Positions 1 through 64,000 of a DNA stretch of 64,000 nucleotides are shown here, piece after piece (positions within the stretch are counted from its first letter, which is position 1; every line of letters begins with the position of its first letter). The notes below the pieces were generated by a model. The model was not told where the DNA came from. It saw only the letters and a program-made list of their open reading frames with translations, and made no database searches. The position numbers and the translations under genes are program-made. Source of the DNA: Roseospirillum parvum. GTDB lineage: Bacteria; Pseudomonadota; Alphaproteobacteria; Rhodospirillales; Rhodospirillaceae. The stretch is taken from NCBI RefSeq assembly GCF_900100455.1, contig NZ_FNCV01000001.1, positions 289,093-353,092 of the forward strand. The letters are read 5' to 3'.

Positions 1-1791
1 CCACGAGTCGGCGCGCCCCGGAGTGGTCAGGTAGCCGCCCTGGCCGTCGCCCAGGGCGATCACCCGGCCTTGCGGGCCGATCAGCAGGTCGGGCGGCGGG
101 CCCAGCCAGGGGGCGGCCAGCGCGCCGGCCAGCAGGGGCAGGCCGAGCCAGCGCCGGCGGCCGCGCACCAGGCACAGCAGCAGCCCTCCGGCGACGGCGG
201 CGAGCAGGCCCCAGGCCGGCACGTCCGGCACCCGGGCGGCGGCCCCGGGCAGCCCGGCCACCCAGCGGGCGGCGGCCATCATCACTTCCAGCCCCAGGCC
301 CATGGGGACCAGCGCCAGATGCTCCAGCCCGAGCGGCATCAAGAGCAGGGCGAGCAGGCCGAAAGGCATCACCCACAGCCCCATCCACGGCACGGCGAGC
401 AGGTTGCCGAGCAGCCCATAGGCGGCCAGACGGTTGAAATGAAAGGCCGCGAAAGGCGCGGTGGCAGCCCCGGCGACGAGCGTGGTCAGGGCCACCCCGG
501 CGATATACAGCGCCAGATGCCGGGGCCACGTCGGGCGCTCGCCGAGAACCCGCTGGCGCAGCGGTCGGGCGGCGCCCTCGTAGACCGCGACCAGGGCGGT
601 GACGGCGGCGAACGACATCTGGAAGGCCGGGCTGACCAGGGCTTCCGGCTGGACCAGCAGGATCAGCCCGGCGGCCCAGGCCACCCCGTTCAGCGACAGG
701 GCGGTGCGGTCGGCCAATACCGCGCCCAGCACCAGGGCGATCATGACAAAGGCCCGCTGGGCGCTGATCGGCGCCCCGGCCAGCAACAGGTAGAGGCCGG
801 CCACCAACAGGGCGGCGGCGGCGGTGGGCTTTTTCAGGTCGAGCCGCCCGGCCAGCGCCGGCACCGCCGCCAGCCCGCGGCGCAGGGCGACGAAGGCGAG
901 GCCGGCGACCAGGGTCATGTGCAGGCCGGAGATGGCCAGCAGGTGGGCCACCCCGGCGTCGCGGAAGGCCTGCCAGGTGGCCTCGTCGACGCCGCCCCGG
1001 TGGCCGGTCAGCAGGGCCACCGCCACCGCTCCCGGCTGGTCGTCCAGGCGGGGAAACAGCGCTGCCTCGGGCAGGGCCCGGGCGATGCGCCGGGCCACCG
1101 TCTGGCGCAGATCGGCCAGGGTCAGGGCGAGGGCGGCGCCGACTCCCGGCGGCTCGGTCAGTGGCAACAGGCGCCACGGGCCGACCGCGTAGCCCACCCC
1201 GCCCAGACCCTGGAACCAGGCCCGGCGCGGGAAGTCGAAGCCGCCCGGGGCGGCCGGCGGCGGCGGCGGCAGGACCACGGCATCCAGCTCGATGCGCCGG
1301 CCCGGCTCGGGGGGCGACCCGGCCACGGTCAGGCGCAGGCGGCGCGGCGTCGCCTCGGGGTCGAGGTCGGGCAGGCTGAGGCGGTCCAGGGTCACCCGGT
1401 GGCGCGCCCCCTTGGGCTCCACGTCGACCACCCGCCCGGCCACCGGCAGCGGCCCCAGGCGCTGGTCGATCACCGGCGCCGCGACCCAGGCCGAGCGCAC
1501 CGTGCCGGCGCCCAGGCCGAGCACCGCCGCCAGCAGCAGCAGGGCGGCGACCGGCAGTCCGCCGCCCAGCCGGCGGCCCGTGGTGAGGGCCAGCCCGGCC
1601 AGGACCATCGCCCCGGCCAACAGCCCCAGGCACAGGCCGGCCGAGGGTTCGCGCGGCAGGGCGAAGTACAGCCCCACCCCGGCGCCCAGGGCAACCGGCA
1701 GCCACAGGCCCCAGCGGGGCGGCGGGCTGGCCCGCCGCAGGCCCCAGCGGGGCGGCGGGCTGGCCCGCCCGGCCGGTGTGGTGCGGCCCAT
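1..1791 (-). CDS. comEC: ComEC/Rec2 family DNA-uptake channel, 5' part (gene continues beyond the window edge)
   Basis: Minus-strand frame open from an ATG at 1791 to the window edge, giving 597 codons without a stop. ComEC proteins form the inner-membrane channel for single-stranded DNA in natural transformation. The start reads [16 protein letters not shown], followed by alternating hydrophobic segments ([19 protein letters not shown], then [12 protein letters not shown] and [19 protein letters not shown]) and the [13 protein letters not shown] stretch typical of the extracellular OB-like domain of alphaproteobacterial members. At the window edge the frame reads [22 protein letters not shown], matching the C-terminal metallo-hydrolase-like part, so only the extreme C-terminus is missing. 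It is transcribed divergently from gltX. Near the N-terminus an 11-codon segment is tandemly duplicated in frame. ATG 1791 is the farthest plausible start and a downstream start is possible. Confidence 0.85.
1705..1769. repeat. 33-nt tandem duplication, in frame within comEC
   Basis: Two near-identical copies lie at 1705-1736 and 1738-1769, with a period of 33 nt. Read on the minus strand they encode ASPPPRWG twice, separated by LRR, in the proline-rich N-terminal tail before the first membrane segment. Because 33 is divisible by three the reading frame is kept. Confidence 0.85.
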
Positions 1792-1825
1792 GGTGATCCC
1801 GTCTCCCGGTCCCGAAACGCCTGTC

Positions 1826-1855
1826 TTGCTGCACTGCGGTGCGGTTTGTGCTACA
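1826..1855 (+). promoter_or_regulatory. Candidate sigma-70 promoter for gltX
   Basis: A -35-like TTGCTG at 1826-1831 and a -10-like GCTACA at 1850-1855 are separated by 18 nt in the 201-nt comEC/gltX divergent spacer. The octamer GCTACACG is repeated 16 nt downstream. The start would give a leader of about 130 nt. This is inferred from spacing and hexamer similarity only. Confidence 0.35.
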
Positions 1856-1992
1856 CGAGAGCATGCTACACGCGGTGTGCGGCGGCGCAATCCACTCCCC
1901 GATGCGCCGGCCCACGTTCCGCCCGTTGCCCGTCCGTTGCCCGCCGTCGCCCGCGCGACGGCGTGTCGTTCCCTGTCCGCTTCAGGAAAAAG

Positions 1993-3399
1993 ATGACCGT
2001 CACCACCCGTTTCGCGCCTTCGCCGACCGGCTTCCTCCACATCGGAGGGGCCCGCACCGCCCTGTTCAACTGGCTGTTCGCCCGCCACCACGGCGGCCGT
2101 TTCCTGTTGCGCATCGAGGACACCGACCGCCAGCGCTCGACCCCGGAAGCGGTGGCCGCCATCTTCGACGGCCTGTCCTGGCTCGGTCTCGAGGCCGACG
2201 CGGAGCCGGTCTTCCAGTCGGCCCGCGCCGCCCGCCATGCCGAGGTGGTGGCGGACCTGCTGGCCCAGGGGCGGGCCTACCGCTGCTACGCCAGCGCCGA
2301 GGAGCTGGCCGAGATGCGCGCCGCCCAGCGCGCCGCCGGCCAGCCGCAGCGCTATGACGGCCGCTGGCGCGACCGCGACCCGGCCGAGGCGCCGCAAGGG
2401 GTCGCCCCGGCGATCCGCCTGAAAGCCCCCCAGGAGGGCGAGACGGTGATCGAGGACGCCGTGCAGGGCCGGGTGACGGTGGCCAACAGCCAGCTCGACG
2501 ACATGGTGCTTTTGCGCTCCGACGGCTCGCCCACCTACATGCTGTCGGTGGTGGTCGACGACCACGACATGGCGATCAGCCACGTCATCCGGGGCGACGA
2601 CCACCTGACCAACGCCTTCCGCCAGACCCAGCTCTATCGCGCCCTGGGCTGGGAGCCGCCGGTGTTCGGCCACATCCCGCTGATCCACGGCCCGGACGGG
2701 GCCAAGCTGTCGAAGCGCCACGGGGCGCTGGGGGCCGAGGCCTACCGCGACATGGGCTTTCTGCCCGAGGCCATGCGCAACTATCTGGCCCGCCTGGGCT
2801 GGGCCCACGGCGACGACGAGATGTTCACCACCGAGCAGGCCATCCAGTGGTTCGACCTGCCCGGGGTGGGGCGCTCGCCGGCCCGCTTCGACATGGCCAA
2901 GCTGACCGACCTCAACGCCAAGTACCTGCGCCAGGGCGATGATGCGCGCCTCGCCGGGCTGGTCGCCGAGCGGCTGGCCGGCGAGGGGCTGACGGTGGAT
3001 GACCCCGGGCGGGCCCTGCTGGAAGCGGCCATGCCGGGCCTCAAGACCCGGGCCCGCACCCTGGTCGAGTTGGCCGACAGCGCGCGCTTCTACCTGCTGC
3101 CCCGGCCCTTGGCCCTGGACGACAAGGCGGCCCGTCAGATCGAGGGCGAAGGGCGGGAAACCCTGGCCGCCCTCTTGTCCCGCCTGACCGACACCCCTAC
3201 CTGGGAACGGGAAGCGCTGGAGGCGCTCACCCGATCCTTCGCCGAAGAGCAGGGTTTGAAGCTGGGCAAGGCCGCCCAGCCCCTGCGCGCCGCCCTTTCC
3301 GGCAGCACCGTCTCGCCCCCTGTCTTCGAGGTGTTGGAGTTGCTCGGCCGGGCGGAAAGCCTGGGCCGCCTCGCCGACGCCCTGGAGCCGTCCGCCTGA
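1993..3399 (+). CDS. gltX: Glutamate--tRNA ligase
   Basis: Charges tRNA-Glu (and possibly tRNA-Gln, as in many alphaproteobacteria) with glutamate in the cytoplasm. The 468-residue product has the normal class I length. It carries the HIGH-type signature as HIGG at residues 16-19 inside [17 protein letters not shown], the IEDTDRQRS segment, and the KMSKS-type loop as KLSKR at 238-242. The C-terminal half is the anticodon-binding helical domain. The frame is open far upstream, but the protein homology begins at [16 protein letters not shown] 1993 has an AGGAAAAAG ribosome binding site just upstream. gltA follows 68 nt downstream on the same strand. Confidence 0.96.
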
Positions 3400-3467
3400 A
3401 TCCGCCCCGCTGGCGCCCGGTCCGGCGCGCCAGGCCCTGAACGAACAGCAAAAAGGGACCGCAACCC

Positions 3468-4775
<1,308 letters not shown>

Positions 4776-4831
4776 CGGCGGACCACCCGCCTGACACTCG
4801 GCAACCGCCGACTTTCCGCCGCCAACTTCCG

Positions 4832-4865
4832 CCCCCTGGAGCGCCCGCCGTTCCAGGGGGTTTTT
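4832..4865 (+). terminator. Intrinsic terminator of gltA
   Basis: A perfect 9-bp inverted repeat CCCCCTGGA (4832-4840) / TCCAGGGGG (4852-4860) with an 11-nt loop is followed at once by TTTTT. It lies 57 nt after the gltA stop codon. Confidence 0.85.
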
Positions 4866-4904
4866 GCTTGCCGCCTCGGTCCCGGCGCGGCCAATCGGCG
4901 GACA

Positions 4905-4937
4905 ACAAAAAACGCCCCGGCCGGGCGGCGGGGGCGT
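4905..4937 (-). terminator. Intrinsic terminator of the tRNA-Phe transcript
   Basis: On the minus strand ACGCCCC (4937-4931) pairs with GGGGCGT (4918-4912) and is followed by a run of six T (4912-4907). It lies 63 nt beyond the 3' end of the tRNA gene and faces the gltA terminator. A second perfect 8-bp hairpin without a T run, at 4969-4987, lies between it and the tRNA and may help 3' processing. Confidence 0.75.
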
Positions 4938-4999
4938 CTGGGTGGTGGCGGCCACCGGTTTCCTTGATCGAGAAAGGCGCTTTCTCGGGGAAGGAAAGG

Positions 5000-5075
<76 letters not shown>

Positions 5076-5136
5076 ACGGCCGGGGCGGACCATCAGGTTC
5101 CGGCTGGAACCCGCCGCCCGTCCCGGCGAGACGGGG

Positions 5137-5165
5137 TGTATAGAAAAAATCGGCCGGCCTGTCCA
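5137..5165 (-). promoter_or_regulatory. Sigma-70 promoter of tRNA-Phe
   Basis: On the minus strand TGGACA (5165-5160) and TATACA (5142-5137) are separated by exactly 17 nt, each close to the consensus. Transcription would start near 5130, giving a 5' leader of about 55 nt before the tRNA. An AT run occupies the spacer, unusual in this GC-rich sequence. Confidence 0.7.
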
Positions 5166-5209
5166 GCGTGTTGTGACAACTTGGTGGGGCCGCCCTCCGC
5201 GCGGCTGCG

Positions 5210-5233
5210 TTGGTGGTGCCCTTGGTGGTGCCC
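5210..5233. repeat. 12-nt tandem duplication behind the copper-chaperone-like gene
   Basis: TTGGTGGTGCCC occurs twice head to tail (5210-5221, 5222-5233), beginning 11 nt after the stop codon of the minus-strand gene at 5245-5457. It is one of several short duplications placed at 3' ends of genes in this window. Confidence 0.85.
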
Positions 5234-5244
5234 TTGGCGGCGTC

Positions 5245-5457
5245 TCAGGCGGCGCCGCCGAAGGCGAAGCCGGCGGTTTCCACCGCTTCCTCGACCTTGG
5301 CCGACAGCTCGGCCGGGGCCAGCTCGGCGTCCACCGTCACCCGGCCGCTGTCCACGTCAACGCTGACCTGGGCCCCGGGGACGGCCTCGCGCACCGCCTG
5401 CTCGACGCTGACGGCGCAGCCGCCGCACTTCATGCCGGCCACGTGATAGGTGCTCAT
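5245..5457 (-). CDS. Heavy-metal-associated (HMA) domain protein, copper-chaperone-like
   Basis: A 70-residue single-domain protein of the CopZ/Atx1 type. The metal-binding loop GMKCGGCA places the CXXC cysteines at 11 and 14. The remainder follows the beta-alpha-beta-beta-alpha-beta pattern (VSVEQAVREAVPGAQVSVDVDSGRVTVDAEL). Such proteins bind Cu(I) and pass it to P-type ATPases or regulators in the cytoplasm. No copper ATPase or CueR-like regulator is next to it here, so its partner must lie elsewhere. It ends in FAFGGAA and is followed by a short tandem duplication. The metal assignment is by family, not proven by sequence. Confidence 0.88.
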   Translation of the reverse strand: MSTYHVAGMKCGGCAVSVEQAVREAVPGAQVSVDVDSGRVTVDAELAPAELSAKVEEAVETAGFAFGGAA

Positions 5458-5471
5458 GGGCGGGTCCCTTT

Positions 5472-5503
5472 CGGCTTGGTTCAGGGTCTGGTTGGTTCAG
5501 GGT
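5472..5503. repeat. 16-nt tandem duplication spanning the stop codon of the deacetylase gene
   Basis: Two 16-nt units (5472-5487 and 5488-5503) each end in GGTTCAGGGT on the plus strand. On the minus strand both read ACCCTGAACCAA.... In the first copy the frame passes through CCT GAA, while in the second copy the shifted phase exposes the TGA that ends the protein. The duplication therefore determines the C-terminus. Confidence 0.85.
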
Positions 5504-6716
5504 TTGGGGGCGTGGCGGCCAGTTCCGGCGCGTTGGCCGGCAGGCCGTAGCGGGCCACGATGGCGCTGATGGGAACCAGTTGCAACCCCTTGCCGGGCAG
5601 GCTGTCGATCCACGGGGCCAACTCGGCGATGGTGTCGTCGCGCGGGTGCCCGATGGCCACCGCGTAGCCGTGGGCGTGGGCGATGCGCGCCAGGTGGGCC
5701 AGTTGCCGGCGCACCACGTCGCGGCCGGCGCGGTGGTCCAGGAAGACGTCGCGCACCGCCAGCGGCAGGCCCAGGTGGCGCGCCTGCTCGCCGGCCACGC
5801 TGTCGGCGGTGGTCCGCGAATCGAGCCACAGCAGGCCGCGCCGCCGGACCTCGCTGAGCACCACGCGCATGGGATCGGCCTGGGCGGTGAAGCGGCTGCC
5901 CATGTGGTTGTTCAGGCCGACGAAGCCCGGGAAGCTGGCCAATGCCCGGGTCAGGGCGTCGGAGATGGCCAGCGGGTCCATGTCCACGGTCAGGGCGCCG
6001 GGGCCGGGATCGATGGCCGGGTTGGTCGGCTGCATGGGCAGGTGGATCATCAACTCGTGGCCGGCCCGGCGGGCCGCCGCGGTCTGCGCCGGCAGGTCCT
6101 CTGCATAGGACAGGAAGGAGGTGGTCAGCGGCCCGGGCAGGGCGATCACCCGGTCGGTGCGGCGCCGGTCGAGGCCCATGTCGTCGATCACCACGGCCAC
6201 CATGTCGCGCCCCGGGTCGGCCACCACCGGCACCGCGTTGAGGCGCCAGGGCGGGGTCGGCGCGCCATCCGGGTCGGCGGCCTCGGGCGGCGCCGGGAGC
6301 GGCGTCGGCGGCAGCAGGCGGGCCACCGAGGGCGGCTCGGCGGAGGGCTGCGGAGGCCGCGCGAGGGGCGGCACGATGCCCTCCGGCGTGGTGGTGTCGC
6401 CGGTCGGCGGGGCGTCGAGGATCGAGGGCGGGACGCGGTCGCCGGTCGGCCCTTCCGGGGCCTGGCTGAAGTCCTCGTAAATCGGCCAGGCGGTGGTCGA
6501 GCGGTGGCTGAGGCGCGGCGGCGGCGGCTCCGTGGGCGCCGAGTGGGCGACCGGCCGGGGCGGCGGCTCGGACAGCATCAGGTCGAGCCCGACGCCCAGC
6601 AGCACCCCCAGCCCGAGCAGCCCGACCCCACCCAGCGCCGCGCCGGTGGCCAGCGCCGTCCGGCGGTGGCACCGGGCCCAGTCGGCGAGCAGGATCAGCC
6701 ATCCGTTGCCGGTCAT
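5481..6716 (-). CDS. Divergent polysaccharide deacetylase (YibQ family)
   Basis: A 411-residue protein with a short cytoplasmic tail, one membrane segment (about residues 23-45) and a proline-rich linker of some 110 residues. A C-terminal NodB-fold domain begins at [12 protein letters not shown]. Family hallmarks are DDMG, the [11 protein letters not shown] strand, [11 protein letters not shown] and [11 protein letters not shown]. The domain would lie in the periplasm, anchored by the N-terminal helix. The function is not firmly established; family members sit near cell-envelope genes and are presumed to act on glycans. The last residues are set by a 16-nt duplication at the stop codon. It is transcribed away from trpG. 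Confidence 0.85.
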
Positions 6717-6780
6717 CGTCGGTCCATGCGCAAGGCGGGGTGGGGGGAGGTCCCACCCGGACTATAGGTCATTCCCCGGG

Positions 6781-6870
6781 CGCCGGGCCAGTCCCGGCAC
6801 GGGCGTTGGGCGCCGGGCCAGTCCCGGTACCTTCATTGGACGCCGGGCAAAGCCCGGCGGGGGCGGCTGC
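6781..6870. repeat. Three tandem 30-nt units, each with a hairpin, upstream of trpG
   Basis: Units begin at 6781, 6811 and 6841 with CGCCGGGCCAGTCCCGG (third copy CGCCGGGCAAAGCCCGG). Each can fold as CCGGG-loop-CCCGG, and the third has compensating changes that keep pairing (GCCGGGC/GCCCGGC). They fill most of the spacer between the deacetylase and trpG genes, just before the candidate trpG promoter. Role unknown. Confidence 0.8.
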
Positions 6871-6871
6871 C

Positions 6872-6900
6872 TTGACGGGGGTCCCGGGCGGCGGCATTGT
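6872..6900 (+). promoter_or_regulatory. Candidate promoter of the trpGDC-moaC operon
   Basis: TTGACG at 6872-6877, a 17-nt spacer and CATTGT at 6895-6900 lie directly after the 30-nt repeats and 35 nt before the trpG ATG. The -35 is good and the -10 weak. No leader peptide rich in Trp codons is visible between here and trpG, so classical attenuation is not supported. Confidence 0.4.
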
Positions 6901-6934
6901 GCCGTATTCCATCCGGGGGAGAGCGGGCCAGCCG

Positions 6935-7528
6935 ATGTTCCTGCTGATCGACAACTACGACAGCTTCACCTACAACCTGTGGCACTATCTGGGCGAATTG
7001 GGGGCAAAGGTCGAGGTGCGCCGCAACGACGCCCTGACCCCGGCCGAGGCGCTGGCCCTGAAGCCGCAAGGCATCATCCTGTCGCCCGGCCCGTGCGACC
7101 CCGACCGGGCCGGCATCTGCCTGGAGCTGATTGCCGCCAGCGCCGGCACGGTGCCGCTGTTCGGGGTCTGCCTGGGCCATCAGGCCATCGGCCAGGCCTT
7201 CGGCGGTCAGGTGGTGCGCGCGCCCGAGCCATTGCACGGCAAGACCAGCCCCATCCACCACCACGGCAGGGGAGTGTTCGCCGGCCTGCCCAGCCCGCTG
7301 ACCGCCACCCGCTACCATTCCCTGCTGGTCGACCGCGCCAGCCTGCCCGACTGCCTGGAGGTCAGCGCCGAAAGCGCCGACGGGCTGATCATGGGGCTGG
7401 CCCACCGCGAGCTGCCACTGTGGGGCGTGCAGTTCCACCCGGAAAGCATCGCCAGCCAGCACGGCCACGAGTTGCTGGCCAACTTCCTGCGTCTGGCCGG
7501 CCATCAGCCGCTGGCCCGGTCGGCCTGA
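6935..7528 (+). CDS. trpG: Anthranilate synthase component II (glutamine amidotransferase)
   Basis: Supplies ammonia from glutamine to TrpE for anthranilate formation in tryptophan synthesis; in some bacteria the same protein also serves PabB. At 197 residues it is a standard class I amidotransferase domain. The nucleophile is Cys79 in FGVCLGHQ, with His168 and Glu170 in QFHPES completing the triad, and the N-terminal [10 protein letters not shown] is diagnostic. The frame is open further upstream, but homology starts at [10 protein letters not shown] and a GGGGGAGAG stretch precedes this ATG. trpD follows after 36 nt. trpE is not in the window. Confidence 0.95.
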
Positions 7529-7564
7529 GCCGGCCCCCATCCCCGACCCGGAGCCCGCCCCGCG

Positions 7565-8592
<1,028 letters not shown>

Positions 8593-8593
<1 letters not shown>

Positions 8594-9417
8594 TGACCGA
8601 CGTTCTGCAGCGCATCTGCGCCACCACCGCCGAGGAGGTGGCGCAACGCAAAAAGACCTGCCCGGCGGCCGAGCTCGAGGCCGCCATCGCCGCCGCCGCG
8701 CCGCCCCGGGGGTTCGCCCGGGCGCTGGCCGCCAAGGTCGAGGCAGGCGGCTACGGGCTGATCGCCGAGATCAAGCAGGCCTCGCCCTCGGCCGGCCTGA
8801 TCCGCCCCGACTTCAATCCGGCCGAGCTGGCCAAAAGCTATGCCGCCGGCGGCGCCGCCTGCCTGTCGGTGCTCACCGAGGGGCCGAACTTCCAGGGCCA
8901 TCCGGACCATCTGCGGGCGGCCCGGGCGGCGGTCGATCTGCCGGTGCTGCGCAAGGACTTCATGGTCGACCCCTGGCAGATCGGCGAGGCGCGGGCCATG
9001 GGGGCCGATGCGATCCTGCTCATCCTGGCGGCGCTCGACGACACCCTGGCCGCCGAGATGGAGGCCGCGGCCTTTGATCTGGGCATGGATGTGCTGGCCG
9101 AGGTGCACGATCTGGGCGAGCTGGAGCGCGCCCTGAGCGTGCTGAAGACACCGCTGATCGGCATCAACAACCGCAACCTGAAGACCCTCAAGACCGACCT
9201 TGCGGTGACCGAGGCGCTGGCCCCGCTGGTCCCGGCGGAGCGCGATCTGGTCGCCGAAAGCGGCCTTCACGCGCCGGCCGATCTGGCCCGCATGGCGGCG
9301 GTCGGGGCGCGCCGCTTCCTGATCGGCGAAAGCCTGATGCGCCAGCCCGATCCCGGCGCGGCGGCCGGCGCCCTGCTCGCCGAGCCGCTGCCGGAAGGCG
9401 CCGCCGGGGGCCTCTAG
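8593..9417 (+). CDS. trpC: Indole-3-glycerol phosphate synthase
   Basis: Closes the indole ring from carboxyphenylamino-deoxyribulose phosphate. It is a 274-residue TIM barrel. Recognisable strands are [14 protein letters not shown] (catalytic Lys), [25 protein letters not shown] (catalytic Lys), [14 protein letters not shown] and [13 protein letters not shown]. The protein is not fused to TrpF. The start overlaps the trpD stop (TGATG). The stop TAG is followed immediately by the GTG start of moaC. Confidence 0.96.
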
Positions 9418-9903
9418 GTGGGCGGCCTGACCCACTTCGACGGCGACGGCGCGGCCCACATGGTCGATGTGGGCGACAAGCCCGAGACCGAGCGCCGGGC
9501 GGTGGCCGAGGGGCGGATCTTCATGACCGCCGAGACCCTGGCCCTGATCCGCGCCGGCACGGCGAAAAAGGGCGACGTGACCGGGGTCGCCCGGCTGGCC
9601 GGCATCATGGCCGCCAAGCGCACCGCCGACCTCATCCCGTTGTGCCATCCCCTGGCCCTGACCCGGGTGGCGGTGGACCTCGTGCCCGAGGACGATCCGC
9701 CGGCCCTGTGCATCACCGCCACCTGCGCGCTGCGTGGCCGCACCGGGGTGGAGATGGAGGCCTTGACCGCGGTCTCGGTGGCGGCGCTGACGGTCTACGA
9801 CATGGTCAAGGCGGTCGACCCGGCGATGGTCATCGGCGACATCCGGCTGGTCGCCAAAAACGGCGGCCGGCGTGCGGTGGGGACTCCCGACCGGGCGGGG
9901 TGA
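9418..9903 (+). CDS. moaC: Cyclic pyranopterin monophosphate synthase
   Basis: Converts the MoaA product into cyclic pyranopterin monophosphate, the first stable intermediate of molybdenum cofactor synthesis. The 161-residue product starts with GTG directly after the trpC stop, so it is a translationally coupled fourth cistron of the trp operon. Conserved parts are [27 protein letters not shown] and [24 protein letters not shown], with Asp128 and Lys131 at the catalytic positions. The residue between them and Met129 is Val130, where many homologues have Cys. Molybdenum cofactor is also needed by the MsrP encoded at 46031. Confidence 0.95.
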
Positions 9904-9941
9904 GCCTTGGCGGCCGACTCGGTGGCGGCGCCGATTCGGCC

Positions 9942-9970
9942 TTGACCTGTTCTCCGAACCAAAGTAGAAC
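9942..9970 (+). promoter_or_regulatory. lexA promoter, overlapped by an SOS box
   Basis: TTGACC at 9942-9947 and TAGAAC at 9965-9970 are spaced by 17 nt. The alphaproteobacterial LexA-binding motif GAAC-N7-GAAC lies at 9956-9970, covering the second half of the spacer and the -10. LexA would therefore block RNA polymerase on its own promoter, the usual SOS autoregulation. Confidence 0.8.
9956..9970 (+). promoter_or_regulatory. LexA operator (SOS box, GAAC-N7-GAAC)
   Basis: GAAC at 9956-9959 and GAAC at 9967-9970 are separated by exactly seven bases. This matches the direct-repeat operator known for alphaproteobacterial LexA (not the CTG-N10-CAG of gamma-proteobacteria). It lies 33 nt before the lexA ATG. 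Confidence 0.85.
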
Positions 9971-10003
9971 AAGTGAATTGTCCCCGCCGCGAGGAATTGC
10001 CCG

Positions 10004-10840
10004 ATGCTTACCCGGAAGCAGTACGAACTGCTGAGGTTTATCGATCAAAAATTGCGGGAAACCGGGGTCTCGCCGTCGTTCGACGAGATGAAGGCGGCGC
10101 TCGACCTGAAGTCCAAGTCGGGCATCCATCGGCTGATCACCGGGCTGGAGGAACGCGGCTTCATCCGCCGCCTGCCGCACCGGGCGCGCGCCCTGGAAGT
10201 GCTGCGCCTGCCCGAGAACCTGGACGCCAGCGACCTGCCGCCGCGCTCCCGCCGGCTGACCCGCATCGAGCAGGAAGAGTTGGGCCGGGCCCAACCGGGG
10301 CGAACCCAACCGGGGCGGGCCAACACGCCGCCGGCCAACGGCGACGGGTTCACGCCGGATGAACGGCGCACCGCCCTGCATCTGGTCTCCGGCGGGCGAA
10401 CCGGCGGGGCCGGCCACATCGTCGGCGCCGACACGCCGGCCGGGGTCAGCGTCAACGACGTGGTTCACCTGCCGCTGTATGGCAAGATCGCCGCCGGCAC
10501 CCCGATCGAGGCCTTGCGCGACGAAAGCGACCGCGTCGACGTGCCGGCCGCCCTGGTCCTCAAGGGCGAGCACTACGCCCTGACCGTGGACGGCGATTCG
10601 ATGATCGAGGCGGGGATCCTCGACGGCGACACGGTGATCATCCGGCGCTGCGACGATGCCGAGACGGGGACCATCGTGGTCGCCCTGGTCGACGACCACG
10701 AGGTGACCCTGAAGCGCTTGCGCAAGCGCGGCGACTCGCTGGCCCTCGAGCCCGCCAACAGCCGCCACGAAACCCGCATCTTCCCGCCCGACCGGGTGCG
10801 CGTGCAGGGCCGTCTGGTCGGCCTGATCCGCACCTACTGA
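10004..10840 (+). CDS. lexA: LexA repressor, with an extended linker
   Basis: SOS-response repressor and serine autoprotease activated by RecA filaments. Residues 1-70 form the winged-helix domain ([25 protein letters not shown]...SKSGIHRLI). The C-terminal protease has cleavage site Ala164-Gly165 in KIAAGTP, Ser199 in GDSMIEAG and Lys237 in EVTLKRLRK. At 278 residues it is 40-80 longer than typical LexA. The excess is a linker of about residues 75-145 containing a 15-nt tandem duplication that encodes [17 protein letters not shown] ribosome binding site precedes ATG 10004. The gene has its own SOS-controlled promoter, so it is not simply the last trp cistron. Confidence 0.95.
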
Positions 10841-10850
10841 GCCGCCGCGA

Positions 10851-10893
10851 CACTGGGCAGGCCGACACTGGGCAGGCCGACACTGGGCAGGCC
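10851..10893. repeat. 15-nt unit, three tandem copies, just after the lexA stop
   Basis: CACTGGGCAGGCCGA occurs at 10851-10865 and 10866-10880, and is truncated after 13 nt at 10881-10893. The array begins 11 nt after the lexA TGA. It is short, direct and close to the stop codon, like the duplications at six other gene ends in this window. Confidence 0.9.
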
Positions 10894-10968
10894 CGGGGCG
10901 GTGGCTTGGCAAAGGACCGCCGGCCGACGTGGGCTATCGGTCGGCGCGCCCCTTGGCCCTTGCCGCCC

Positions 10969-11066
10969 GACCCTTGCTGATCGACTCTTGCCAGCCGACT
11001 CTTGCCAGCCGACTCTTGCCAGCCGACTCTTGCCAGCCGACTCTTGCCAGCCGACCCTTGCCGCCT
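10969..11066. repeat. 14-nt minisatellite array (five perfect copies plus two diverged)
   Basis: GACTCTTGCCAGCC is repeated perfectly at 10983, 10997, 11011, 11025 and 11039. It is flanked by a diverged copy at each end (10969-10982 and 11053-11066). The period of 14 is not a multiple of three and there is no gene here, so this is a non-coding array, probably variable in copy number between strains. Confidence 0.95.
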
Positions 11067-11361
11067 GACCCGTTCCGCTTGGGTGACGCCGGCCGGCCAG
11101 CCGGGCCTATCGGGCGACCGGGGCGCGGGAGCCGGGGGGCGAGCCGACATGCCTCGGCATGAGGCGGCGCCGTTGCCCCGGAGGTGCGCCGAAGTTGCGC
11201 CGGATGATCGGCCCGACGGTGTGACAATGGCGCGCCGGTCTGTCCGCCGGGCGCCCCGGCGTGTCGCCGCCGGCGAAGGCCGAGGGCGGGCGCCGGCAGG
11301 GGGCGCGGACCTGGATGCGCCGAGTATTCCCCCCCTCCCGGCTCCTTGACGGCCGGCTTCC

Positions 11362-11982
11362 CTATTGCTGGCTCTGGTCGAGGGCGGCCTTGAAGTGGGC
11401 CACGTCTTCCGGGGTGTTGAGGTTGAGGAAGGGGTCGGGCGGGGCCGGCCAGTCCACCCGCACCGCATGGCGTGCCGCCAAAAAGGTGCCGGCCTTGGCC
11501 TCGCCGCGCGCCAGGGCCTCGGCCAGCGGGGCGGCCAGGGCGGGGCGCCACAGGGCGATCACCGGATGACGGCGCCCGGCCGAGGCGGCGACGGCGATCT
11601 CGGCGCCGCCGGTCTCCGCCCCCTCCCGCAGCCGGGCCAACAGGTCGTCGGGCAGGGCCGGGGTGTCGCAGGGCACGCCGAGCAGCCAGTCGGCGCCGGT
11701 GGCGCCGGCCCAGGTCAGCCCGGCCAGAATCCCGGCCAGCGGCCCCTGCCCGGCGTGGGCTGGCGGATCGGGCAGCCACGGGCCGTCATGCAGCCCGGCC
11801 CAGCGCGTCGCCGGGCCGGCGGCGTTCAGGGCCACCACGTCCGGGGGTGCCGGGCGCTGGGCGGCGAGGCGGGCCCGAACGTGGCCCAGCAGCGGCTGCC
11901 CGGCCACCTTAAGGCGCGCCTTGTCGACGCCGCCCAGCCGGCGGCCACGACCGCCGGCCAGGATCAGCGCCGCGATTCTCAC
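11362..11982 (-). CDS. mobA: Molybdenum cofactor guanylyltransferase
   Basis: Attaches GMP to molybdopterin to make the guanine dinucleotide form used by DMSO-reductase-family enzymes. The 206-residue nucleotidyltransferase begins with the GTP-binding loop LILAGGRGRRLGGVDKARL. It contains GPLAGILAGL and the metal-binding GVPCDTPALP, and ends in FLNLNTPEDVAHFKA, all MobA hallmarks. It overlaps the upstream alpha/beta hydrolase gene by 4 nt (ATGA), so the two are co-translated. moaC lies 1.5 kb away on the other strand, giving two molybdenum cofactor genes in one neighbourhood. Confidence 0.93.
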   Translation of the reverse strand: MRIAALILAGGRGRRLGGVDKARLKVAGQPLLGHVRARLAAQRPAPPDVVALNAAGPATRWAGLHDGPWLPDPPAHAGQGPLAGILAGLTWAGATGADWLLGVPCDTPALPDDLLARLREGAETGGAEIAVAASAGRRHPVIALWRPALAAPLAEALARGEAKAGTFLAARHAVRVDWPAPPDPFLNLNTPEDVAHFKAALDQSQQ

Positions 11983-12743
11983 CCCTTGGACCGCATGAAC
12001 GCCTCGATGCGGGTGGCCAGGGCGACCGGGGTTTCCTGCATCGGGTAGTGCCCGGCGTTGGCCATCACCTCCAGCCGGCAGTCGGGCAGCGCCTTGAGGT
12101 AGGTGGTCTTCATCAGGGCGGCGGTCAGGGCCGGGTCGTGCTGGCCGACGATGACCAGGAACGGGGTTTCCCGGCCCTGCATCTCGGCCATGAAGTCGGT
12201 CTTGCCCCAGGCCGGCAGGTAGGCGGCGAAGGCGGCCTGGGTGGTCGTCTCGCGCGAGCGCTTGACCATGTACTGAACCCAGCTCTTTGACAGCCGGCTG
12301 CCGGTGGTGAAGTCGATGATGCCGGCCCGCTTGCCGTCATCCTCGGCGGCCCCGGTGAACAGCGCCCAGCCCTCGTCGTCGAAGGGGAAGCCGTTGGCCG
12401 GCACCGGAGTGAGGCAGATGACGCTTTTCACCCGCTTGGGAGCGTTGGCGGTGATGCGCTGGACCGCCATGCCGCCCATTGAGTGGCCGATCAGGTGGAA
12501 GCCGTCCCACTCCAGGTGGTCGGCCAGGGCCAGGGCGTCGGCGGCGATCTCGTCCATGGTGTACTTGCCCTTCATGTCGCGGCTCTTGCCGTAGCCGCGA
12601 TAGTCCATGAAGGCGTAGGTGAAGGTTTCGGTGTCCAGGTAGGGCATCAGCGGTCCGAATGCCGTGTGGTCGCCGAACCAGCCGTGCAGCACCATCACCT
12701 TGGTCGGCCCTTGGCCGACGATTTCGTGTCCGATCACAGTCAT
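11979..12743 (-). CDS. Alpha/beta hydrolase
   Basis: A 254-residue cytoplasmic hydrolase of the alpha/beta fold. The oxyanion region is VMVLHGWFGDHTAF, the nucleophile elbow is GHSMGG with Ser88, an acid is at IVGQHDP, and the catalytic His is in NAGHYPMQE. Its closest general resemblance is to the small esterase/carbonyl-hydrolase group. The substrate cannot be read from the sequence. It is translationally coupled to mobA downstream, which does not by itself imply a role in cofactor synthesis. Confidence 0.88.
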   Translation of the reverse strand: MTVIGHEIVGQGPTKVMVLHGWFGDHTAFGPLMPYLDTETFTYAFMDYRGYGKSRDMKGKYTMDEIAADALALADHLEWDGFHLIGHSMGGMAVQRITANAPKRVKSVICLTPVPANGFPFDDEGWALFTGAAEDDGKRAGIIDFTTGSRLSKSWVQYMVKRSRETTTQAAFAAYLPAWGKTDFMAEMQGRETPFLVIVGQHDPALTAALMKTTYLKALPDCRLEVMANAGHYPMQETPVALATRIEAFMRSKG

Positions 12744-12850
12744 GGGGAATCCCTCCGCCCGAGCGTTGAATGGGGCTCAACTGAAGCAACAGCGGCGGAG
12801 TCGAGTCAATCACCCGTCTCGCCGACCGTGACCGTCTTCACGAAAGGTTT

Positions 12851-16629
<3,779 letters not shown>

Positions 16630-16639
16630 GGGCGTCGGC

Positions 16640-17476
16640 TCAGTCGTCGTCGAACAGGCTGGACAGGCCGAGGTCCCAGGACATCCAGCTTTCGTCGTCG
16701 GGCGGGGCCAGCTTGCCCTCGCCGACCAGCCGGTAGGCGTCCTGGTACCACGGATCGCCCGGGAAGTTGTGGCCCAGCACGGCCGCCGCGCGCAGCGCCT
16801 CCTGCTCCAGGCCAAGGGCGGTGTAGGCCTCGCTCAGCCGGTACAGGGCTTCCGGGACGTGGGTGGTGGTCTCGTAGTCGCGGATCACCGTGATGAAACG
16901 GTTGATGGCGGCCAGATACTGGTCCTGACGCAGGTACCAGCGGCCGATCGACATCTGCTTGCCGGCCAGATGGTCGTTGGCCAGATCGATCTTCAGGCGG
17001 GCGTCGCGGGCGTACTTGGAATCGGGGAAGCGGCCGACCACCTCGTTCAGGCTGCTCAGGGCCAGACTGGTCATCTTCTGGTCGCGGCCGACGTCGGAAA
17101 TCTGCTCGTAGAAGCACAGCGCCTTCAGGTAGTAGGCATAGGCGATGTCGGGGTTGCCCGGATGCAACTGGATGAAGCGGTCGAGCGAGACCACGGCATC
17201 GTCATAGGCCCGATCCTGATAGGCCGAGAAGCCGGCCATCAACTGCGCCTTGGTGGCCCAGGTGGAGTAGGGGTGCTGGCGTTCCACCTCCTCGAAGGCG
17301 GTGACGGCGGCGCCGTATTCCTCGGCCCGCAGCAGGTCCATGGCCTGGTTGTAGAGGTCCTCGACCGGGCGCTCCACGTACTCCTCCTCGCCGTCGCCCG
17401 AGCAGGCGGCGAGCAGTGGCAGGGCGAGGAGGATGGCGGCCAGGGGCCGGCGGAGGGAGGCGAGCGAGATCATCAT
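16640..17476 (-). CDS. bamD: Outer membrane protein assembly factor BamD
   Basis: Lipoprotein of the BAM complex that inserts beta-barrel proteins into the outer membrane. The 278-residue precursor has a signal peptide ending in the lipobox LLAAC (Cys25, lipidated). Tetratricopeptide-like helices follow (AMDLLRAEEYGAAVTAFEEVERQHPYSTWATKAQ, AYYLKALCFYEQISDVGRDQ, SIGRWYLRQDQYLAAINRF), typical of BamD. The end is acidic (SLFDDD). The start is the first of two ATG codons at 17476. The signal peptide, starting at MMISLASLRRPLAAI, fixes this start against longer readings. Confidence 0.94.
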   Translation of the reverse strand: MMISLASLRRPLAAILLALPLLAACSGDGEEEYVERPVEDLYNQAMDLLRAEEYGAAVTAFEEVERQHPYSTWATKAQLMAGFSAYQDRAYDDAVVSLDRFIQLHPGNPDIAYAYYLKALCFYEQISDVGRDQKMTSLALSSLNEVVGRFPDSKYARDARLKIDLANDHLAGKQMSIGRWYLRQDQYLAAINRFITVIRDYETTTHVPEALYRLSEAYTALGLEQEALRAAAVLGHNFPGDPWYQDAYRLVGEGKLAPPDDESWMSWDLGLSSLFDDD

Positions 17477-17550
17477 GGCCGCCACTATCCCGCACCCGTG
17501 GCCCGGAGACAAGGTGCCCCGTGCCGTGAAATGCGGCGCCGCGGAGGGGG

Positions 17551-18675
17551 TCAGGCGACGGCGCGGCCGGTGCCCTCGGCCGGCCGGGAGTCGGCCTGGG
17601 CGGCGCGGGCCCGGGTCAGCGGCACGCGGCGCCACGCATCGGGGCTGGCCAAAAGCGTGGCGACGAGACGGGTGTTCAGCGCGTGGCTGGCCCGGGTGCC
17701 GGTGTAGTGGCCGATCAGCGGCGCCCCGGCCAGCGACAGATCGCCGATGGCGTCGAGCATCTTGTGGCGCACGAACTCGTCGGCGAAGCGCAGGCCGCCG
17801 TCGTTGAGCACGCGCGCCCCGTCCACCACCACGGCGTTGTCCAGCGAGCCCCCCAGGCCCAGCCCGGCGGCCCGCATGCGCGGGATATCCTCGGCCAGAC
17901 CAAAGGTGCGCGCCGCCGCCAACTGGTGGCGGAAGGCGGCGTCGTCGCCGTGGTCGAGGGCCAGCGAGAACTGTTGGCGGCCGATCGCCGCGCTGTCGAA
18001 GTCGATGGCGAAGTCGAGCCAAAGGCCGCTCTCAGCCGGGGCCAGGGTGGCCGAGGCCGGGCCGTCGGCGACCCCCACCGGGCGCAGCACCTCGATGGCC
18101 TGACGCGGGGCCTCCTGCTCGATGGTGCCGGCGCAGTCGATCAGGAACAGGAAGGGGCGGGCGCTGCCGTCCAGGGCCGGGACCTCGGGGCCGTTCAGGC
18201 GGACCTCGGCGTTGTCGATGCCGGCCGCGGCCAGCGCCGCCATCAGGTGCTCGATGGTGGCCACCGAGACGCCGCTGTCCGGGTTGGCGAGCACCGTGCA
18301 CAGGCGGCTGTCGGCGACCTGCCCGGCCAGCGCCGGGAGCACGGTGCGAGCGCCGGCGATGTCGGTGCGCACGAAGGTGATGCCGCTGTCGACCGGGGCC
18401 GGGGCCAGGGTCAGGGTGACCTTGCGGCCGCTGTGCAGGCCGACGCCGGTGCAATGGATGGGGCGGGCCAGGGTCTTCTGGCGCAAGACCTCGGAGAGCA
18501 TGTCGCTGACCCGGCGGCGGGCCCGGCGGGCCAGGGATTCCGCCTCGGCGCCCTCGGCCTCGGGCCGCCCGTCGAGCGGCGTGTCGGTCAGCGCCTGGGT
18601 CAGCGCCTCGCGGGTCATCTGGTCCTCGCGGGTCATCTGATCCTTGGCGAAGGGGTCCCGGGTCAGGGCATTCAT
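17551..18675 (-). CDS. lpxC: UDP-3-O-acyl-N-acetylglucosamine deacetylase
   Basis: Zinc deacetylase catalysing the committed step of lipid A synthesis in the cytoplasm. Family motifs are LARPIHCTGVGLHSG, TIEHLMAALAAAGIDN, the zinc ligands in HKMLDAIGD, and GHYTGTRASH. From ATG 18675 the product is 374 residues, some 60 longer than usual. The extra N-terminus contains an 18-nt tandem duplication encoding DQMTRE twice and lacks homology that I recognise. An internal ATG at 18501 (MLSEVLRQKTLARP) would give the normal length but has no clear ribosome binding site. The start is therefore uncertain while the identity is not. It lies between ftsZ and bamD. Confidence 0.93.
   Translation of the reverse strand: MNALTRDPFAKDQMTREDQMTREALTQALTDTPLDGRPEAEGAEAESLARRARRRVSDMLSEVLRQKTLARPIHCTGVGLHSGRKVTLTLAPAPVDSGITFVRTDIAGARTVLPALAGQVADSRLCTVLANPDSGVSVATIEHLMAALAAAGIDNAEVRLNGPEVPALDGSARPFLFLIDCAGTIEQEAPRQAIEVLRPVGVADGPASATLAPAESGLWLDFAIDFDSAAIGRQQFSLALDHGDDAAFRHQLAAARTFGLAEDIPRMRAAGLGLGGSLDNAVVVDGARVLNDGGLRFADEFVRHKMLDAIGDLSLAGAPLIGHYTGTRASHALNTRLVATLLASPDAWRRVPLTRARAAQADSRPAEGTGRAVA
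18609..18644. repeat. 18-nt tandem duplication in the lpxC 5' region
   Basis: Two copies (18609-18626 and 18627-18644) differ at one base. On the minus strand each encodes DQMTRE, in frame if translation starts at 18675. It falls in the N-terminal extension that other LpxC proteins lack. Confidence 0.85.
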
Positions 18676-18806
18676 TGGCAACAGGCTCCGCGGGGGGTCG
18701 GAAACGGACAGGCGCCGCGACGACGAGGGCGCTGGACATGACGGCCGTGGAGGCCAGCCTGGGAAGGCCGTGGGTGCCATCGCGTCGCGGCTTCTTGACG
18801 ATGTCT

Positions 18807-18834
18807 TTGTAGCAAGGGCCGGGGGAAGGGCCAA
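18807..18834 (-). promoter_or_regulatory. Candidate lpxC promoter
   Basis: On the minus strand TTGGCC (18834-18829), a 16-nt spacer and CTACAA (18812-18807). It lies in a locally AT-richer patch about 130 nt before the lpxC ATG at 18675. It matches the consensus only moderately. Confidence 0.35.
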
Positions 18835-19010
18835 ATCAATGTTTGTTTCAGAATGTTTCGCCGCGTCCGGGGCCGCCCAGGGGAGGGCGACTCGCTGGCT
18901 GACGGCCGATTCTCCCGCCCCGGCTGGGGTCGGGGGCAGGGCGCTGGCGGGCTTTCGGCGGGGATATTGACGCTGCCGTTACAAGCCGCCGGCTCAAGTG
19001 TGGTCGGTCT

Positions 19011-19045
19011 CGATACAGAGGGCCGCATGGTCGGCCATTGTATCG
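19011..19045. other. Inverted repeat (hairpin) in the ftsZ-lpxC spacer
   Basis: CGATACA (19011-19017) pairs with TGTATCG (19039-19045), and inside it GGCCG (19021-19025) pairs with CGGCC (19032-19036). It could be an RNA hairpin or a protein-binding palindrome. No T run follows it on either strand. Confidence 0.5.
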
Positions 19046-19120
19046 TGGAAATGAAAGTTGGATTTCAGTCTTGAGGGCGGGGTTGATACTGGCTGGAGAC
19101 TTCCCGCCGGCTCGGGCAGG

Positions 19121-19157
19121 GGGGTGTCCGCCGCCCCCGTATTGCGGCGGACACCCC
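19121..19157 (-). terminator. Strong hairpin downstream of ftsZ, probable terminator
   Basis: A perfect 14-bp inverted repeat, GGGGTGTCCGCCGC (19121-19134) with GCGGCGGACACCCC (19144-19157) and a 9-nt loop, lies 60 nt after the ftsZ stop. It lacks a T run, so termination may be inefficient or Rho-assisted. Confidence 0.55.
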
Positions 19158-19216
19158 GTCCCGATGGCTGGGATCAGGCCGGGCCCCGAAGGGGGGGCCC
19201 GTTCAGTGGGCCCGTA

Positions 19217-21022
19217 TCAGTTGGCCTGACGACGCAGGAAGGCAGGGATTTCCAGCTCCTCCTCGGGATGGGCGTCGATCGGGCGATCCTCGGTGCGCCC
19301 CGTCAGGCCACCCAGGCGCGGTTCGTGGTGCGGGTGGGCCTCGCCGTGCGGGGCGTCCTCGGGACCCCGCCGGGCCAGCCCGGTGACCCGGCTGAACAGC
19401 GAGCCGCGGCGCGGCTTGGCGCCCTCGCCCCGGGGCACCTCCTCATAGGTGTCCTCCTCGGCCCCGAAGGTGACCACGTTACGGCCCTCCTGACGGTTTT
19501 CCCGTCCGGCCTCGCGGGCGGCGGGCCGGCGCGGCGACTCCCGCTCCAGGTCGGCCGGCAGGTCGTGGCCGGGATCGACCGGCGGTTCGGGAATGAACAC
19601 GTCGGCCTTCCGGGAGGCCTCCTCGTGCCGGGCGGCCGGACGGCGCGGCTCGCCGCGTTCGGCCTTGGTGCCGATCCGGGGCTTGGTCACCGCCGGGCCG
19701 TAGACCTGATCCAGCCAGTCGGCCTGACTGGGCGACAGGCGCCGCTCGGCGGCACTCTGCTGGGGCCGGGAGCGCGGTTCGGCGTGGGCCTCGCCTTGCG
19801 CCGGTTGGGGCGTCGGGGCGCTGTCCTCGGCCATTTCGGCCTGGCTGTCAGCCTCGGCCGCCGTCTCGACCACCTGCCGGGCCACCGTCTGGGCGAGCGG
19901 CTCGGGGGTCGGCGGGGCGACCGGCTGGGCCACCGCCTGGGCGGTGGTGCGCATCTGCGGACGCGGCTGGGCGGCCGGCTGGGCGCCGCCGCGCCCGCCC
20001 ACGGCGTGGATCAGGTCGCTGCTGTGCGGGCGGTGGAGCTGGCCCATCTCGCTTTCCAGGCCGGTGGCCACCACCGAGACGCGGATCTTGCCCTCGAGCT
20101 CCGGATCGAAGCACGAGCCGAAGATGATGTGGGCCTCGACCTCCACTTCCTCGCGGATGCGGTTGGCCGCCTCGTCGACCTCGTAGAGGGTGATGTCCGG
20201 GCCGCCGGTGATGTTGATGAGAACCCCGCGCGCCCCCTTCATGCAGGTGTCTTCCAGCAGCGGGTTGGCGATGGCGGCCTCGGCGGCGTCCAGGGCGCGG
20301 CGTTCGCCCTCGGCCTCGCCGGTGCCCATCATGGCGCGGCCCATCTCCTGCATCACCGTGCGCACGTCGGCGAAGTCGAGGTTGACCAGCCCGGGCATGA
20401 CCATCAGGTCGGTGATCGAGCGCACGCCGGAATAGAGCACGTCGTCGGCCATCTTGAAGGCATCGGCGAAGGTGGTCTTCTCGTTGGCGACGCGGAACAG
20501 GTTCTGGTTGGGGATGATGATCAGGGTGTCGACCACCTGGGCCAACTCCTCGATCCCCTGCTCGGCCAGCCGCAGGCGGTGGGCGCCCTCGAACTGGAAC
20601 GGCTTGGTGACCACGCCGACGGTCAGCACCCCGGCCTCGCGGGCGGTGCGGGCGATCACCGGGGCGGCCCCGGTGCCGGTGCCACCGCCCATGCCGGCGG
20701 TGACGAAGACCATGTTGGCGCCGTCCAGCTCGGCCAGGATCTGGTCGATGGCTTCCTCGGCGGCATGACGGCCGACATCGGGGCGCGCCCCGGCGCCCAG
20801 GCCGTGGGTGGTCTCGATGCCCAGTTGCAGGCGCCGTTCGGCCCGGTTGTGGGCCAGCGCCTGGGCATCGGTGTTGGCGACCACGAAGTCGACGCCTTCA
20901 AGCTGGGCGGCGATCATGTTGTTGACCGCGTTGCCGCCGGCCCCGCCGACACCGATGACGGTGATGCGGGGCTTCATGTGGAACTCCTCTGGGGAGCCCG
21001 GAACGGTGAGGTTGATGCTCAT
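19217..21022 (-). CDS. ftsZ: Cell division protein FtsZ
   Basis: Tubulin-like GTPase that forms the division ring. From [10 protein letters not shown] the product is 601 residues. The GTPase core has [18 protein letters not shown] and the signature GGGTGTG at 112-118. A disordered linker of about 260 residues, rich in Pro, Glu and Arg, ends in the conserved tail peptide [11 protein letters not shown] that binds FtsA. The long linker is typical of alphaproteobacteria. ATG 21022 has a perfect AGGAGG site. The same frame is open for a further 87 codons to an ATG on the ftsA stop codon, also with a good ribosome binding site, so a longer form is possible (see the entry at 21023-21283). It is the last gene of the dcw cluster. 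Confidence 0.96.
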
Positions 21023-21283
21023 GGGATCCGCCTCCTGTCTGTCTGCCTGATCCTGGGTGGGTTTCTTGGTACGGGGTGCGGCCTCGGGGTCGGCGGTCCG
21101 GGGGCCGGCCGCGGGGGCCTTGGGACCGGTGAAGGGGGTGGGCTGTCGGTCGGCCAGATCCTTGGCCGGGGCTTGCGCCGGGTCGGGGTCGAGATCCCAC
21201 AACTCGGCCGGGTCGTCGCTGGTCGCCCTGCCCTCGGTCGATGACGCGGGCGGGCGGGGGAACAGATCGTCCTGGTCGCGCAT
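21023..21283 (-). other. Possible 87-residue N-terminal extension of FtsZ (alternative upstream start)
   Basis: The ftsZ frame continues without a stop from 21022 up to ATG 21283. That ATG overlaps the ftsA stop as TGATG and has AAGGAG 8 nt upstream. The predicted extension is acidic, proline-rich and disordered (begins [12 protein letters not shown]; rich in D, P, A, E, K). It would be fused to the normal FtsZ start, which has its own AGGAGG. Either the spacer is a 260-nt untranslated leader that happens to be open, or two FtsZ forms are made. Confidence 0.5.
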
Positions 21284-22539
21284 CAGAAGTTCTCCTTCAG
21301 CCAGCGGCCGAGGCGGCCCAGACGGCCGCCGCTGCCGTCGGCCCGGCGGGCCGGTTCGGGGTGGGCGGGGGCTTCGACGTGGACTTTCTGTCCGTAGCGC
21401 AGAAGGCCGGCGGCGGTGGCGAAGGCCGGGCCGCCGACGCTGTCGGGCAGGCCAAGCAGGCGCTGCGGCTGGGCCAGCCGGACCTGCTTGTCGAGCACCA
21501 TCTCGGCCAGCTCGCGGATGCCGGACAGTTGGCTGCCGCCACCGGTCAGCACCACCCGGCGGCCGGCGACGTGGCTCAGGCCGGCGTGTTCCAGGTGGTG
21601 GCGGACCAACTCCAGGGTTTCCTCCAGGCGCGGCCGGATGATGTTGATCAGCATCGAGCGCGGCACCTCGTTGGCCGAGCTTTCCTCGTCCTCGCCGACC
21701 AGCGGCACCTTCAGGAACTCGCGCTGGTCGCTGGGCGAGGGCAGGCAGTTGCCGTAGACGGTCTTCAGGCGTTCGGCGTTGGCCAGCGGGGTGGACAGCC
21801 CCTTGGCGATGTCGTTGGTGACGTGGTTGCCGCCCACCGGCAGGCTGTCGACGAAGACCATCTGGTTGTCGAGGAAGACGGCGAAGCTGGTCGTGCCACC
21901 GCCGATGTCGATCAGGATGGCGCCCATCTCGCGCTCGTCCTCGACCAGACAGGAAAGCCCGCTGGCGTAGGGGGCGACGACCCGGCCCTCGATGGCCAGA
22001 TGGGCCCGCTCCACGGCCAGGGCGAGGTTGCGCACCGGCCCGGCGGCGGCGGTGACCAGATGGATGTGCACCCCCAGCCGCTGGCCGAACATGCCGCGCG
22101 GATCGACGATGCCGTCGCCGCCGTCGATGGTGTAGGTGGTCGGGATGCAGTGGATCAGGTCGCGTTCCGGCCCGTCGCTCAAGGCCCGCGCGTGGTCGAG
22201 CACCCGGGCCACGTCGCTGTCGCGGATCTCGTGGCCGTCCAGGGCCAGATCGATCTCGGCCCGGGTCGAGTGCGGCTGCCCCGAGTTGACGCTGAGCAGC
22301 ACGCTGTCGATGCGCTGCCCGGCCATCTGCTCGGCCCCTTCGACGGCGGCGCGGATGGCGGCTTCCACGCGGTCCATGTTGACCACCTGCCCGTTGCGCA
22401 TGCCCTGGGCCCGCTGATGGCCCACCCCGAGCACCTCCAGGCGGCCGTCATCGCCGGCATGGGCGATGAAGCAGGCCACCTTGCTGGTGCCCACGTCCAG
22501 GGCGGCAATCAGGCCGGTGCGCATCTTGGTCCTCGACAC
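21283..22539 (-). CDS. ftsA: Cell division protein FtsA
   Basis: Actin-like ATPase that tethers FtsZ to the inner membrane. The 418-residue protein has [14 protein letters not shown] (phosphate 1), [15 protein letters not shown] (phosphate 2), [13 protein letters not shown] (adenosine loop), and a C-terminal amphipathic helix [15 protein letters not shown] for membrane binding. It follows ftsQ by 25 nt. The stop codon overlaps an in-frame ATG of the ftsZ frame. Confidence 0.96.
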
Positions 22540-22564
22540 GGGGGGTGGGTCTCCGTCAGGGGGG

Positions 22565-23554
22565 TCAGGCGCTTTCCTCGCCGCCGGCGATGGGCGGCGC
22601 GGGCAGCGCGGTGGGCAGGCCGCCGGGGGCGCCGGGGGCCTCGGGCGGGGCGGGGGGCAGGCGGCGCTCGTCCAGGTCGACGACGAGGCGGTCGCCCAGT
22701 CTCAGGTCGATCATGGCCAGGGCGCGGCCGAGCAGGCCGTGGCGGCGGTCGAGCTCGCCCAGGCGGCGCCAGGCGGCGTCGGGGCGGTGTTCGGGCAGTC
22801 GGATTTCCGGACCCTCGGCGATGTCGTCGAGGACCACGTTCCAGCGTCGGGCGCCGATCCGGGTGGCGGCCCGCACCCGCGCCGCCAGGGCCGGCTCCAG
22901 GTTGAGCATTTCCAGGAACTCGGCGGCGTGGGTCGGGGCGTCCGGGCCGACCACCACCGGCAGGGTGGCGAAGCGGGCCGGATCGACGGCGAGCGGTGCG
23001 CCGTCGCCATCGATCACCGAGAACCGTCCGTCGTGCTGCCACAGGGCCAGCGGCCGGCGTTCCTCCAGGGTGATGCGCACGGTGCCCGGCAGGCGGCGCG
23101 CCAGGGCGGCCCGGCGGACCCAGGGCAGGGCCTCGATGCGGGCCCGGGCGGCGGCCAGATCGAGCGACAGGATGGGGTCGCCCGGGCCGTGGCCAAGGGC
23201 GGCCAGCAGGGCGTCGGGGGCGGTGCGGCGGCGGCCGATCACCTCGACCGAGGCGACGCTCAGGCCAAGCCTGTCCTGCAGGCGCTCCAGGGGCGGCGCC
23301 GGGGGAACCAGCGACACCGAGACCGGGCCGCGCGTCGCGCCGGTGCCCGGGGCGGCGAGGCTGTCCAGGGTGTGGCCGGAGAGAACCAGCCCACCGGCCA
23401 CCCCGCCGAGCAGCAGGACCACGCCGCCAAGCCCGGCCAGGATCCACGGGCGGCGGCTTCTCGCCGCCGGCTGCGGACGGCGGGCCTTGGCCGGGCTGGG
23501 GCGGCGGGTCTTGGCCGGGCCGGGCCGGCGCCGGGTGGGGATCAGCCGTCGCAT
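22565..23554 (-). CDS. ftsQ: Cell division protein FtsQ
   Basis: Bitopic divisome protein linking cytoplasmic and periplasmic division proteins. At 329 residues it has a very basic N-terminus (repeated TRRPSPAK/KARRPQPA), one membrane helix (about residues 37-58, WILAGLGGVVLLLGGVAGGL) and a POTRA domain (SVASVEVIGRRRTAPDALLAAL). The FtsQ domain with LPGTVRITLEERRPLALWQ follows. The proline-rich C-terminal tail (PPAPPEAPGAPGG) is long. The start overlaps the ddl end by 13 nt. Confidence 0.93.
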   Translation of the reverse strand: MRRLIPTRRRPGPAKTRRPSPAKARRPQPAARSRRPWILAGLGGVVLLLGGVAGGLVLSGHTLDSLAAPGTGATRGPVSVSLVPPAPPLERLQDRLGLSVASVEVIGRRRTAPDALLAALGHGPGDPILSLDLAAARARIEALPWVRRAALARRLPGTVRITLEERRPLALWQHDGRFSVIDGDGAPLAVDPARFATLPVVVGPDAPTHAAEFLEMLNLEPALAARVRAATRIGARRWNVVLDDIAEGPEIRLPEHRPDAAWRRLGELDRRHGLLGRALAMIDLRLGDRLVVDLDERRLPPAPPEAPGAPGGLPTALPAPPIAGGEESA

Positions 23555-24477
23555 TGCGCTGCCTCCACCATGCGTTGGACCAGCCCGGCGAAATCGATGC
23601 CGACCAGGGCCGCCTGTTCGGGCACCAGCGAGGTCGGGGTCAGTCCAGGCTGGGTGTTGATCTCCAGGACGAACAGGGTCTGCCCGTCCCAGCGCAGGTC
23701 GGTCCGGGTGACCCCCCGGCAGCCCAGGGTCTGGTGGGCCAGCACGGACAGCCGGCGGGCTTCCTCGGCCACCGCCGCGGGCACCTCGGCGGGCAGCACG
23801 TGGCGCGAGCCGCCGGCGGCGTACTTGGCGTCGTAGTCGTAGAAGCCGCGCTGGGTGGTGATCTCGGTGACCGCCAGGGCCTGGTCCTCGGGCTGCCCGG
23901 GGCCGGCGCCGAGCACCGCCACGGTCAACTCGCGCCCCGGGATGAAGGCTTCCACCATGACCGCGCCAAAGCCCCAGGCGGCGGGGTCGACCGGCGGCGT
24001 GTTGTCGCCCGGTCGGACGATGGTCACCCCGACGCTGGAGCCCTCGTCGACCGGCTTCAGCACATAGGGGCGGGGCAGCGGGTCGCCGTGGGCCAGCTCG
24101 GCGGCGGGCACGATGCGGTGCTCGGCGACCGGGATGCCGGCCTCGGCGAAGAGGCGCTTGGCGGTCGGCTTGTCCATGGCCAGGGCCGAGGCGAGGCGGC
24201 CCGAGTGGGTGTAGGGCAGGCCCAGGATGTCGAGCAGGCCCTGGAGGGCGCCGTCCTCGCCATAGCGCCCGTGCAGGGCGTTGAACACCACCTCGGCCCG
24301 GCTTTCCTCGAAGTGGGCGAGCAGCCCCTTGAGGTCGCGCTGAAGGTCAAACGGGTGGACCTCGTGGCCCAGCTCGGCCAGGGCCCGGGCGGCGGCGGCG
24401 CCGCTGACCAGCGACACCTCGCGCTCGGCCGAGAAGCCGCCCATGAGGACCGAGATGCGGCGCGGCGTGACGGTCAT
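23542..24477 (-). CDS. ddl: D-alanine--D-alanine ligase
   Basis: ATP-grasp ligase making the D-Ala-D-Ala dipeptide for the peptidoglycan stem. The 311-residue product contains LMGGFSAEREVSLVSG, NALHGRYGEDGALQGLLD, YVLKPVDEGSSVGV, the metal site FVLEINTQPGLTPTSLVP, and TRTDLRWDG. Start ATG 24477 overlaps murB by 4 nt; the longer upstream frame is murB in another phase. Confidence 0.95.
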   Translation of the reverse strand: MTVTPRRISVLMGGFSAEREVSLVSGAAAARALAELGHEVHPFDLQRDLKGLLAHFEESRAEVVFNALHGRYGEDGALQGLLDILGLPYTHSGRLASALAMDKPTAKRLFAEAGIPVAEHRIVPAAELAHGDPLPRPYVLKPVDEGSSVGVTIVRPGDNTPPVDPAAWGFGAVMVEAFIPGRELTVAVLGAGPGQPEDQALAVTEITTQRGFYDYDAKYAAGGSRHVLPAEVPAAVAEEARRLSVLAHQTLGCRGVTRTDLRWDGQTLFVLEINTQPGLTPTSLVPEQAALVGIDFAGLVQRMVEAAQCDG

Positions 24478-25411
24478 GCCGCGCCTCCCTCGGGCTGGCC
24501 GATGCGTCGGATTTCCCACGACAGGTCGACCCCGCAGGCGGCCCGCACGCGGCGGCGCACCTCCTCGCCCAGGCCTTCCAGGTCGGCGGCGCTGGCGGTG
24601 CCGGTGTTGAGCAGGAAGTTGCAGTGTTTCTCGCTGACCATGGCGCCGCCGCGCGTCAGGCCCCGGCAGCCGGCCCGGTCGATCAACTCCCAGGCCTTGG
24701 CTCCCGGCGGGTTGCGGAAGGTGGAGCCGCCGGTGCGCCCGCCGGTGGGCTGGCTGTCGCGGCGCGTCTGCTTGATCTCGGCCATGCGGGCGGCGATGGC
24801 CTTGGGGGCGTCGGGCCGGCCGACGAGACGGCAACGGGTGACGATCCAGCCCTCGGTCAGGGCCGAGGTGCGGTAGGCGAGGCCCAGCTCGTCGGCCCGC
24901 CAGCGGTAAGCCTGCCCGGCCGGGTCGAGTATCTCGGCCCAGTCCAGGATGTCCTTGATCTCGCCGCCATGGGCCCCGGCGTTCATGCGCACCGCGCCGC
25001 CCAGGCTGCCGGGAATGCCGGCCAGGAACTCGAAGCCGGCCAGCCCGGCGTCGGCGGCGGCCTCGGCGATGGCGCCGTCGAGCGCCGCGGCGCCGCAGAT
25101 CAGGGCGTCGTCGCCGTCCGCCTCGATGCCGGCGAAGGCGCCGCCCAGGCGGATCACCACCCCGGGCACCCCGCCGTCGCGGACCAGCAGGTTCGAGGTG
25201 GCGCCGATCACCGTGCGCGGCACGTTGGTCAGTCCGGGGGCCGAACAGGCGGCCAGGAAGCTGACCAGATCATCGAGGTCGGCCGGGCGGAACAGCACCT
25301 CGGCCGGGCCGCCGACCTTGAACCAGGTCAGCGGGGCCAGCGGCGCGTCGGCCTTCAGGCGGCCGCGCACCTTGGGCAGGCGCTGGATCAGCGGGCGCGG
25401 GGCGGCGGCGA

Positions 25412-25415
<4 letters not shown>
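24474..25415 (-). CDS. murB: UDP-N-acetylenolpyruvoylglucosamine reductase
   Basis: FAD-dependent reductase forming UDP-N-acetylmuramic acid. The 313-residue product shows [50 protein letters not shown] (FAD-binding), [15 protein letters not shown], and [16 protein letters not shown]. The Ser in GGSTFRNP corresponds to the proton donor. It is embedded between murC and ddl with 4-nt overlaps on both sides. Confidence 0.96.
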
Positions 25416-26844
<1,429 letters not shown>

Positions 26845-26848
<4 letters not shown>

Positions 26849-27975
26849 GCGGCGTCCCTCCCCTGGCGGGTCAGCGGGGCTTCGGCCAGTCCGGCCTCGG
26901 CCAGCACCAGGTCGGCCAGCCGGGCGGCGGCGTCGGGGATGTCGGCCCGGCGGGCCGCCTCGGCGGCGCGGACCAGGGTCGGCGGGCTGCCCAGCAGGTC
27001 GCCCAGGCGTTGGCCCAGGGTTTCGGGCGTGAAGGTGTCCTCGGGCATCAGCCAGCCGCCGCCGGTGTGGTCGAGAACATGGGCGTTGAAGGTCTGGTGG
27101 TCGTCGATGGCATGGGGGTAGGGGACCAGGATGGCCGGCCGCCCGGCGGCGGAGACCTCGGCCACGGTCGAGGCGCCGGCCCGGGCGATCACCAGATGGG
27201 CCGCGGTCAGGCGCTCCGGCACGTCGTTGAAGAAGTCGGACAGGTCGGCCGCGATGCCACTGTCCGCGTAGGCGGCGCGGGTCGCCTCGAGGTCCTCGGG
27301 GCGGCACTGCTGGGTGACGCGCAGGCGCGCCTTCAAGGCCTCGGGCAGGGCGGCCAGGGCGGCCGGGATGACCCGGCTCAACACCCGCGCCCCCTGGCTG
27401 CCGCCAAGCACCAGCAGATGCAGCGGGCCGTCGGCGGTGGGTTCGGGATAGGCGGCGTCGCGGATGGCGGCGATGCCCGGGCGCACCGGCATGCCGGTGG
27501 GCACGGCGCGCACCCCCTCGGGCAGGCGGCGGGTTTCCTTGAAGCTGAGCGCGACCACGCCGACCCGCCCGGCGAGCAGCCGGTTGGCCCGCCCGAGCAC
27601 CGCGTTCTGCTCGTGGATGATGGTCGGCAGGCGGCGCCGGGTGGCGGCGAACAGGGCGGGCAGCGAGGCATAGCCGCCGAAGCCGACGACGGCCGCCGGC
27701 TTCAGCTCGCCCAGCAGGCGGTGTGCCTGCACGCTGCCCCGGCCCAGGCGCACGGCACCCTTGAGGCGGCCCAGCAGCCCCTTGCCGGCAATCCCCGAGG
27801 CGGCCACCGGGTAGGTGGCGAGCCGGCCCAGGGTGCCGCCGTAGGCGGTGCCGCGCGGGTCGGTGATCAGGGCCAGCTCGACGCCGCGCCCGGCCAGTTC
27901 ACTGGCCAGCGCCTCGGCCGGGAAGACATGGCCGCCGGTGCCGCCGGCGGCAAGCACGATCAGGGGGGCGGTCAT
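26845..27975 (-). CDS. murG: Undecaprenyldiphospho-muramoylpentapeptide beta-N-acetylglucosaminyltransferase
   Basis: Peripheral membrane glycosyltransferase converting lipid I to lipid II. The 376-residue product has the N-terminal loop [13 protein letters not shown] and [42 protein letters not shown] and the UDP-GlcNAc site [36 protein letters not shown] follow. It overlaps ftsW (ATGA) and murC. Confidence 0.97.
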
Positions 27976-29162
27976 CGGGGGCCTCCGGGGGGCAGGGGTG
28001 AGACGGGCCGGGCGGCGGGTGGGACGGTGGAACGGGCGGTCGGCAACTCGCTGGGCCGGCGGCGGGTCAGGGCCAGCACCATGCCCATGCCCAGCGCCAG
28101 CCCGAGCATCGACGAGCCGCCGTAGGAGACGAACGGCAGGGTCATCCCCTTGGTCGGCATCAGGTGCAGGCTGGAGGCCATGTTGATCAGCGCCTGCAGG
28201 CCGAACTGCACGCTCAGGCCGCCGACCGCCAGCAGGACGAACAGGTTGTCCGACAGCCACACCCGGACGATGGCGCGCAGCACCAGGAAGGCGAACAGGC
28301 CGACCATCAGCAGGCACAGGAACAGGCCGAACTCCTCGCCGGCGACGGCGAAGATGAAGTCGGTGTGGGCATCGGGCAGCGAGCCCTTGATGCGCCCCTC
28401 GCCCGGCCCGACGCCCCACAGGCCGCCGTCCTGGAAGGCCATCATGGAGCGGCTGATCTGATAGGAATCGCCGCTCGCCGGATCGAGGAAACGGTCGATC
28501 CGGCTGGCCACGTGGGGGAACACGAAATAGGCCCCGACCAGGGTCGCGATGCCGGCCACGATGAGCAGGAAGACCAACGCCAGCGGCAGCCCGGCAAGGA
28601 AGAACTGGGCGCACCACACGGCGGCCACCACCATGGTCATGCCGACATCGGGCTGGGCCAGCAGCAGCAGGGCGACCACGGCGAACACCCCGCCGGCCAG
28701 GGCGCGGCCGGGGAAGCCTTCCTCCAGCCGGCCACGGGCGAACAGCCAGGCGGCGGTGACGGCCAGACAGGGCTTGACGAACTCGCTGGCCTGCAACGAG
28801 AAGCCGCCGATCCTCAGCCAGCGGTTGGCGCCGTTGATCGGGCTGCCGATGATCAGGGTGGCGAGCAGCAGCACGATGCCGCCCAACAGGCCGAGCACGG
28901 CGAGCCGGCGCACCGCCACCGGGCCGAGCAGCGACACCGACAGCATCAGGGCCACGGCGGCCGGCAGGAAGACCATCTGGCGGCGTACGAAGTGGAAGGT
29001 GTCGGCGCCGATGCGCTCGGCCGCCGGCGGCCCGGCGGCCAGATTGAGCAGGATGCCGATGCCGATCAAAAGGGCCAGGGCGGCGAGCAGCCAGCGATCG
29101 ACGGTCCACCACCAGTGGCCGAGCACGCTGGTATCGGTGCGGGCGAAGGAGAGCGCGGTCAT
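27972..29162 (-). CDS. ftsW: Cell-cycle peptidoglycan glycosyltransferase FtsW
   Basis: SEDS-family polymerase of septal peptidoglycan, partner of FtsI. The 396-residue product has about ten membrane segments. It carries family motifs GANRWLRIGGFSLQASEFVK, LLAQPDVGMTMV, the extracellular DPASGDSYQISRSMMAF loop, AHTDFIFAVAGEEFG and LPFVSYGGSSMLGLALGMGM. A proline-rich cytoplasmic tail of about 25 residues follows the last helix. The start overlaps the murD stop by 4 nt. Confidence 0.96.
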   Translation of the reverse strand: MTALSFARTDTSVLGHWWWTVDRWLLAALALLIGIGILLNLAAGPPAAERIGADTFHFVRRQMVFLPAAVALMLSVSLLGPVAVRRLAVLGLLGGIVLLLATLIIGSPINGANRWLRIGGFSLQASEFVKPCLAVTAAWLFARGRLEEGFPGRALAGGVFAVVALLLLAQPDVGMTMVVAAVWCAQFFLAGLPLALVFLLIVAGIATLVGAYFVFPHVASRIDRFLDPASGDSYQISRSMMAFQDGGLWGVGPGEGRIKGSLPDAHTDFIFAVAGEEFGLFLCLLMVGLFAFLVLRAIVRVWLSDNLFVLLAVGGLSVQFGLQALINMASSLHLMPTKGMTLPFVSYGGSSMLGLALGMGMVLALTRRRPSELPTARSTVPPAARPVSPLPPGGPR

Positions 29163-30595
29163 GCCGAGGCCTCCCGCGCAAGTTTGTCCGCAAGATCGTT
29201 CTCAGGCTTGCCCGACAACCGGTGGACCAGGGCCTTGAAGGCGTCGCCCCGGGCGTTGAAGTCGGCGAACTGGTCCCAACTGGCGCAGGCCGGCGACAGC
29301 AGCACGGTGGGGTTGGCGACGCCCTCGGCGCGGGCCCGGGCGAAGGCTTCCGGCACGGCGCGGTCGAGGGTGCCGCAGCGGGTGAAGGGCACGGCGCCGG
29401 TGAGGGTGGCGGCGAAGGCGTCCTCGGCCTCGCCGATCAGGAAGGCGTGGCGCAGGCGCGGGTAGAAGGGCTCGAGGCCGGCCAGCCCGTCGCTCTTCGG
29501 TCGCCCGCCGACGATCCAGTAGACGTCCTCGAAGCAGGCCAGGGCGGTGGCCGTGGCGTCGGCGTTGGTCGCCTTGCTGTCGTTGATGAAGGTGATGCCG
29601 TCGAGGGTGGCCACCATCTCCTGGCGGTGGGCCAGCCCGGGGAAGCTCTGAAGGCCCTTGGCCAGGGTGGCGTGGTCCAGCCCCAGCAGCCGCCCGGCGG
29701 CCACCGCGGCGGCGGCGTTCTGCACGTTGTGGCGCCCCTTGAGGGCCGGGCAGCGGGCTAGCTCGACCACCTTGACCGGGGTTTCGCCGGTGGCGTCGAT
29801 CAGCCAGCCGTCGCGCCGGCCGACTCCGCCCAGGGGCGGCGTGCCGTGTGACACCGGGATGACCCGTCGCCCGCTCTCCAGGGCCAGGGCGTCGTGGAGG
29901 CCGGCGGTGGTGGCGTCGTCGATGCCGATCACCGCCGCCGGCAGGGGCAGGTTGGGGTGGGCCGGGGCGAAGACGCGGCGCTTGGCGGTGACGTAGCCGT
30001 CCATGCCGCCGTGGCGCTCCAGATGGTCGGGGGCGATGTTGAGCAGCACCGCCACGCCGCAGGTCAGCGACGGCACCAGCTCCAGCATGTAGCTCGACAG
30101 TTCCAGCACGTGCACGCCGTCGGGCCCCGGGTCGGGCAATTCCAGGGCCGGGGTGCCCAGGTTGCCGCCCACCGCCGCCGGCCGCCCGGCGATGGCCAGC
30201 AGATGGCCGAGCAGGGCGGTGGTGGTCGACTTGCCGTTGGTTCCGGTGATGCCGACCACGGTGGCCCGGGGCCTCGCCTTCAGCATCAGGTCGACCTCGC
30301 AGATCACCGGCAGGCCGGCGTCGTGGGCCCGGGCGGCCAGCGGATGCGGGGCGGGGTGGGTGTGGGGAATGCCGGGGCTGAGGATCAGGGCGGCCACCTC
30401 CCCGAGGTCCTCGGGGGCGGAGTCGGCCACCGCCAGACCGGCGGCGCGGGCCCGCGCCCGGCTGCCCGGATCGTCGTCGAGCGCGCACACCCGGGCCCCG
30501 GCGGCGGTCAGCGCCGTCGCCGCGGCCCGTCCGGAGCGCCCCAGACCGAGCACCAGCACCTGCCGGTCCCTGAAATATGCCAACCCCTCGCCCAT
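29159..30595 (-). CDS. murD: UDP-N-acetylmuramoylalanine--D-glutamate ligase
   Basis: Second Mur ligase, adding D-Glu. From ATG 30595 it is 478 residues, beginning MGEGLAYFRDRQVLVLGLGRSG. The ATP loop is VGITGTNGKSTTTALL, and HVLELSSYMLEL, NIAPDHLERHGGMDGY, GRHNVQNAAAAVAAG and FINDSKATNADATATAL follow. A GTG nine codons upstream (30622) is an alternative start. It sits inside a 14-nt tandem duplication behind mraY that creates two GGAAAGG motifs, so the initiation site is ambiguous. It overlaps ftsW by 4 nt. Confidence 0.94.
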   Translation of the reverse strand: MGEGLAYFRDRQVLVLGLGRSGRAAATALTAAGARVCALDDDPGSRARARAAGLAVADSAPEDLGEVAALILSPGIPHTHPAPHPLAARAHDAGLPVICEVDLMLKARPRATVVGITGTNGKSTTTALLGHLLAIAGRPAAVGGNLGTPALELPDPGPDGVHVLELSSYMLELVPSLTCGVAVLLNIAPDHLERHGGMDGYVTAKRRVFAPAHPNLPLPAAVIGIDDATTAGLHDALALESGRRVIPVSHGTPPLGGVGRRDGWLIDATGETPVKVVELARCPALKGRHNVQNAAAAVAAGRLLGLDHATLAKGLQSFPGLAHRQEMVATLDGITFINDSKATNADATATALACFEDVYWIVGGRPKSDGLAGLEPFYPRLRHAFLIGEAEDAFAATLTGAVPFTRCGTLDRAVPEAFARARAEGVANPTVLLSPACASWDQFADFNARGDAFKALVHRLSGKPENDLADKLAREASA

Positions 30596-30610
30596 GGCGT
30601 TACGCCAAGT

Positions 30611-30638
30611 CCTTTCCGTCACAGCCTTTCCGTCACAG
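30611..30638. repeat. 14-nt tandem duplication between mraY stop and murD start
   Basis: CCTTTCCGTCACAG occurs twice (30611-30624, 30625-30638), starting 2 nt beyond the mraY stop codon. On the minus strand each copy reads CTGTGACGGAAAGG, carrying both a GTG and a Shine-Dalgarno-like GGAAAGG. Confidence 0.9.
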
Positions 30639-30640
30639 CC

Positions 30641-31726
30641 TTATCGAAGCTTCAGGGTCGACAGCCCGGCGATGGCCAGGATGCAGGCGATGATCCAGAA
30701 GCGAATAACAATGGTGGGCTCGGCCCACCCCTTTTTCTCGTAATGGTGATGCAGCGGGGCCATCCGGAAGACCCGCTTGCCGGTCAGCTTGAAGCTCGCC
30801 ACCTGGACGATCACCGACACCGTTTCCAGGACGAACAGACCCCCGGTGATGGCCAGCACCACCTCGTGCTTGGTGACCACGCTGACCACGCCCAGCGCCC
30901 CGCCCAGGGCCAGCGATCCGGTGTCGCCCATGAACACCATGGCCGGCGGCGCGTTGAACCACAGGAAACCCAGCCCGGCGCCGATGATGGCCCCACAGAA
31001 AACCGCCAACTCGCCGGCCCCGGGGACGGCGTGTAGCTGTAGATAGTTTGCAAAAAGGGCGTGACCTACAAGATATGCTATCAGCATAAACACCCCGGCC
31101 GCAATCATCACCGGCACGATGGCCAGCCCGTCGAGGCCGTCGGTGAGGTTCACGGCGTTCGAGGCGCCGACCATGACGAACACCGCGAAGGGCACGTAGA
31201 ACCAGCCCAGCTCGATCACCAGATCCTTGAAGAAGGGCAGGGCGAGGCCGGTCTTCATCTCCGGGGTGCCCTGCCAGACGACCCAGATGGCGGCCAGCAG
31301 CGACAACGCGATCTGCACCGCCAGCTTGACCTTGCCGGGCACGCCGCGGGTGTGGCGGCGGGTCACCTTCAGATAGTCGTCGGCCATGCCCAGGGCGCCA
31401 AAGCCCAGGGTGACCAGCAGCACCGCCCACAGGTAGGGATTGGTCAGGTCGGCCCACAGCAGGGTGGCGACGCCGACCCCGAGCAGGATCATGACGCCGC
31501 CCATGGTCGGCGTGCCCTGCTTGGTCAGAAGGTGCCCCTCCGGCCCGTCCTCGCGGATCGGCTGGCCCTGCTTCTGCTTCTTCCTCAGCCAGCGGATCAG
31601 GCCGGGGCCGACGACAAAGGCAACCAGCATCGCGGTCAACACCGCGCCCCCGGTCCGGAAGGTCAGGTAGCGGAACAGGTTGAACAGGATGTGGTCGTCG
31701 GCGAACTGGGCCAGATAGTGCAACAT
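30641..31726 (-). CDS. mraY: Phospho-N-acetylmuramoyl-pentapeptide transferase
   Basis: Integral membrane enzyme making lipid I from UDP-MurNAc-pentapeptide and undecaprenyl phosphate. The 361-residue product has ten membrane helices. Family landmarks are [11 protein letters not shown], the DDYLKV aspartates, [26 protein letters not shown], and the cytoplasmic [16 protein letters not shown]. It lies between murF and murD with short gaps; a 14-nt duplication follows its stop. Confidence 0.97.
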
Positions 31727-31751
31727 GCGCCGGGATGTTCCTTTCAGGACT

Positions 31752-33209
31752 CTATTGTTGGTTATTGGGGGGCTGAGTTGGCGCGACGGCCGAGAGGGCG
31801 TCGATCAGCCGATCCATGCGGCGGCCCCGCGAGCCCTTGATCAGCAGCAGGTCGCCGGCGGCGGCCTCGGTCAGCACGGCCTCGGTCAGTCCTTCGGCGG
31901 TCTCGGCGTGGCCGCCCCGGCGCTCGGCCGGCAGGGCGTCGAGCAGGGCGCGGGCGGCCCCGCCGACGGTGAACACCTTGGCCACCCCGGCGGCCAGCAC
32001 CGATTCGGCCAGCCCGGCGTGCAGCGCCTCGGCGGCCTCGCCCAGTTCCAGCATCTCGCCCAGGGCCAGCAGGCGGCGGCCGGCACCGACCGCCGGCAGG
32101 GCGGCCAGGGCGGCGCGCACGGCGGCCGGGCTGGCGTTGTAGCTGTCGTCGATGAGGTCCAGGTGGCCCCCGGCGGGCAGCGCGATCCGGCTGCGGCGCC
32201 CCCGTCCGGGCGGCGCGCCGAGGCGGGCCAGGGCGGCGGCGGCGGGCTCCGGGTCGTCGCCAAGGGCGGCCACGGCGGCCAGGGCGCCCAGGCTGTTGAG
32301 CGCGATGTGGCGGCCCGGCTGGGCCAGCCGGTAGGTCAGCAGGTGGCCGTGCAGCCAGGCGGTGACCCGGCTGCCCTCGCCCTCCGCCTCGATCCTGTCC
32401 AGGCGCGCCGCGCAGCCCCGGCACGAGCCGAAGGGCACCACCTCCAGGCCCTTGAGGGCGGCGAGGCGGGCCAGCCGGTCGAACTGGTCGTTGTCGCGGT
32501 TGAGCACGGCGATGCCTTCCGGCGCCATGCCGGCGAAGATTTCCGCCTTGGCGTCGGCGATCCCCTCAAGGCCCGCGAAATGGGCCAGATGCACCGCCTC
32601 GATGGTGGTGATCAGGGCCACGTGGGGGCGGGCCAGCCGCGACAGCGGGGCGATCTCGCCGGGATGGTTCATGCCCATCTCGATCACCGCCCGGCTGGTC
32701 TCGATGGGCATGCGGGCCAGGGTCAGCGGGCAGCCGATGTGGTTGTTGAGGTTGCCCCGGGTGATGTGGATTGGCCCCGGGCCGGCGGCCTCGAAGGCGG
32801 CGCCGAGCATTTCCTTGGTCCCCGTCTTGCCGACGCTGCCGGTGATGGCGACCAGCCGGGCCCGGGTCCGCGCCCGGGCCGCCGCGGCCAGCCCCTCGAG
32901 CCCCTTCAGCACATCCTCGACGATCAGCAGGCGGGCCGCGTCGACCCCCTCGGGCGGCGCCGAGACCATCGCCGCGGCGGCGCCCTCGGCCAGCGCCCGG
33001 GCGACGAAGGCGTGGCCATCGACGCGCGCCCCGGGCAGGGCAATGAACAGGTCGCCGGGCGTCACCCGCCGGCTGTCCAGGCAGACGCCGCGCGCCGCCC
33101 AGGTGCCGACGGCGCGGCCGCCGGTGGCGGCGGCGGCGTCCTCGGCCCGCCACAGCGGGGCGCCGGGGAAACTGTCCGGGGAGGTGATGACCATGGCCGG
33201 CGTCCTCAT
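31752..33209 (-). CDS. murF: UDP-N-acetylmuramoyl-tripeptide--D-alanyl-D-alanine ligase
   Basis: Last cytoplasmic Mur ligase, adding D-Ala-D-Ala. The 485-residue product contains [26 protein letters not shown] and ATP loop [60 protein letters not shown] and [10 protein letters not shown] follow. It overlaps murE by 4 nt and ends 25 nt before mraY. Confidence 0.96.
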
Positions 33210-34687
33210 GGCGCGGTTCCTTCATCGGCCCGTCGGACCGCCTCGCGGGCGGCTTGCGAATCGTCGAAAGGCAACACCGCGTCGCCGACGATCTGGCCGC
33301 TTTCGTGGCCCTTGCCGGCGATCAGCAGCACGTCGCGCGGGGCCAGTTCGGCCACCGCGCGGCGGATGGCGGCGCCGCGGTCGCCGATCTCCACGGCGCC
33401 CGGGGCGGCGGCCAGGATGGCGGCGCGGATGGCCGCCGGGTCCTCGCCGCGCGGGTTGTCGTCGCTGACGATCACCCGGTCGGCCAGTCGGGCGGCGATC
33501 TCGCCCATCGGGGCCCGCTTGCCGGGGTCGCGGTCGCCGCCGCAGCCGAAGACCACGCTGAGCCGCCCCTGAACGTGGTGGCGCAGGGCCTCGAGGGCGA
33601 TTTCCAGGGCGTCCGGGGTGTGGGCGTAGTCGACATAGACGGCCGCCCCGTTGGCGCGCACGGCGACCCGCTCCATGCGCCCGCTGACCCCGCTCAGATG
33701 ATGCAGGGCCTCGACCGCCGCCCCGGCCTCGGCCTCGGCGCCGGCGGCCAGCACCAGCCCCAGGGCGGCCAGGGCGTTCATGGCCTGGAACTGGCCGGCC
33801 ACCGGCAGCAGCACCGTGTGGCGCCGGCCGAGCACCCGAAGCACCAGTTTCTGCCCGCCCCGGGTCGGCTCCACCTGCTCCAGGCGGAGGGTGCCCCCGG
33901 CCATGCCGTAGGAGATCACCCGCAGGCCGCGCCGGTCGCAGATCTCGCGCAGTTCCGGGTATTCGCCCACGTCGGCGTTGAGCACCGCCCCGGCGCCCGG
34001 CGGCAGCAGCTCCTCGAACAGACGGAACTTGGCGGCCCGGTAGGCGGCCATGTCGGCATGGTAGTCGAGGTGGTCGCGGCTCAGGTTGGTGAAGGCGGCG
34101 GCGGCGAGGCGCACGCCGTCCAGCCGGTGCTGGTCCAGGCCGTGGCTGGAGGCCTCCATGGCCAGGGTTTCGGTGCCGGCCTCGGCCATTTGGGCGAGCA
34201 GGTCGTGCAGCAGCACCGGATCGGGCGTGGTCAGGTTGCCGGGGCGCTCGAAGCCGGGGCCGAAGGCGCCGACCGTGCCCAGGCTGCCGGCCGGGCGGCC
34301 CAGGTGCCGCCATAGCTGGCGCGCGAAGCTGACCGTCGAGGTCTTGCCGTTGGTCCCGGTGACGGCGACCACGGTGTCCGGCTGGCGGCCGAAAAAGCGC
34401 GCCGCCATCAGGGCCAGACGGCGGCGCGGCAGGGGGTCGGCGATGACCGGCACCGGCGCCTTCGTGCCCGGCGGCGCGAGCACCGCCGCCGCCCCGTTGG
34501 CGATCGCCTGATCGATGAAGACCCGTCCATCGGCGCGGCGCCCGGGCAAGGCGGCGAACAGCCAGCCCGGCCGGATGGCCCGCGAATCGGCCGACAGCCC
34601 GGAAATCTCCAGGTCGGCCAAGTCGGCCAGGTTGGCCAGGTCGGGGGTGGGCGGCAGGTCGGGGCCCAGCAGCTCAGTGCAGCGCAA
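33206..34687 (-). CDS. murE: UDP-N-acetylmuramoyl-tripeptide synthetase (meso-diaminopimelate-adding)
   Basis: Third Mur ligase. The 493-residue product has GLSADSRAIRPGWLFAALPG, ATP loop VTGTNGKTSTVSFARQL, AMEASSHGLDQHRLDGV, FTNLSRDHLDYHADMAAYRAAK and VDYAHTPDALE. The motif DDNPRGEDP contains the DNPR signature that predicts meso-diaminopimelate as substrate, as expected for a Gram-negative. It overlaps ftsI by 14 nt. Confidence 0.96.
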   Translation of the reverse strand: MRCTELLGPDLPPTPDLANLADLADLEISGLSADSRAIRPGWLFAALPGRRADGRVFIDQAIANGAAAVLAPPGTKAPVPVIADPLPRRRLALMAARFFGRQPDTVVAVTGTNGKTSTVSFARQLWRHLGRPAGSLGTVGAFGPGFERPGNLTTPDPVLLHDLLAQMAEAGTETLAMEASSHGLDQHRLDGVRLAAAAFTNLSRDHLDYHADMAAYRAAKFRLFEELLPPGAGAVLNADVGEYPELREICDRRGLRVISYGMAGGTLRLEQVEPTRGGQKLVLRVLGRRHTVLLPVAGQFQAMNALAALGLVLAAGAEAEAGAAVEALHHLSGVSGRMERVAVRANGAAVYVDYAHTPDALEIALEALRHHVQGRLSVVFGCGGDRDPGKRAPMGEIAARLADRVIVSDDNPRGEDPAAIRAAILAAAPGAVEIGDRGAAIRRAVAELAPRDVLLIAGKGHESGQIVGDAVLPFDDSQAAREAVRRADEGTAP

Positions 34688-36458
34688 GGCGGGCCTCCTG
34701 GGTCAGCGCGGTTTCCAGGATTTCCCCATCCCAGCGGGCGGTTTCCGTCGGGGCGACCGGGAAGACGCCGAGCAGCGGCGCCACCCGGGCGACGATGCGC
34801 CCGGCGGTGGGGGCGGCGTTCCAGCCGGCGGTGGCGAAGTTCCAGGTCTCCTTGATGCCCTGGGGATCGTCCAGGGTGACCAGCACCACATAGCGTGGCT
34901 GGCTGATCGGGAAGGCGGCGACAAAGGTGGTGCGCAGGCTGCGCCGATCATAGCCGCCGGCGCTGGACACCTTTTCGGCGGTGCCGGTCTTGCCGCCCAC
35001 CTGATAGCCGGCGACGTCGGCCTGCCGGCCCGAACCCTGGGTGACCACGAGGCGCATCAGGCGGCGCATGGTCTGCGAGGTGGCTTGGCTGAACACGCGC
35101 ATGGGCGGGGTCGCCGCGTCGGCCGCCAGCAGGGCCGGGGTGGGCAGCAGGCCGCCGTTGACCACCGCCGCCACGCCGCGCGCCACGTGCAACGGGCTGA
35201 CCGCGATGCCATGGCCGTAGGCGATGGTCATGGTGTTGATCTCGCGCCACGGCTCGGGATAGAGCGGCGCCCCGGTCTCGGGCAGGGCCAGATCGACCGG
35301 CCTCAGCATGCCCAGACGCTCCAGGAAGTGGCGCTGGGTGGTGGTGCCGGTCTTCAGGGCCATCTTGGCCGAGCCGATGTTGGACGAGTGGATGAGGATC
35401 TCGGGCACGCTCAGCCAGCGCTTCTGGGGATGGTAGTCGCGGATCTGAAAGCGCGTGTGGGCCACCTTCAGGGGCTGGCTGGCGTCGAAGCCGTCCTTCA
35501 GCGACACGGTGCCGCTTTCCAGGGCGATGGCCGTGTTGAACAGCTTGAACACCGAGCCCATCTCGTAGACCCCGAGGGTGGCCCGGTTGAAGCGCGCGTC
35601 GTCGGGGGCGTCGCCGAAGTTCTCCGGCGCGAAGTCGGGCAGCGAGACCAGGGCGGCCAGGGCGCCGCTGTTGACGTCCATGACCAGCCCGGCGGCGCCG
35701 CTGGCCTGGAAGCGCTGCATGGCCCATTCCAGCTCGCGGCGCACGGCGGCCTGCACGGCCAGATCGATGGTCAGGCGGACAGGTCCGGCGGCGGGATCGG
35801 TGAGCTCGGCATCGAAGGTCTTCTCCAGGCCGGCGATGCCCTGGTTGTCGATGTCCGTGGCGCCGAGAAGATGGGCCGCCAGCCGCCCCTGCGGATAGAC
35901 CCGCCGCTCGGCCCGCTGGAATTCCAGGCCCGGGATGCCCAGGCCGTTGACCGCCTCCTGCTGGCGTGGCGTCAGGCCGCGCTTCAGGTAGACGAAGGCC
36001 GAGCCGGAGGACAGCTTTTCGCTCAGCGTGGCCGGGTCGAGGTCGGGCAAGAGGGCGGCGACGCGGCGCGCCGCGCCGGCCGGATCGGGCACCTTGCGGG
36101 CGTCGGCGTAAAGATCGACCACCGGCAGGTTGGTGGCCAGGACCACGCCGTTGGCATCGACGATGTCCTGGCGCCTGGGGTCGTCGCTGGCCGCCCTGGC
36201 CAGCGCCGGCCCGGGAGTCCCGGCCCCCTCGGGCAGGGCCATCAGGTCGACCAGCCTCAAGCCGACCAGGGCAAAGGCACAGGCGAACAGCCCGGCGGTC
36301 ACCATCAGACGGGTGCGGCCGGTCTCCACGGCCCGCTTGGAGGCACCTTCCAGGCGCACCCGGGGCGTCGCGGCGGGGCGGATCTCCTCGCCGGGGTAGA
36401 GGAAGGGGCGGCTGGTCCGGGAACGACCAAGGGAGCGGGGGGCGGAGGGGTGGCGCAT
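34674..36458 (-). CDS. ftsI: Septal peptidoglycan transpeptidase FtsI (PBP3)
   Basis: Class B penicillin-binding protein crosslinking septal peptidoglycan with FtsW. The 594-residue product has a cytoplasmic tail of about 50 residues, one membrane anchor (about 51-72) and a dimerisation/pedestal domain. The transpeptidase domain has the active Ser302 in SVFK (302-305), SSN at 358-360 and KTGT at 490-493. It begins 2 nt after ftsL. ATG 36458 is chosen because the tail and anchor directly follow it; longer frames upstream belong to ftsL in another phase. Confidence 0.96.
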   Translation of the reverse strand: MRHPSAPRSLGRSRTSRPFLYPGEEIRPAATPRVRLEGASKRAVETGRTRLMVTAGLFACAFALVGLRLVDLMALPEGAGTPGPALARAASDDPRRQDIVDANGVVLATNLPVVDLYADARKVPDPAGAARRVAALLPDLDPATLSEKLSSGSAFVYLKRGLTPRQQEAVNGLGIPGLEFQRAERRVYPQGRLAAHLLGATDIDNQGIAGLEKTFDAELTDPAAGPVRLTIDLAVQAAVRRELEWAMQRFQASGAAGLVMDVNSGALAALVSLPDFAPENFGDAPDDARFNRATLGVYEMGSVFKLFNTAIALESGTVSLKDGFDASQPLKVAHTRFQIRDYHPQKRWLSVPEILIHSSNIGSAKMALKTGTTTQRHFLERLGMLRPVDLALPETGAPLYPEPWREINTMTIAYGHGIAVSPLHVARGVAAVVNGGLLPTPALLAADAATPPMRVFSQATSQTMRRLMRLVVTQGSGRQADVAGYQVGGKTGTAEKVSSAGGYDRRSLRTTFVAAFPISQPRYVVLVTLDDPQGIKETWNFATAGWNAAPTAGRIVARVAPLLGVFPVAPTETARWDGEILETALTQEARLALH

Positions 36459-36460
36459 GC

Positions 36461-36829
36461 TCAGTGGCCCTCCCGGCGATCGGCGACCGGCAGTGCCGCC
36501 GCCTCGGGGGAGACAGCGCGGGGCTTGACCATGGGCAGCGGCATCACCTCGCCGGCCGGACGCGGCAACTCGGCCAGGGTGCGGATCATGCCCGGAGCCA
36601 GCGGCACCATGCCGAGGCGGCTTTCGGCCAGCCGCTGGATGCGCGACGGGTCGGACAGGTAGGCCCACTCGGCGTTCAGCACGTGGATGGCCTGACGGTC
36701 GGCCGCCGCCTGACGCTCGGCGGCGGCCAGATCGTCTTCCAGCGACTGCACCTGATACTTGAGCAGGAACAGCCCGACCCCGGCCAGGGTGGCGACGGCA
36801 AGCCAGAGAAAGGTCGACAGACGCATCAT
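36461..36829 (-). CDS. ftsL: Cell division protein FtsL-like
   Basis: A small bitopic protein of 122 residues. A membrane helix (about 5-24, [20 protein letters not shown]) is followed by a periplasmic coiled coil ([45 protein letters not shown]). The [10 protein letters not shown] segment is the conserved FtsL motif of alphaproteobacteria. FtsL forms a complex with FtsB and FtsQ to activate FtsWI. It lies between rsmH (4-nt overlap) and ftsI, the canonical position. Confidence 0.92.
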
Positions 36830-37833
36830 CGGCCCGGGCCCTCCCCACTCAGCGGGGGATCGGCCGGCCAGGCCGGCGCTTCCGTGCGCTCGGCAATGCG
36901 CAGGCGGGCCGAGCGGGCGCGCGGGTTGGCGGCACACTCGGCGTCGCTTGGGGTGCGCGGCCGGGGGGTGATCTCGATCAGGCTGGGGGCCGGCCGCTCG
37001 GTCGGCGGCAGGTGGCGCGAGCCGCCCGGGGCGCGGGCCGAGCGGGCGCGCACGAAATCCTTGACGATGCGGTCCTCCAGCGAATGGAAGGAGACCACGG
37101 CGAGGCGCCCGCCGGCGGCCAGCAGGCGTTCCGCCCCGAGCAGGCCCCGGGTCAACTCGCCCAGCTCGTCGTTGACCGCGATCCTCAGGGCCTGGAAGGT
37201 GCGGGTCGCCGGATCGATGGTCGGTGCGCCCCGGGGCCGCTTGCGGGGCAGGGGGATGGCGCCGCGCACCACCTCGGCCAGATCGTGGGTGCGGGTGAAG
37301 GGGGCCTCGGCGCGGCGACGGACGATGGCCCGGGCGACCCGGCGGGCGTGGCGTTCCTCGCCCAGGCGGGCGATCAACTGGGCCAGATCGCCCTCCTCGC
37401 GCTGGTTGACCAGATCGGCGGCGCTGGTCCCCTCGCGCCCCATGCGCATGTCCAGCGGCCCGTCGTGGGAGAAGGAGAAGCCCCGCTCGGCCTGATCGAG
37501 CTGCATCGAGGACACGCCCAGATCCAGCGCCACGCCATCGACCCGGGTGATGCCCCGCGCGGCCAGAAGGTCGGCCAGAAGGTCGGCCATGTCGCCGAAA
37601 CAGCCGGACAGCAGGTCGAAGCGCCCCGGATGCTCGGCGGCCAGGGCCTCGGCGTGGGGGCGCACCGTGGGGTCGCGGTCGATGCCGACCACCCGGCCGG
37701 CCCCGGCGGCAAGCAGGCCGCGGCTGTAGCCGCCGGCCCCGAAGGTGCCGTCGACGATGATCGAGTCGGGGCGCGGGGCGAGGGCCTCGATGACCTCGTC
37801 CAGCATCACCGAAAGGTGGGGCGCGCGGCTCAT
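36826..37833 (-). CDS. rsmH: 16S rRNA (cytosine(1402)-N(4))-methyltransferase
   Basis: Methylates N4 of C1402 in 16S rRNA using S-adenosylmethionine. The 335-residue product opens with [13 protein letters not shown] and has the SAM site [64 protein letters not shown] and the C-terminal [14 protein letters not shown] follow. It overlaps mraZ and ftsL by 4 nt each. Confidence 0.97.
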
Positions 37834-38294
37834 TTGGCGCCTCCCGAGCCGGGCATGGGGATGCTCAGCTTGGTTTCCACGGCGCGCTGACGGGCCGTGT
37901 CGCGGGCTTCCCGGTGGCGCTCCGGGTGCCAGATCTCGAAACGCTTGCCGACCCCGACGAAGGCCGCCTGATCGTCGATCCCGGCGTGCTCGCGCAGCTC
38001 GGCCGGCAGCAGGATGCGGCCCGTCTCGTCCCAGTTCAGGTGGTGGGTGGCGCCGAAGATCAGACGCGCCGCGTCCTCGTGCTCGGGCGAGAAGGCGGCG
38101 AAGCTCTCGGTGCCGTCGGCCAGGCGCTCCATCTCGTCGGAGCCGACGCCCATGATGCAGGCGCCGTGGAAGCTGGGGAACACGAACACCCCCGGCGTGG
38201 TGTTCGCGGCCAGCACGGTGCGGAAGCCGGCCGGCACCGAGACCCGGCCCTTCCGATCCACTTTGTTCACCGTGGTTGACAGGAACAGCTTCAT
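37830..38294 (-). CDS. mraZ: Transcriptional regulator MraZ
   Basis: First gene of the dcw cluster and repressor of its promoter in characterised species. The 154-residue product contains two SpoVT/AbrB-like halves: [25 protein letters not shown] and [22 protein letters not shown]. Start ATG 38294 has an AAGG-containing site and fits the conserved N-terminus. About 195 nt upstream lies a long array of 10-nt-spaced TGG boxes overlapping the candidate promoter, consistent with autorepression by the ring-shaped MraZ oligomer. Confidence 0.95.
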
Positions 38295-38486
38295 CGCCTT
38301 CCCCCGAAGGGCCGTGCCGGGCGCCCGGCCGTGGGTGGCTGGGGGCACATCGGATGCCGGCTCCCGGCCGGTCCCACCCCGCCACGCGGTCTTGCCGTGA
38401 AAGGGACGGGCTGGCGGATCGGGCAACGGGGTCCGGGGCCATGGTCAGCGGCCCCTGGAACCCGGGTGGGGACACCACCGGGAGCA

Positions 38487-38572
38487 TGGACCAATATGGT
38501 ATCTCATGGGATGGCATGGGAGTCAATGGAGCCGGATGGCTCTTCTTGGGACGCCGAATGGGAAAACATGGG
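38487..38572 (+). promoter_or_regulatory. Array of MraZ-type TGG boxes with 10-nt period
   Basis: TGG begins at 38487, 38497, 38507, 38517, 38527, 38537 and 38547, seven in a row at exactly 10 nt. After a 2-nt phase shift it recurs at 38559 and 38569. Five boxes read TGGG (38507, 38517, 38547, 38559, 38569). MraZ is known to bind direct TGGGN repeats separated by 5 nt upstream of mraZ, usually three or four copies. This array is about twice as long and lies on the strand opposite to mraZ transcription. Confidence 0.8.
38498..38526 (-). promoter_or_regulatory. Candidate mraZ (dcw) promoter
   Basis: On the minus strand TTGACT (38526-38521), a 17-nt spacer and GATACC (38503-38498), with an AT-rich patch just after. 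It lies inside the TGG-box array, so occupancy by MraZ would cover both promoter elements. The -10 is weak; TACCAT at spacing 19 is an alternative. Confidence 0.45.
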
Positions 38573-38842
38573 CTGCGGGCGCTTTTTCTGACGTCCAGCC
38601 ATGGTCGCCAGAATCGGCGCGATTCCGCCCTTCGGCGACAATTGCCAAGGGGTGGGGCAATACTTTGTTCGAAAAGTGTTCTTTCTCGGCCGGGGCGGGG
38701 AGGGGGACGCCCGGGCATGGGACGCCATGGGACGGCCCCGCCGCGCCGACGGCGCAAAAGAAAACCGCCGCGCGGTGGCGGCGGTCGGTCGCTTTGCCCC
38801 GGGGGGCGGGCTTTCGCCACCCCCCGGGGCAGCGGCTGGGGG

Positions 38843-39085
38843 TCAGGGATCGTCGGCGGCGTCCTCGGCCTGCTGGGCGGCGTCCTCGATCGACTGGGCG
38901 GCGCCGTCGGTTGCCTCGTTGAGGCTCTCGCCGGCTTCCTCGACCGCGTCGCCGACCTCTTCGACGGCGTCTTCCACCTGTTCGGTGGCCTGTTCGTCAT
39001 CCGACCGGGGCGGCTGCAGAAGCAGCACGGCCGCCAGGGCAATGACCGCCGCAACCAGGATGGCAAGCAACAGGTTCCTGTTCAC
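38843..39085 (-). CDS. Small single-pass membrane protein with a C-terminal amphipathic repeat region
   Basis: Not recognised as a named family. The 80 residues start with GTG 39085, with GGAG 8 nt before it. Residues 1-25 are a membrane helix or uncleaved signal anchor ([21 protein letters not shown]). Residues 28-80 are strongly acidic with repeated [18 protein letters not shown]-like heptads, predicting an extended amphipathic helix outside the membrane. It resembles entericidin-type or apolipoprotein-like small envelope proteins in composition only. It is divergent from the 91-residue gene at 39404. Confidence 0.7.
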
Positions 39086-39211
39086 GTCAGGGTCTCCTTT
39101 CCGTTGGCGTCACTCCTCGACCAACGCGGTGGGGTGCCGGTCGGTTCCCGGCCCGGGAACCCGATGGACGCCAGCGCGTTGATTGACCAGGAAGGATGAA
39201 CCGGGGGCCTT

Positions 39212-39305
39212 GAGCGTGTTGCGTGCCCTGTTTTGAGTCCCGCAGTTGGCTCTCGCCTCTTGATGCTGCCGCAAGGCGGCGTCGCGGTCCGTTGCGGATG
39301 GCTCG
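39212..39305 (+). repeat. Degenerate copy of palindromic repeat family A
   Basis: It starts GAGCGTGTTGCGTG, the same as the left arm of the element at 59366. It then has a diverged loop and right arm (CCCGCAGTTGGCTC), followed by TTGATGCTGCCGCAA...GTCGCGGTCC, corresponding to TTGATATTGCCGCAA...ATCGCGATCC of the intact copy. Pairing of the arms is largely lost. Confidence 0.6.
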
Positions 39306-39336
39306 GGGTCGGCGCTTGCGGCGCGGACCACCCCGG

Positions 39337-39387
39337 CCCCTCAAGTGAACAGACCCCTCAAGTCAACAGGCCCCTCAAGTGAACAGA
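39337..39387. repeat. 17-nt unit in three tandem copies upstream of a small gene
   Basis: CCCCTCAAGTGAACAGA occurs at 39337, 39354 (two changes) and 39371. It ends 17 nt before ATG 39404, so it forms the 5' leader of the 91-residue gene. Confidence 0.9.
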
Positions 39388-39403
39388 CAAGGAGAATGCA
39401 GGC

Positions 39404-39679
39404 ATGAGCAGTCACGACAACAAGTACGTCCAGGCCGCCCAGCAGGATTTCGACGCCCTGCGCCAGCAGTGGGACGAGGTGCGGAAGAACTTTCCCGAGC
39501 CGGGTCGCGGCGGTGACATTCCGGACTCGCGGCTTGCCGAGACGGCCTGGAACGACTTCCAGGAACAGTCGGAGAAGCTGCGCCGGGCCGGCGAGACCGC
39601 CTCGGCCGAGCTGCGCGAAAGCTACAAGGTGGCGCGCGAGAAAGTCAGGAAGGTGGTCGACGCCTACCGGCAGGGGTAG
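39404..39679 (+). CDS. Small soluble helical protein of unknown function
   Basis: A 91-residue cytoplasmic protein, not recognised. It begins MSSHDNKYVQAAQQDFDALRQQWDEVRKNF. After a short glycine/proline break (PEPGRGGDIP) it continues as a second long charged helix ending KVRKVVDAYRQG. There is no signal peptide, no membrane segment and no cysteine. An AAGGAGAATGCAGGC stretch before the ATG provides a ribosome binding site. It is preceded by three 17-nt direct repeats and followed at once by the convergent rnpB gene. A helical hairpin of this size could be an adaptor or stress protein, but nothing specific supports that. Confidence 0.7.
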   Translation: MSSHDNKYVQAAQQDFDALRQQWDEVRKNFPEPGRGGDIPDSRLAETAWNDFQEQSEKLRRAGETASAELRESYKVAREKVRKVVDAYRQG

Positions 39680-39696
39680 GGGTCACCCCGGCGGGC

Positions 39697-40124
39697 CCCC
39701 GCGTCAGGTGGCCTGTAAGCCGGGTTCTGTCCACGGGCCCCCGAGGGGGTCCGCTGGATGGCCATTCGTCTGCGACGCCCGTTGCCGGACGCCTGGCGCG
39801 ACACACCCGGACGGCGGCGCGAAAACCCGCCTGCCGACAGGGGCCCCGAAGGACCCGCCGGCCTGCCGTCCCTATTCGGTCTTGCTCCCGGTGGGGTTTG
39901 CCCTGCCGCCCCCGTCGCCGGGGGCGCGGTGCGCTTTTACCGCACCCTTTCACCCTTGCCGCCGGACCGGCGAGCCGGTGCGGTGGCGGTCTGCTCTCTG
40001 TGGCACTTTCCCTGAGGTTTCCCTCGCCGGGCGTTACCCGGCACCGTGTTTCCATGGAGCCCGGACTTTCCTCCCCGGTTCGCCGGGCGAACCGGGGCGG
40101 CCATCCAGCCACCTGACGCGGGGG
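39697..40124 (-). ncRNA. rnpB: RNase P RNA, bacterial type A
   Basis: Catalytic RNA that matures tRNA 5' ends. On the minus strand the universally conserved segments appear in order. GAGGAAAGTCCGGGCTCC follows the P1/P2 start; CACAGAGAGCAGACCGCC, GGGTGAAAGGGTGCGGTAA and AGACCGAATAGGGA come next; and ACAGAACCCGGCTTACAGGCC lies at the 3' end. The ends pair as helix P1 over 17 bp (39696-39712 with 40108-40124). Size about 428 nt, as expected. Its promoter appears to be inside an upstream palindromic repeat. Open frames running through this region are not genes. Confidence 0.97.
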
Positions 40125-40129
40125 AACGG

Positions 40130-40158
40130 AGTCTAGAGCAGATCGTGCGAAATGTGAA
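40130..40158 (-). promoter_or_regulatory. Candidate rnpB promoter, embedded in a palindromic repeat
   Basis: On the minus strand TTCACA (40158-40153), a 17-nt spacer and TAGACT (40135-40130). Transcription would start about 6-7 nt downstream, near 40124-40123. That is precisely the 5' end of the RNase P RNA deduced from helix P1. The -35 falls in the loop and the spacer in one arm of the palindrome at 40135-40193. Confidence 0.7.
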
Positions 40159-40193
40159 TCGCGGAGCGCTTAAGATTTCGCACGATCTGCTCT
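40135..40193. repeat. 19-bp perfect palindromic repeat element upstream of rnpB
   Basis: AGAGCAGATCGTGCGAAAT (40135-40153) is perfectly complementary to 40175-40193, with a 21-nt loop. The outer TAGAGC start is shared with the other palindromic elements in the window, while the inner sequence differs. Confidence 0.85.
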
Positions 40194-40205
40194 CGATCTT
40201 AGATG

Positions 40206-40270
40206 TAGAGCCGATTTGAGCGAAAAATCTGGAACCACCAAGTGGTTCCGATTTTTCGCTCTCGGCTCTA
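40206..40270. repeat. Palindromic repeat family B, copy 1
   Basis: Outer arms TAGAGCCGA/TCGGCTCTA and inner arms GAGCGAAAAATC/GATTTTTCGCTC and GGAACCAC/GTGGTTCC form one long interrupted hairpin between rnpB and the GST gene. The same inner core recurs at 59298-59360. Confidence 0.85.
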
Positions 40271-40352
40271 GCCGACCGCCGGCCCACCGTCGAGGCCCCT
40301 CGCCCGACCAGGAAAGCGGCCGTCGCCGCGGCGCAGTCCCCCCCCCCCTTTC

Positions 40353-40970
40353 TCAGACATCCGGGGCGGTGCGGGCGAAGGCTTCCAGGCCGTTCAGGCG
40401 GGCCGACAGGGCGGCCAGGGCGGGGCAGGGGGAGGCGGTCAGCACCTCGGGTTCGACGATGGCGATGAAGTCGTGGGCCACCACGGCGCTGACATCGGCC
40501 TGGGTCAATCCGCCGCCGACCAGCCAGTCGCCCCGGGCGGCGCGCTGTTCCAGGCTGCGCAGGGCGCCGGTGATCTGCGTCCGGCAGCGCTCGACCCAGG
40601 GCAGGTAGGTGAACTCGGGCGGCCGGCGGGTGCGCTCGTAGTAGGCGCTGACCGCCTTGTCGCAGGCCCCGGTGGCCAACGCCGTGACCTGCAGCACGGC
40701 GCGCCGGGGGGCGCCGGCGGCGGGGATCAGGGCGCGCTCCGGGCCGACCAACTCGTCCAGGTGGTCGAGGATGGCGCCGCTTTCCACCAGTTGCTCGCCA
40801 TCATCGAGCACCAGCACCGGCACCCGGCCCAGCGGATTGGCGGTGGCCCGCAGCTCGTCGAAGTCATCGACCACCGATTTGACGACCAACTCGTAAGGCA
40901 GTCCGAGCAGGTTCAGGCTGACCCCGACGCGCCGGACGTAGGGCGAGATGTAGCGGCCGATCAGGTGCAT
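40353..40970 (-). CDS. Glutathione S-transferase family protein
   Basis: A 205-residue cytoplasmic protein with the GST fold. The N-terminal thioredoxin-like domain is MHLIGRYISPYVRRVGVSLNLLGLPYE, with Ser9 near the glutathione thiol. The cis-proline segment is NPLGRVPVLVLDDGEQLVESGAILDHLDE. The all-helical C-terminal domain contains WLVGGGLTQADVSAVVAHDF, the usual N-cap motif. The substrate is unknown. Start ATG 40970. Confidence 0.9.
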   Translation of the reverse strand: MHLIGRYISPYVRRVGVSLNLLGLPYELVVKSVVDDFDELRATANPLGRVPVLVLDDGEQLVESGAILDHLDELVGPERALIPAAGAPRRAVLQVTALATGACDKAVSAYYERTRRPPEFTYLPWVERCRTQITGALRSLEQRAARGDWLVGGGLTQADVSAVVAHDFIAIVEPEVLTASPCPALAALSARLNGLEAFARTAPDV

Positions 40971-41172
40971 GGTGGTGGGCTCCGGATGACGGGGGCAGGT
41001 CGGGGGTGGCGCCGGTCTGGGGCTTCAGCCTACAATGAAATGGCGCCGGCGAATTTCAACCCTTGAACAAGCGGCGCGCCTTGGTGGGCTCGCCAAGCCG
41101 GATCAACCGGCGCCCCGCTGCAGGGGCCGCGCCCGCCGACAGGGTAGCACAGGGCCATGGGGAGGCGCCCGC

Positions 41173-41988
41173 ATGATCCACCAACCGACCGAGGCCGGAG
41201 CGTCCGGCCTTGAGGACCGTCTGCCCGGGCAGTCGCTGTATCCGACCATTCGCACCGTGGGCGTCGAGCAGTCGGCCCGCTGGCTGGCCGCCGGCTGGCA
41301 CGATCTGAAACGCAATCCGCTCTTGAGCCTGGGCCACGGCGGGGTCTTTTTCCTGCTTTCGGCCGTGGTGACGGGGGGGGCATTGATGGTCGGCCAGGGC
41401 GGCATGATCCTGCCCCTGATCAGCGGCTTCATGATCGTCGCGCCGGTCCTGGTGGTGGGGCTGTATGAAATCAGCCGCCGCCAGGAGAGCGGCGCGCCGC
41501 TCGACCTGGACGCCCTGACCCGGGCCATGCAGGCCAGCCTGCCCCGGCTGGCCGGAGTCGGCCTGGGCCTGAGCCTGCTGCTGCTGGTCTGGCTGGAAGC
41601 GGCGCTGATCGTCTTTGCCCTGTTCTATGGCGGCGACACCCCGCCGCTGGACCAGTTCGTCAGCCAGGTGCTGGCCGCCCCGCAGGCGCCCCTGTTCCTG
41701 CTGGTCGGCACCCTGGTCGGCGGGGCGCTGGCGGGGTTGGCCTTTGCCCTCTCGGTGGTTTCGCTGCCCCTGCTGGTGGAGCGCGAGGTGTCGGCGCTGG
41801 AGGCGATGGGGCTCAGCCTTGCCGCCACCTGGCGCAACCGCCGGGTGCTGGTCGGCTGGGCGGCGATGATCGCCCTGACCACGGCGGTCGGCCTGCTCAC
41901 CGCCTATGTGGGGCTGATCGTGCTGCTGCCCTTGCTCGGCCACGCCAGTTGGCACGCCTACCGCGACCTGCTGGCGCCGCCCCCGTGA
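41173..41988 (+). CDS. DUF2189 domain-containing integral membrane protein
   Basis: A 271-residue inner-membrane protein with about six hydrophobic segments. The family pattern is visible: PTIRTVGVEQSARWLAAGWHDLKRNPLLSLGHGGVFFLL near the N-terminus, then GLYEISRRQESGAPLDL, VVSLPLLVEREVSALEAMGLSLAATWRN, and the C-terminal LGHASWHAYRDL. The family function is not known; it has been noted near cytochrome oxidase genes in other alphaproteobacteria, but none are here. ATG 41173 has GGGGAGG 9 nt upstream. Confidence 0.85.
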   Translation: MIHQPTEAGASGLEDRLPGQSLYPTIRTVGVEQSARWLAAGWHDLKRNPLLSLGHGGVFFLLSAVVTGGALMVGQGGMILPLISGFMIVAPVLVVGLYEISRRQESGAPLDLDALTRAMQASLPRLAGVGLGLSLLLLVWLEAALIVFALFYGGDTPPLDQFVSQVLAAPQAPLFLLVGTLVGGALAGLAFALSVVSLPLLVEREVSALEAMGLSLAATWRNRRVLVGWAAMIALTTAVGLLTAYVGLIVLLPLLGHASWHAYRDLLAPPP

Positions 41989-42020
41989 AGGCGCCTCCCC
42001 GGGGGCGTGCCTGACGGCGC

Positions 42021-42839
42021 TCAGACCACGGTCAGCAGGCTGGCGACCAGCGGGTGGCGCACGATGTCGCCCTCGTCCAGGCGGATCACCGCCACGTCCT
42101 CCAGCGGCTCCAGGCGGTCGGCGATGTCGGCCAGACCGGAGACGCCGGGCAAAAGGTCGCTCTGGTCGGGGTCGCCGGTCAGCACCATGGTGGTGTGCCA
42201 GCCGAGCCGGGTCAGCAGCATCTTGATCTGGCCGTAGGTGCAGTTCTGCGCCTCGTCGATGACCACGAAGGCGTTGTTCAGGGTGCGCCCGCGCATGAAG
42301 GCGACCGGGGCGATCTCGATGGTGCCGTCGGCCAGCAGCCCTTTCAGGCGCTTGGCGCCCAGGCGCTCGTTGAGGGCGTCGTAAAGCGGCCTGAGGTAGG
42401 GGTCCAGCTTGTCCTCCAGGCCGCCCGGCAGGTAGCCCAGGTTCTCGCCCGCCTCGATGGCCGGGCGGGTGAGCAGGATGCGCCCCACCTCGCCGGCCTC
42501 CAGGGCTTCCACCGCCTTGGCGATGGCCAGATAGGTCTTGCCGGTGCCGGCCGGGCCCAGGGCGAGGATCAGGTTGTGGCTTTCGATGGCGGCCATCAGG
42601 GCCCGCTGGTGATCGTTGTAGGGCCTGACCTTGCGCACATAGCGGCGGTCGCGCTGGGCCTCCTCGGGATCGGCCGGCTCGTCCAGCGGGTCCCAGCCGG
42701 GCGGTTCGGGAAACAGCGGGCGGACCTTGCCGCCTTGTCCCTTGCCGGCCGGGATCCTGGTGGTTTCGGGCAGGCGACCCACCCGGCTGTCCTGGTGGCG
42801 GGTCTCGGCGGCGGCCTTGCGGGCGGAACGTTTGGCCAT
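42021..42839 (-). CDS. PhoH family ATPase
   Basis: A 272-residue cytoplasmic P-loop protein of the PhoH family. The first 70 residues are basic and probably flexible. They are followed by RPYNDHQRALMAAIESHNLILALGPAGTGKTYLA with Walker A at 95-102. TRPAIEAGENLGYLPG, Walker B AFVVIDEAQN and TGDPDQSDLLPG complete the core. Family members are linked to RNA metabolism and stress; the exact function is unsettled. This is the stand-alone PhoH type and has no ybeY neighbour. Start ATG 42839 has a GGGAGAG site. The frame is open upstream into repeats, which I reject as coding. Confidence 0.9.
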   Translation of the reverse strand: MAKRSARKAAAETRHQDSRVGRLPETTRIPAGKGQGGKVRPLFPEPPGWDPLDEPADPEEAQRDRRYVRKVRPYNDHQRALMAAIESHNLILALGPAGTGKTYLAIAKAVEALEAGEVGRILLTRPAIEAGENLGYLPGGLEDKLDPYLRPLYDALNERLGAKRLKGLLADGTIEIAPVAFMRGRTLNNAFVVIDEAQNCTYGQIKMLLTRLGWHTTMVLTGDPDQSDLLPGVSGLADIADRLEPLEDVAVIRLDEGDIVRHPLVASLLTVV

Positions 42840-43030
42840 CTTGCTCTCCCGGTTCAGGGGGTGGGGCATGGGGCGTTCGGGTGATCGCAAAAACAGAACG
42901 CCCCCGCGCGGGCGGAGGCGTTGGGACGGCAATGGTCGGGGGAGGGAAGGTCCGCCGCCGCGAGCGGATCGGACGTCAGGCGCAACGGAGGTGGGACCAG
43001 TCGGCGGCGGGGCATGCCTGTCTCCGGCTA
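42840..43030. other. Upstream region of the PhoH gene, no feature recognised
   Basis: The first 191 nt of a 529-nt gene-free stretch that ends at 43368. The rest is occupied by two palindromic repeat elements (43031-43256) and about 110 nt of plain spacer before the histidine kinase stop codon. I see no convincing promoter hexamer pair here. Confidence 0.5.
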
Positions 43031-43256
43031 GAGAGCAAATCCCGAGCGATCCGGAACGGATCGCGACGACGATTTGCGGCAATATCAAGAGCCTAGAGCA
43101 TGTTGCGTGATTCACAAAGCACGCAACATTCTCTAGAGCAAATCCCGAGCGATCCGGAACCGATCGCCCAAACCGGTTGGCGACGACGATTTGCGGCAAC
43201 ATATCAAAGGCCTGGAGCAGGTTGCGTGGTTCACAAAGCACGCAACATGCTTCAGA
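43031..43256 (-). repeat. Palindromic repeat family A, two tandem copies
   Basis: Copy a (43031-43134) and copy b (43134-43256) have the same order: GAGCAAATCCCGAGCGATCCGG, CGACGACGATTTGCGGCAA, ATATCAA, then a hairpin with arms ATGTTGCGTG and CACGCAACAT around TTCACAAAG. Copy b has an insertion near 43168-43182. Reversed and complemented they match the element at 59366-59457. Hairpin arms in copy a are 43093-43109 and 43120-43136. Confidence 0.85.
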
Positions 43257-43368
43257 AGGAACCTTCCACGTCTTGAGGGTAGCGAAGCTGGCCCCGGTCT
43301 GTCTTCCCCTATCTTGATCTGTCACCCAAGATTCACGCCATATCTGGGAGCCGGGGCGGCCCCTTCCG

Positions 43369-46005
<2,637 letters not shown>

Positions 46006-46030
46006 CCCTTGAGTTCAGCGTGGTGTCATC

Positions 46031-47011
46031 ATGCCGGTCCATCGTCGCTCTCCGTGGTCGTTGCCCGACTCCGAGGTCACGCCGCCGGCCCTGTTCCGGG
46101 CCCGCCGGCGCTTCCTCAAGGCCGGCGCGGGCAGCCTGGCCCTCTCCGCCGGGCTGGCCTCGGGGTTGGGGGGCTGGGTCGGCGCGGCGCGCGCCGCCGT
46201 GGAGCGGCCCGGCAAGCTGGCCCCGCTCGAGGTCACCGGCACCACCCATCGGGTGGACGAGGCGCTGACCGACTACGAGGCGGTGACCACCTACAACAAT
46301 TTCTACGAATTCGGCGCCGGCAAGGAGGACCCGGCGGAAAACGCCCACACCCTGAAGCCGCGCCCGTGGACCTTGAGCGTCGATGGGCTGGTCGCCCGCC
46401 CGCGGACCTTCGACGTGGCCGATCTGCTCGCCACCCAGCCGCTGGAGGAGCGCATCTACCGCCTGCGCTGTGTCGAGGCGTGGTCGATGGTGATCCCCTG
46501 GATCGGCTTTCCCCTGGCCGCCCTGCTGGATCGGGTGGAGCCCCTGGGCTCGGCCCGCTACGTGCGCTTCGAAAGCCTGATCGATGATGAACGGATGCCG
46601 CCGCGCAACCGGGCGCCGATCAGCTACCCCTATGTGGAGGGCCTGCGCCTGGACGAGGCGCGCCACGATCTGACCCTGCTCGCCGTCGGCCTCTACGGCG
46701 AGGTGCTGCCCAACCAGAGCGGTGCCCCGATCCGTCTGGTGGTGCCCTGGAAGTACGGCTTCAAGAGCATCAAGTCGGTGGTCCGCATCAGTCTGGTCGA
46801 GGACAGGCCGCTCAACACCTGGCAGGCCCTGCAACCCTCGGAGTATGGCTTCTACGCCAACGTCAATCCCGAGGTCGACCACCCGCGCTGGAGCCAGGCC
46901 CGGGAACGGCGCATCGGCGAGTTCTTCCGCCGCGAGACCCTGATGTTCAACGGCTATGGTGAAGCGGTGGCCGATCTCTACCGCGATCTCGACCTGACCA
47001 AATGGTACTGA
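46031..47011 (+). CDS. msrP: Protein-methionine-sulfoxide reductase catalytic subunit MsrP
   Basis: Periplasmic molybdoenzyme that repairs methionine sulfoxide in envelope proteins. The 326-residue precursor carries a Tat signal with RRRFLK at 25-30, followed by a hydrophobic stretch ending near ARA. The mature part has the sulfite-oxidase fold, with the molybdenum-ligating Cys147 in [15 protein letters not shown]. Further family motifs are [16 protein letters not shown] and PLNTWQ. It overlaps msrQ by 10 nt. It needs molybdopterin, linking it to moaC in this window. Confidence 0.95.
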
Positions 47012-47646
47012 AGCGCCCGCCCGAACCCAAATGGCTGGGGGCCCGCTGGGTGCCGCCGGCCACCGTCGCCCTGTGCCTTGTGCCGCTGGCGGTGCTGATT
47101 GGGCAGGCGCTGACCGGGGCGCTGTTCCCCAATCCCATCGAGGCGCTGGTGCGCGGCCTGGGCGACTGGACCCTGCGCCTGCTGCTGCTCACCCTGGCCA
47201 TCACCCCGGCCCGGCGGCTGACCGGGTGGACCCGGCTGGTCCGCCTGCGCCGCACCATCGGGCTCATCACCTTTGCCTACGCGGTGCTGCACGTGCTGGC
47301 CTACGTGGGGCTGGATCAGGCCTTCCACCTGCCCACCCTGTGGGCCGACATCACCAAGCGGGCCTTCATCATCCTGGGCATGGTTTCGTTCGCCATCCTG
47401 GCCGTGCTGGCCGCCACCTCGCCCAAGGCGGTGGTCAGGCGACTCGGCGGCCGGCGGTGGCGGCGGCTGCACCGGCTGATCTACCCGGCGGCGATCCTGG
47501 GGGTGATCCATCACGCCATGATGGTGCGCGCCGGCTGGGGGACGGCCGGCGAACACGCCGTGATCCTGGCCCTGCTGCTGGTGCTCAGGTTGCCAAAACC
47601 GCGCCTTGCCGGGGTGTTCGGGGGGCGCGGCGGCGCTGAGGGGTGA
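47002..47646 (+). CDS. msrQ: Protein-methionine-sulfoxide reductase heme-binding subunit MsrQ
   Basis: Inner-membrane heme b protein passing electrons from the quinone pool or flavin reductase to MsrP. The 214-residue product has six predicted helices. Conserved features are [33 protein letters not shown] (heme-ligand His), [26 protein letters not shown], and [11 protein letters not shown] (His). Start ATG 47002 lies within the end of msrP, so translation is coupled. Confidence 0.93.
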
Positions 47647-47750
47647 ATGGCAGCCATGTGCGTTATCGCATTTTCCGGGCGTCAAAAACATGCAACATTA
47701 AACGATCCGCGCGGGGGATTTGCGTCTTTGGAATTGAGTGAACTCAGTCA

Positions 47751-50243
47751 ATGTCCATGGTTGCGTCAGCCGACGCATTGACTCCGCCCGCCGCCCGCGC
47801 CCTGGCTGATGCAGTGCCGACCCTGGTCTGCCTGTGTCGGGACGAGTTGATCGTTCATCTCAATCCCGCCGGCGGCATCCTGCTTGGGATCGACCCGGTC
47901 GAGGCCCAGGGGCGGTGCTTTGCCGACTTCTTGGCCGAGCCCTGCCGCTCGGCCATGGCGACGGGCCTGGCCAGCCTGCTCGAGGCGCCGGGGGCGGTGC
48001 CGGTGTGCCTGATCGGCGCCGACGGTCTGCCCCGCGACATCAGCCTGACGGCGCATGTGATCGATCCCGGCACGTTGTCCGGCACGGCGCCCCTGATCGC
48101 CCTTTCCGGCATCGACAGCCGGGCCGTCGGCCGCGCGGCGCGGGATCTGGCCGAACAGCAGGCGCGTGGTCGGCGGATCGTCGAAGCGGTGCTCGACCCG
48201 ACCTTCCTGCTCGATGGCGCGGGCCGCGTGGTGTTTCTCAACGCCGCCGCCCGGCGCCTGCTGGATGTTGACTCGCCGGGCGAGGTCAGCGGCCTGACCC
48301 TGGCCGATCTGCTCCATCCCGATTACCAGGATGTCGTCGACCTCGGCCCGGCCGCGCTGGCCGCCGAGGGCGAGGCGCTGCCGCTGAAGCTGCTGCGCAT
48401 GGACCGCAGCGCGGTCGACGTGGAGGCCATGGTGGTGCCGTTCGTCGGGCCCGACAGCTTCCTGCTGGAGGCCCGCGACATCACCGGGCGGGTGCGCGCC
48501 GCCGAGGGGCTGCGCCAGCGCGAGGCCCGTCTGCGCGGCATCCTCGACACCATGGGCGAGGCGGTGGTCACGGTCGGCGAGGATGGCCTGGTCGCCTCCT
48601 TCAACCCGGCCGCCGAGAACATGTTCGGCTACTCGGCGCGCGAGATGGTGGGGCACAGCCTGCATGCCCTGATGCCCTCCGAGGTGGCCGCCAACCACGA
48701 CCGCTACATGGCGCGCTTCCTGCTCGGCCGGCCGTCCCAGGCAATGGGGCATCACCGCGAGCTGGAGGGGCGGCGCAAGGACGGCAGCCTGTTCCCGATG
48801 GAAATCACCGTCACCGTGCTTCGGGTGGGCGCGCGCCTCCTGTTCACCGGCATCCTGCGCGACATCACCGAGCGCAAGCGGGCCGAGCGGGCCGAGCGGG
48901 CCCATCGGGTGGAACTGGAACGGCGGGTCGAGGAGCGGACCCGCGAACTGGCCGCCCTCGGGCAGCGCAACCAGTCGATCCTGGAGACGGTGGGCGACGG
49001 CATCCTGGGGCTTGATCCGGAGGGCCGGGTGGTCTTCGCCAATCCGGCGGTGGCGTGCATCCTGGGCGGTTCTGTCGACCACATGGTCGGTCTGCCGGTC
49101 GGCGATGTGCTGCGCGCCGCCCGCCCGGGCAGCGGCGGCGGCTGTCCCGCCGAGATCCGCGCCGCGATGGCCGACGGGCGGGCCCACGGACCGCTGGAAG
49201 TGGACCTGCTGCGCAGCAACAACACGGCCTTTCCGGCCGAGCTGGCGAGCCAGCCGATCCTCGCCGAGGCCGGCCTGGGCGGCACCGTGATCGTGCTGCG
49301 CGACATCACCGAACGCCGTCAGGTGGCCGAGCGCCTGCGCATCGCCGGCATCGTCTTCGACAGCACCAGCGAGGGGGTGCTGGTGGCCGATGGGGCTGGC
49401 CTGGTGCGCCAGGTCAACCCGGCCTTCAGCGGGCTGACCGGGCTGGCGCCGGGCGACGTGCTGGGCCAGCCGTTCCTTCATCTGCTGGCCCACGATGCCA
49501 GGACGGCGGCCGCGCTGACCACTGCCCTGACCCGGAGCGGCCATTACGAATGGGAGGAGTGGCGGCGGCGCCCGGGCACCGGCGAGGCCGGGGACGACGG
49601 CCGCGTGGCCCTCAGGGTGGCGGTCAACGAGGTCCGCGACGGGGCCGGGCAGACCACCCACTATGCCGTGGTCATCGGCGACATCACCCGGCGCAAGCTG
49701 GACCAGGAGCGCATCCAGTACCAGGCCTCCTACGACAGCCTGACCGGTCTGCCCAACCGGCGCCTGTTCATGGACCGGCTGGACCAGGCGGTGGCCCAGG
49801 CGGCCCGGCGCGGGCACCGCATGGGCTTGATGTTCATCGACCTGGACGGCTTCAAGGAGATCAACGACAGCCTGGGTCACCAGGCCGGGGATGCCCTGCT
49901 CGTCGCCGCCGCCCGGCGCATGGGCCACTGTGTGCGCGAGGCCGACACCCTGGCCCGTCTGGGTGGCGACGAGTTCACCGTCATCCTGTCCGATGTCGCC
50001 GACGAGGCGGCCTGCCGGGGATTGGCCGAGCGCTTGATCGAGGCCCTGTCGCGGCCCTTCGACCTGGGCGAGCGGCAGGGGCACATCTCGGCCTCCATCG
50101 GCTCGGCCCTGCTGCCCGATCAGGCGGCCAACGGCGAAGAGTTGCTGCGCCGGGCCGATGCCGCCATGTATCATGCCAAGGCCCGGGGCAAGGCCAACCA
50201 CCAACCCTACCGCCCGGGCATGGGGCGGACGCCGGAAAGCTGA
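47751..50243 (+). CDS. Multi-PAS diguanylate cyclase
   Basis: An 830-residue soluble signalling protein. About five PAS-like modules (near 17-125, 143-255, 265-380, 405-520 and 525-645), with a short coiled coil HRVELERRVEERTRELAAL in the middle, precede a C-terminal GGDEF domain (about 650-815). The catalytic GGDEF motif at 738-742 is intact, and the inhibitory I-site RxxD (READ, 729-732) lies at the canonical distance. It should therefore make cyclic di-GMP with product inhibition. There is no EAL domain. One PAS has NPAAENMFGYSAREMVG, typical of the FixL/heme or general PAS_9 type. The LuxR-type gene follows after 52 nt. Confidence 0.92.
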   Translation: MSMVASADALTPPAARALADAVPTLVCLCRDELIVHLNPAGGILLGIDPVEAQGRCFADFLAEPCRSAMATGLASLLEAPGAVPVCLIGADGLPRDISLTAHVIDPGTLSGTAPLIALSGIDSRAVGRAARDLAEQQARGRRIVEAVLDPTFLLDGAGRVVFLNAAARRLLDVDSPGEVSGLTLADLLHPDYQDVVDLGPAALAAEGEALPLKLLRMDRSAVDVEAMVVPFVGPDSFLLEARDITGRVRAAEGLRQREARLRGILDTMGEAVVTVGEDGLVASFNPAAENMFGYSAREMVGHSLHALMPSEVAANHDRYMARFLLGRPSQAMGHHRELEGRRKDGSLFPMEITVTVLRVGARLLFTGILRDITERKRAERAERAHRVELERRVEERTRELAALGQRNQSILETVGDGILGLDPEGRVVFANPAVACILGGSVDHMVGLPVGDVLRAARPGSGGGCPAEIRAAMADGRAHGPLEVDLLRSNNTAFPAELASQPILAEAGLGGTVIVLRDITERRQVAERLRIAGIVFDSTSEGVLVADGAGLVRQVNPAFSGLTGLAPGDVLGQPFLHLLAHDARTAAALTTALTRSGHYEWEEWRRRPGTGEAGDDGRVALRVAVNEVRDGAGQTTHYAVVIGDITRRKLDQERIQYQASYDSLTGLPNRRLFMDRLDQAVAQAARRGHRMGLMFIDLDGFKEINDSLGHQAGDALLVAAARRMGHCVREADTLARLGGDEFTVILSDVADEAACRGLAERLIEALSRPFDLGERQGHISASIGSALLPDQAANGEELLRRADAAMYHAKARGKANHQPYRPGMGRTPES

Positions 50244-50295
50244 GTCGGCGGCGCAGCCATCCTTTCGTGTCGTCGCAGCGGGTTCCAGTCACGTC

Positions 50296-51003
50296 ATGAG
50301 TCCCTCGGATACCGAGGATATCCCCCCCCGGGGCGATCCTGCCGCAAGCCGCCCGTTGCGCCTGGAGGCGCCGCCCCGCTCGGCGCCCGAGCGGCCCATC
50401 GAGGTGGTGGTGGCCGAAAAGAACCCGTTGCTGCAAGGCGCCGTGGTGCGCCTGCTGCAGGGCGACGGGCGGTTTGTCGTGCTGGCGGTGGCGGCCGATG
50501 GCGAGCGCTTCCTGACCGCCGTCGAGCGCTTCGCCTTCGACATCGGGCTGATCGGCTGGGAAATGCCCTACCTGAACGGCCCCGGGGTGCTGGAAAAGCT
50601 GCGCCCGCTGCCGCAGCCCAAGCCGCGCATCCTGGTCTATACCGGCTCGCCCGATCCGGACATTCCGCGCCGCGCCATGGCGCTGGGGGCGGCCGGCTTC
50701 TGCACCAAGGCCGGGCCGCCGGAAAAGCTGCTCGACGCCCTGGCCCAGGTGGCCGCCGGGCGCATGGTCTTTCCCTTTGTCGACGTCGCCCGGCTGGACA
50801 CCCGGCCGCTCGACCATCTGACCGGGCGCGAGCGCCAACTGCTCGCCGCCCTGGCCGACGGGCTGACCAACGCACAGATGGCCGAGCGCCTGGGAATCTC
50901 ACTCAACACGGTGAAATTCCACCTGAAGAACCTGTTCGAGAAACTGGGCATCACCAACCGCGCCCAGGCCGTCGCCGCCTACCTGAAGGCCCAGGAGAGG
51001 TAA
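50296..51003 (+). CDS. LuxR-type regulator with a degenerate receiver domain
   Basis: A 235-residue NarL/FixJ-family protein. Residues 1-33 are a disordered tail, 35-155 a receiver-like domain and 172-232 a LuxR helix-turn-helix (LTGRERQLLAALADGLTNAQMAERLGISLNTVKFHLKNLFEKLGITNR). The receiver lacks key residues. The phosphoacceptor Asp position, three residues before the MP of GWEMPYLNG, is Gly87, and the acidic pair is Ala40-Glu41. Thr116 and Lys138 remain. It should be phosphorylation-independent. It lies 52 nt after the diguanylate cyclase gene, probably in one transcript. The frame is open upstream, but ATG 50296 avoids overlap with that gene. Confidence 0.88.
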   Translation: MSPSDTEDIPPRGDPAASRPLRLEAPPRSAPERPIEVVVAEKNPLLQGAVVRLLQGDGRFVVLAVAADGERFLTAVERFAFDIGLIGWEMPYLNGPGVLEKLRPLPQPKPRILVYTGSPDPDIPRRAMALGAAGFCTKAGPPEKLLDALAQVAAGRMVFPFVDVARLDTRPLDHLTGRERQLLAALADGLTNAQMAERLGISLNTVKFHLKNLFEKLGITNRAQAVAAYLKAQER

Positions 51004-51031
51004 GGGGCGGAGCGCCCTCCTTGTCGGCGCG

Positions 51032-51060
51032 GCTGGCGGCGGAACGGGCCCGCCGCCAGC
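51032..51060. terminator. Hairpin between convergent genes, possible bidirectional terminator
   Basis: GCTGGCGGCG (51032-51041) pairs perfectly with CGCCGCCAGC (51051-51060) over a 9-nt loop, 29 nt after the LuxR-type gene and 32 nt after the malyl-CoA lyase gene. There is no T run, so termination is inferred only from position and stability. Confidence 0.5.
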
Positions 51061-51064
51061 GTCA

Positions 51065-51094
51065 GTCGCGTCAATCTCGGTCGCGTCAACCTCA
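51065..51094. repeat. 15-nt tandem duplication including the stop codon of malyl-CoA lyase
   Basis: On the minus strand TGAGGTTGACGCGAC (51094-51080) is followed by CGAGATTGACGCGAC (51079-51065); 13 of 15 bases are identical. The first unit begins with the stop codon itself. Confidence 0.85.
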
Positions 51095-52072
51095 GCCCTT
51101 GGCGGCCACCTGGGCGGCCTTGTCGACCAGCACCTGGGCCTGCTTGATCGAGGCGATGTCGATCAGCCGGCCGTTCAGGGTAACGGCGCCCTTGCCTTCC
51201 TTCTTGGCCTGCTCCATGGCCTCCAGGATGGCCTTGGCCTGGGCGACCTCCTTCTCCGAGGGGCTGAACAGCTCGTTGGCCAGGGCCACCTGGCTGGGGT
51301 GGATGGCCCACTTGCCCTCGCAGCCCAGCACGGCGGCACGCAGCGCCTGGGCGCGGTAGCCCTCGGCGTCCTGGATGTCGCCGAACGGCCCGTCGACCGG
51401 GCGCAGGCCGTTGGCCCGGGCGGCGACCACCATGCGGGCGATGGCGTAGTGCCACATGTCGCCCCAGTGATAGTCGCGCCCGCCGTCCCCGGCCGGGTCG
51501 GTCAGCACGCCGTAGTCGGCGTTGGGGCCGCCGATGTTGGTCGTCCGGGCCTTGGTCGAGGCGGCGTAGTCGGCCACCCCGAAATGCAGGCTTTCGTTGC
51601 GCTTGCTGGCGGCGGCGATGTCATGGATGTTCTGCATGCCCAGCGCCGTTTCGATGATCATCTCAAAGCCGATGCGCTTGGTGGCCTTGGTGGCCGCCTC
51701 GATCTGGCTGACCAGCATGTCCAGGGCATAGATGTCGCTGGCCGTGCCGGCCTTGGGGATCATGATCAGGTCCAGCTTGTCGACGCAGTTTTCCAGGATG
51801 TCCACCACGTCGCGGTACATGTAGTGGGTGTCGAGCCCGTTGATCCGCACCGAGATGGTCTTGCCCGACCAGTCCAGGTCGTTGAGCGCCTGGATGATGT
51901 TCCTGCGCGCGGTTTCCTTCTCGTCCGGGGCGACGGCGTCCTCCAGGTCGAGGAAGACCACGTCGGCATCGCCCTGGGCGGCCTTCTCCAGGAAGCGGGC
52001 GTTGGAGCCCGGCACGGCCTGCTCGGAACGGTTGAGGCGGGACGGGGCCGGCTCGATGATGGTGAAACTCAT
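51092..52072 (-). CDS. mcl1: L-malyl-CoA/beta-methylmalyl-CoA lyase
   Basis: HpcH/HpaI-type aldolase that cleaves beta-methylmalyl-CoA to glyoxylate and propionyl-CoA, and malyl-CoA to glyoxylate and acetyl-CoA. These are reactions of the ethylmalonyl-CoA pathway (and of the 3-hydroxypropionate cycle and serine cycle in others). The 326-residue TIM barrel shows VPGSNARFLEKAAQGDADVVFLDLEDAVAPDEK, SVRINGLDTHYMYRDV, MIPKAGTASDIYALD, the metal-binding Glu in FEMIIETALGMQNI, and GCEGKWAIHPSQVALANELFSP. These match the Rhodobacter-type enzyme. Its presence suggests acetyl-CoA assimilation without isocitrate lyase. A 15-nt duplication covers the stop codon. Confidence 0.9.
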   Translation of the reverse strand: MSFTIIEPAPSRLNRSEQAVPGSNARFLEKAAQGDADVVFLDLEDAVAPDEKETARRNIIQALNDLDWSGKTISVRINGLDTHYMYRDVVDILENCVDKLDLIMIPKAGTASDIYALDMLVSQIEAATKATKRIGFEMIIETALGMQNIHDIAAASKRNESLHFGVADYAASTKARTTNIGGPNADYGVLTDPAGDGGRDYHWGDMWHYAIARMVVAARANGLRPVDGPFGDIQDAEGYRAQALRAAVLGCEGKWAIHPSQVALANELFSPSEKEVAQAKAILEAMEQAKKEGKGAVTLNGRLIDIASIKQAQVLVDKAAQVAAKG

Positions 52073-52096
52073 GGGTCGGACAATCCTCGTGCTTTT

Positions 52097-52120
52097 GATG
52101 GTTGGGATGATGGTTGGGAT
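52097..52120. repeat. 12-nt tandem duplication upstream of malyl-CoA lyase
   Basis: GATGGTTGGGAT occurs twice head to tail (52097-52108, 52109-52120), 25 nt before the mcl1 start codon in its leader. Confidence 0.85.
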
Positions 52121-52223
52121 GAATGAGGGGGGTGGAAACCGGGCGGAACCGTGATGTCGGGTCGCCCGGGGGCCCTTTCAAGCCGCCGCCCCGCCGCCTC
52201 CCCAGGGGGCGGGGGCGGGACCG

Positions 52224-53087
52224 TCAAAGATCGGCTGGCCCAGCCAGGCCGTGCGCCAGGGCCTGATAGTCGGGCTCGTTGTCCGGCGACAGCAGGCCAT
52301 GGCGCAGGGCGAAGTGGGCGATGACCAAGTTTACGTTGAACTTGAAGTCATCGCTTTCGCGGATTCGGCACAGGACCTGTTCGGCCTCCATCAGATGAAA
52401 GCCGGCCACCTCGTCGTCGCCCGGGGTGGGGGTGACATCGGCCGGCACCTCGAGGTCGAAGGTGAACAGCACGTCGCGGCGCAGGCCGTGCCCGGTCGCC
52501 ATGCGATAGGCGATGGCCCCGGTGGGGATCATGGCCTGGGCCACCTCGGGGCCCAGGCTGGCTTCCTCGGCCACCTCCTTCAGCATGTTCTCGCGCAGGG
52601 AGAGGCCGGCCGGCTGGCCGCCGGCGGCCAGATTGTCCAGCTTGCCGGGAGCCACCGCCTTGGCCGGGTTGCGCTGCGCGATCCACAGGGCCAGACGGCC
52701 GTCGTCGAGCCGTCGCCAGCCGTTCAGGTGGACCCCGAAGCTGAGCACTCCGAACAGGCTGGCGGCGGCGCGGTCCAGGGTGAAGGCGTCGGGCGCCGCC
52801 CACGCGGTGGTCACCCGGTAGGGTTCGCCGCGCAAGGCCCCGATCAGGCCGTCCTCGACCAGCCTGGGCAGCACCTCGGCCACCGCCGCCGTGCGCGCCT
52901 CGGGGGTGGTCAGGGTCTCGGCCAGGGTCACCGCCTGCCGGTCGACCTGGAACACCCCGGGGAAGTCGGCCAGACGGCGGGCCACCCGGGAGCGCACCCA
53001 GCCCAACCGCCGGCCGTCGACGTGGAAGGGATGGAAGTCGGCCAGATCGGCGCGATTGCAGTCTGTGACGTGGCGCATCAGGCTCAT
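52224..53087 (-). CDS. DUF4743/Nudix hydrolase-like protein
   Basis: A 287-residue cytoplasmic protein. The N-terminal 115 residues match the DUF4743 type found before Nudix domains in thiamine-pyrophosphokinase-related proteins (FHPFHVDGRRLGWVRSRVARRLADFPGVF). The Nudix domain has WIAQRNPAKAVAPGKLDNLAAGGQPAGLSLRENMLKEVAEEASLG. In its Nudix box the usual Arg is Lys (KEVAEEASL), but the metal-binding Glu pair is kept. The substrate is unknown; thiamine or nucleotide diphosphates are possible. ATG 53087 has a strong GGAGG site and begins MSLMRHVTDCN. An upstream in-frame ATG at 53126 is not preferred. Confidence 0.87.
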   Translation of the reverse strand: MSLMRHVTDCNRADLADFHPFHVDGRRLGWVRSRVARRLADFPGVFQVDRQAVTLAETLTTPEARTAAVAEVLPRLVEDGLIGALRGEPYRVTTAWAAPDAFTLDRAAASLFGVLSFGVHLNGWRRLDDGRLALWIAQRNPAKAVAPGKLDNLAAGGQPAGLSLRENMLKEVAEEASLGPEVAQAMIPTGAIAYRMATGHGLRRDVLFTFDLEVPADVTPTPGDDEVAGFHLMEAEQVLCRIRESDDFKFNVNLVIAHFALRHGLLSPDNEPDYQALAHGLAGPADL

Positions 53088-53259
53088 GGTGGCCTCCGTG
53101 GTAGCCTTTCCGGGATGCGGGAACAAGCATCGAGCGGGGCGCCGCCGGGCCAGCCAGTCGCTACGATGCGGCTTGCGACGGTGTGCGGCGCGGGGTATCG
53201 GTTGGCCGGCGCCCCTGCTGCCTGCGTAACGTCCTTGGTGTCACAAAGGAAGTCGGACC

Positions 53260-54018
53260 ATGCGGACCCTGGGCTCGCTCGTCGTCGTGGTGGTGGCGGT
53301 GATCATCGCCCTGGGCATGGGCCTGCCGGTGCTGCGCGACATGAACGACGGCAAGGTCGACCTGCTGACCGGCGGCGGCCCGGTCTCGACCATGATGGCC
53401 TATGTGCTGCTCGTCCCGGTCATCCTGCCACTGTGCCGCAGCGTGCCGGGCAAGGCCCTGGCGCTGCTCGGGGCGACCGCCCTCAGCATCGGCCTGGGGC
53501 AGGCGGTGAGCACCCTGGAAGCGGGCGACTACCTGCTGTTCGGGCTGATCCTGGCGGCCCTGGCCGGGGCGGTCGGCGGGGTGCTGGTGACCGTCCACCG
53601 CTGGCGGGCCCATCGGCGCCGCCAGACCCTGGCCCTGAGCAACGACACCTCGCGCCTGATGTCGGCCCTGGCCGACAACCTCGGCCGTCGCCACGGTGGC
53701 GACGGCGAGCCCCCACGGGCCGACGACTCCCTGCAACAGGTGCGGCTGGTCGAGCGGCTGGCCTTCGGGGTGCTGGCCCAGGCGGCGCTCGAGCAGGAGC
53801 CCCGGCGCTTCGCCGAAACCCTGATCGAGGGGCTGGCCGACGTGCTGGACAGCGTGCGGGCCGACCGGCGCAGCGATCCCGAAGGCATCGCCGCCCAGGC
53901 GGCGGAGCTCTACTTCAGCCGGGTGCGCGGCTTCCTGAAGTCGCGCGGCCACGCGGTGCGCCCGCCGCGCGCCCTGCGTCGGCGGCCCGACAAGGCGCCC
54001 CGGATGCCCGCCTTCTGA
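53260..54018 (+). CDS. Integral membrane protein of unknown function
   Basis: Not recognised. It is 252 residues with four predicted membrane helices (about 5-24, 44-60, 66-84 and 90-112), then a cytoplasmic helical domain of 140 residues. That domain contains ALSNDTSRLMSALADNLGRRHGG and LQQVRLVERLAFGVLAQAALEQEPRRFAETLIEGLADVLDSVRADRR, and a basic tail (PPRALRRRPDKAPR). An AAAGGAAG site precedes the ATG. It is followed after 104 nt by another unrecognised membrane protein with a similar plan (membrane N-terminus, helical cytoplasmic part). The two may work together. Confidence 0.75.
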   Translation: MRTLGSLVVVVVAVIIALGMGLPVLRDMNDGKVDLLTGGGPVSTMMAYVLLVPVILPLCRSVPGKALALLGATALSIGLGQAVSTLEAGDYLLFGLILAALAGAVGGVLVTVHRWRAHRRRQTLALSNDTSRLMSALADNLGRRHGGDGEPPRADDSLQQVRLVERLAFGVLAQAALEQEPRRFAETLIEGLADVLDSVRADRRSDPEGIAAQAAELYFSRVRGFLKSRGHAVRPPRALRRRPDKAPRMPAF

Positions 54019-54122
54019 CCCCGTCGCTCCCGGACCTTCGGCGGGCCCCGTGACATTTGCGCCGTCGGGGGCCAGAATGGACCCAGCCGCCATTCCCCTT
54101 CCGCCAACAGGGTCGTTCCGCG

Positions 54123-55592
54123 ATGCCCGCGCTTGTCCTGACCATCGCCGCCTCGGTGCTCAGCCTGGGCTGGCTTGCCGGCCTCGGCCTGCTGATCGGT
54201 GCCCGCCCCGGCTGGTCGGCGCTGGCCGACCTGCCGGCGTCCGAACTGGCCGTCTACGCCGGTCTGGCGGTGGGGCCGCCGGCCCTGCTCTGGCTGGTCG
54301 TGGTGGCCGCCCTGCAGATGATCGCGCTGGGCCGCAACAGCCGGGCGCTGCGCGGCGTGCTGTGGCAGAGCAAGCGGCTGGTCGATCTGTCCGAGTCCCA
54401 GATCCGGGCCCTGCTCCAGGTGCAGACCCAGGTCCAGCGCGGCGCCGTGATGGCCAACGCTGAGCTGGCCCTGAAGGACATGATCGGTCAGGTGGCGCTG
54501 TGCGCCGAGCACCTGCGCCTGATCGACACCGAGCAGGCCGAGCATCTGTGGGCTCGCACCTCGCTGGGCGACATCTGGGCCTTCCACAACGTCTTCCTGG
54601 AGCACCGGGCGAGCGAGCCCGGCTTCCCCGACTGGCTGGTCCGCCGGGCGCAGAGCCACGAGCCGGTGCGGGTGGCCATGGCCACCTTCCTGCGGCGGCA
54701 CGACCGGCTGGTGCGTGAGCTGGAGGAGGTGGAGGCCGACCGCCTGTTCCGCGAGATGCTGGAGAACGGCGCCCAGGGCCGCCTGCGCGCCTTCCTCTCG
54801 GAGGTCGACCAGCGGGTGCGCGCCGCCACCGGGCAGCCGGTGGCCCCCGACGCGCCGCGTCAGCCGCGTCACGCCGAGCCCTCCCCCGCCGAGCCTCTCC
54901 CCGCCGAGCGCCTGGAAACGGTGGCCAAGCCGCCGCCGGACGGGCCGGGCGAGGCCGAGGACATCCGCTCCATGGCCCGCAAGCTCAGTCCGGGCGGCCC
55001 GACCGCGCCACCGGTCGATGAGCCGACCACCCAGTTGCCGCAGGACCACTTGCCGCAGGACCAGTTGCCGCTGGAGCCGCCCCCCGACCGGCCGACCGCG
55101 CCAACCCGGGCGGCGGTGGACGACGACGAGGGCACGGTCGATCCCAGCATCGCCGAGCTGATCGGCATCCTGGAAGCCACCCAGGCCGCCGAGGACGCGC
55201 CGGAGGCGCCGCAGAGCGCCGAATCGCCGGCCCGCCGCGCCGACGCCCCGACCCCGCGCATTCGCCTCAAGGCCCGCAAGTCGGCCGGCGCGGCCGGGGA
55301 ACCGGAGCCGGCCGCCAAGGCCCCGTCGGCGCCCGCCGAACAGGCCCCGTCGGCGCCCGCCGAACAGGCGCCGCCGGCACCTGCCGAACAGACGCCGTCG
55401 GCACCCGCCGCGCCGGAGTCTCCAACGCCAGGGCCGCGCGCCGTGGCCGGCAAGCTGGGCCGTCCGGGCAAGCCGGGGCATCGCAAGTCGGCCGCCGACA
55501 CCGACTCGCAGGCGACCACCGAAGAGGATCAGGCCCGCCTCAGGGCCCGCATCGCCCGCTTCGCGCCGAAAAATCCGCCGGACCGGTCCTGA
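54123..55592 (+). CDS. Membrane-anchored protein with long disordered tail, unknown function
   Basis: Not recognised. It is 489 residues with two membrane helices (about 3-25 and 43-66). A helical cytoplasmic domain follows (about 70-240; ALGRNSRALRGVLWQSKRLVDLSESQIRALLQVQTQVQ, HNVFLEHRASEPGFPDWLVRRAQSHEPVRVAMATFLRRHDRLV). A disordered Pro/Ala/Glu-rich region of about 250 residues includes four 8-residue repeats of the APSAPAEQ type encoded by a 24-nt repeat. It ends basic (ARLRARIARFAPKNPPDRS). A 16-nt duplication follows the stop codon. ATG 54123 precedes the first helix; an upstream extension is unlikely. Confidence 0.75.
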   Translation: MPALVLTIAASVLSLGWLAGLGLLIGARPGWSALADLPASELAVYAGLAVGPPALLWLVVVAALQMIALGRNSRALRGVLWQSKRLVDLSESQIRALLQVQTQVQRGAVMANAELALKDMIGQVALCAEHLRLIDTEQAEHLWARTSLGDIWAFHNVFLEHRASEPGFPDWLVRRAQSHEPVRVAMATFLRRHDRLVRELEEVEADRLFREMLENGAQGRLRAFLSEVDQRVRAATGQPVAPDAPRQPRHAEPSPAEPLPAERLETVAKPPPDGPGEAEDIRSMARKLSPGGPTAPPVDEPTTQLPQDHLPQDQLPLEPPPDRPTAPTRAAVDDDEGTVDPSIAELIGILEATQAAEDAPEAPQSAESPARRADAPTPRIRLKARKSAGAAGEPEPAAKAPSAPAEQAPSAPAEQAPPAPAEQTPSAPAAPESPTPGPRAVAGKLGRPGKPGHRKSAADTDSQATTEEDQARLRARIARFAPKNPPDRS

Positions 55593-55595
55593 CCC

Positions 55596-55627
55596 TTCCG
55601 CTCTCCCTTCCTTCCGCTCTCCCTTCC
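55596..55627. repeat. 16-nt tandem duplication directly after a stop codon
   Basis: TTCCGCTCTCCCTTCC occurs at 55596-55611 and 55612-55627, followed by a partial third copy (TTCCG). It starts 4 nt after the TGA of the 489-residue membrane protein gene and lies in the leader of the ABC transporter. Confidence 0.9.
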
Positions 55628-55660
55628 TTCCGTTTCCCGTCAGAAAGCCGTCCCCCCTAG

Positions 55661-57553
<1,893 letters not shown>

Positions 57554-57564
57554 GGGAGGTCGCC

Positions 57565-57888
57565 ATGCCCGATCTGGCGGATCGCCTGTTGTCGCTGTTC
57601 CTGTCCAAGAAGGCGCGCGCGGCGCGGGCCCGCAACCGCGCGGCCAAAAAGAGCGCCGCCGCCGCCCACCTGAAGGGGGCCGGGCAGGGCGACTCCCCGG
57701 CTCGCGAGGAGGCCATCGCCCGCATCCGCGCCGCCCAGGGCAACATCAGCCGCGAGCGGGCCGAACTTCTGCTCAACGCCATGCGCATCCGCAACGCCAA
57801 GCAGAAGATTCTCGATGACCTTGGCGACGAGGACCGGGCCCGGCTGGTCACCGCCGCCCTGCGGGCCCTGCGCGACGAGGACCGCTGA
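57565..57888 (+). CDS. Small helical protein of unknown function
   Basis: A 107-residue cytoplasmic protein, not recognised. The basic N-terminal helix (FLSKKARAARARNRAAKKSAAAAHLK) is followed by a charged helical region (EEAIARIRAAQGNISRERAELLLNAMRIRNAKQKILDDLGDEDRARLVTAALRALRDEDR). It starts 11 nt after the ABC transporter stop with GGGAGG before the ATG, so it is very probably in the same transcript. No cysteines, membrane helices or known motifs are visible. Confidence 0.72.
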   Translation: MPDLADRLLSLFLSKKARAARARNRAAKKSAAAAHLKGAGQGDSPAREEAIARIRAAQGNISRERAELLLNAMRIRNAKQKILDDLGDEDRARLVTAALRALRDEDR

Positions 57889-58017
57889 AGGGGCCGCTGG
57901 TGGAGTCGCCCCTTGGCCCGCCTACACATTCCGCCGCGAAGGTGTTAAACTTTCCGGAATAACCCAGGCCGTCCCTTGGTGGCGGCCGGAAGCCAGTTGC
58001 AAAGGGCGCCGCCCCCG

Positions 58018-58785
58018 ATGTCGATCAGCAGTCACGATGACGTGCATGTCCTGAAGCGCGAACTTCTGGGCCTGTTCCAGCACATCCAGAAGATCAGGAA
58101 GGAAATCGCCGCGATCCGCCGTCCCGGCTCGACCGAGGACGAGGACCACTTCTCGCGCATGTCCGACGAGCTGGATGCCATCGTCGCCGCCACCGAGGGC
58201 GCCACCAACACCATCATGGAGAACGTCGAGGGGATCGAGGACATCCTGACCCAGGTCCGCGCCAAGACCAGCGACGCCGAGATCCTGGCCCTGCTCGATC
58301 AGGTGCCGGAAAAGTCCGGCAACGTGTTCGAGGCCTGCGCCTTCCAGGACATCACCGGGCAGCGCATCACCAAGGTGGTGACCTCGTTGCAGTTCATCGA
58401 GAACCGGGTCAACAGCCTGATCCTCATCTGGGGGCCGGACTCCATCGCCCAGGAGGACCCGCCGCGCGACGGCGAGGCCGACAAGGACGAATACAAGAAG
58501 TACCTGCACGGCCCGCAGTTGGCCGGCCATGGGGTGTCGCAGGACGATGTGGACGCCATGCTGGCCGGCGCCGCCCCGCCGCCCGAGCCGAAGCCCGAGG
58601 CGGCCAAGGCCAAGGTGGAAGTGAAGAAGGCCGAGCCGGCGCCCGCCCCCAAGGCCGATGAACCGGCCGAAAAGCCGGCGCCCAAACCGGCCCCGGCGCC
58701 CGCCCCGCAGAAGGCGGAAGAGAAAGCCGACGAGGGCGGGGGCGAGGCCTTCAGCCAGGACGACATCGACAAGCTGTTCGGCTGA
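58018..58785 (+). CDS. cheZ: CheZ-family CheY-P phosphatase with two FliM-like peptide motifs
   Basis: Dephosphorylates CheY-P in chemotaxis. The 255-residue product has the long helical core (residues 10-135), with active-site Asp111 and Gln115 in ACAFQDITGQRITKVV matching the catalytic D-x-x-x-Q of CheZ. A proline/alanine/lysine-rich linker (185-243) leads to the C-terminal FSQDDIDKLFG (245-255), where CheZ proteins carry a CheY-binding helix. A second, similar peptide VSQDDVDAMLAG lies at 173-184 before the linker. Both resemble the CheY-P-binding N-terminus of FliM. No other chemotaxis gene is adjacent. ATG 58018 is chosen; a GTG 14 codons upstream is possible. Confidence 0.87.
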   Translation: MSISSHDDVHVLKRELLGLFQHIQKIRKEIAAIRRPGSTEDEDHFSRMSDELDAIVAATEGATNTIMENVEGIEDILTQVRAKTSDAEILALLDQVPEKSGNVFEACAFQDITGQRITKVVTSLQFIENRVNSLILIWGPDSIAQEDPPRDGEADKDEYKKYLHGPQLAGHGVSQDDVDAMLAGAAPPPEPKPEAAKAKVEVKKAEPAPAPKADEPAEKPAPKPAPAPAPQKAEEKADEGGGEAFSQDDIDKLFG

Positions 58786-58809
58786 GGCCGGCCGGCCGGA
58801 CTCCGCCCC

Positions 58810-58838
58810 TTGACGGGCGGCCCGGCAAAGGCTAAGAA
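58810..58838 (+). promoter_or_regulatory. rpmB promoter
   Basis: TTGACG at 58810-58815, a 17-nt spacer and TAAGAA at 58833-58838, in the 196-nt spacer between cheZ and rpmB. It implies a leader of roughly 135 nt before the rpmB ATG. Confidence 0.65.
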
Positions 58839-58981
58839 CCCTTCCCTTCAAGGATCATTGCCCGTGGTCCCGCCCCCCTGTTGACCACCCCGGGGCGTGC
58901 CGGTGGCCGTCCGCCCCGACACCGGCGGGACCCCGGCGGGACCCTTCGTCACCCCTTCGGACTTCAAGGACGTTAGACCCC

Positions 58982-59281
58982 ATGGCCCGTCGTTGCGCCG
59001 TTACCGGCAAGGGAGTGCAGACCGGCAACCTGGTCTCCCACTCCAACATCAAGACCCGCCGCCGCTACCTGCCCAACCTGCAGACGGTGTCCCTGCTGTC
59101 GGACACCCTGGGCCAGATGGTGCGCCTGCGCGTTTCCACCCATGCCCTGCGCAGCATCGAGCACCGTGGCGGCATCGACGCCTACCTGACCAGCGCCCGC
59201 AACGAGGAGCTGTCGCTGGAGGCGCGGCGCCTGAAGCGGCGCATCAGCAAGGCGAACAAGGCCACCCAGGCCGCCGCCTGA
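58982..59281 (+). CDS. rpmB: 50S ribosomal protein L28
   Basis: Large-subunit ribosomal protein. The 99-residue product begins [34 protein letters not shown] and continues with [21 protein letters not shown], the standard alphaproteobacterial L28 of about 97-100 residues. An AAGGA motif lies 12 nt before the ATG. Its own promoter is upstream, and palindromic repeats follow the stop. Confidence 0.97.
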
Positions 59282-59297
59282 GGGTCCTCAGGCCCTA

Positions 59298-59360
59298 AAG
59301 CCGAGCGCAAAAAGTCGGGAACCACTTGGTGGTTCCCGATTCTTCGCTCAGATCGGCTCC
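59298..59360. repeat. Palindromic repeat family B, copy 2 (after rpmB)
   Basis: The core GGGAACCAC/GTGGTTCCC is flanked by GCCGAGCG...CGCTCAGATCGGC and is the same design as the element at 40206-40270. It starts 17 nt after the rpmB stop. Its hairpin could end the rpmB transcript, although no T run follows. Confidence 0.8.
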
Positions 59361-59365
59361 ACACC

Positions 59366-59457
59366 TAGAGCGTGTTGCGTGGTTTGTGACTCACGCAACA
59401 CGCTCTAAGTTTTTGATATTGCCGCAAATCGTCATCGCGATCCGGGTCGGATCGCGC
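59366..59457 (+). repeat. Palindromic repeat family A, intact copy
   Basis: TAGAGCGTGTTGCGTG (59366-59381) is perfectly complementary to 59392-59407 (16 bp, 10-nt loop). It is followed by TTTTTGATATTGCCGCAAATCGTCATCGCGATCC and a small palindrome GATCCGGGTCGGATC. This is the best-preserved copy of the family seen twice at 43031-43256 (opposite orientation) and, degenerate, at 39212. Confidence 0.85.
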
Positions 59458-59683
59458 ACGACCCGCTTTCGTGGCCCGGCAACCCCGGGGGTTCCGGCGC
59501 GGACCGCGATGGGGTATTGAGGATGGGCGAGGGGTTCGCGGCGCTGGCCGCCCCCGGTGCCTTCCCGGCTGGGGCGGCTCGGGGCAAGACAACGGCCAGC
59601 CCGGCCGCGACCTCGCCGTGAAGCATCCCGCTCCCGGATCCCGCCCCCGGAACTTGCCCCCGGACCTTGCCCCCGGATTTGCC

Positions 59684-59944
59684 ATGGCCGACGACGTCTC
59701 CCAGCCTTCTCCCAGCCCCCAGGCCAACACGCCGCCCGGCCACCCGATGCGGCGGCTGAGCGACAAGATCCTGCTGGCCCACGCCCAGGCCTGCCGCGAG
59801 CGCAAGAAGGACGTCGCCCGGGTGCTGCACATGGCGCTGATCGAGGAGCTGGAAAGCCTGCCCCGTTCGATCGCCCAGAAGCGCCAGGACACCCGTCTGG
59901 TGGAAGAGGCCTTCGCCCGCCAGGAAGCCATCGACGCGCCCTGA
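59684..59944 (+). CDS. Small hypothetical protein
   Basis: An 86-residue protein, not recognised. A disordered N-terminus (SQPSPSPQANTPPGHPM) precedes a compact helical region, RRLSDKILLAHAQACRERKKDVARVLHMALIEELESL, ending RLVEEAFARQEAIDAP. The ribosome binding site is weak. The regular helical part and normal codon pattern suggest a real gene rather than a chance frame. ATG 59684 is preferred over a GTG farther up that would read through the palindromic repeat. Confidence 0.6.
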   Translation: MADDVSQPSPSPQANTPPGHPMRRLSDKILLAHAQACRERKKDVARVLHMALIEELESLPRSIAQKRQDTRLVEEAFARQEAIDAP

Positions 59945-60067
59945 CCGGCGGCTCGGCGCCCAACCCTGCCCCGCGCCTTCCTCCCTGGCTGACCGATTTG
60001 TCATTTGGCTTGGCCGGGCCGGCGGGCCACCCTTCCAGGCATTGTTGTCGGCCTGGAGGCATCCCGC

Positions 60068-60667
60068 GTGACCAATCAGCCCCGCACCCTGCTTGAGATG
60101 GCCGGCGCCAAGCTGGTTCCCCCCACCTTCGAGGCCGCCGTGGTGGTGGTCGTCGACGCCCAGAACGAGTATCTGGACGGCGCCCTGGCGCTGCCCGGCA
60201 TCGGGCCTGCCTCGGCCGCCATCGCCCGCCTGTTGGCGGCGGCGCGGGCGGCCGGCGCCCCGGTCATCCACGTGGTTCACCACGGCCGGCCGGGCGGGCT
60301 GTTCGACCCCGAGGGGCGGGGTGCGGCCATCATCGACGCCTGCGCCCCGGCCGAGGGCGAGGCGGTGTGCGTGAAGGGGCTGCCCAACAGCTTCACCAGC
60401 CCGGCCTTTGTCGAGGCGGTGAAGGCGACCGGCCGCCAGCAGCTCATCCTGACCGGCTTCATGGCCCACATGTGCGTCTCCAGCACCGCCCGGGCGGCGC
60501 TCGACCATGGGCTGTTCACCTGCATCCCGGCCGACGCGGTGGCCGACCGCGACCTGCCCGACCCGCTGGGTGGGGTGCAGCCGGCCGCCGCCCTGGTGCG
60601 GGCCGAACTGGCGGCACTGGCCGACCGCTTCAGTCTGGTCGTGCCCTCGGTCGAGGTGTTCCTGTAG
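60068..60667 (+). CDS. Isochorismatase-family cysteine hydrolase
   Basis: A 199-residue cytoplasmic hydrolase. The catalytic triad is Asp30 in VVVVDAQNEYLDGAL, Lys103 in CVKGLPNSF and Cys136 in GFMAHMCVSST, the pattern of nicotinamidase/isochorismatase-like amidases. The specific substrate is unknown. It starts with GTG 60068 behind a GGAGG site. It converges on cobT with only 11 nt between the stop codons. Confidence 0.88.
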   Translation: MTNQPRTLLEMAGAKLVPPTFEAAVVVVVDAQNEYLDGALALPGIGPASAAIARLLAAARAAGAPVIHVVHHGRPGGLFDPEGRGAAIIDACAPAEGEAVCVKGLPNSFTSPAFVEAVKATGRQQLILTGFMAHMCVSSTARAALDHGLFTCIPADAVADRDLPDPLGGVQPAAALVRAELAALADRFSLVVPSVEVFL

Positions 60668-60678
60668 GGCCGGGGCGC

Positions 60679-62622
60679 CTACATCACGGCGTGCCAGCCC
60701 GGGCCGGGGCCGGCGCGGGCGTCTTCCTCGAACAGGGCGGCGAGCTGTTTCAGCATGGTGCCGCCCAACTCCTCGGCGTCCATCAGGGTGACGGCGCGGC
60801 GGTAGTAGCGGGTCACGTCGTGGCCGATGCCGATCGCCACCAGCTCCACCGGCGAGCGGTTCTCGACCATCTCGATGACCGCCCTCAGGTGCTTTTCCAG
60901 GTAGTTGCCGGGGTTGGCCGAGAGCGTCGAATCGTCCACCGGGGCACCGTCGGAGATGACCATCAGGATGCGCCGCTGCTCGGGCCGCTGGAGCAGGCGG
61001 GTATGGGCCCACAGCAGCGCCTCGCCGTCGATGTTCTCCTTGAGGATGCCTTCGCGCAGCATCAGGCCCAGGTTGCGGCGGGCCCGCCGCCAGGGCTGGT
61101 CGGCCCCCTTGTAGACGATGTGGCGCAGATCGTTGAGGCGCCCCGGGCGCTCCGGCTTGTCGGCGGCGATCCAGGCCTCGCGGCTCTTGCCGCCCTTCCA
61201 GGCGCTGGTGGTAAAGCCCAGCACCTCCACCTTGACCGCGCAGCGTTCCAGGGTGCGGGCCAGGATGTCGGCGCTCATGGCGGCCACGGTGATGGGGCGG
61301 CCACGCATCGAGCCTGAGTTGTCGATCAGAAGGGTGACCACGGTGTCCCGGAAGTCGGTCTCCTTCTCCATCTTGTAGGACAACGAGTGGGTCGGGTTGG
61401 CGACCACCCGGGCGAGGCGGGCGGCGTCCAGCCAGCCTTCCTCCAGGTCGAACTCCCAGGAGCGGGTCTGGCGCGCCATCAGGCGGCGTTGCAGGCGGTT
61501 GGCCAGCCGGGTGACCACCCCTTGCAGGCGATGCAGTTGCTGGTCGAGCTGGGCCCTGAGGCGGGTCAACTCGTCCGGATCGCACAGCTCGTCGGCCCCC
61601 ACCACCTGATCGTGGGTGGTGGAGAAGGCCCGGTAGCCGCCCAGGCCCAGGCTGCCGGGGGCGGCCTCGGGGCGGCGTTCGCCGGGGCCGGCGGCATCCT
61701 CGCCGCCCTGGCCGGGCATCTCGCCCTCCACCTGCTGCTCGCCGGCTTCTTCCTCGGGGGCCATTTCCTGACGGCCGCCCTGGCCGCCCACGTCGCTGTC
61801 CGGGGCGGCCTCGGCGCCGCCGGCGATCTGGCTTTCGGGGTTGGCCTCGCCGCCATCGTCGCCGCCGCCGGGGGCGGCCTCGTCGTCGGCCTCGGCGGGG
61901 CTGTCGTCGTCGCTTTCGGGGTCGTCCAGCTCGGGTTCCAGCGACAGCTCGGCCAGCAGGTGACGCACCGCCTTGGCGTAGCCTTTCTGATCGCCGACCA
62001 GGTCGCGCAGCTGGGTCATCAGGGCGTCGGCCCGCTCGGCCCCCAGGTCGGCGCGGATCAGCTCGACCAGATGGCGTGCCCCGGTGCCCAGCGGCAGGTG
62101 GCCGAAGCTCTGGTGGGCCAGCACCCGCAGGGCCTCGGCCAGCGGCACCTGATCGGCCCGGGTCGCCTCGGCGTGGCCCTCGGCGGCCAGACGTTGCTCC
62201 AGGGCGCCCGAAATGTTGCCGGCCACCCCTTTCAGCACCCGGGCCCCCAGCGCCTCGTAGCGGGCCTGCTCGAGGGCCTGATAGACCTCGCGCGCCTCGT
62301 GGCCGAAAGGCAGGTTGCGGCCGTGCAGGCTCTCGTCGTGGTAGCGCAGCCTGAGGGCCACGGTGTCGGCGGCGCCGCGCAGGCGGCCCAACTGGCGGGC
62401 GTCGGGCAGGGCGGTGGGCAGCGGCAGGCGCACCGTGTCGCCGGTGACATGGGCCGCGCCGGCCCCGCCGTAGCCCAGCGGGGCGTAGGAGACGGTCACC
62501 TCGTGGCGCCCGGCGATGGCCCTCAGGGCGGCGCTGGTGGCCCGCTTCAGGGTCTCGCCGGGTTCCGGGTCGCCGGGCACCAGGCCGGGCGGCTGGTTGC
62601 TGCTGGCCGGGGGGACGGGCAT
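60679..62622 (-). CDS. cobT: Cobaltochelatase subunit CobT
   Basis: Part of the ATP-dependent CobNST cobaltochelatase that inserts cobalt into hydrogenobyrinate diamide (aerobic cobalamin pathway). At 647 residues it has an N-terminal helical domain. A highly acidic Asp/Glu/Gly-rich linker follows (about 225-330; [16 protein letters not shown] and similar). The C-terminal von Willebrand A domain has the metal-binding DNSGS at 434-438. [22 protein letters not shown] and [15 protein letters not shown] are typical. It lies 48 nt downstream of cobS; CobN is not in the window. Confidence 0.94.
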
Positions 62623-62636
62623 GGCGACATCTTTCG

Positions 62637-62684
62637 TCTTACAGGGTGACCAATCTACAGGGTGACAAAGCTACAGGGTGACAA
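62637..62684. repeat. 16-nt unit in three tandem copies at the cobS stop codon
   Basis: Units at 62669-62684, 62653-62668 and 62637-62652. On the minus strand each contains TCACCCTGTAG or, in the last, TCACCCTGTAA. Because 16 is one more than a multiple of three, the three stop triplets fall in three different reading frames. They lie in the 48-nt cobS-cobT spacer. Confidence 0.95.
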
Positions 62685-63657
62685 CTTGAGCCGCCCCTTC
62701 CTTGAGCTCGGTGCCGAAGCTGCGCTGGTAGTACTCGGCGACGATGGGGCGCTCGGCCTCGTCGCACTTGTTGAGGAAGGTGACCCGGAAGGCGAAGGCC
62801 ACGTCGCCGAAGATGTGGGCGTTCTCGGCCCAGGTGAGCACGGTGCGCGGGCTCATCACGGTGGAGATGTCGCCGTTGACGAAGCCCTGGCGGGTCAGGT
62901 CGGCCACCGCGACCATGGCCGAAACCTGCTGGCGGCCCGCCTCGCCGGCCATGTCGGGCATCTTGGCCAGCACGATGTCCACCTCGGCGTCGTGCGGCAG
63001 GTAGTTCAGGGTGGCGACGATGTTCCAGCGGTCCATCTGGCCCTGGTTGATCTGCTGGGTGCCGTGATAGAGCCCGGTGGTGTCGCCCAGGCCGACCGTG
63101 TTGGAGGTGGCGAACAGGCGGAAGGCGGGGTGGGGGCGGATGATCTTGTTCTGATCGAGCAGGGTCAGCTTGCCCTCCACCTCGAGCACCCGCTGGATGA
63201 CGAACATGACGTCCGGCCGCCCGGCGTCGTATTCGTCGAAGACCAGGGCGCAGGGGTGTTGCAGGGCCCAGGGCAGGATGCCTTCCCGGAACTCGGTCAC
63301 CTGCTGGCCCTCGCGCAGGACGATGGCGTCCTTGCCGATCAGGTCGATGCGGCTGACGTGGCTGTCCAGGTTGACGCGGATGCACGGCCAGTTGAGGCGC
63401 GCCGCCACCTGCTCGATGTGGGTCGACTTGCCGGTGCCGTGGTAGCCCTGCACCATGACCCGCCGGTTGTGGGCGAAGCCGGCCAGGATGGCCAGCGTGG
63501 TGTCGCGGTCGAACAGGTAGTTGTCGTCGCGCTCCGGCACGTGGTCGGAGGGCCGCGAGAAGGCCGGCGCGGTCAGTTCGCTGTCCAGCCCGAAGGCCTC
63601 GCGCACGCTGACCCGGGTGTCCGGCTGGCCGGGCGGCATCTGGGAAGGGGCCTCCAT
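62671..63657 (-). CDS. cobS: Cobaltochelatase subunit CobS
   Basis: AAA+ ATPase subunit of CobNST cobaltochelatase. The 328-residue product has Walker [10 protein letters not shown] at 71-79, [23 protein letters not shown] and Walker [24 protein letters not shown]. The sensor region is [33 protein letters not shown], as in characterised CobS. Start ATG 63657 has AGAGG 7 nt upstream and lies about 35 nt after the predicted transcription start. It ends VVTL in a triplicated 16-nt unit. Confidence 0.95.
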
Positions 63658-63698
63658 CTCAAAACCTCTGGAACGTTGGAAAACAAAGTGGCTCCCCG

Positions 63699-63727
63699 TG
63701 TATAGGGGCGGCCCGAGGGCTTGCCAA
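63699..63727 (-). promoter_or_regulatory. cobST promoter
   Basis: On the minus strand TTGGCA (63727-63722), a 17-nt spacer and TATACA (63704-63699). The short leader of about 35 nt leaves no room for a cobalamin riboswitch. Confidence 0.65.
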
Positions 63728-63830
63728 CCCCCACGCGGAAAGGCCTGGCGGGAGGTGGGCCGGGGTGGCCGCCCGGCATGGGCCGGAAACGGCGGCTCGC
63801 CGGGCTGCCCGGGGCGTCGGAAAAACGCGC

Positions 63831-63869
63831 CAAAAGAAAAGGGCGGCGCCGGCTGGTGCCGGGCCGCCC
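63831..63869 (-). terminator. Intrinsic terminator upstream of cobS, ending the preceding gene
   Basis: On the minus strand GGGCGGC (63869-63863) and CCGGC (63862-63858) pair with GCCGG (63853-63849) and GCCGCCC (63847-63841), with a single-base bulge. They are followed by TTTTCTTTT (63840-63832). It lies about 40 nt after the stop codon of the gene entering at the window edge. Confidence 0.85.
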
Positions 63870-63907
63870 CTTTGGTGGCTGTGTGGTGGCTGCCGGGAGG
63901 GCGCCGA

Positions 63908-64000
63908 TCAGTGCAGGCGCTGCGGCAGGTCCTTGATGGCGGCATCGATGAGGGTGGCGCTCTGGTTGGCGTCCAGGCGCTCGGCGATGACCTTGGCGGC
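63908..64000 (-). CDS. C-terminal 30 residues of a protein, possibly F0F1 ATP synthase subunit b
   Basis: Minus-strand frame from the window edge to TGA at 63908-63910, reading [19 protein letters not shown], then [11 protein letters not shown]. The pattern of a short helix, a turn, then (L/V)ID-x-x-I-x-x-LPxRL at the extreme C-terminus resembles subunit b of alphaproteobacterial F0. A following terminator fits the last gene of an atpB-E-b'-b operon. With only 30 residues this is a suggestion. Confidence 0.5.

Follow-up and report, generated by a model that had tools for sequence, protein, structure and literature searches.

The window analysed here, a 64-kb stretch of the Roseospirillum parvum genome, contains mraZ and the next gene of the dcw cluster, rsmH, and the likely promoter upstream of mraZ is interleaved with an array of TGG-centred boxes on the opposite strand. 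The features of the locus, in order of coordinate, are as follows.

36826 to 37890, minus strand: rsmH (mraW), translated stretch, the next dcw gene after mraZ (Pfam PF01795, 313.4 bits)
37830 to 38294, minus strand: mraZ, 154 aa, with its ATG at 38294 (Pfam PF02381, 63.8 bits, cut-off 23)
38295 to 38497, minus strand: leader of ~200 nt from the -10 candidate to the mraZ start, with a presumed transcript start near 38491
38487 to 38549, plus strand: seven TGG boxes exactly 10 nt apart, on the strand opposite to mraZ, in registers +4 to -2
38497 to 38519, plus strand: three strong core boxes with TGG at 38497, 38507 and 38517 (ATGGTA, ATGGGA, ATGGGA; scores 12.9, 13.0 and 11.0)
38498 to 38503, minus strand: -10 candidate GATACC, separated from the -35 element by a 17-nt spacer, its position conserved in relatives
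38521 to 38526, minus strand: candidate -35 element TTGACT, with a box on either side; 48 of 54 genomes of the same order have TTGAC followed by a box
38527 to 38549, plus strand: three weaker in-phase boxes upstream of the core, with TGG at 38527, 38537 and 38547 (scores 3.1, 1.4 and 7.3), whose registers hold a box in 31, 15 and 10 of 46 relatives
38559 to 38571, plus strand: two strong boxes after a 12-nt step, with TGG at 38559 and 38569 (scores 12.6 and 10.0)
38717 to 38732, plus strand: distal pair, two perfect ATGGGA boxes with a 10-nt step, the pair lying ~206 nt upstream of the -35 element
38763 to 38786, minus strand: terminator-like hairpin upstream of the mraZ promoter (two overlapping sites, against 0.6 expected by chance)
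39700 to 40116, minus strand: rnpB, the RNase P RNA gene, upstream (Rfam RF00010, 263.3 bits)

In addition to its Pfam match, the mraZ product matches the NCBIfam MraZ models (best 147.3 bits, below the cut-off of 162) and MraZ chains in the PDB at E values of 2e-6 to 1.1e-4, and its translation carries two DxxxR motifs, DRKGR and DETGR. A single-sequence AlphaFold prediction of MraZ alone gave a mean pLDDT of 39.5, which is too low for a reading of fold or ring, and no paper was found on the MraZ PDB entries 9qlg, 9qlr and 9sx6. The original prediction had placed the -35 and -10 candidates of mraZ within the array, and TTGACT and GATACC indeed lie among the boxes as the likely dcw promoter. 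A strict E. coli consensus scan over the region found no promoter, despite the arrangement TTGACT-17 nt-GATACC; across 48 genomes, the -10 position reads GATACC in 18, TATCCC in 17 and CATACC in 7.

Farther upstream, an 80-codon open frame with a GTG start (38843 to 39085, minus strand) would encode a product with a single hydrophobic segment and then a repeat-like acidic tail. With the hairpin, this frame and rnpB all lying upstream, the gene surroundings indicate that transcription of mraZ most likely starts between 38763 and 38294. A comparable leader has been measured in R. sphaeroides, where the available text of PMC5089854 gives a 268-nt 5' UTR before mraZ and no nearer start; two Rhodobacteraceae genomes, Paracoccus limosus and one other, have the end of the -10 candidate 267 and 265 nt ahead of the presumed mraZ start, so that the promoter distance is similar in these two genomes and a long leader is shared with the window. 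This agreement backs the promoter placement indirectly, as support rather than proof, because the species differ, both of these Rhodobacteraceae genomes lack TTGAC, and one of them (L256) also lacks a run of three boxes. The likeness to the R. sphaeroides UpsM region, as far as the available text describes it, ends at the leader: no terminator-like site was found in the ~200-nt mraZ leader of the window, and an UpsM-like terminator there was rejected for that reason.

The array proper comprises seven plus-strand TGG copies starting at 38487, 38497, 38507, 38517, 38527, 38537 and 38547, with an exact 10-nt period, and two more plus-strand boxes at 38559 and 38569, upstream of the minus-strand mraZ, just as had been predicted. 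An extra TGG lies between boxes at 38512, and another at 38467 is in register with the array, yet has a background-level score. Within the 64 kb, this is the sole run of five or more TGG or CCA copies at a 10-nt period. When the whole assembly (3.5 Mb in 37 contigs) was scanned for the exact four-box pattern, the matches were the present array and one site on contig C18, while the reversed control gave one match; further arrays elsewhere in the genome were thus rejected, the one extra site equalling the control. Three box pairs with one mismatch are found elsewhere in the genome.

The array was then compared across the order Rhodospirillales, with 61 genomes searched, mraZ found in 54, and all 54 upstream regions read (window included). 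The 10-nt phase is kept in these relatives: an antisense 10-nt run of at least three boxes is present in 52 of the 54 genomes, and the longest exact antisense run is one box in 1 genome, two in 1, three in 6, four in 23, five in 12, six in 5 and seven in 6. Runs of three or more on the mraZ strand occur in a single genome (maximum 3, once). At other periods from 5 to 19 nt runs reach at most 3, and at the doubled period of 20 they reach 5. If steps of 9 to 12 nt are allowed, the window has a chain of nine, the longest of the 54 (the next being 8, 8, 7, 7 and 7), and chains on the sense strand reach at most 4; the 12-nt step of the window is also present in one relative, L035. Hence, the claim that the array is unusually long stands for the nine-box chain but not for the seven exact copies, which recur in 6 of the 54 genomes and so are not unique, and a gammaproteobacterial metagenome-assembled genome (MAG) even has eight. 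By these comparisons, the array is real and conserved, and long but not singular, and its placement on the opposite strand is more unusual than its length.

A register map was built from 46 relatives aligned on TTGAC, with registers numbered relative to the box just before the -35 element and register +1 filled by selection. From register -3 to +5, boxes are present in 2, 10, 15, 31, 46, 46, 42, 31 and 1 of the 46 relatives, and a core of the form CCA-TTGACNC-CCA-N7-CCA-TGANATA-CCA is visible across them. The window fills registers -2 to +4, that is, all seven registers used in the order. Since the registers are bounded and the window fills every one, seven boxes appear to be the full size of a bounded operator rather than part of an open-ended repeat.

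The boxes differ greatly in quality. Scored with a matrix built from the relatives' boxes (relatives' median 10.5, lower quartile 8.0), the boxes at 38487, 38527, 38537 and 38547 reach 1.4 to 7.3, with 38487 at 5.1, and the five others 10.0 to 13.0. The base before TGG is A in eight of the nine and T in one. The nine boxes therefore cannot be treated as equals, as had first been supposed, because four of them are weak; the array likely consists of three strong boxes at the core, weak boxes that extend it in phase and, beyond a 12-nt step, two strong boxes upstream. A more restrictive reading, in which only the core and the upstream pair count and the run of seven amounts to three real boxes plus weak sites that fall in phase by chance, deserves serious weight, even if we think it is probably not correct. 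In its favour, all four weak boxes score below the relatives' lower quartile, and the full ATGG[G/T]A consensus is rare in outer registers of the 46 relatives (0 of 10 occupied boxes at register -2, 7% of 15 at -1 and 16% of 31 at +4). Against it, registers 0, +4, -1 and -2 are occupied in 31, 31, 15 and 10 of the 46 relatives, well above the background CCA frequency of 0.027, and occupancy drops sharply at registers -3 (2 of 46) and +5 (1 of 46). Moreover, register +1, which is filled by selection, matches the full consensus in just 15% of cases, since it is overlapped by the -35 element; a weak fit by itself is therefore no proof of an idle box.

Beyond the order, a promoter-operator motif (CCATTGACNCCCATN5CCCATGNNAT, up to two mismatches) was searched for in 289 alphaproteobacterial genomes and found in 104, with none for the reversed control. 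mraZ is present in 241 of the 289 and in 102 of the 104 motif genomes; this strict motif is absent from the other 139 of the 241. Where motif and gene positions could be compared (71 sites, with another 34 outside the comparison), 68 sites lie on the contig and strand of an MraZ-domain match, within 650 nt upstream of it; of the three exceptions, G168 is likely explained by a contig break, G301 is probably a chance site and G172 is a second site. Ten loci fetched by the motif (L181 to L190) all have mraZ just downstream and, being picked by motif, were excluded from the orientation count. Among 30 other alphaproteobacterial mraZ loci that lack the strict motif, chosen as the best MraZ scores in the 241 genomes, 23 carry three or more boxes in an antisense run and no sense run, and one more (L225) has an antisense run of three together with a sense run of four further upstream. 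In a wider sample, the motif occurs in 24 of 67 alphaproteobacterial genomes, compared with none of 182 other Pseudomonadota, counted by hand, many of which come from one family and all of which were sampled irrespective of mraZ presence.

The picture in other bacteria is reversed. From at least 118 eight-box stretches, 40 loci were chosen; 39 genomes were searched, mraZ was found in 32, and the best 30 were read, representing by record title Bacillota, Actinomycetota, Bacteroidota, Chloroflexota, Gammaproteobacteria and others. A sense run of at least three precedes mraZ in 22 of these 30 loci (15 of three, 6 of four and 1 of eight), and antisense runs of three or more occur in none; the eight loci with no run of three include one misread in the rsmH frame (L253) and one that is doubtful (L245). 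The two remaining mraZ genomes are Rhodobacteraceae and were counted apart, one having an antisense run of four and the other no run of three. In addition, A precedes TGG in 79% of 242 boxes in the same order and in 83% of 96 boxes in the class arrays, and G does so in 96% of 69 boxes in other bacteria, taken from 21 of the 22 arrays with the eight-box array excluded. The other bacteria sampled thus mostly have sense GTGG boxes, whereas Alphaproteobacteria mostly have antisense ATGG boxes inside the promoter, so orientation, place and box differ together, and the predicted position of the boxes on the strand opposite to mraZ holds for both the window and the Alphaproteobacteria examined. As far as sequence comparison can tell, this inverted ATGG architecture within the promoter is the notable feature of the locus and is common in Alphaproteobacteria. 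Neither a description of an alphaproteobacterial MraZ site nor a binding or expression study of an MraZ from this class was found in the literature searched, which was mostly open-access text, so an earlier description elsewhere is possible.

Comparison with known MraZ systems places the array near, but not within, the established type. TGG-centred repeats with 10-nt spacing upstream of mraZ are shared with E. coli, and E. coli K-12 has three sense boxes at this place (TGGGAAATTGTGGGGCAAAGTGGGA). The E. coli boxes were reportedly described by Eraso et al. in 2014, a study cited in PMC8475190. They carry a G before TGG and lie on the mraZ strand after the -10 element, as the available text of PMC7761207 also states for strand and place, whereas the window has mostly A, the opposite strand, a position among the -35 and -10 elements, and seven plus two boxes. 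In B. cenocepacia, the same source describes four 7-nt repeats with 3-nt spacers and a GTG core, downstream of the -10 element and over the start site, and reports that MraZ binds a fragment from the dcw start region carrying these four repeats. That site resembles the window in its 10-nt period at the dcw promoter, and there the repeat-bearing fragment is known to bind MraZ; it differs from the window in its GTG core and its place past the -10 element, the window having mostly ATGG over the likely promoter. Mollicute sites, for which the accessible part of PMC8475190 gives AAAGTG[T/G] after Fisunov et al. 2016 and which are said to occur nowhere else in the M. genitalium chromosome, are likewise direct repeats at the mraZ promoter but have a different flank. 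Another long array belongs to the gammaproteobacterial MAG noted above (CALHMG010000223.1, L161), whose eight-box 10-nt array before mraZ, starting at 3579, is unlike that of the window in lying on the mraZ strand after the likely -10 element and in being mostly GTGG. The window thus shares with published MraZ sites the TGG-core direct repeats at 10-nt spacing and the place upstream of mraZ and the dcw cluster, but it lacks the GTG core and the location on the mraZ strand downstream of the -10 element; because of these two differences, we term it a variant rather than a canonical MraZ box array.

MraZ is a widespread bacterial regulator of division genes. Its site has been characterised as a repeated GTG motif that is conserved even in distant bacteria (PMC7761207, in the text available), and in E. 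coli and M. genitalium MraZ acts as a repressor of the dcw genes (PMC8475190, accessible part). Comparison supports the original reading of the array as an MraZ operator, through its position before mraZ, its conserved phase and its co-occurrence with mraZ. On this basis, we consider it highly probable that the antisense 10-nt boxes interleaved with the promoter work like an MraZ operator, through which MraZ would repress itself and the division genes. In such a scheme, an MraZ ring would seat successive subunits on successive boxes along one face of the DNA, and bound MraZ would cover the -35 element, the -10 element and the start site together and block RNA polymerase, so that MraZ would repress its own gene and the division genes. 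The weak boxes and the strong upstream pair may raise MraZ occupancy and thus tune the repression threshold. The original reading went further in proposing that the nine boxes could wrap around one or two MraZ rings and give tighter or graded control of the division genes.

An additional element may be the distal pair at 38717 to 38732, which could be a second operator to which an MraZ ring bound at the core bridges, looping ~200 bp of DNA. We offer this as a guess and regard it as unlikely, although it can hold together with the promoter-operator explanation. The distal boxes of the window are perfect, and far pairs in either orientation are found in 9 of the 54 same-order genomes (window included), with 13 pairs in 60.6 kb, whereas 65.5 kb of downstream sequence yielded no pair and two scrambled patterns had no match in the far region. 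Nevertheless, 45 of the 54 genomes have no far pair by the pattern used, the length of upstream DNA covered being variable; the orientation and distance of the pairs vary, from -197 to -445 and once -866; and one of the far pairs (L029, -225) is made up of consecutive 5-nt repeats. As a separate observation, the 16-base box pair of the window's distal site recurs in L301 (G056 contig 52), where mraZ lies on a different contig.

Taken together with the class comparison, the promoter-operator explanation can be extended into a speculative proposal in which we place rather little confidence: in Alphaproteobacteria the MraZ operator may have been turned round, its boxes changing from GTGG to ATGG, moving to the other strand and coming to lie among the -35 and -10 elements, such that repressor and polymerase would compete for the same bases instead of the repressor forming a block just after the -10 element, and here and in some relatives the distal pair would be a second anchor for a DNA-looping ring. 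An inverted operator with an altered box and a built-in promoter, spread through Alphaproteobacteria, would offer a natural experiment in the way ring-shaped repressors recognise DNA. The motif may also provide a simple means of finding the dcw promoter in Alphaproteobacteria.

One may argue that the boxes bind another protein, such as CtrA, CenR or a nucleoid protein with a 10-nt phase, and owe their place before mraZ simply to that gene being the first of the dcw cluster. There are published hints in this direction, since the available text of PMC9275681 reports a CenR ChIP signal upstream of mraZ in R. sphaeroides, albeit with no CenR motif, and that of PMC3616915 lists a CtrA motif upstream of mraZ in S. 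meliloti. However, the strict pair ATGGGA-N4-ATGGGA is nearly confined to mraZ, with 27 of its 32 places in the 61 genomes lying at most 1.5 kb from the gene (3 for the reversed control), and arrays that precede mraZ in other phyla share the TGG core and the 10-nt step. Moreover, rsmH was found in three of the seven mraZ-less relatives, from two genera, and in none of these three is there a run of three or more boxes in the 600 nt before rsmH. The partial counter-example is G191 (L222), a reduced genome of 0.8 Mb with no mraZ match, in which rsmH is immediately preceded by the retained promoter motif and three of the four usual boxes; it reads as a recent mraZ loss, and it weakens the notion that loss of mraZ always entails loss of the array. 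The second mraZ-negative genome with the motif (G092) says nothing on this point, as its contig continues for only ~90 nt past the motif. On balance, binding by another protein is improbable.

Finally, chance or a simple tandem repeat can be dismissed as the origin of the array: TGG repeats with a 10-nt period do exist elsewhere (at least 118 eight-box stretches, with an mraZ-like frame in 1 of 118 among the matches listed), but the longest run on either strand was 4 in first-order Markov simulations of 64 kb (in 2 of 200) and also 4 in those of the 606-nt upstream region (in 12 of 20,000), the spacers of the array are unlike one another, and the array is conserved upstream of mraZ. Apart from the boxes, a TTTGTTAA element lies upstream of the array in four relatives (L005, L008, L012 and L016) and upstream of rsmH in the mraZ-less L060; the S. 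meliloti paper, in its available text, lists the motif TTTGTTAACCAT (PMC3616915).
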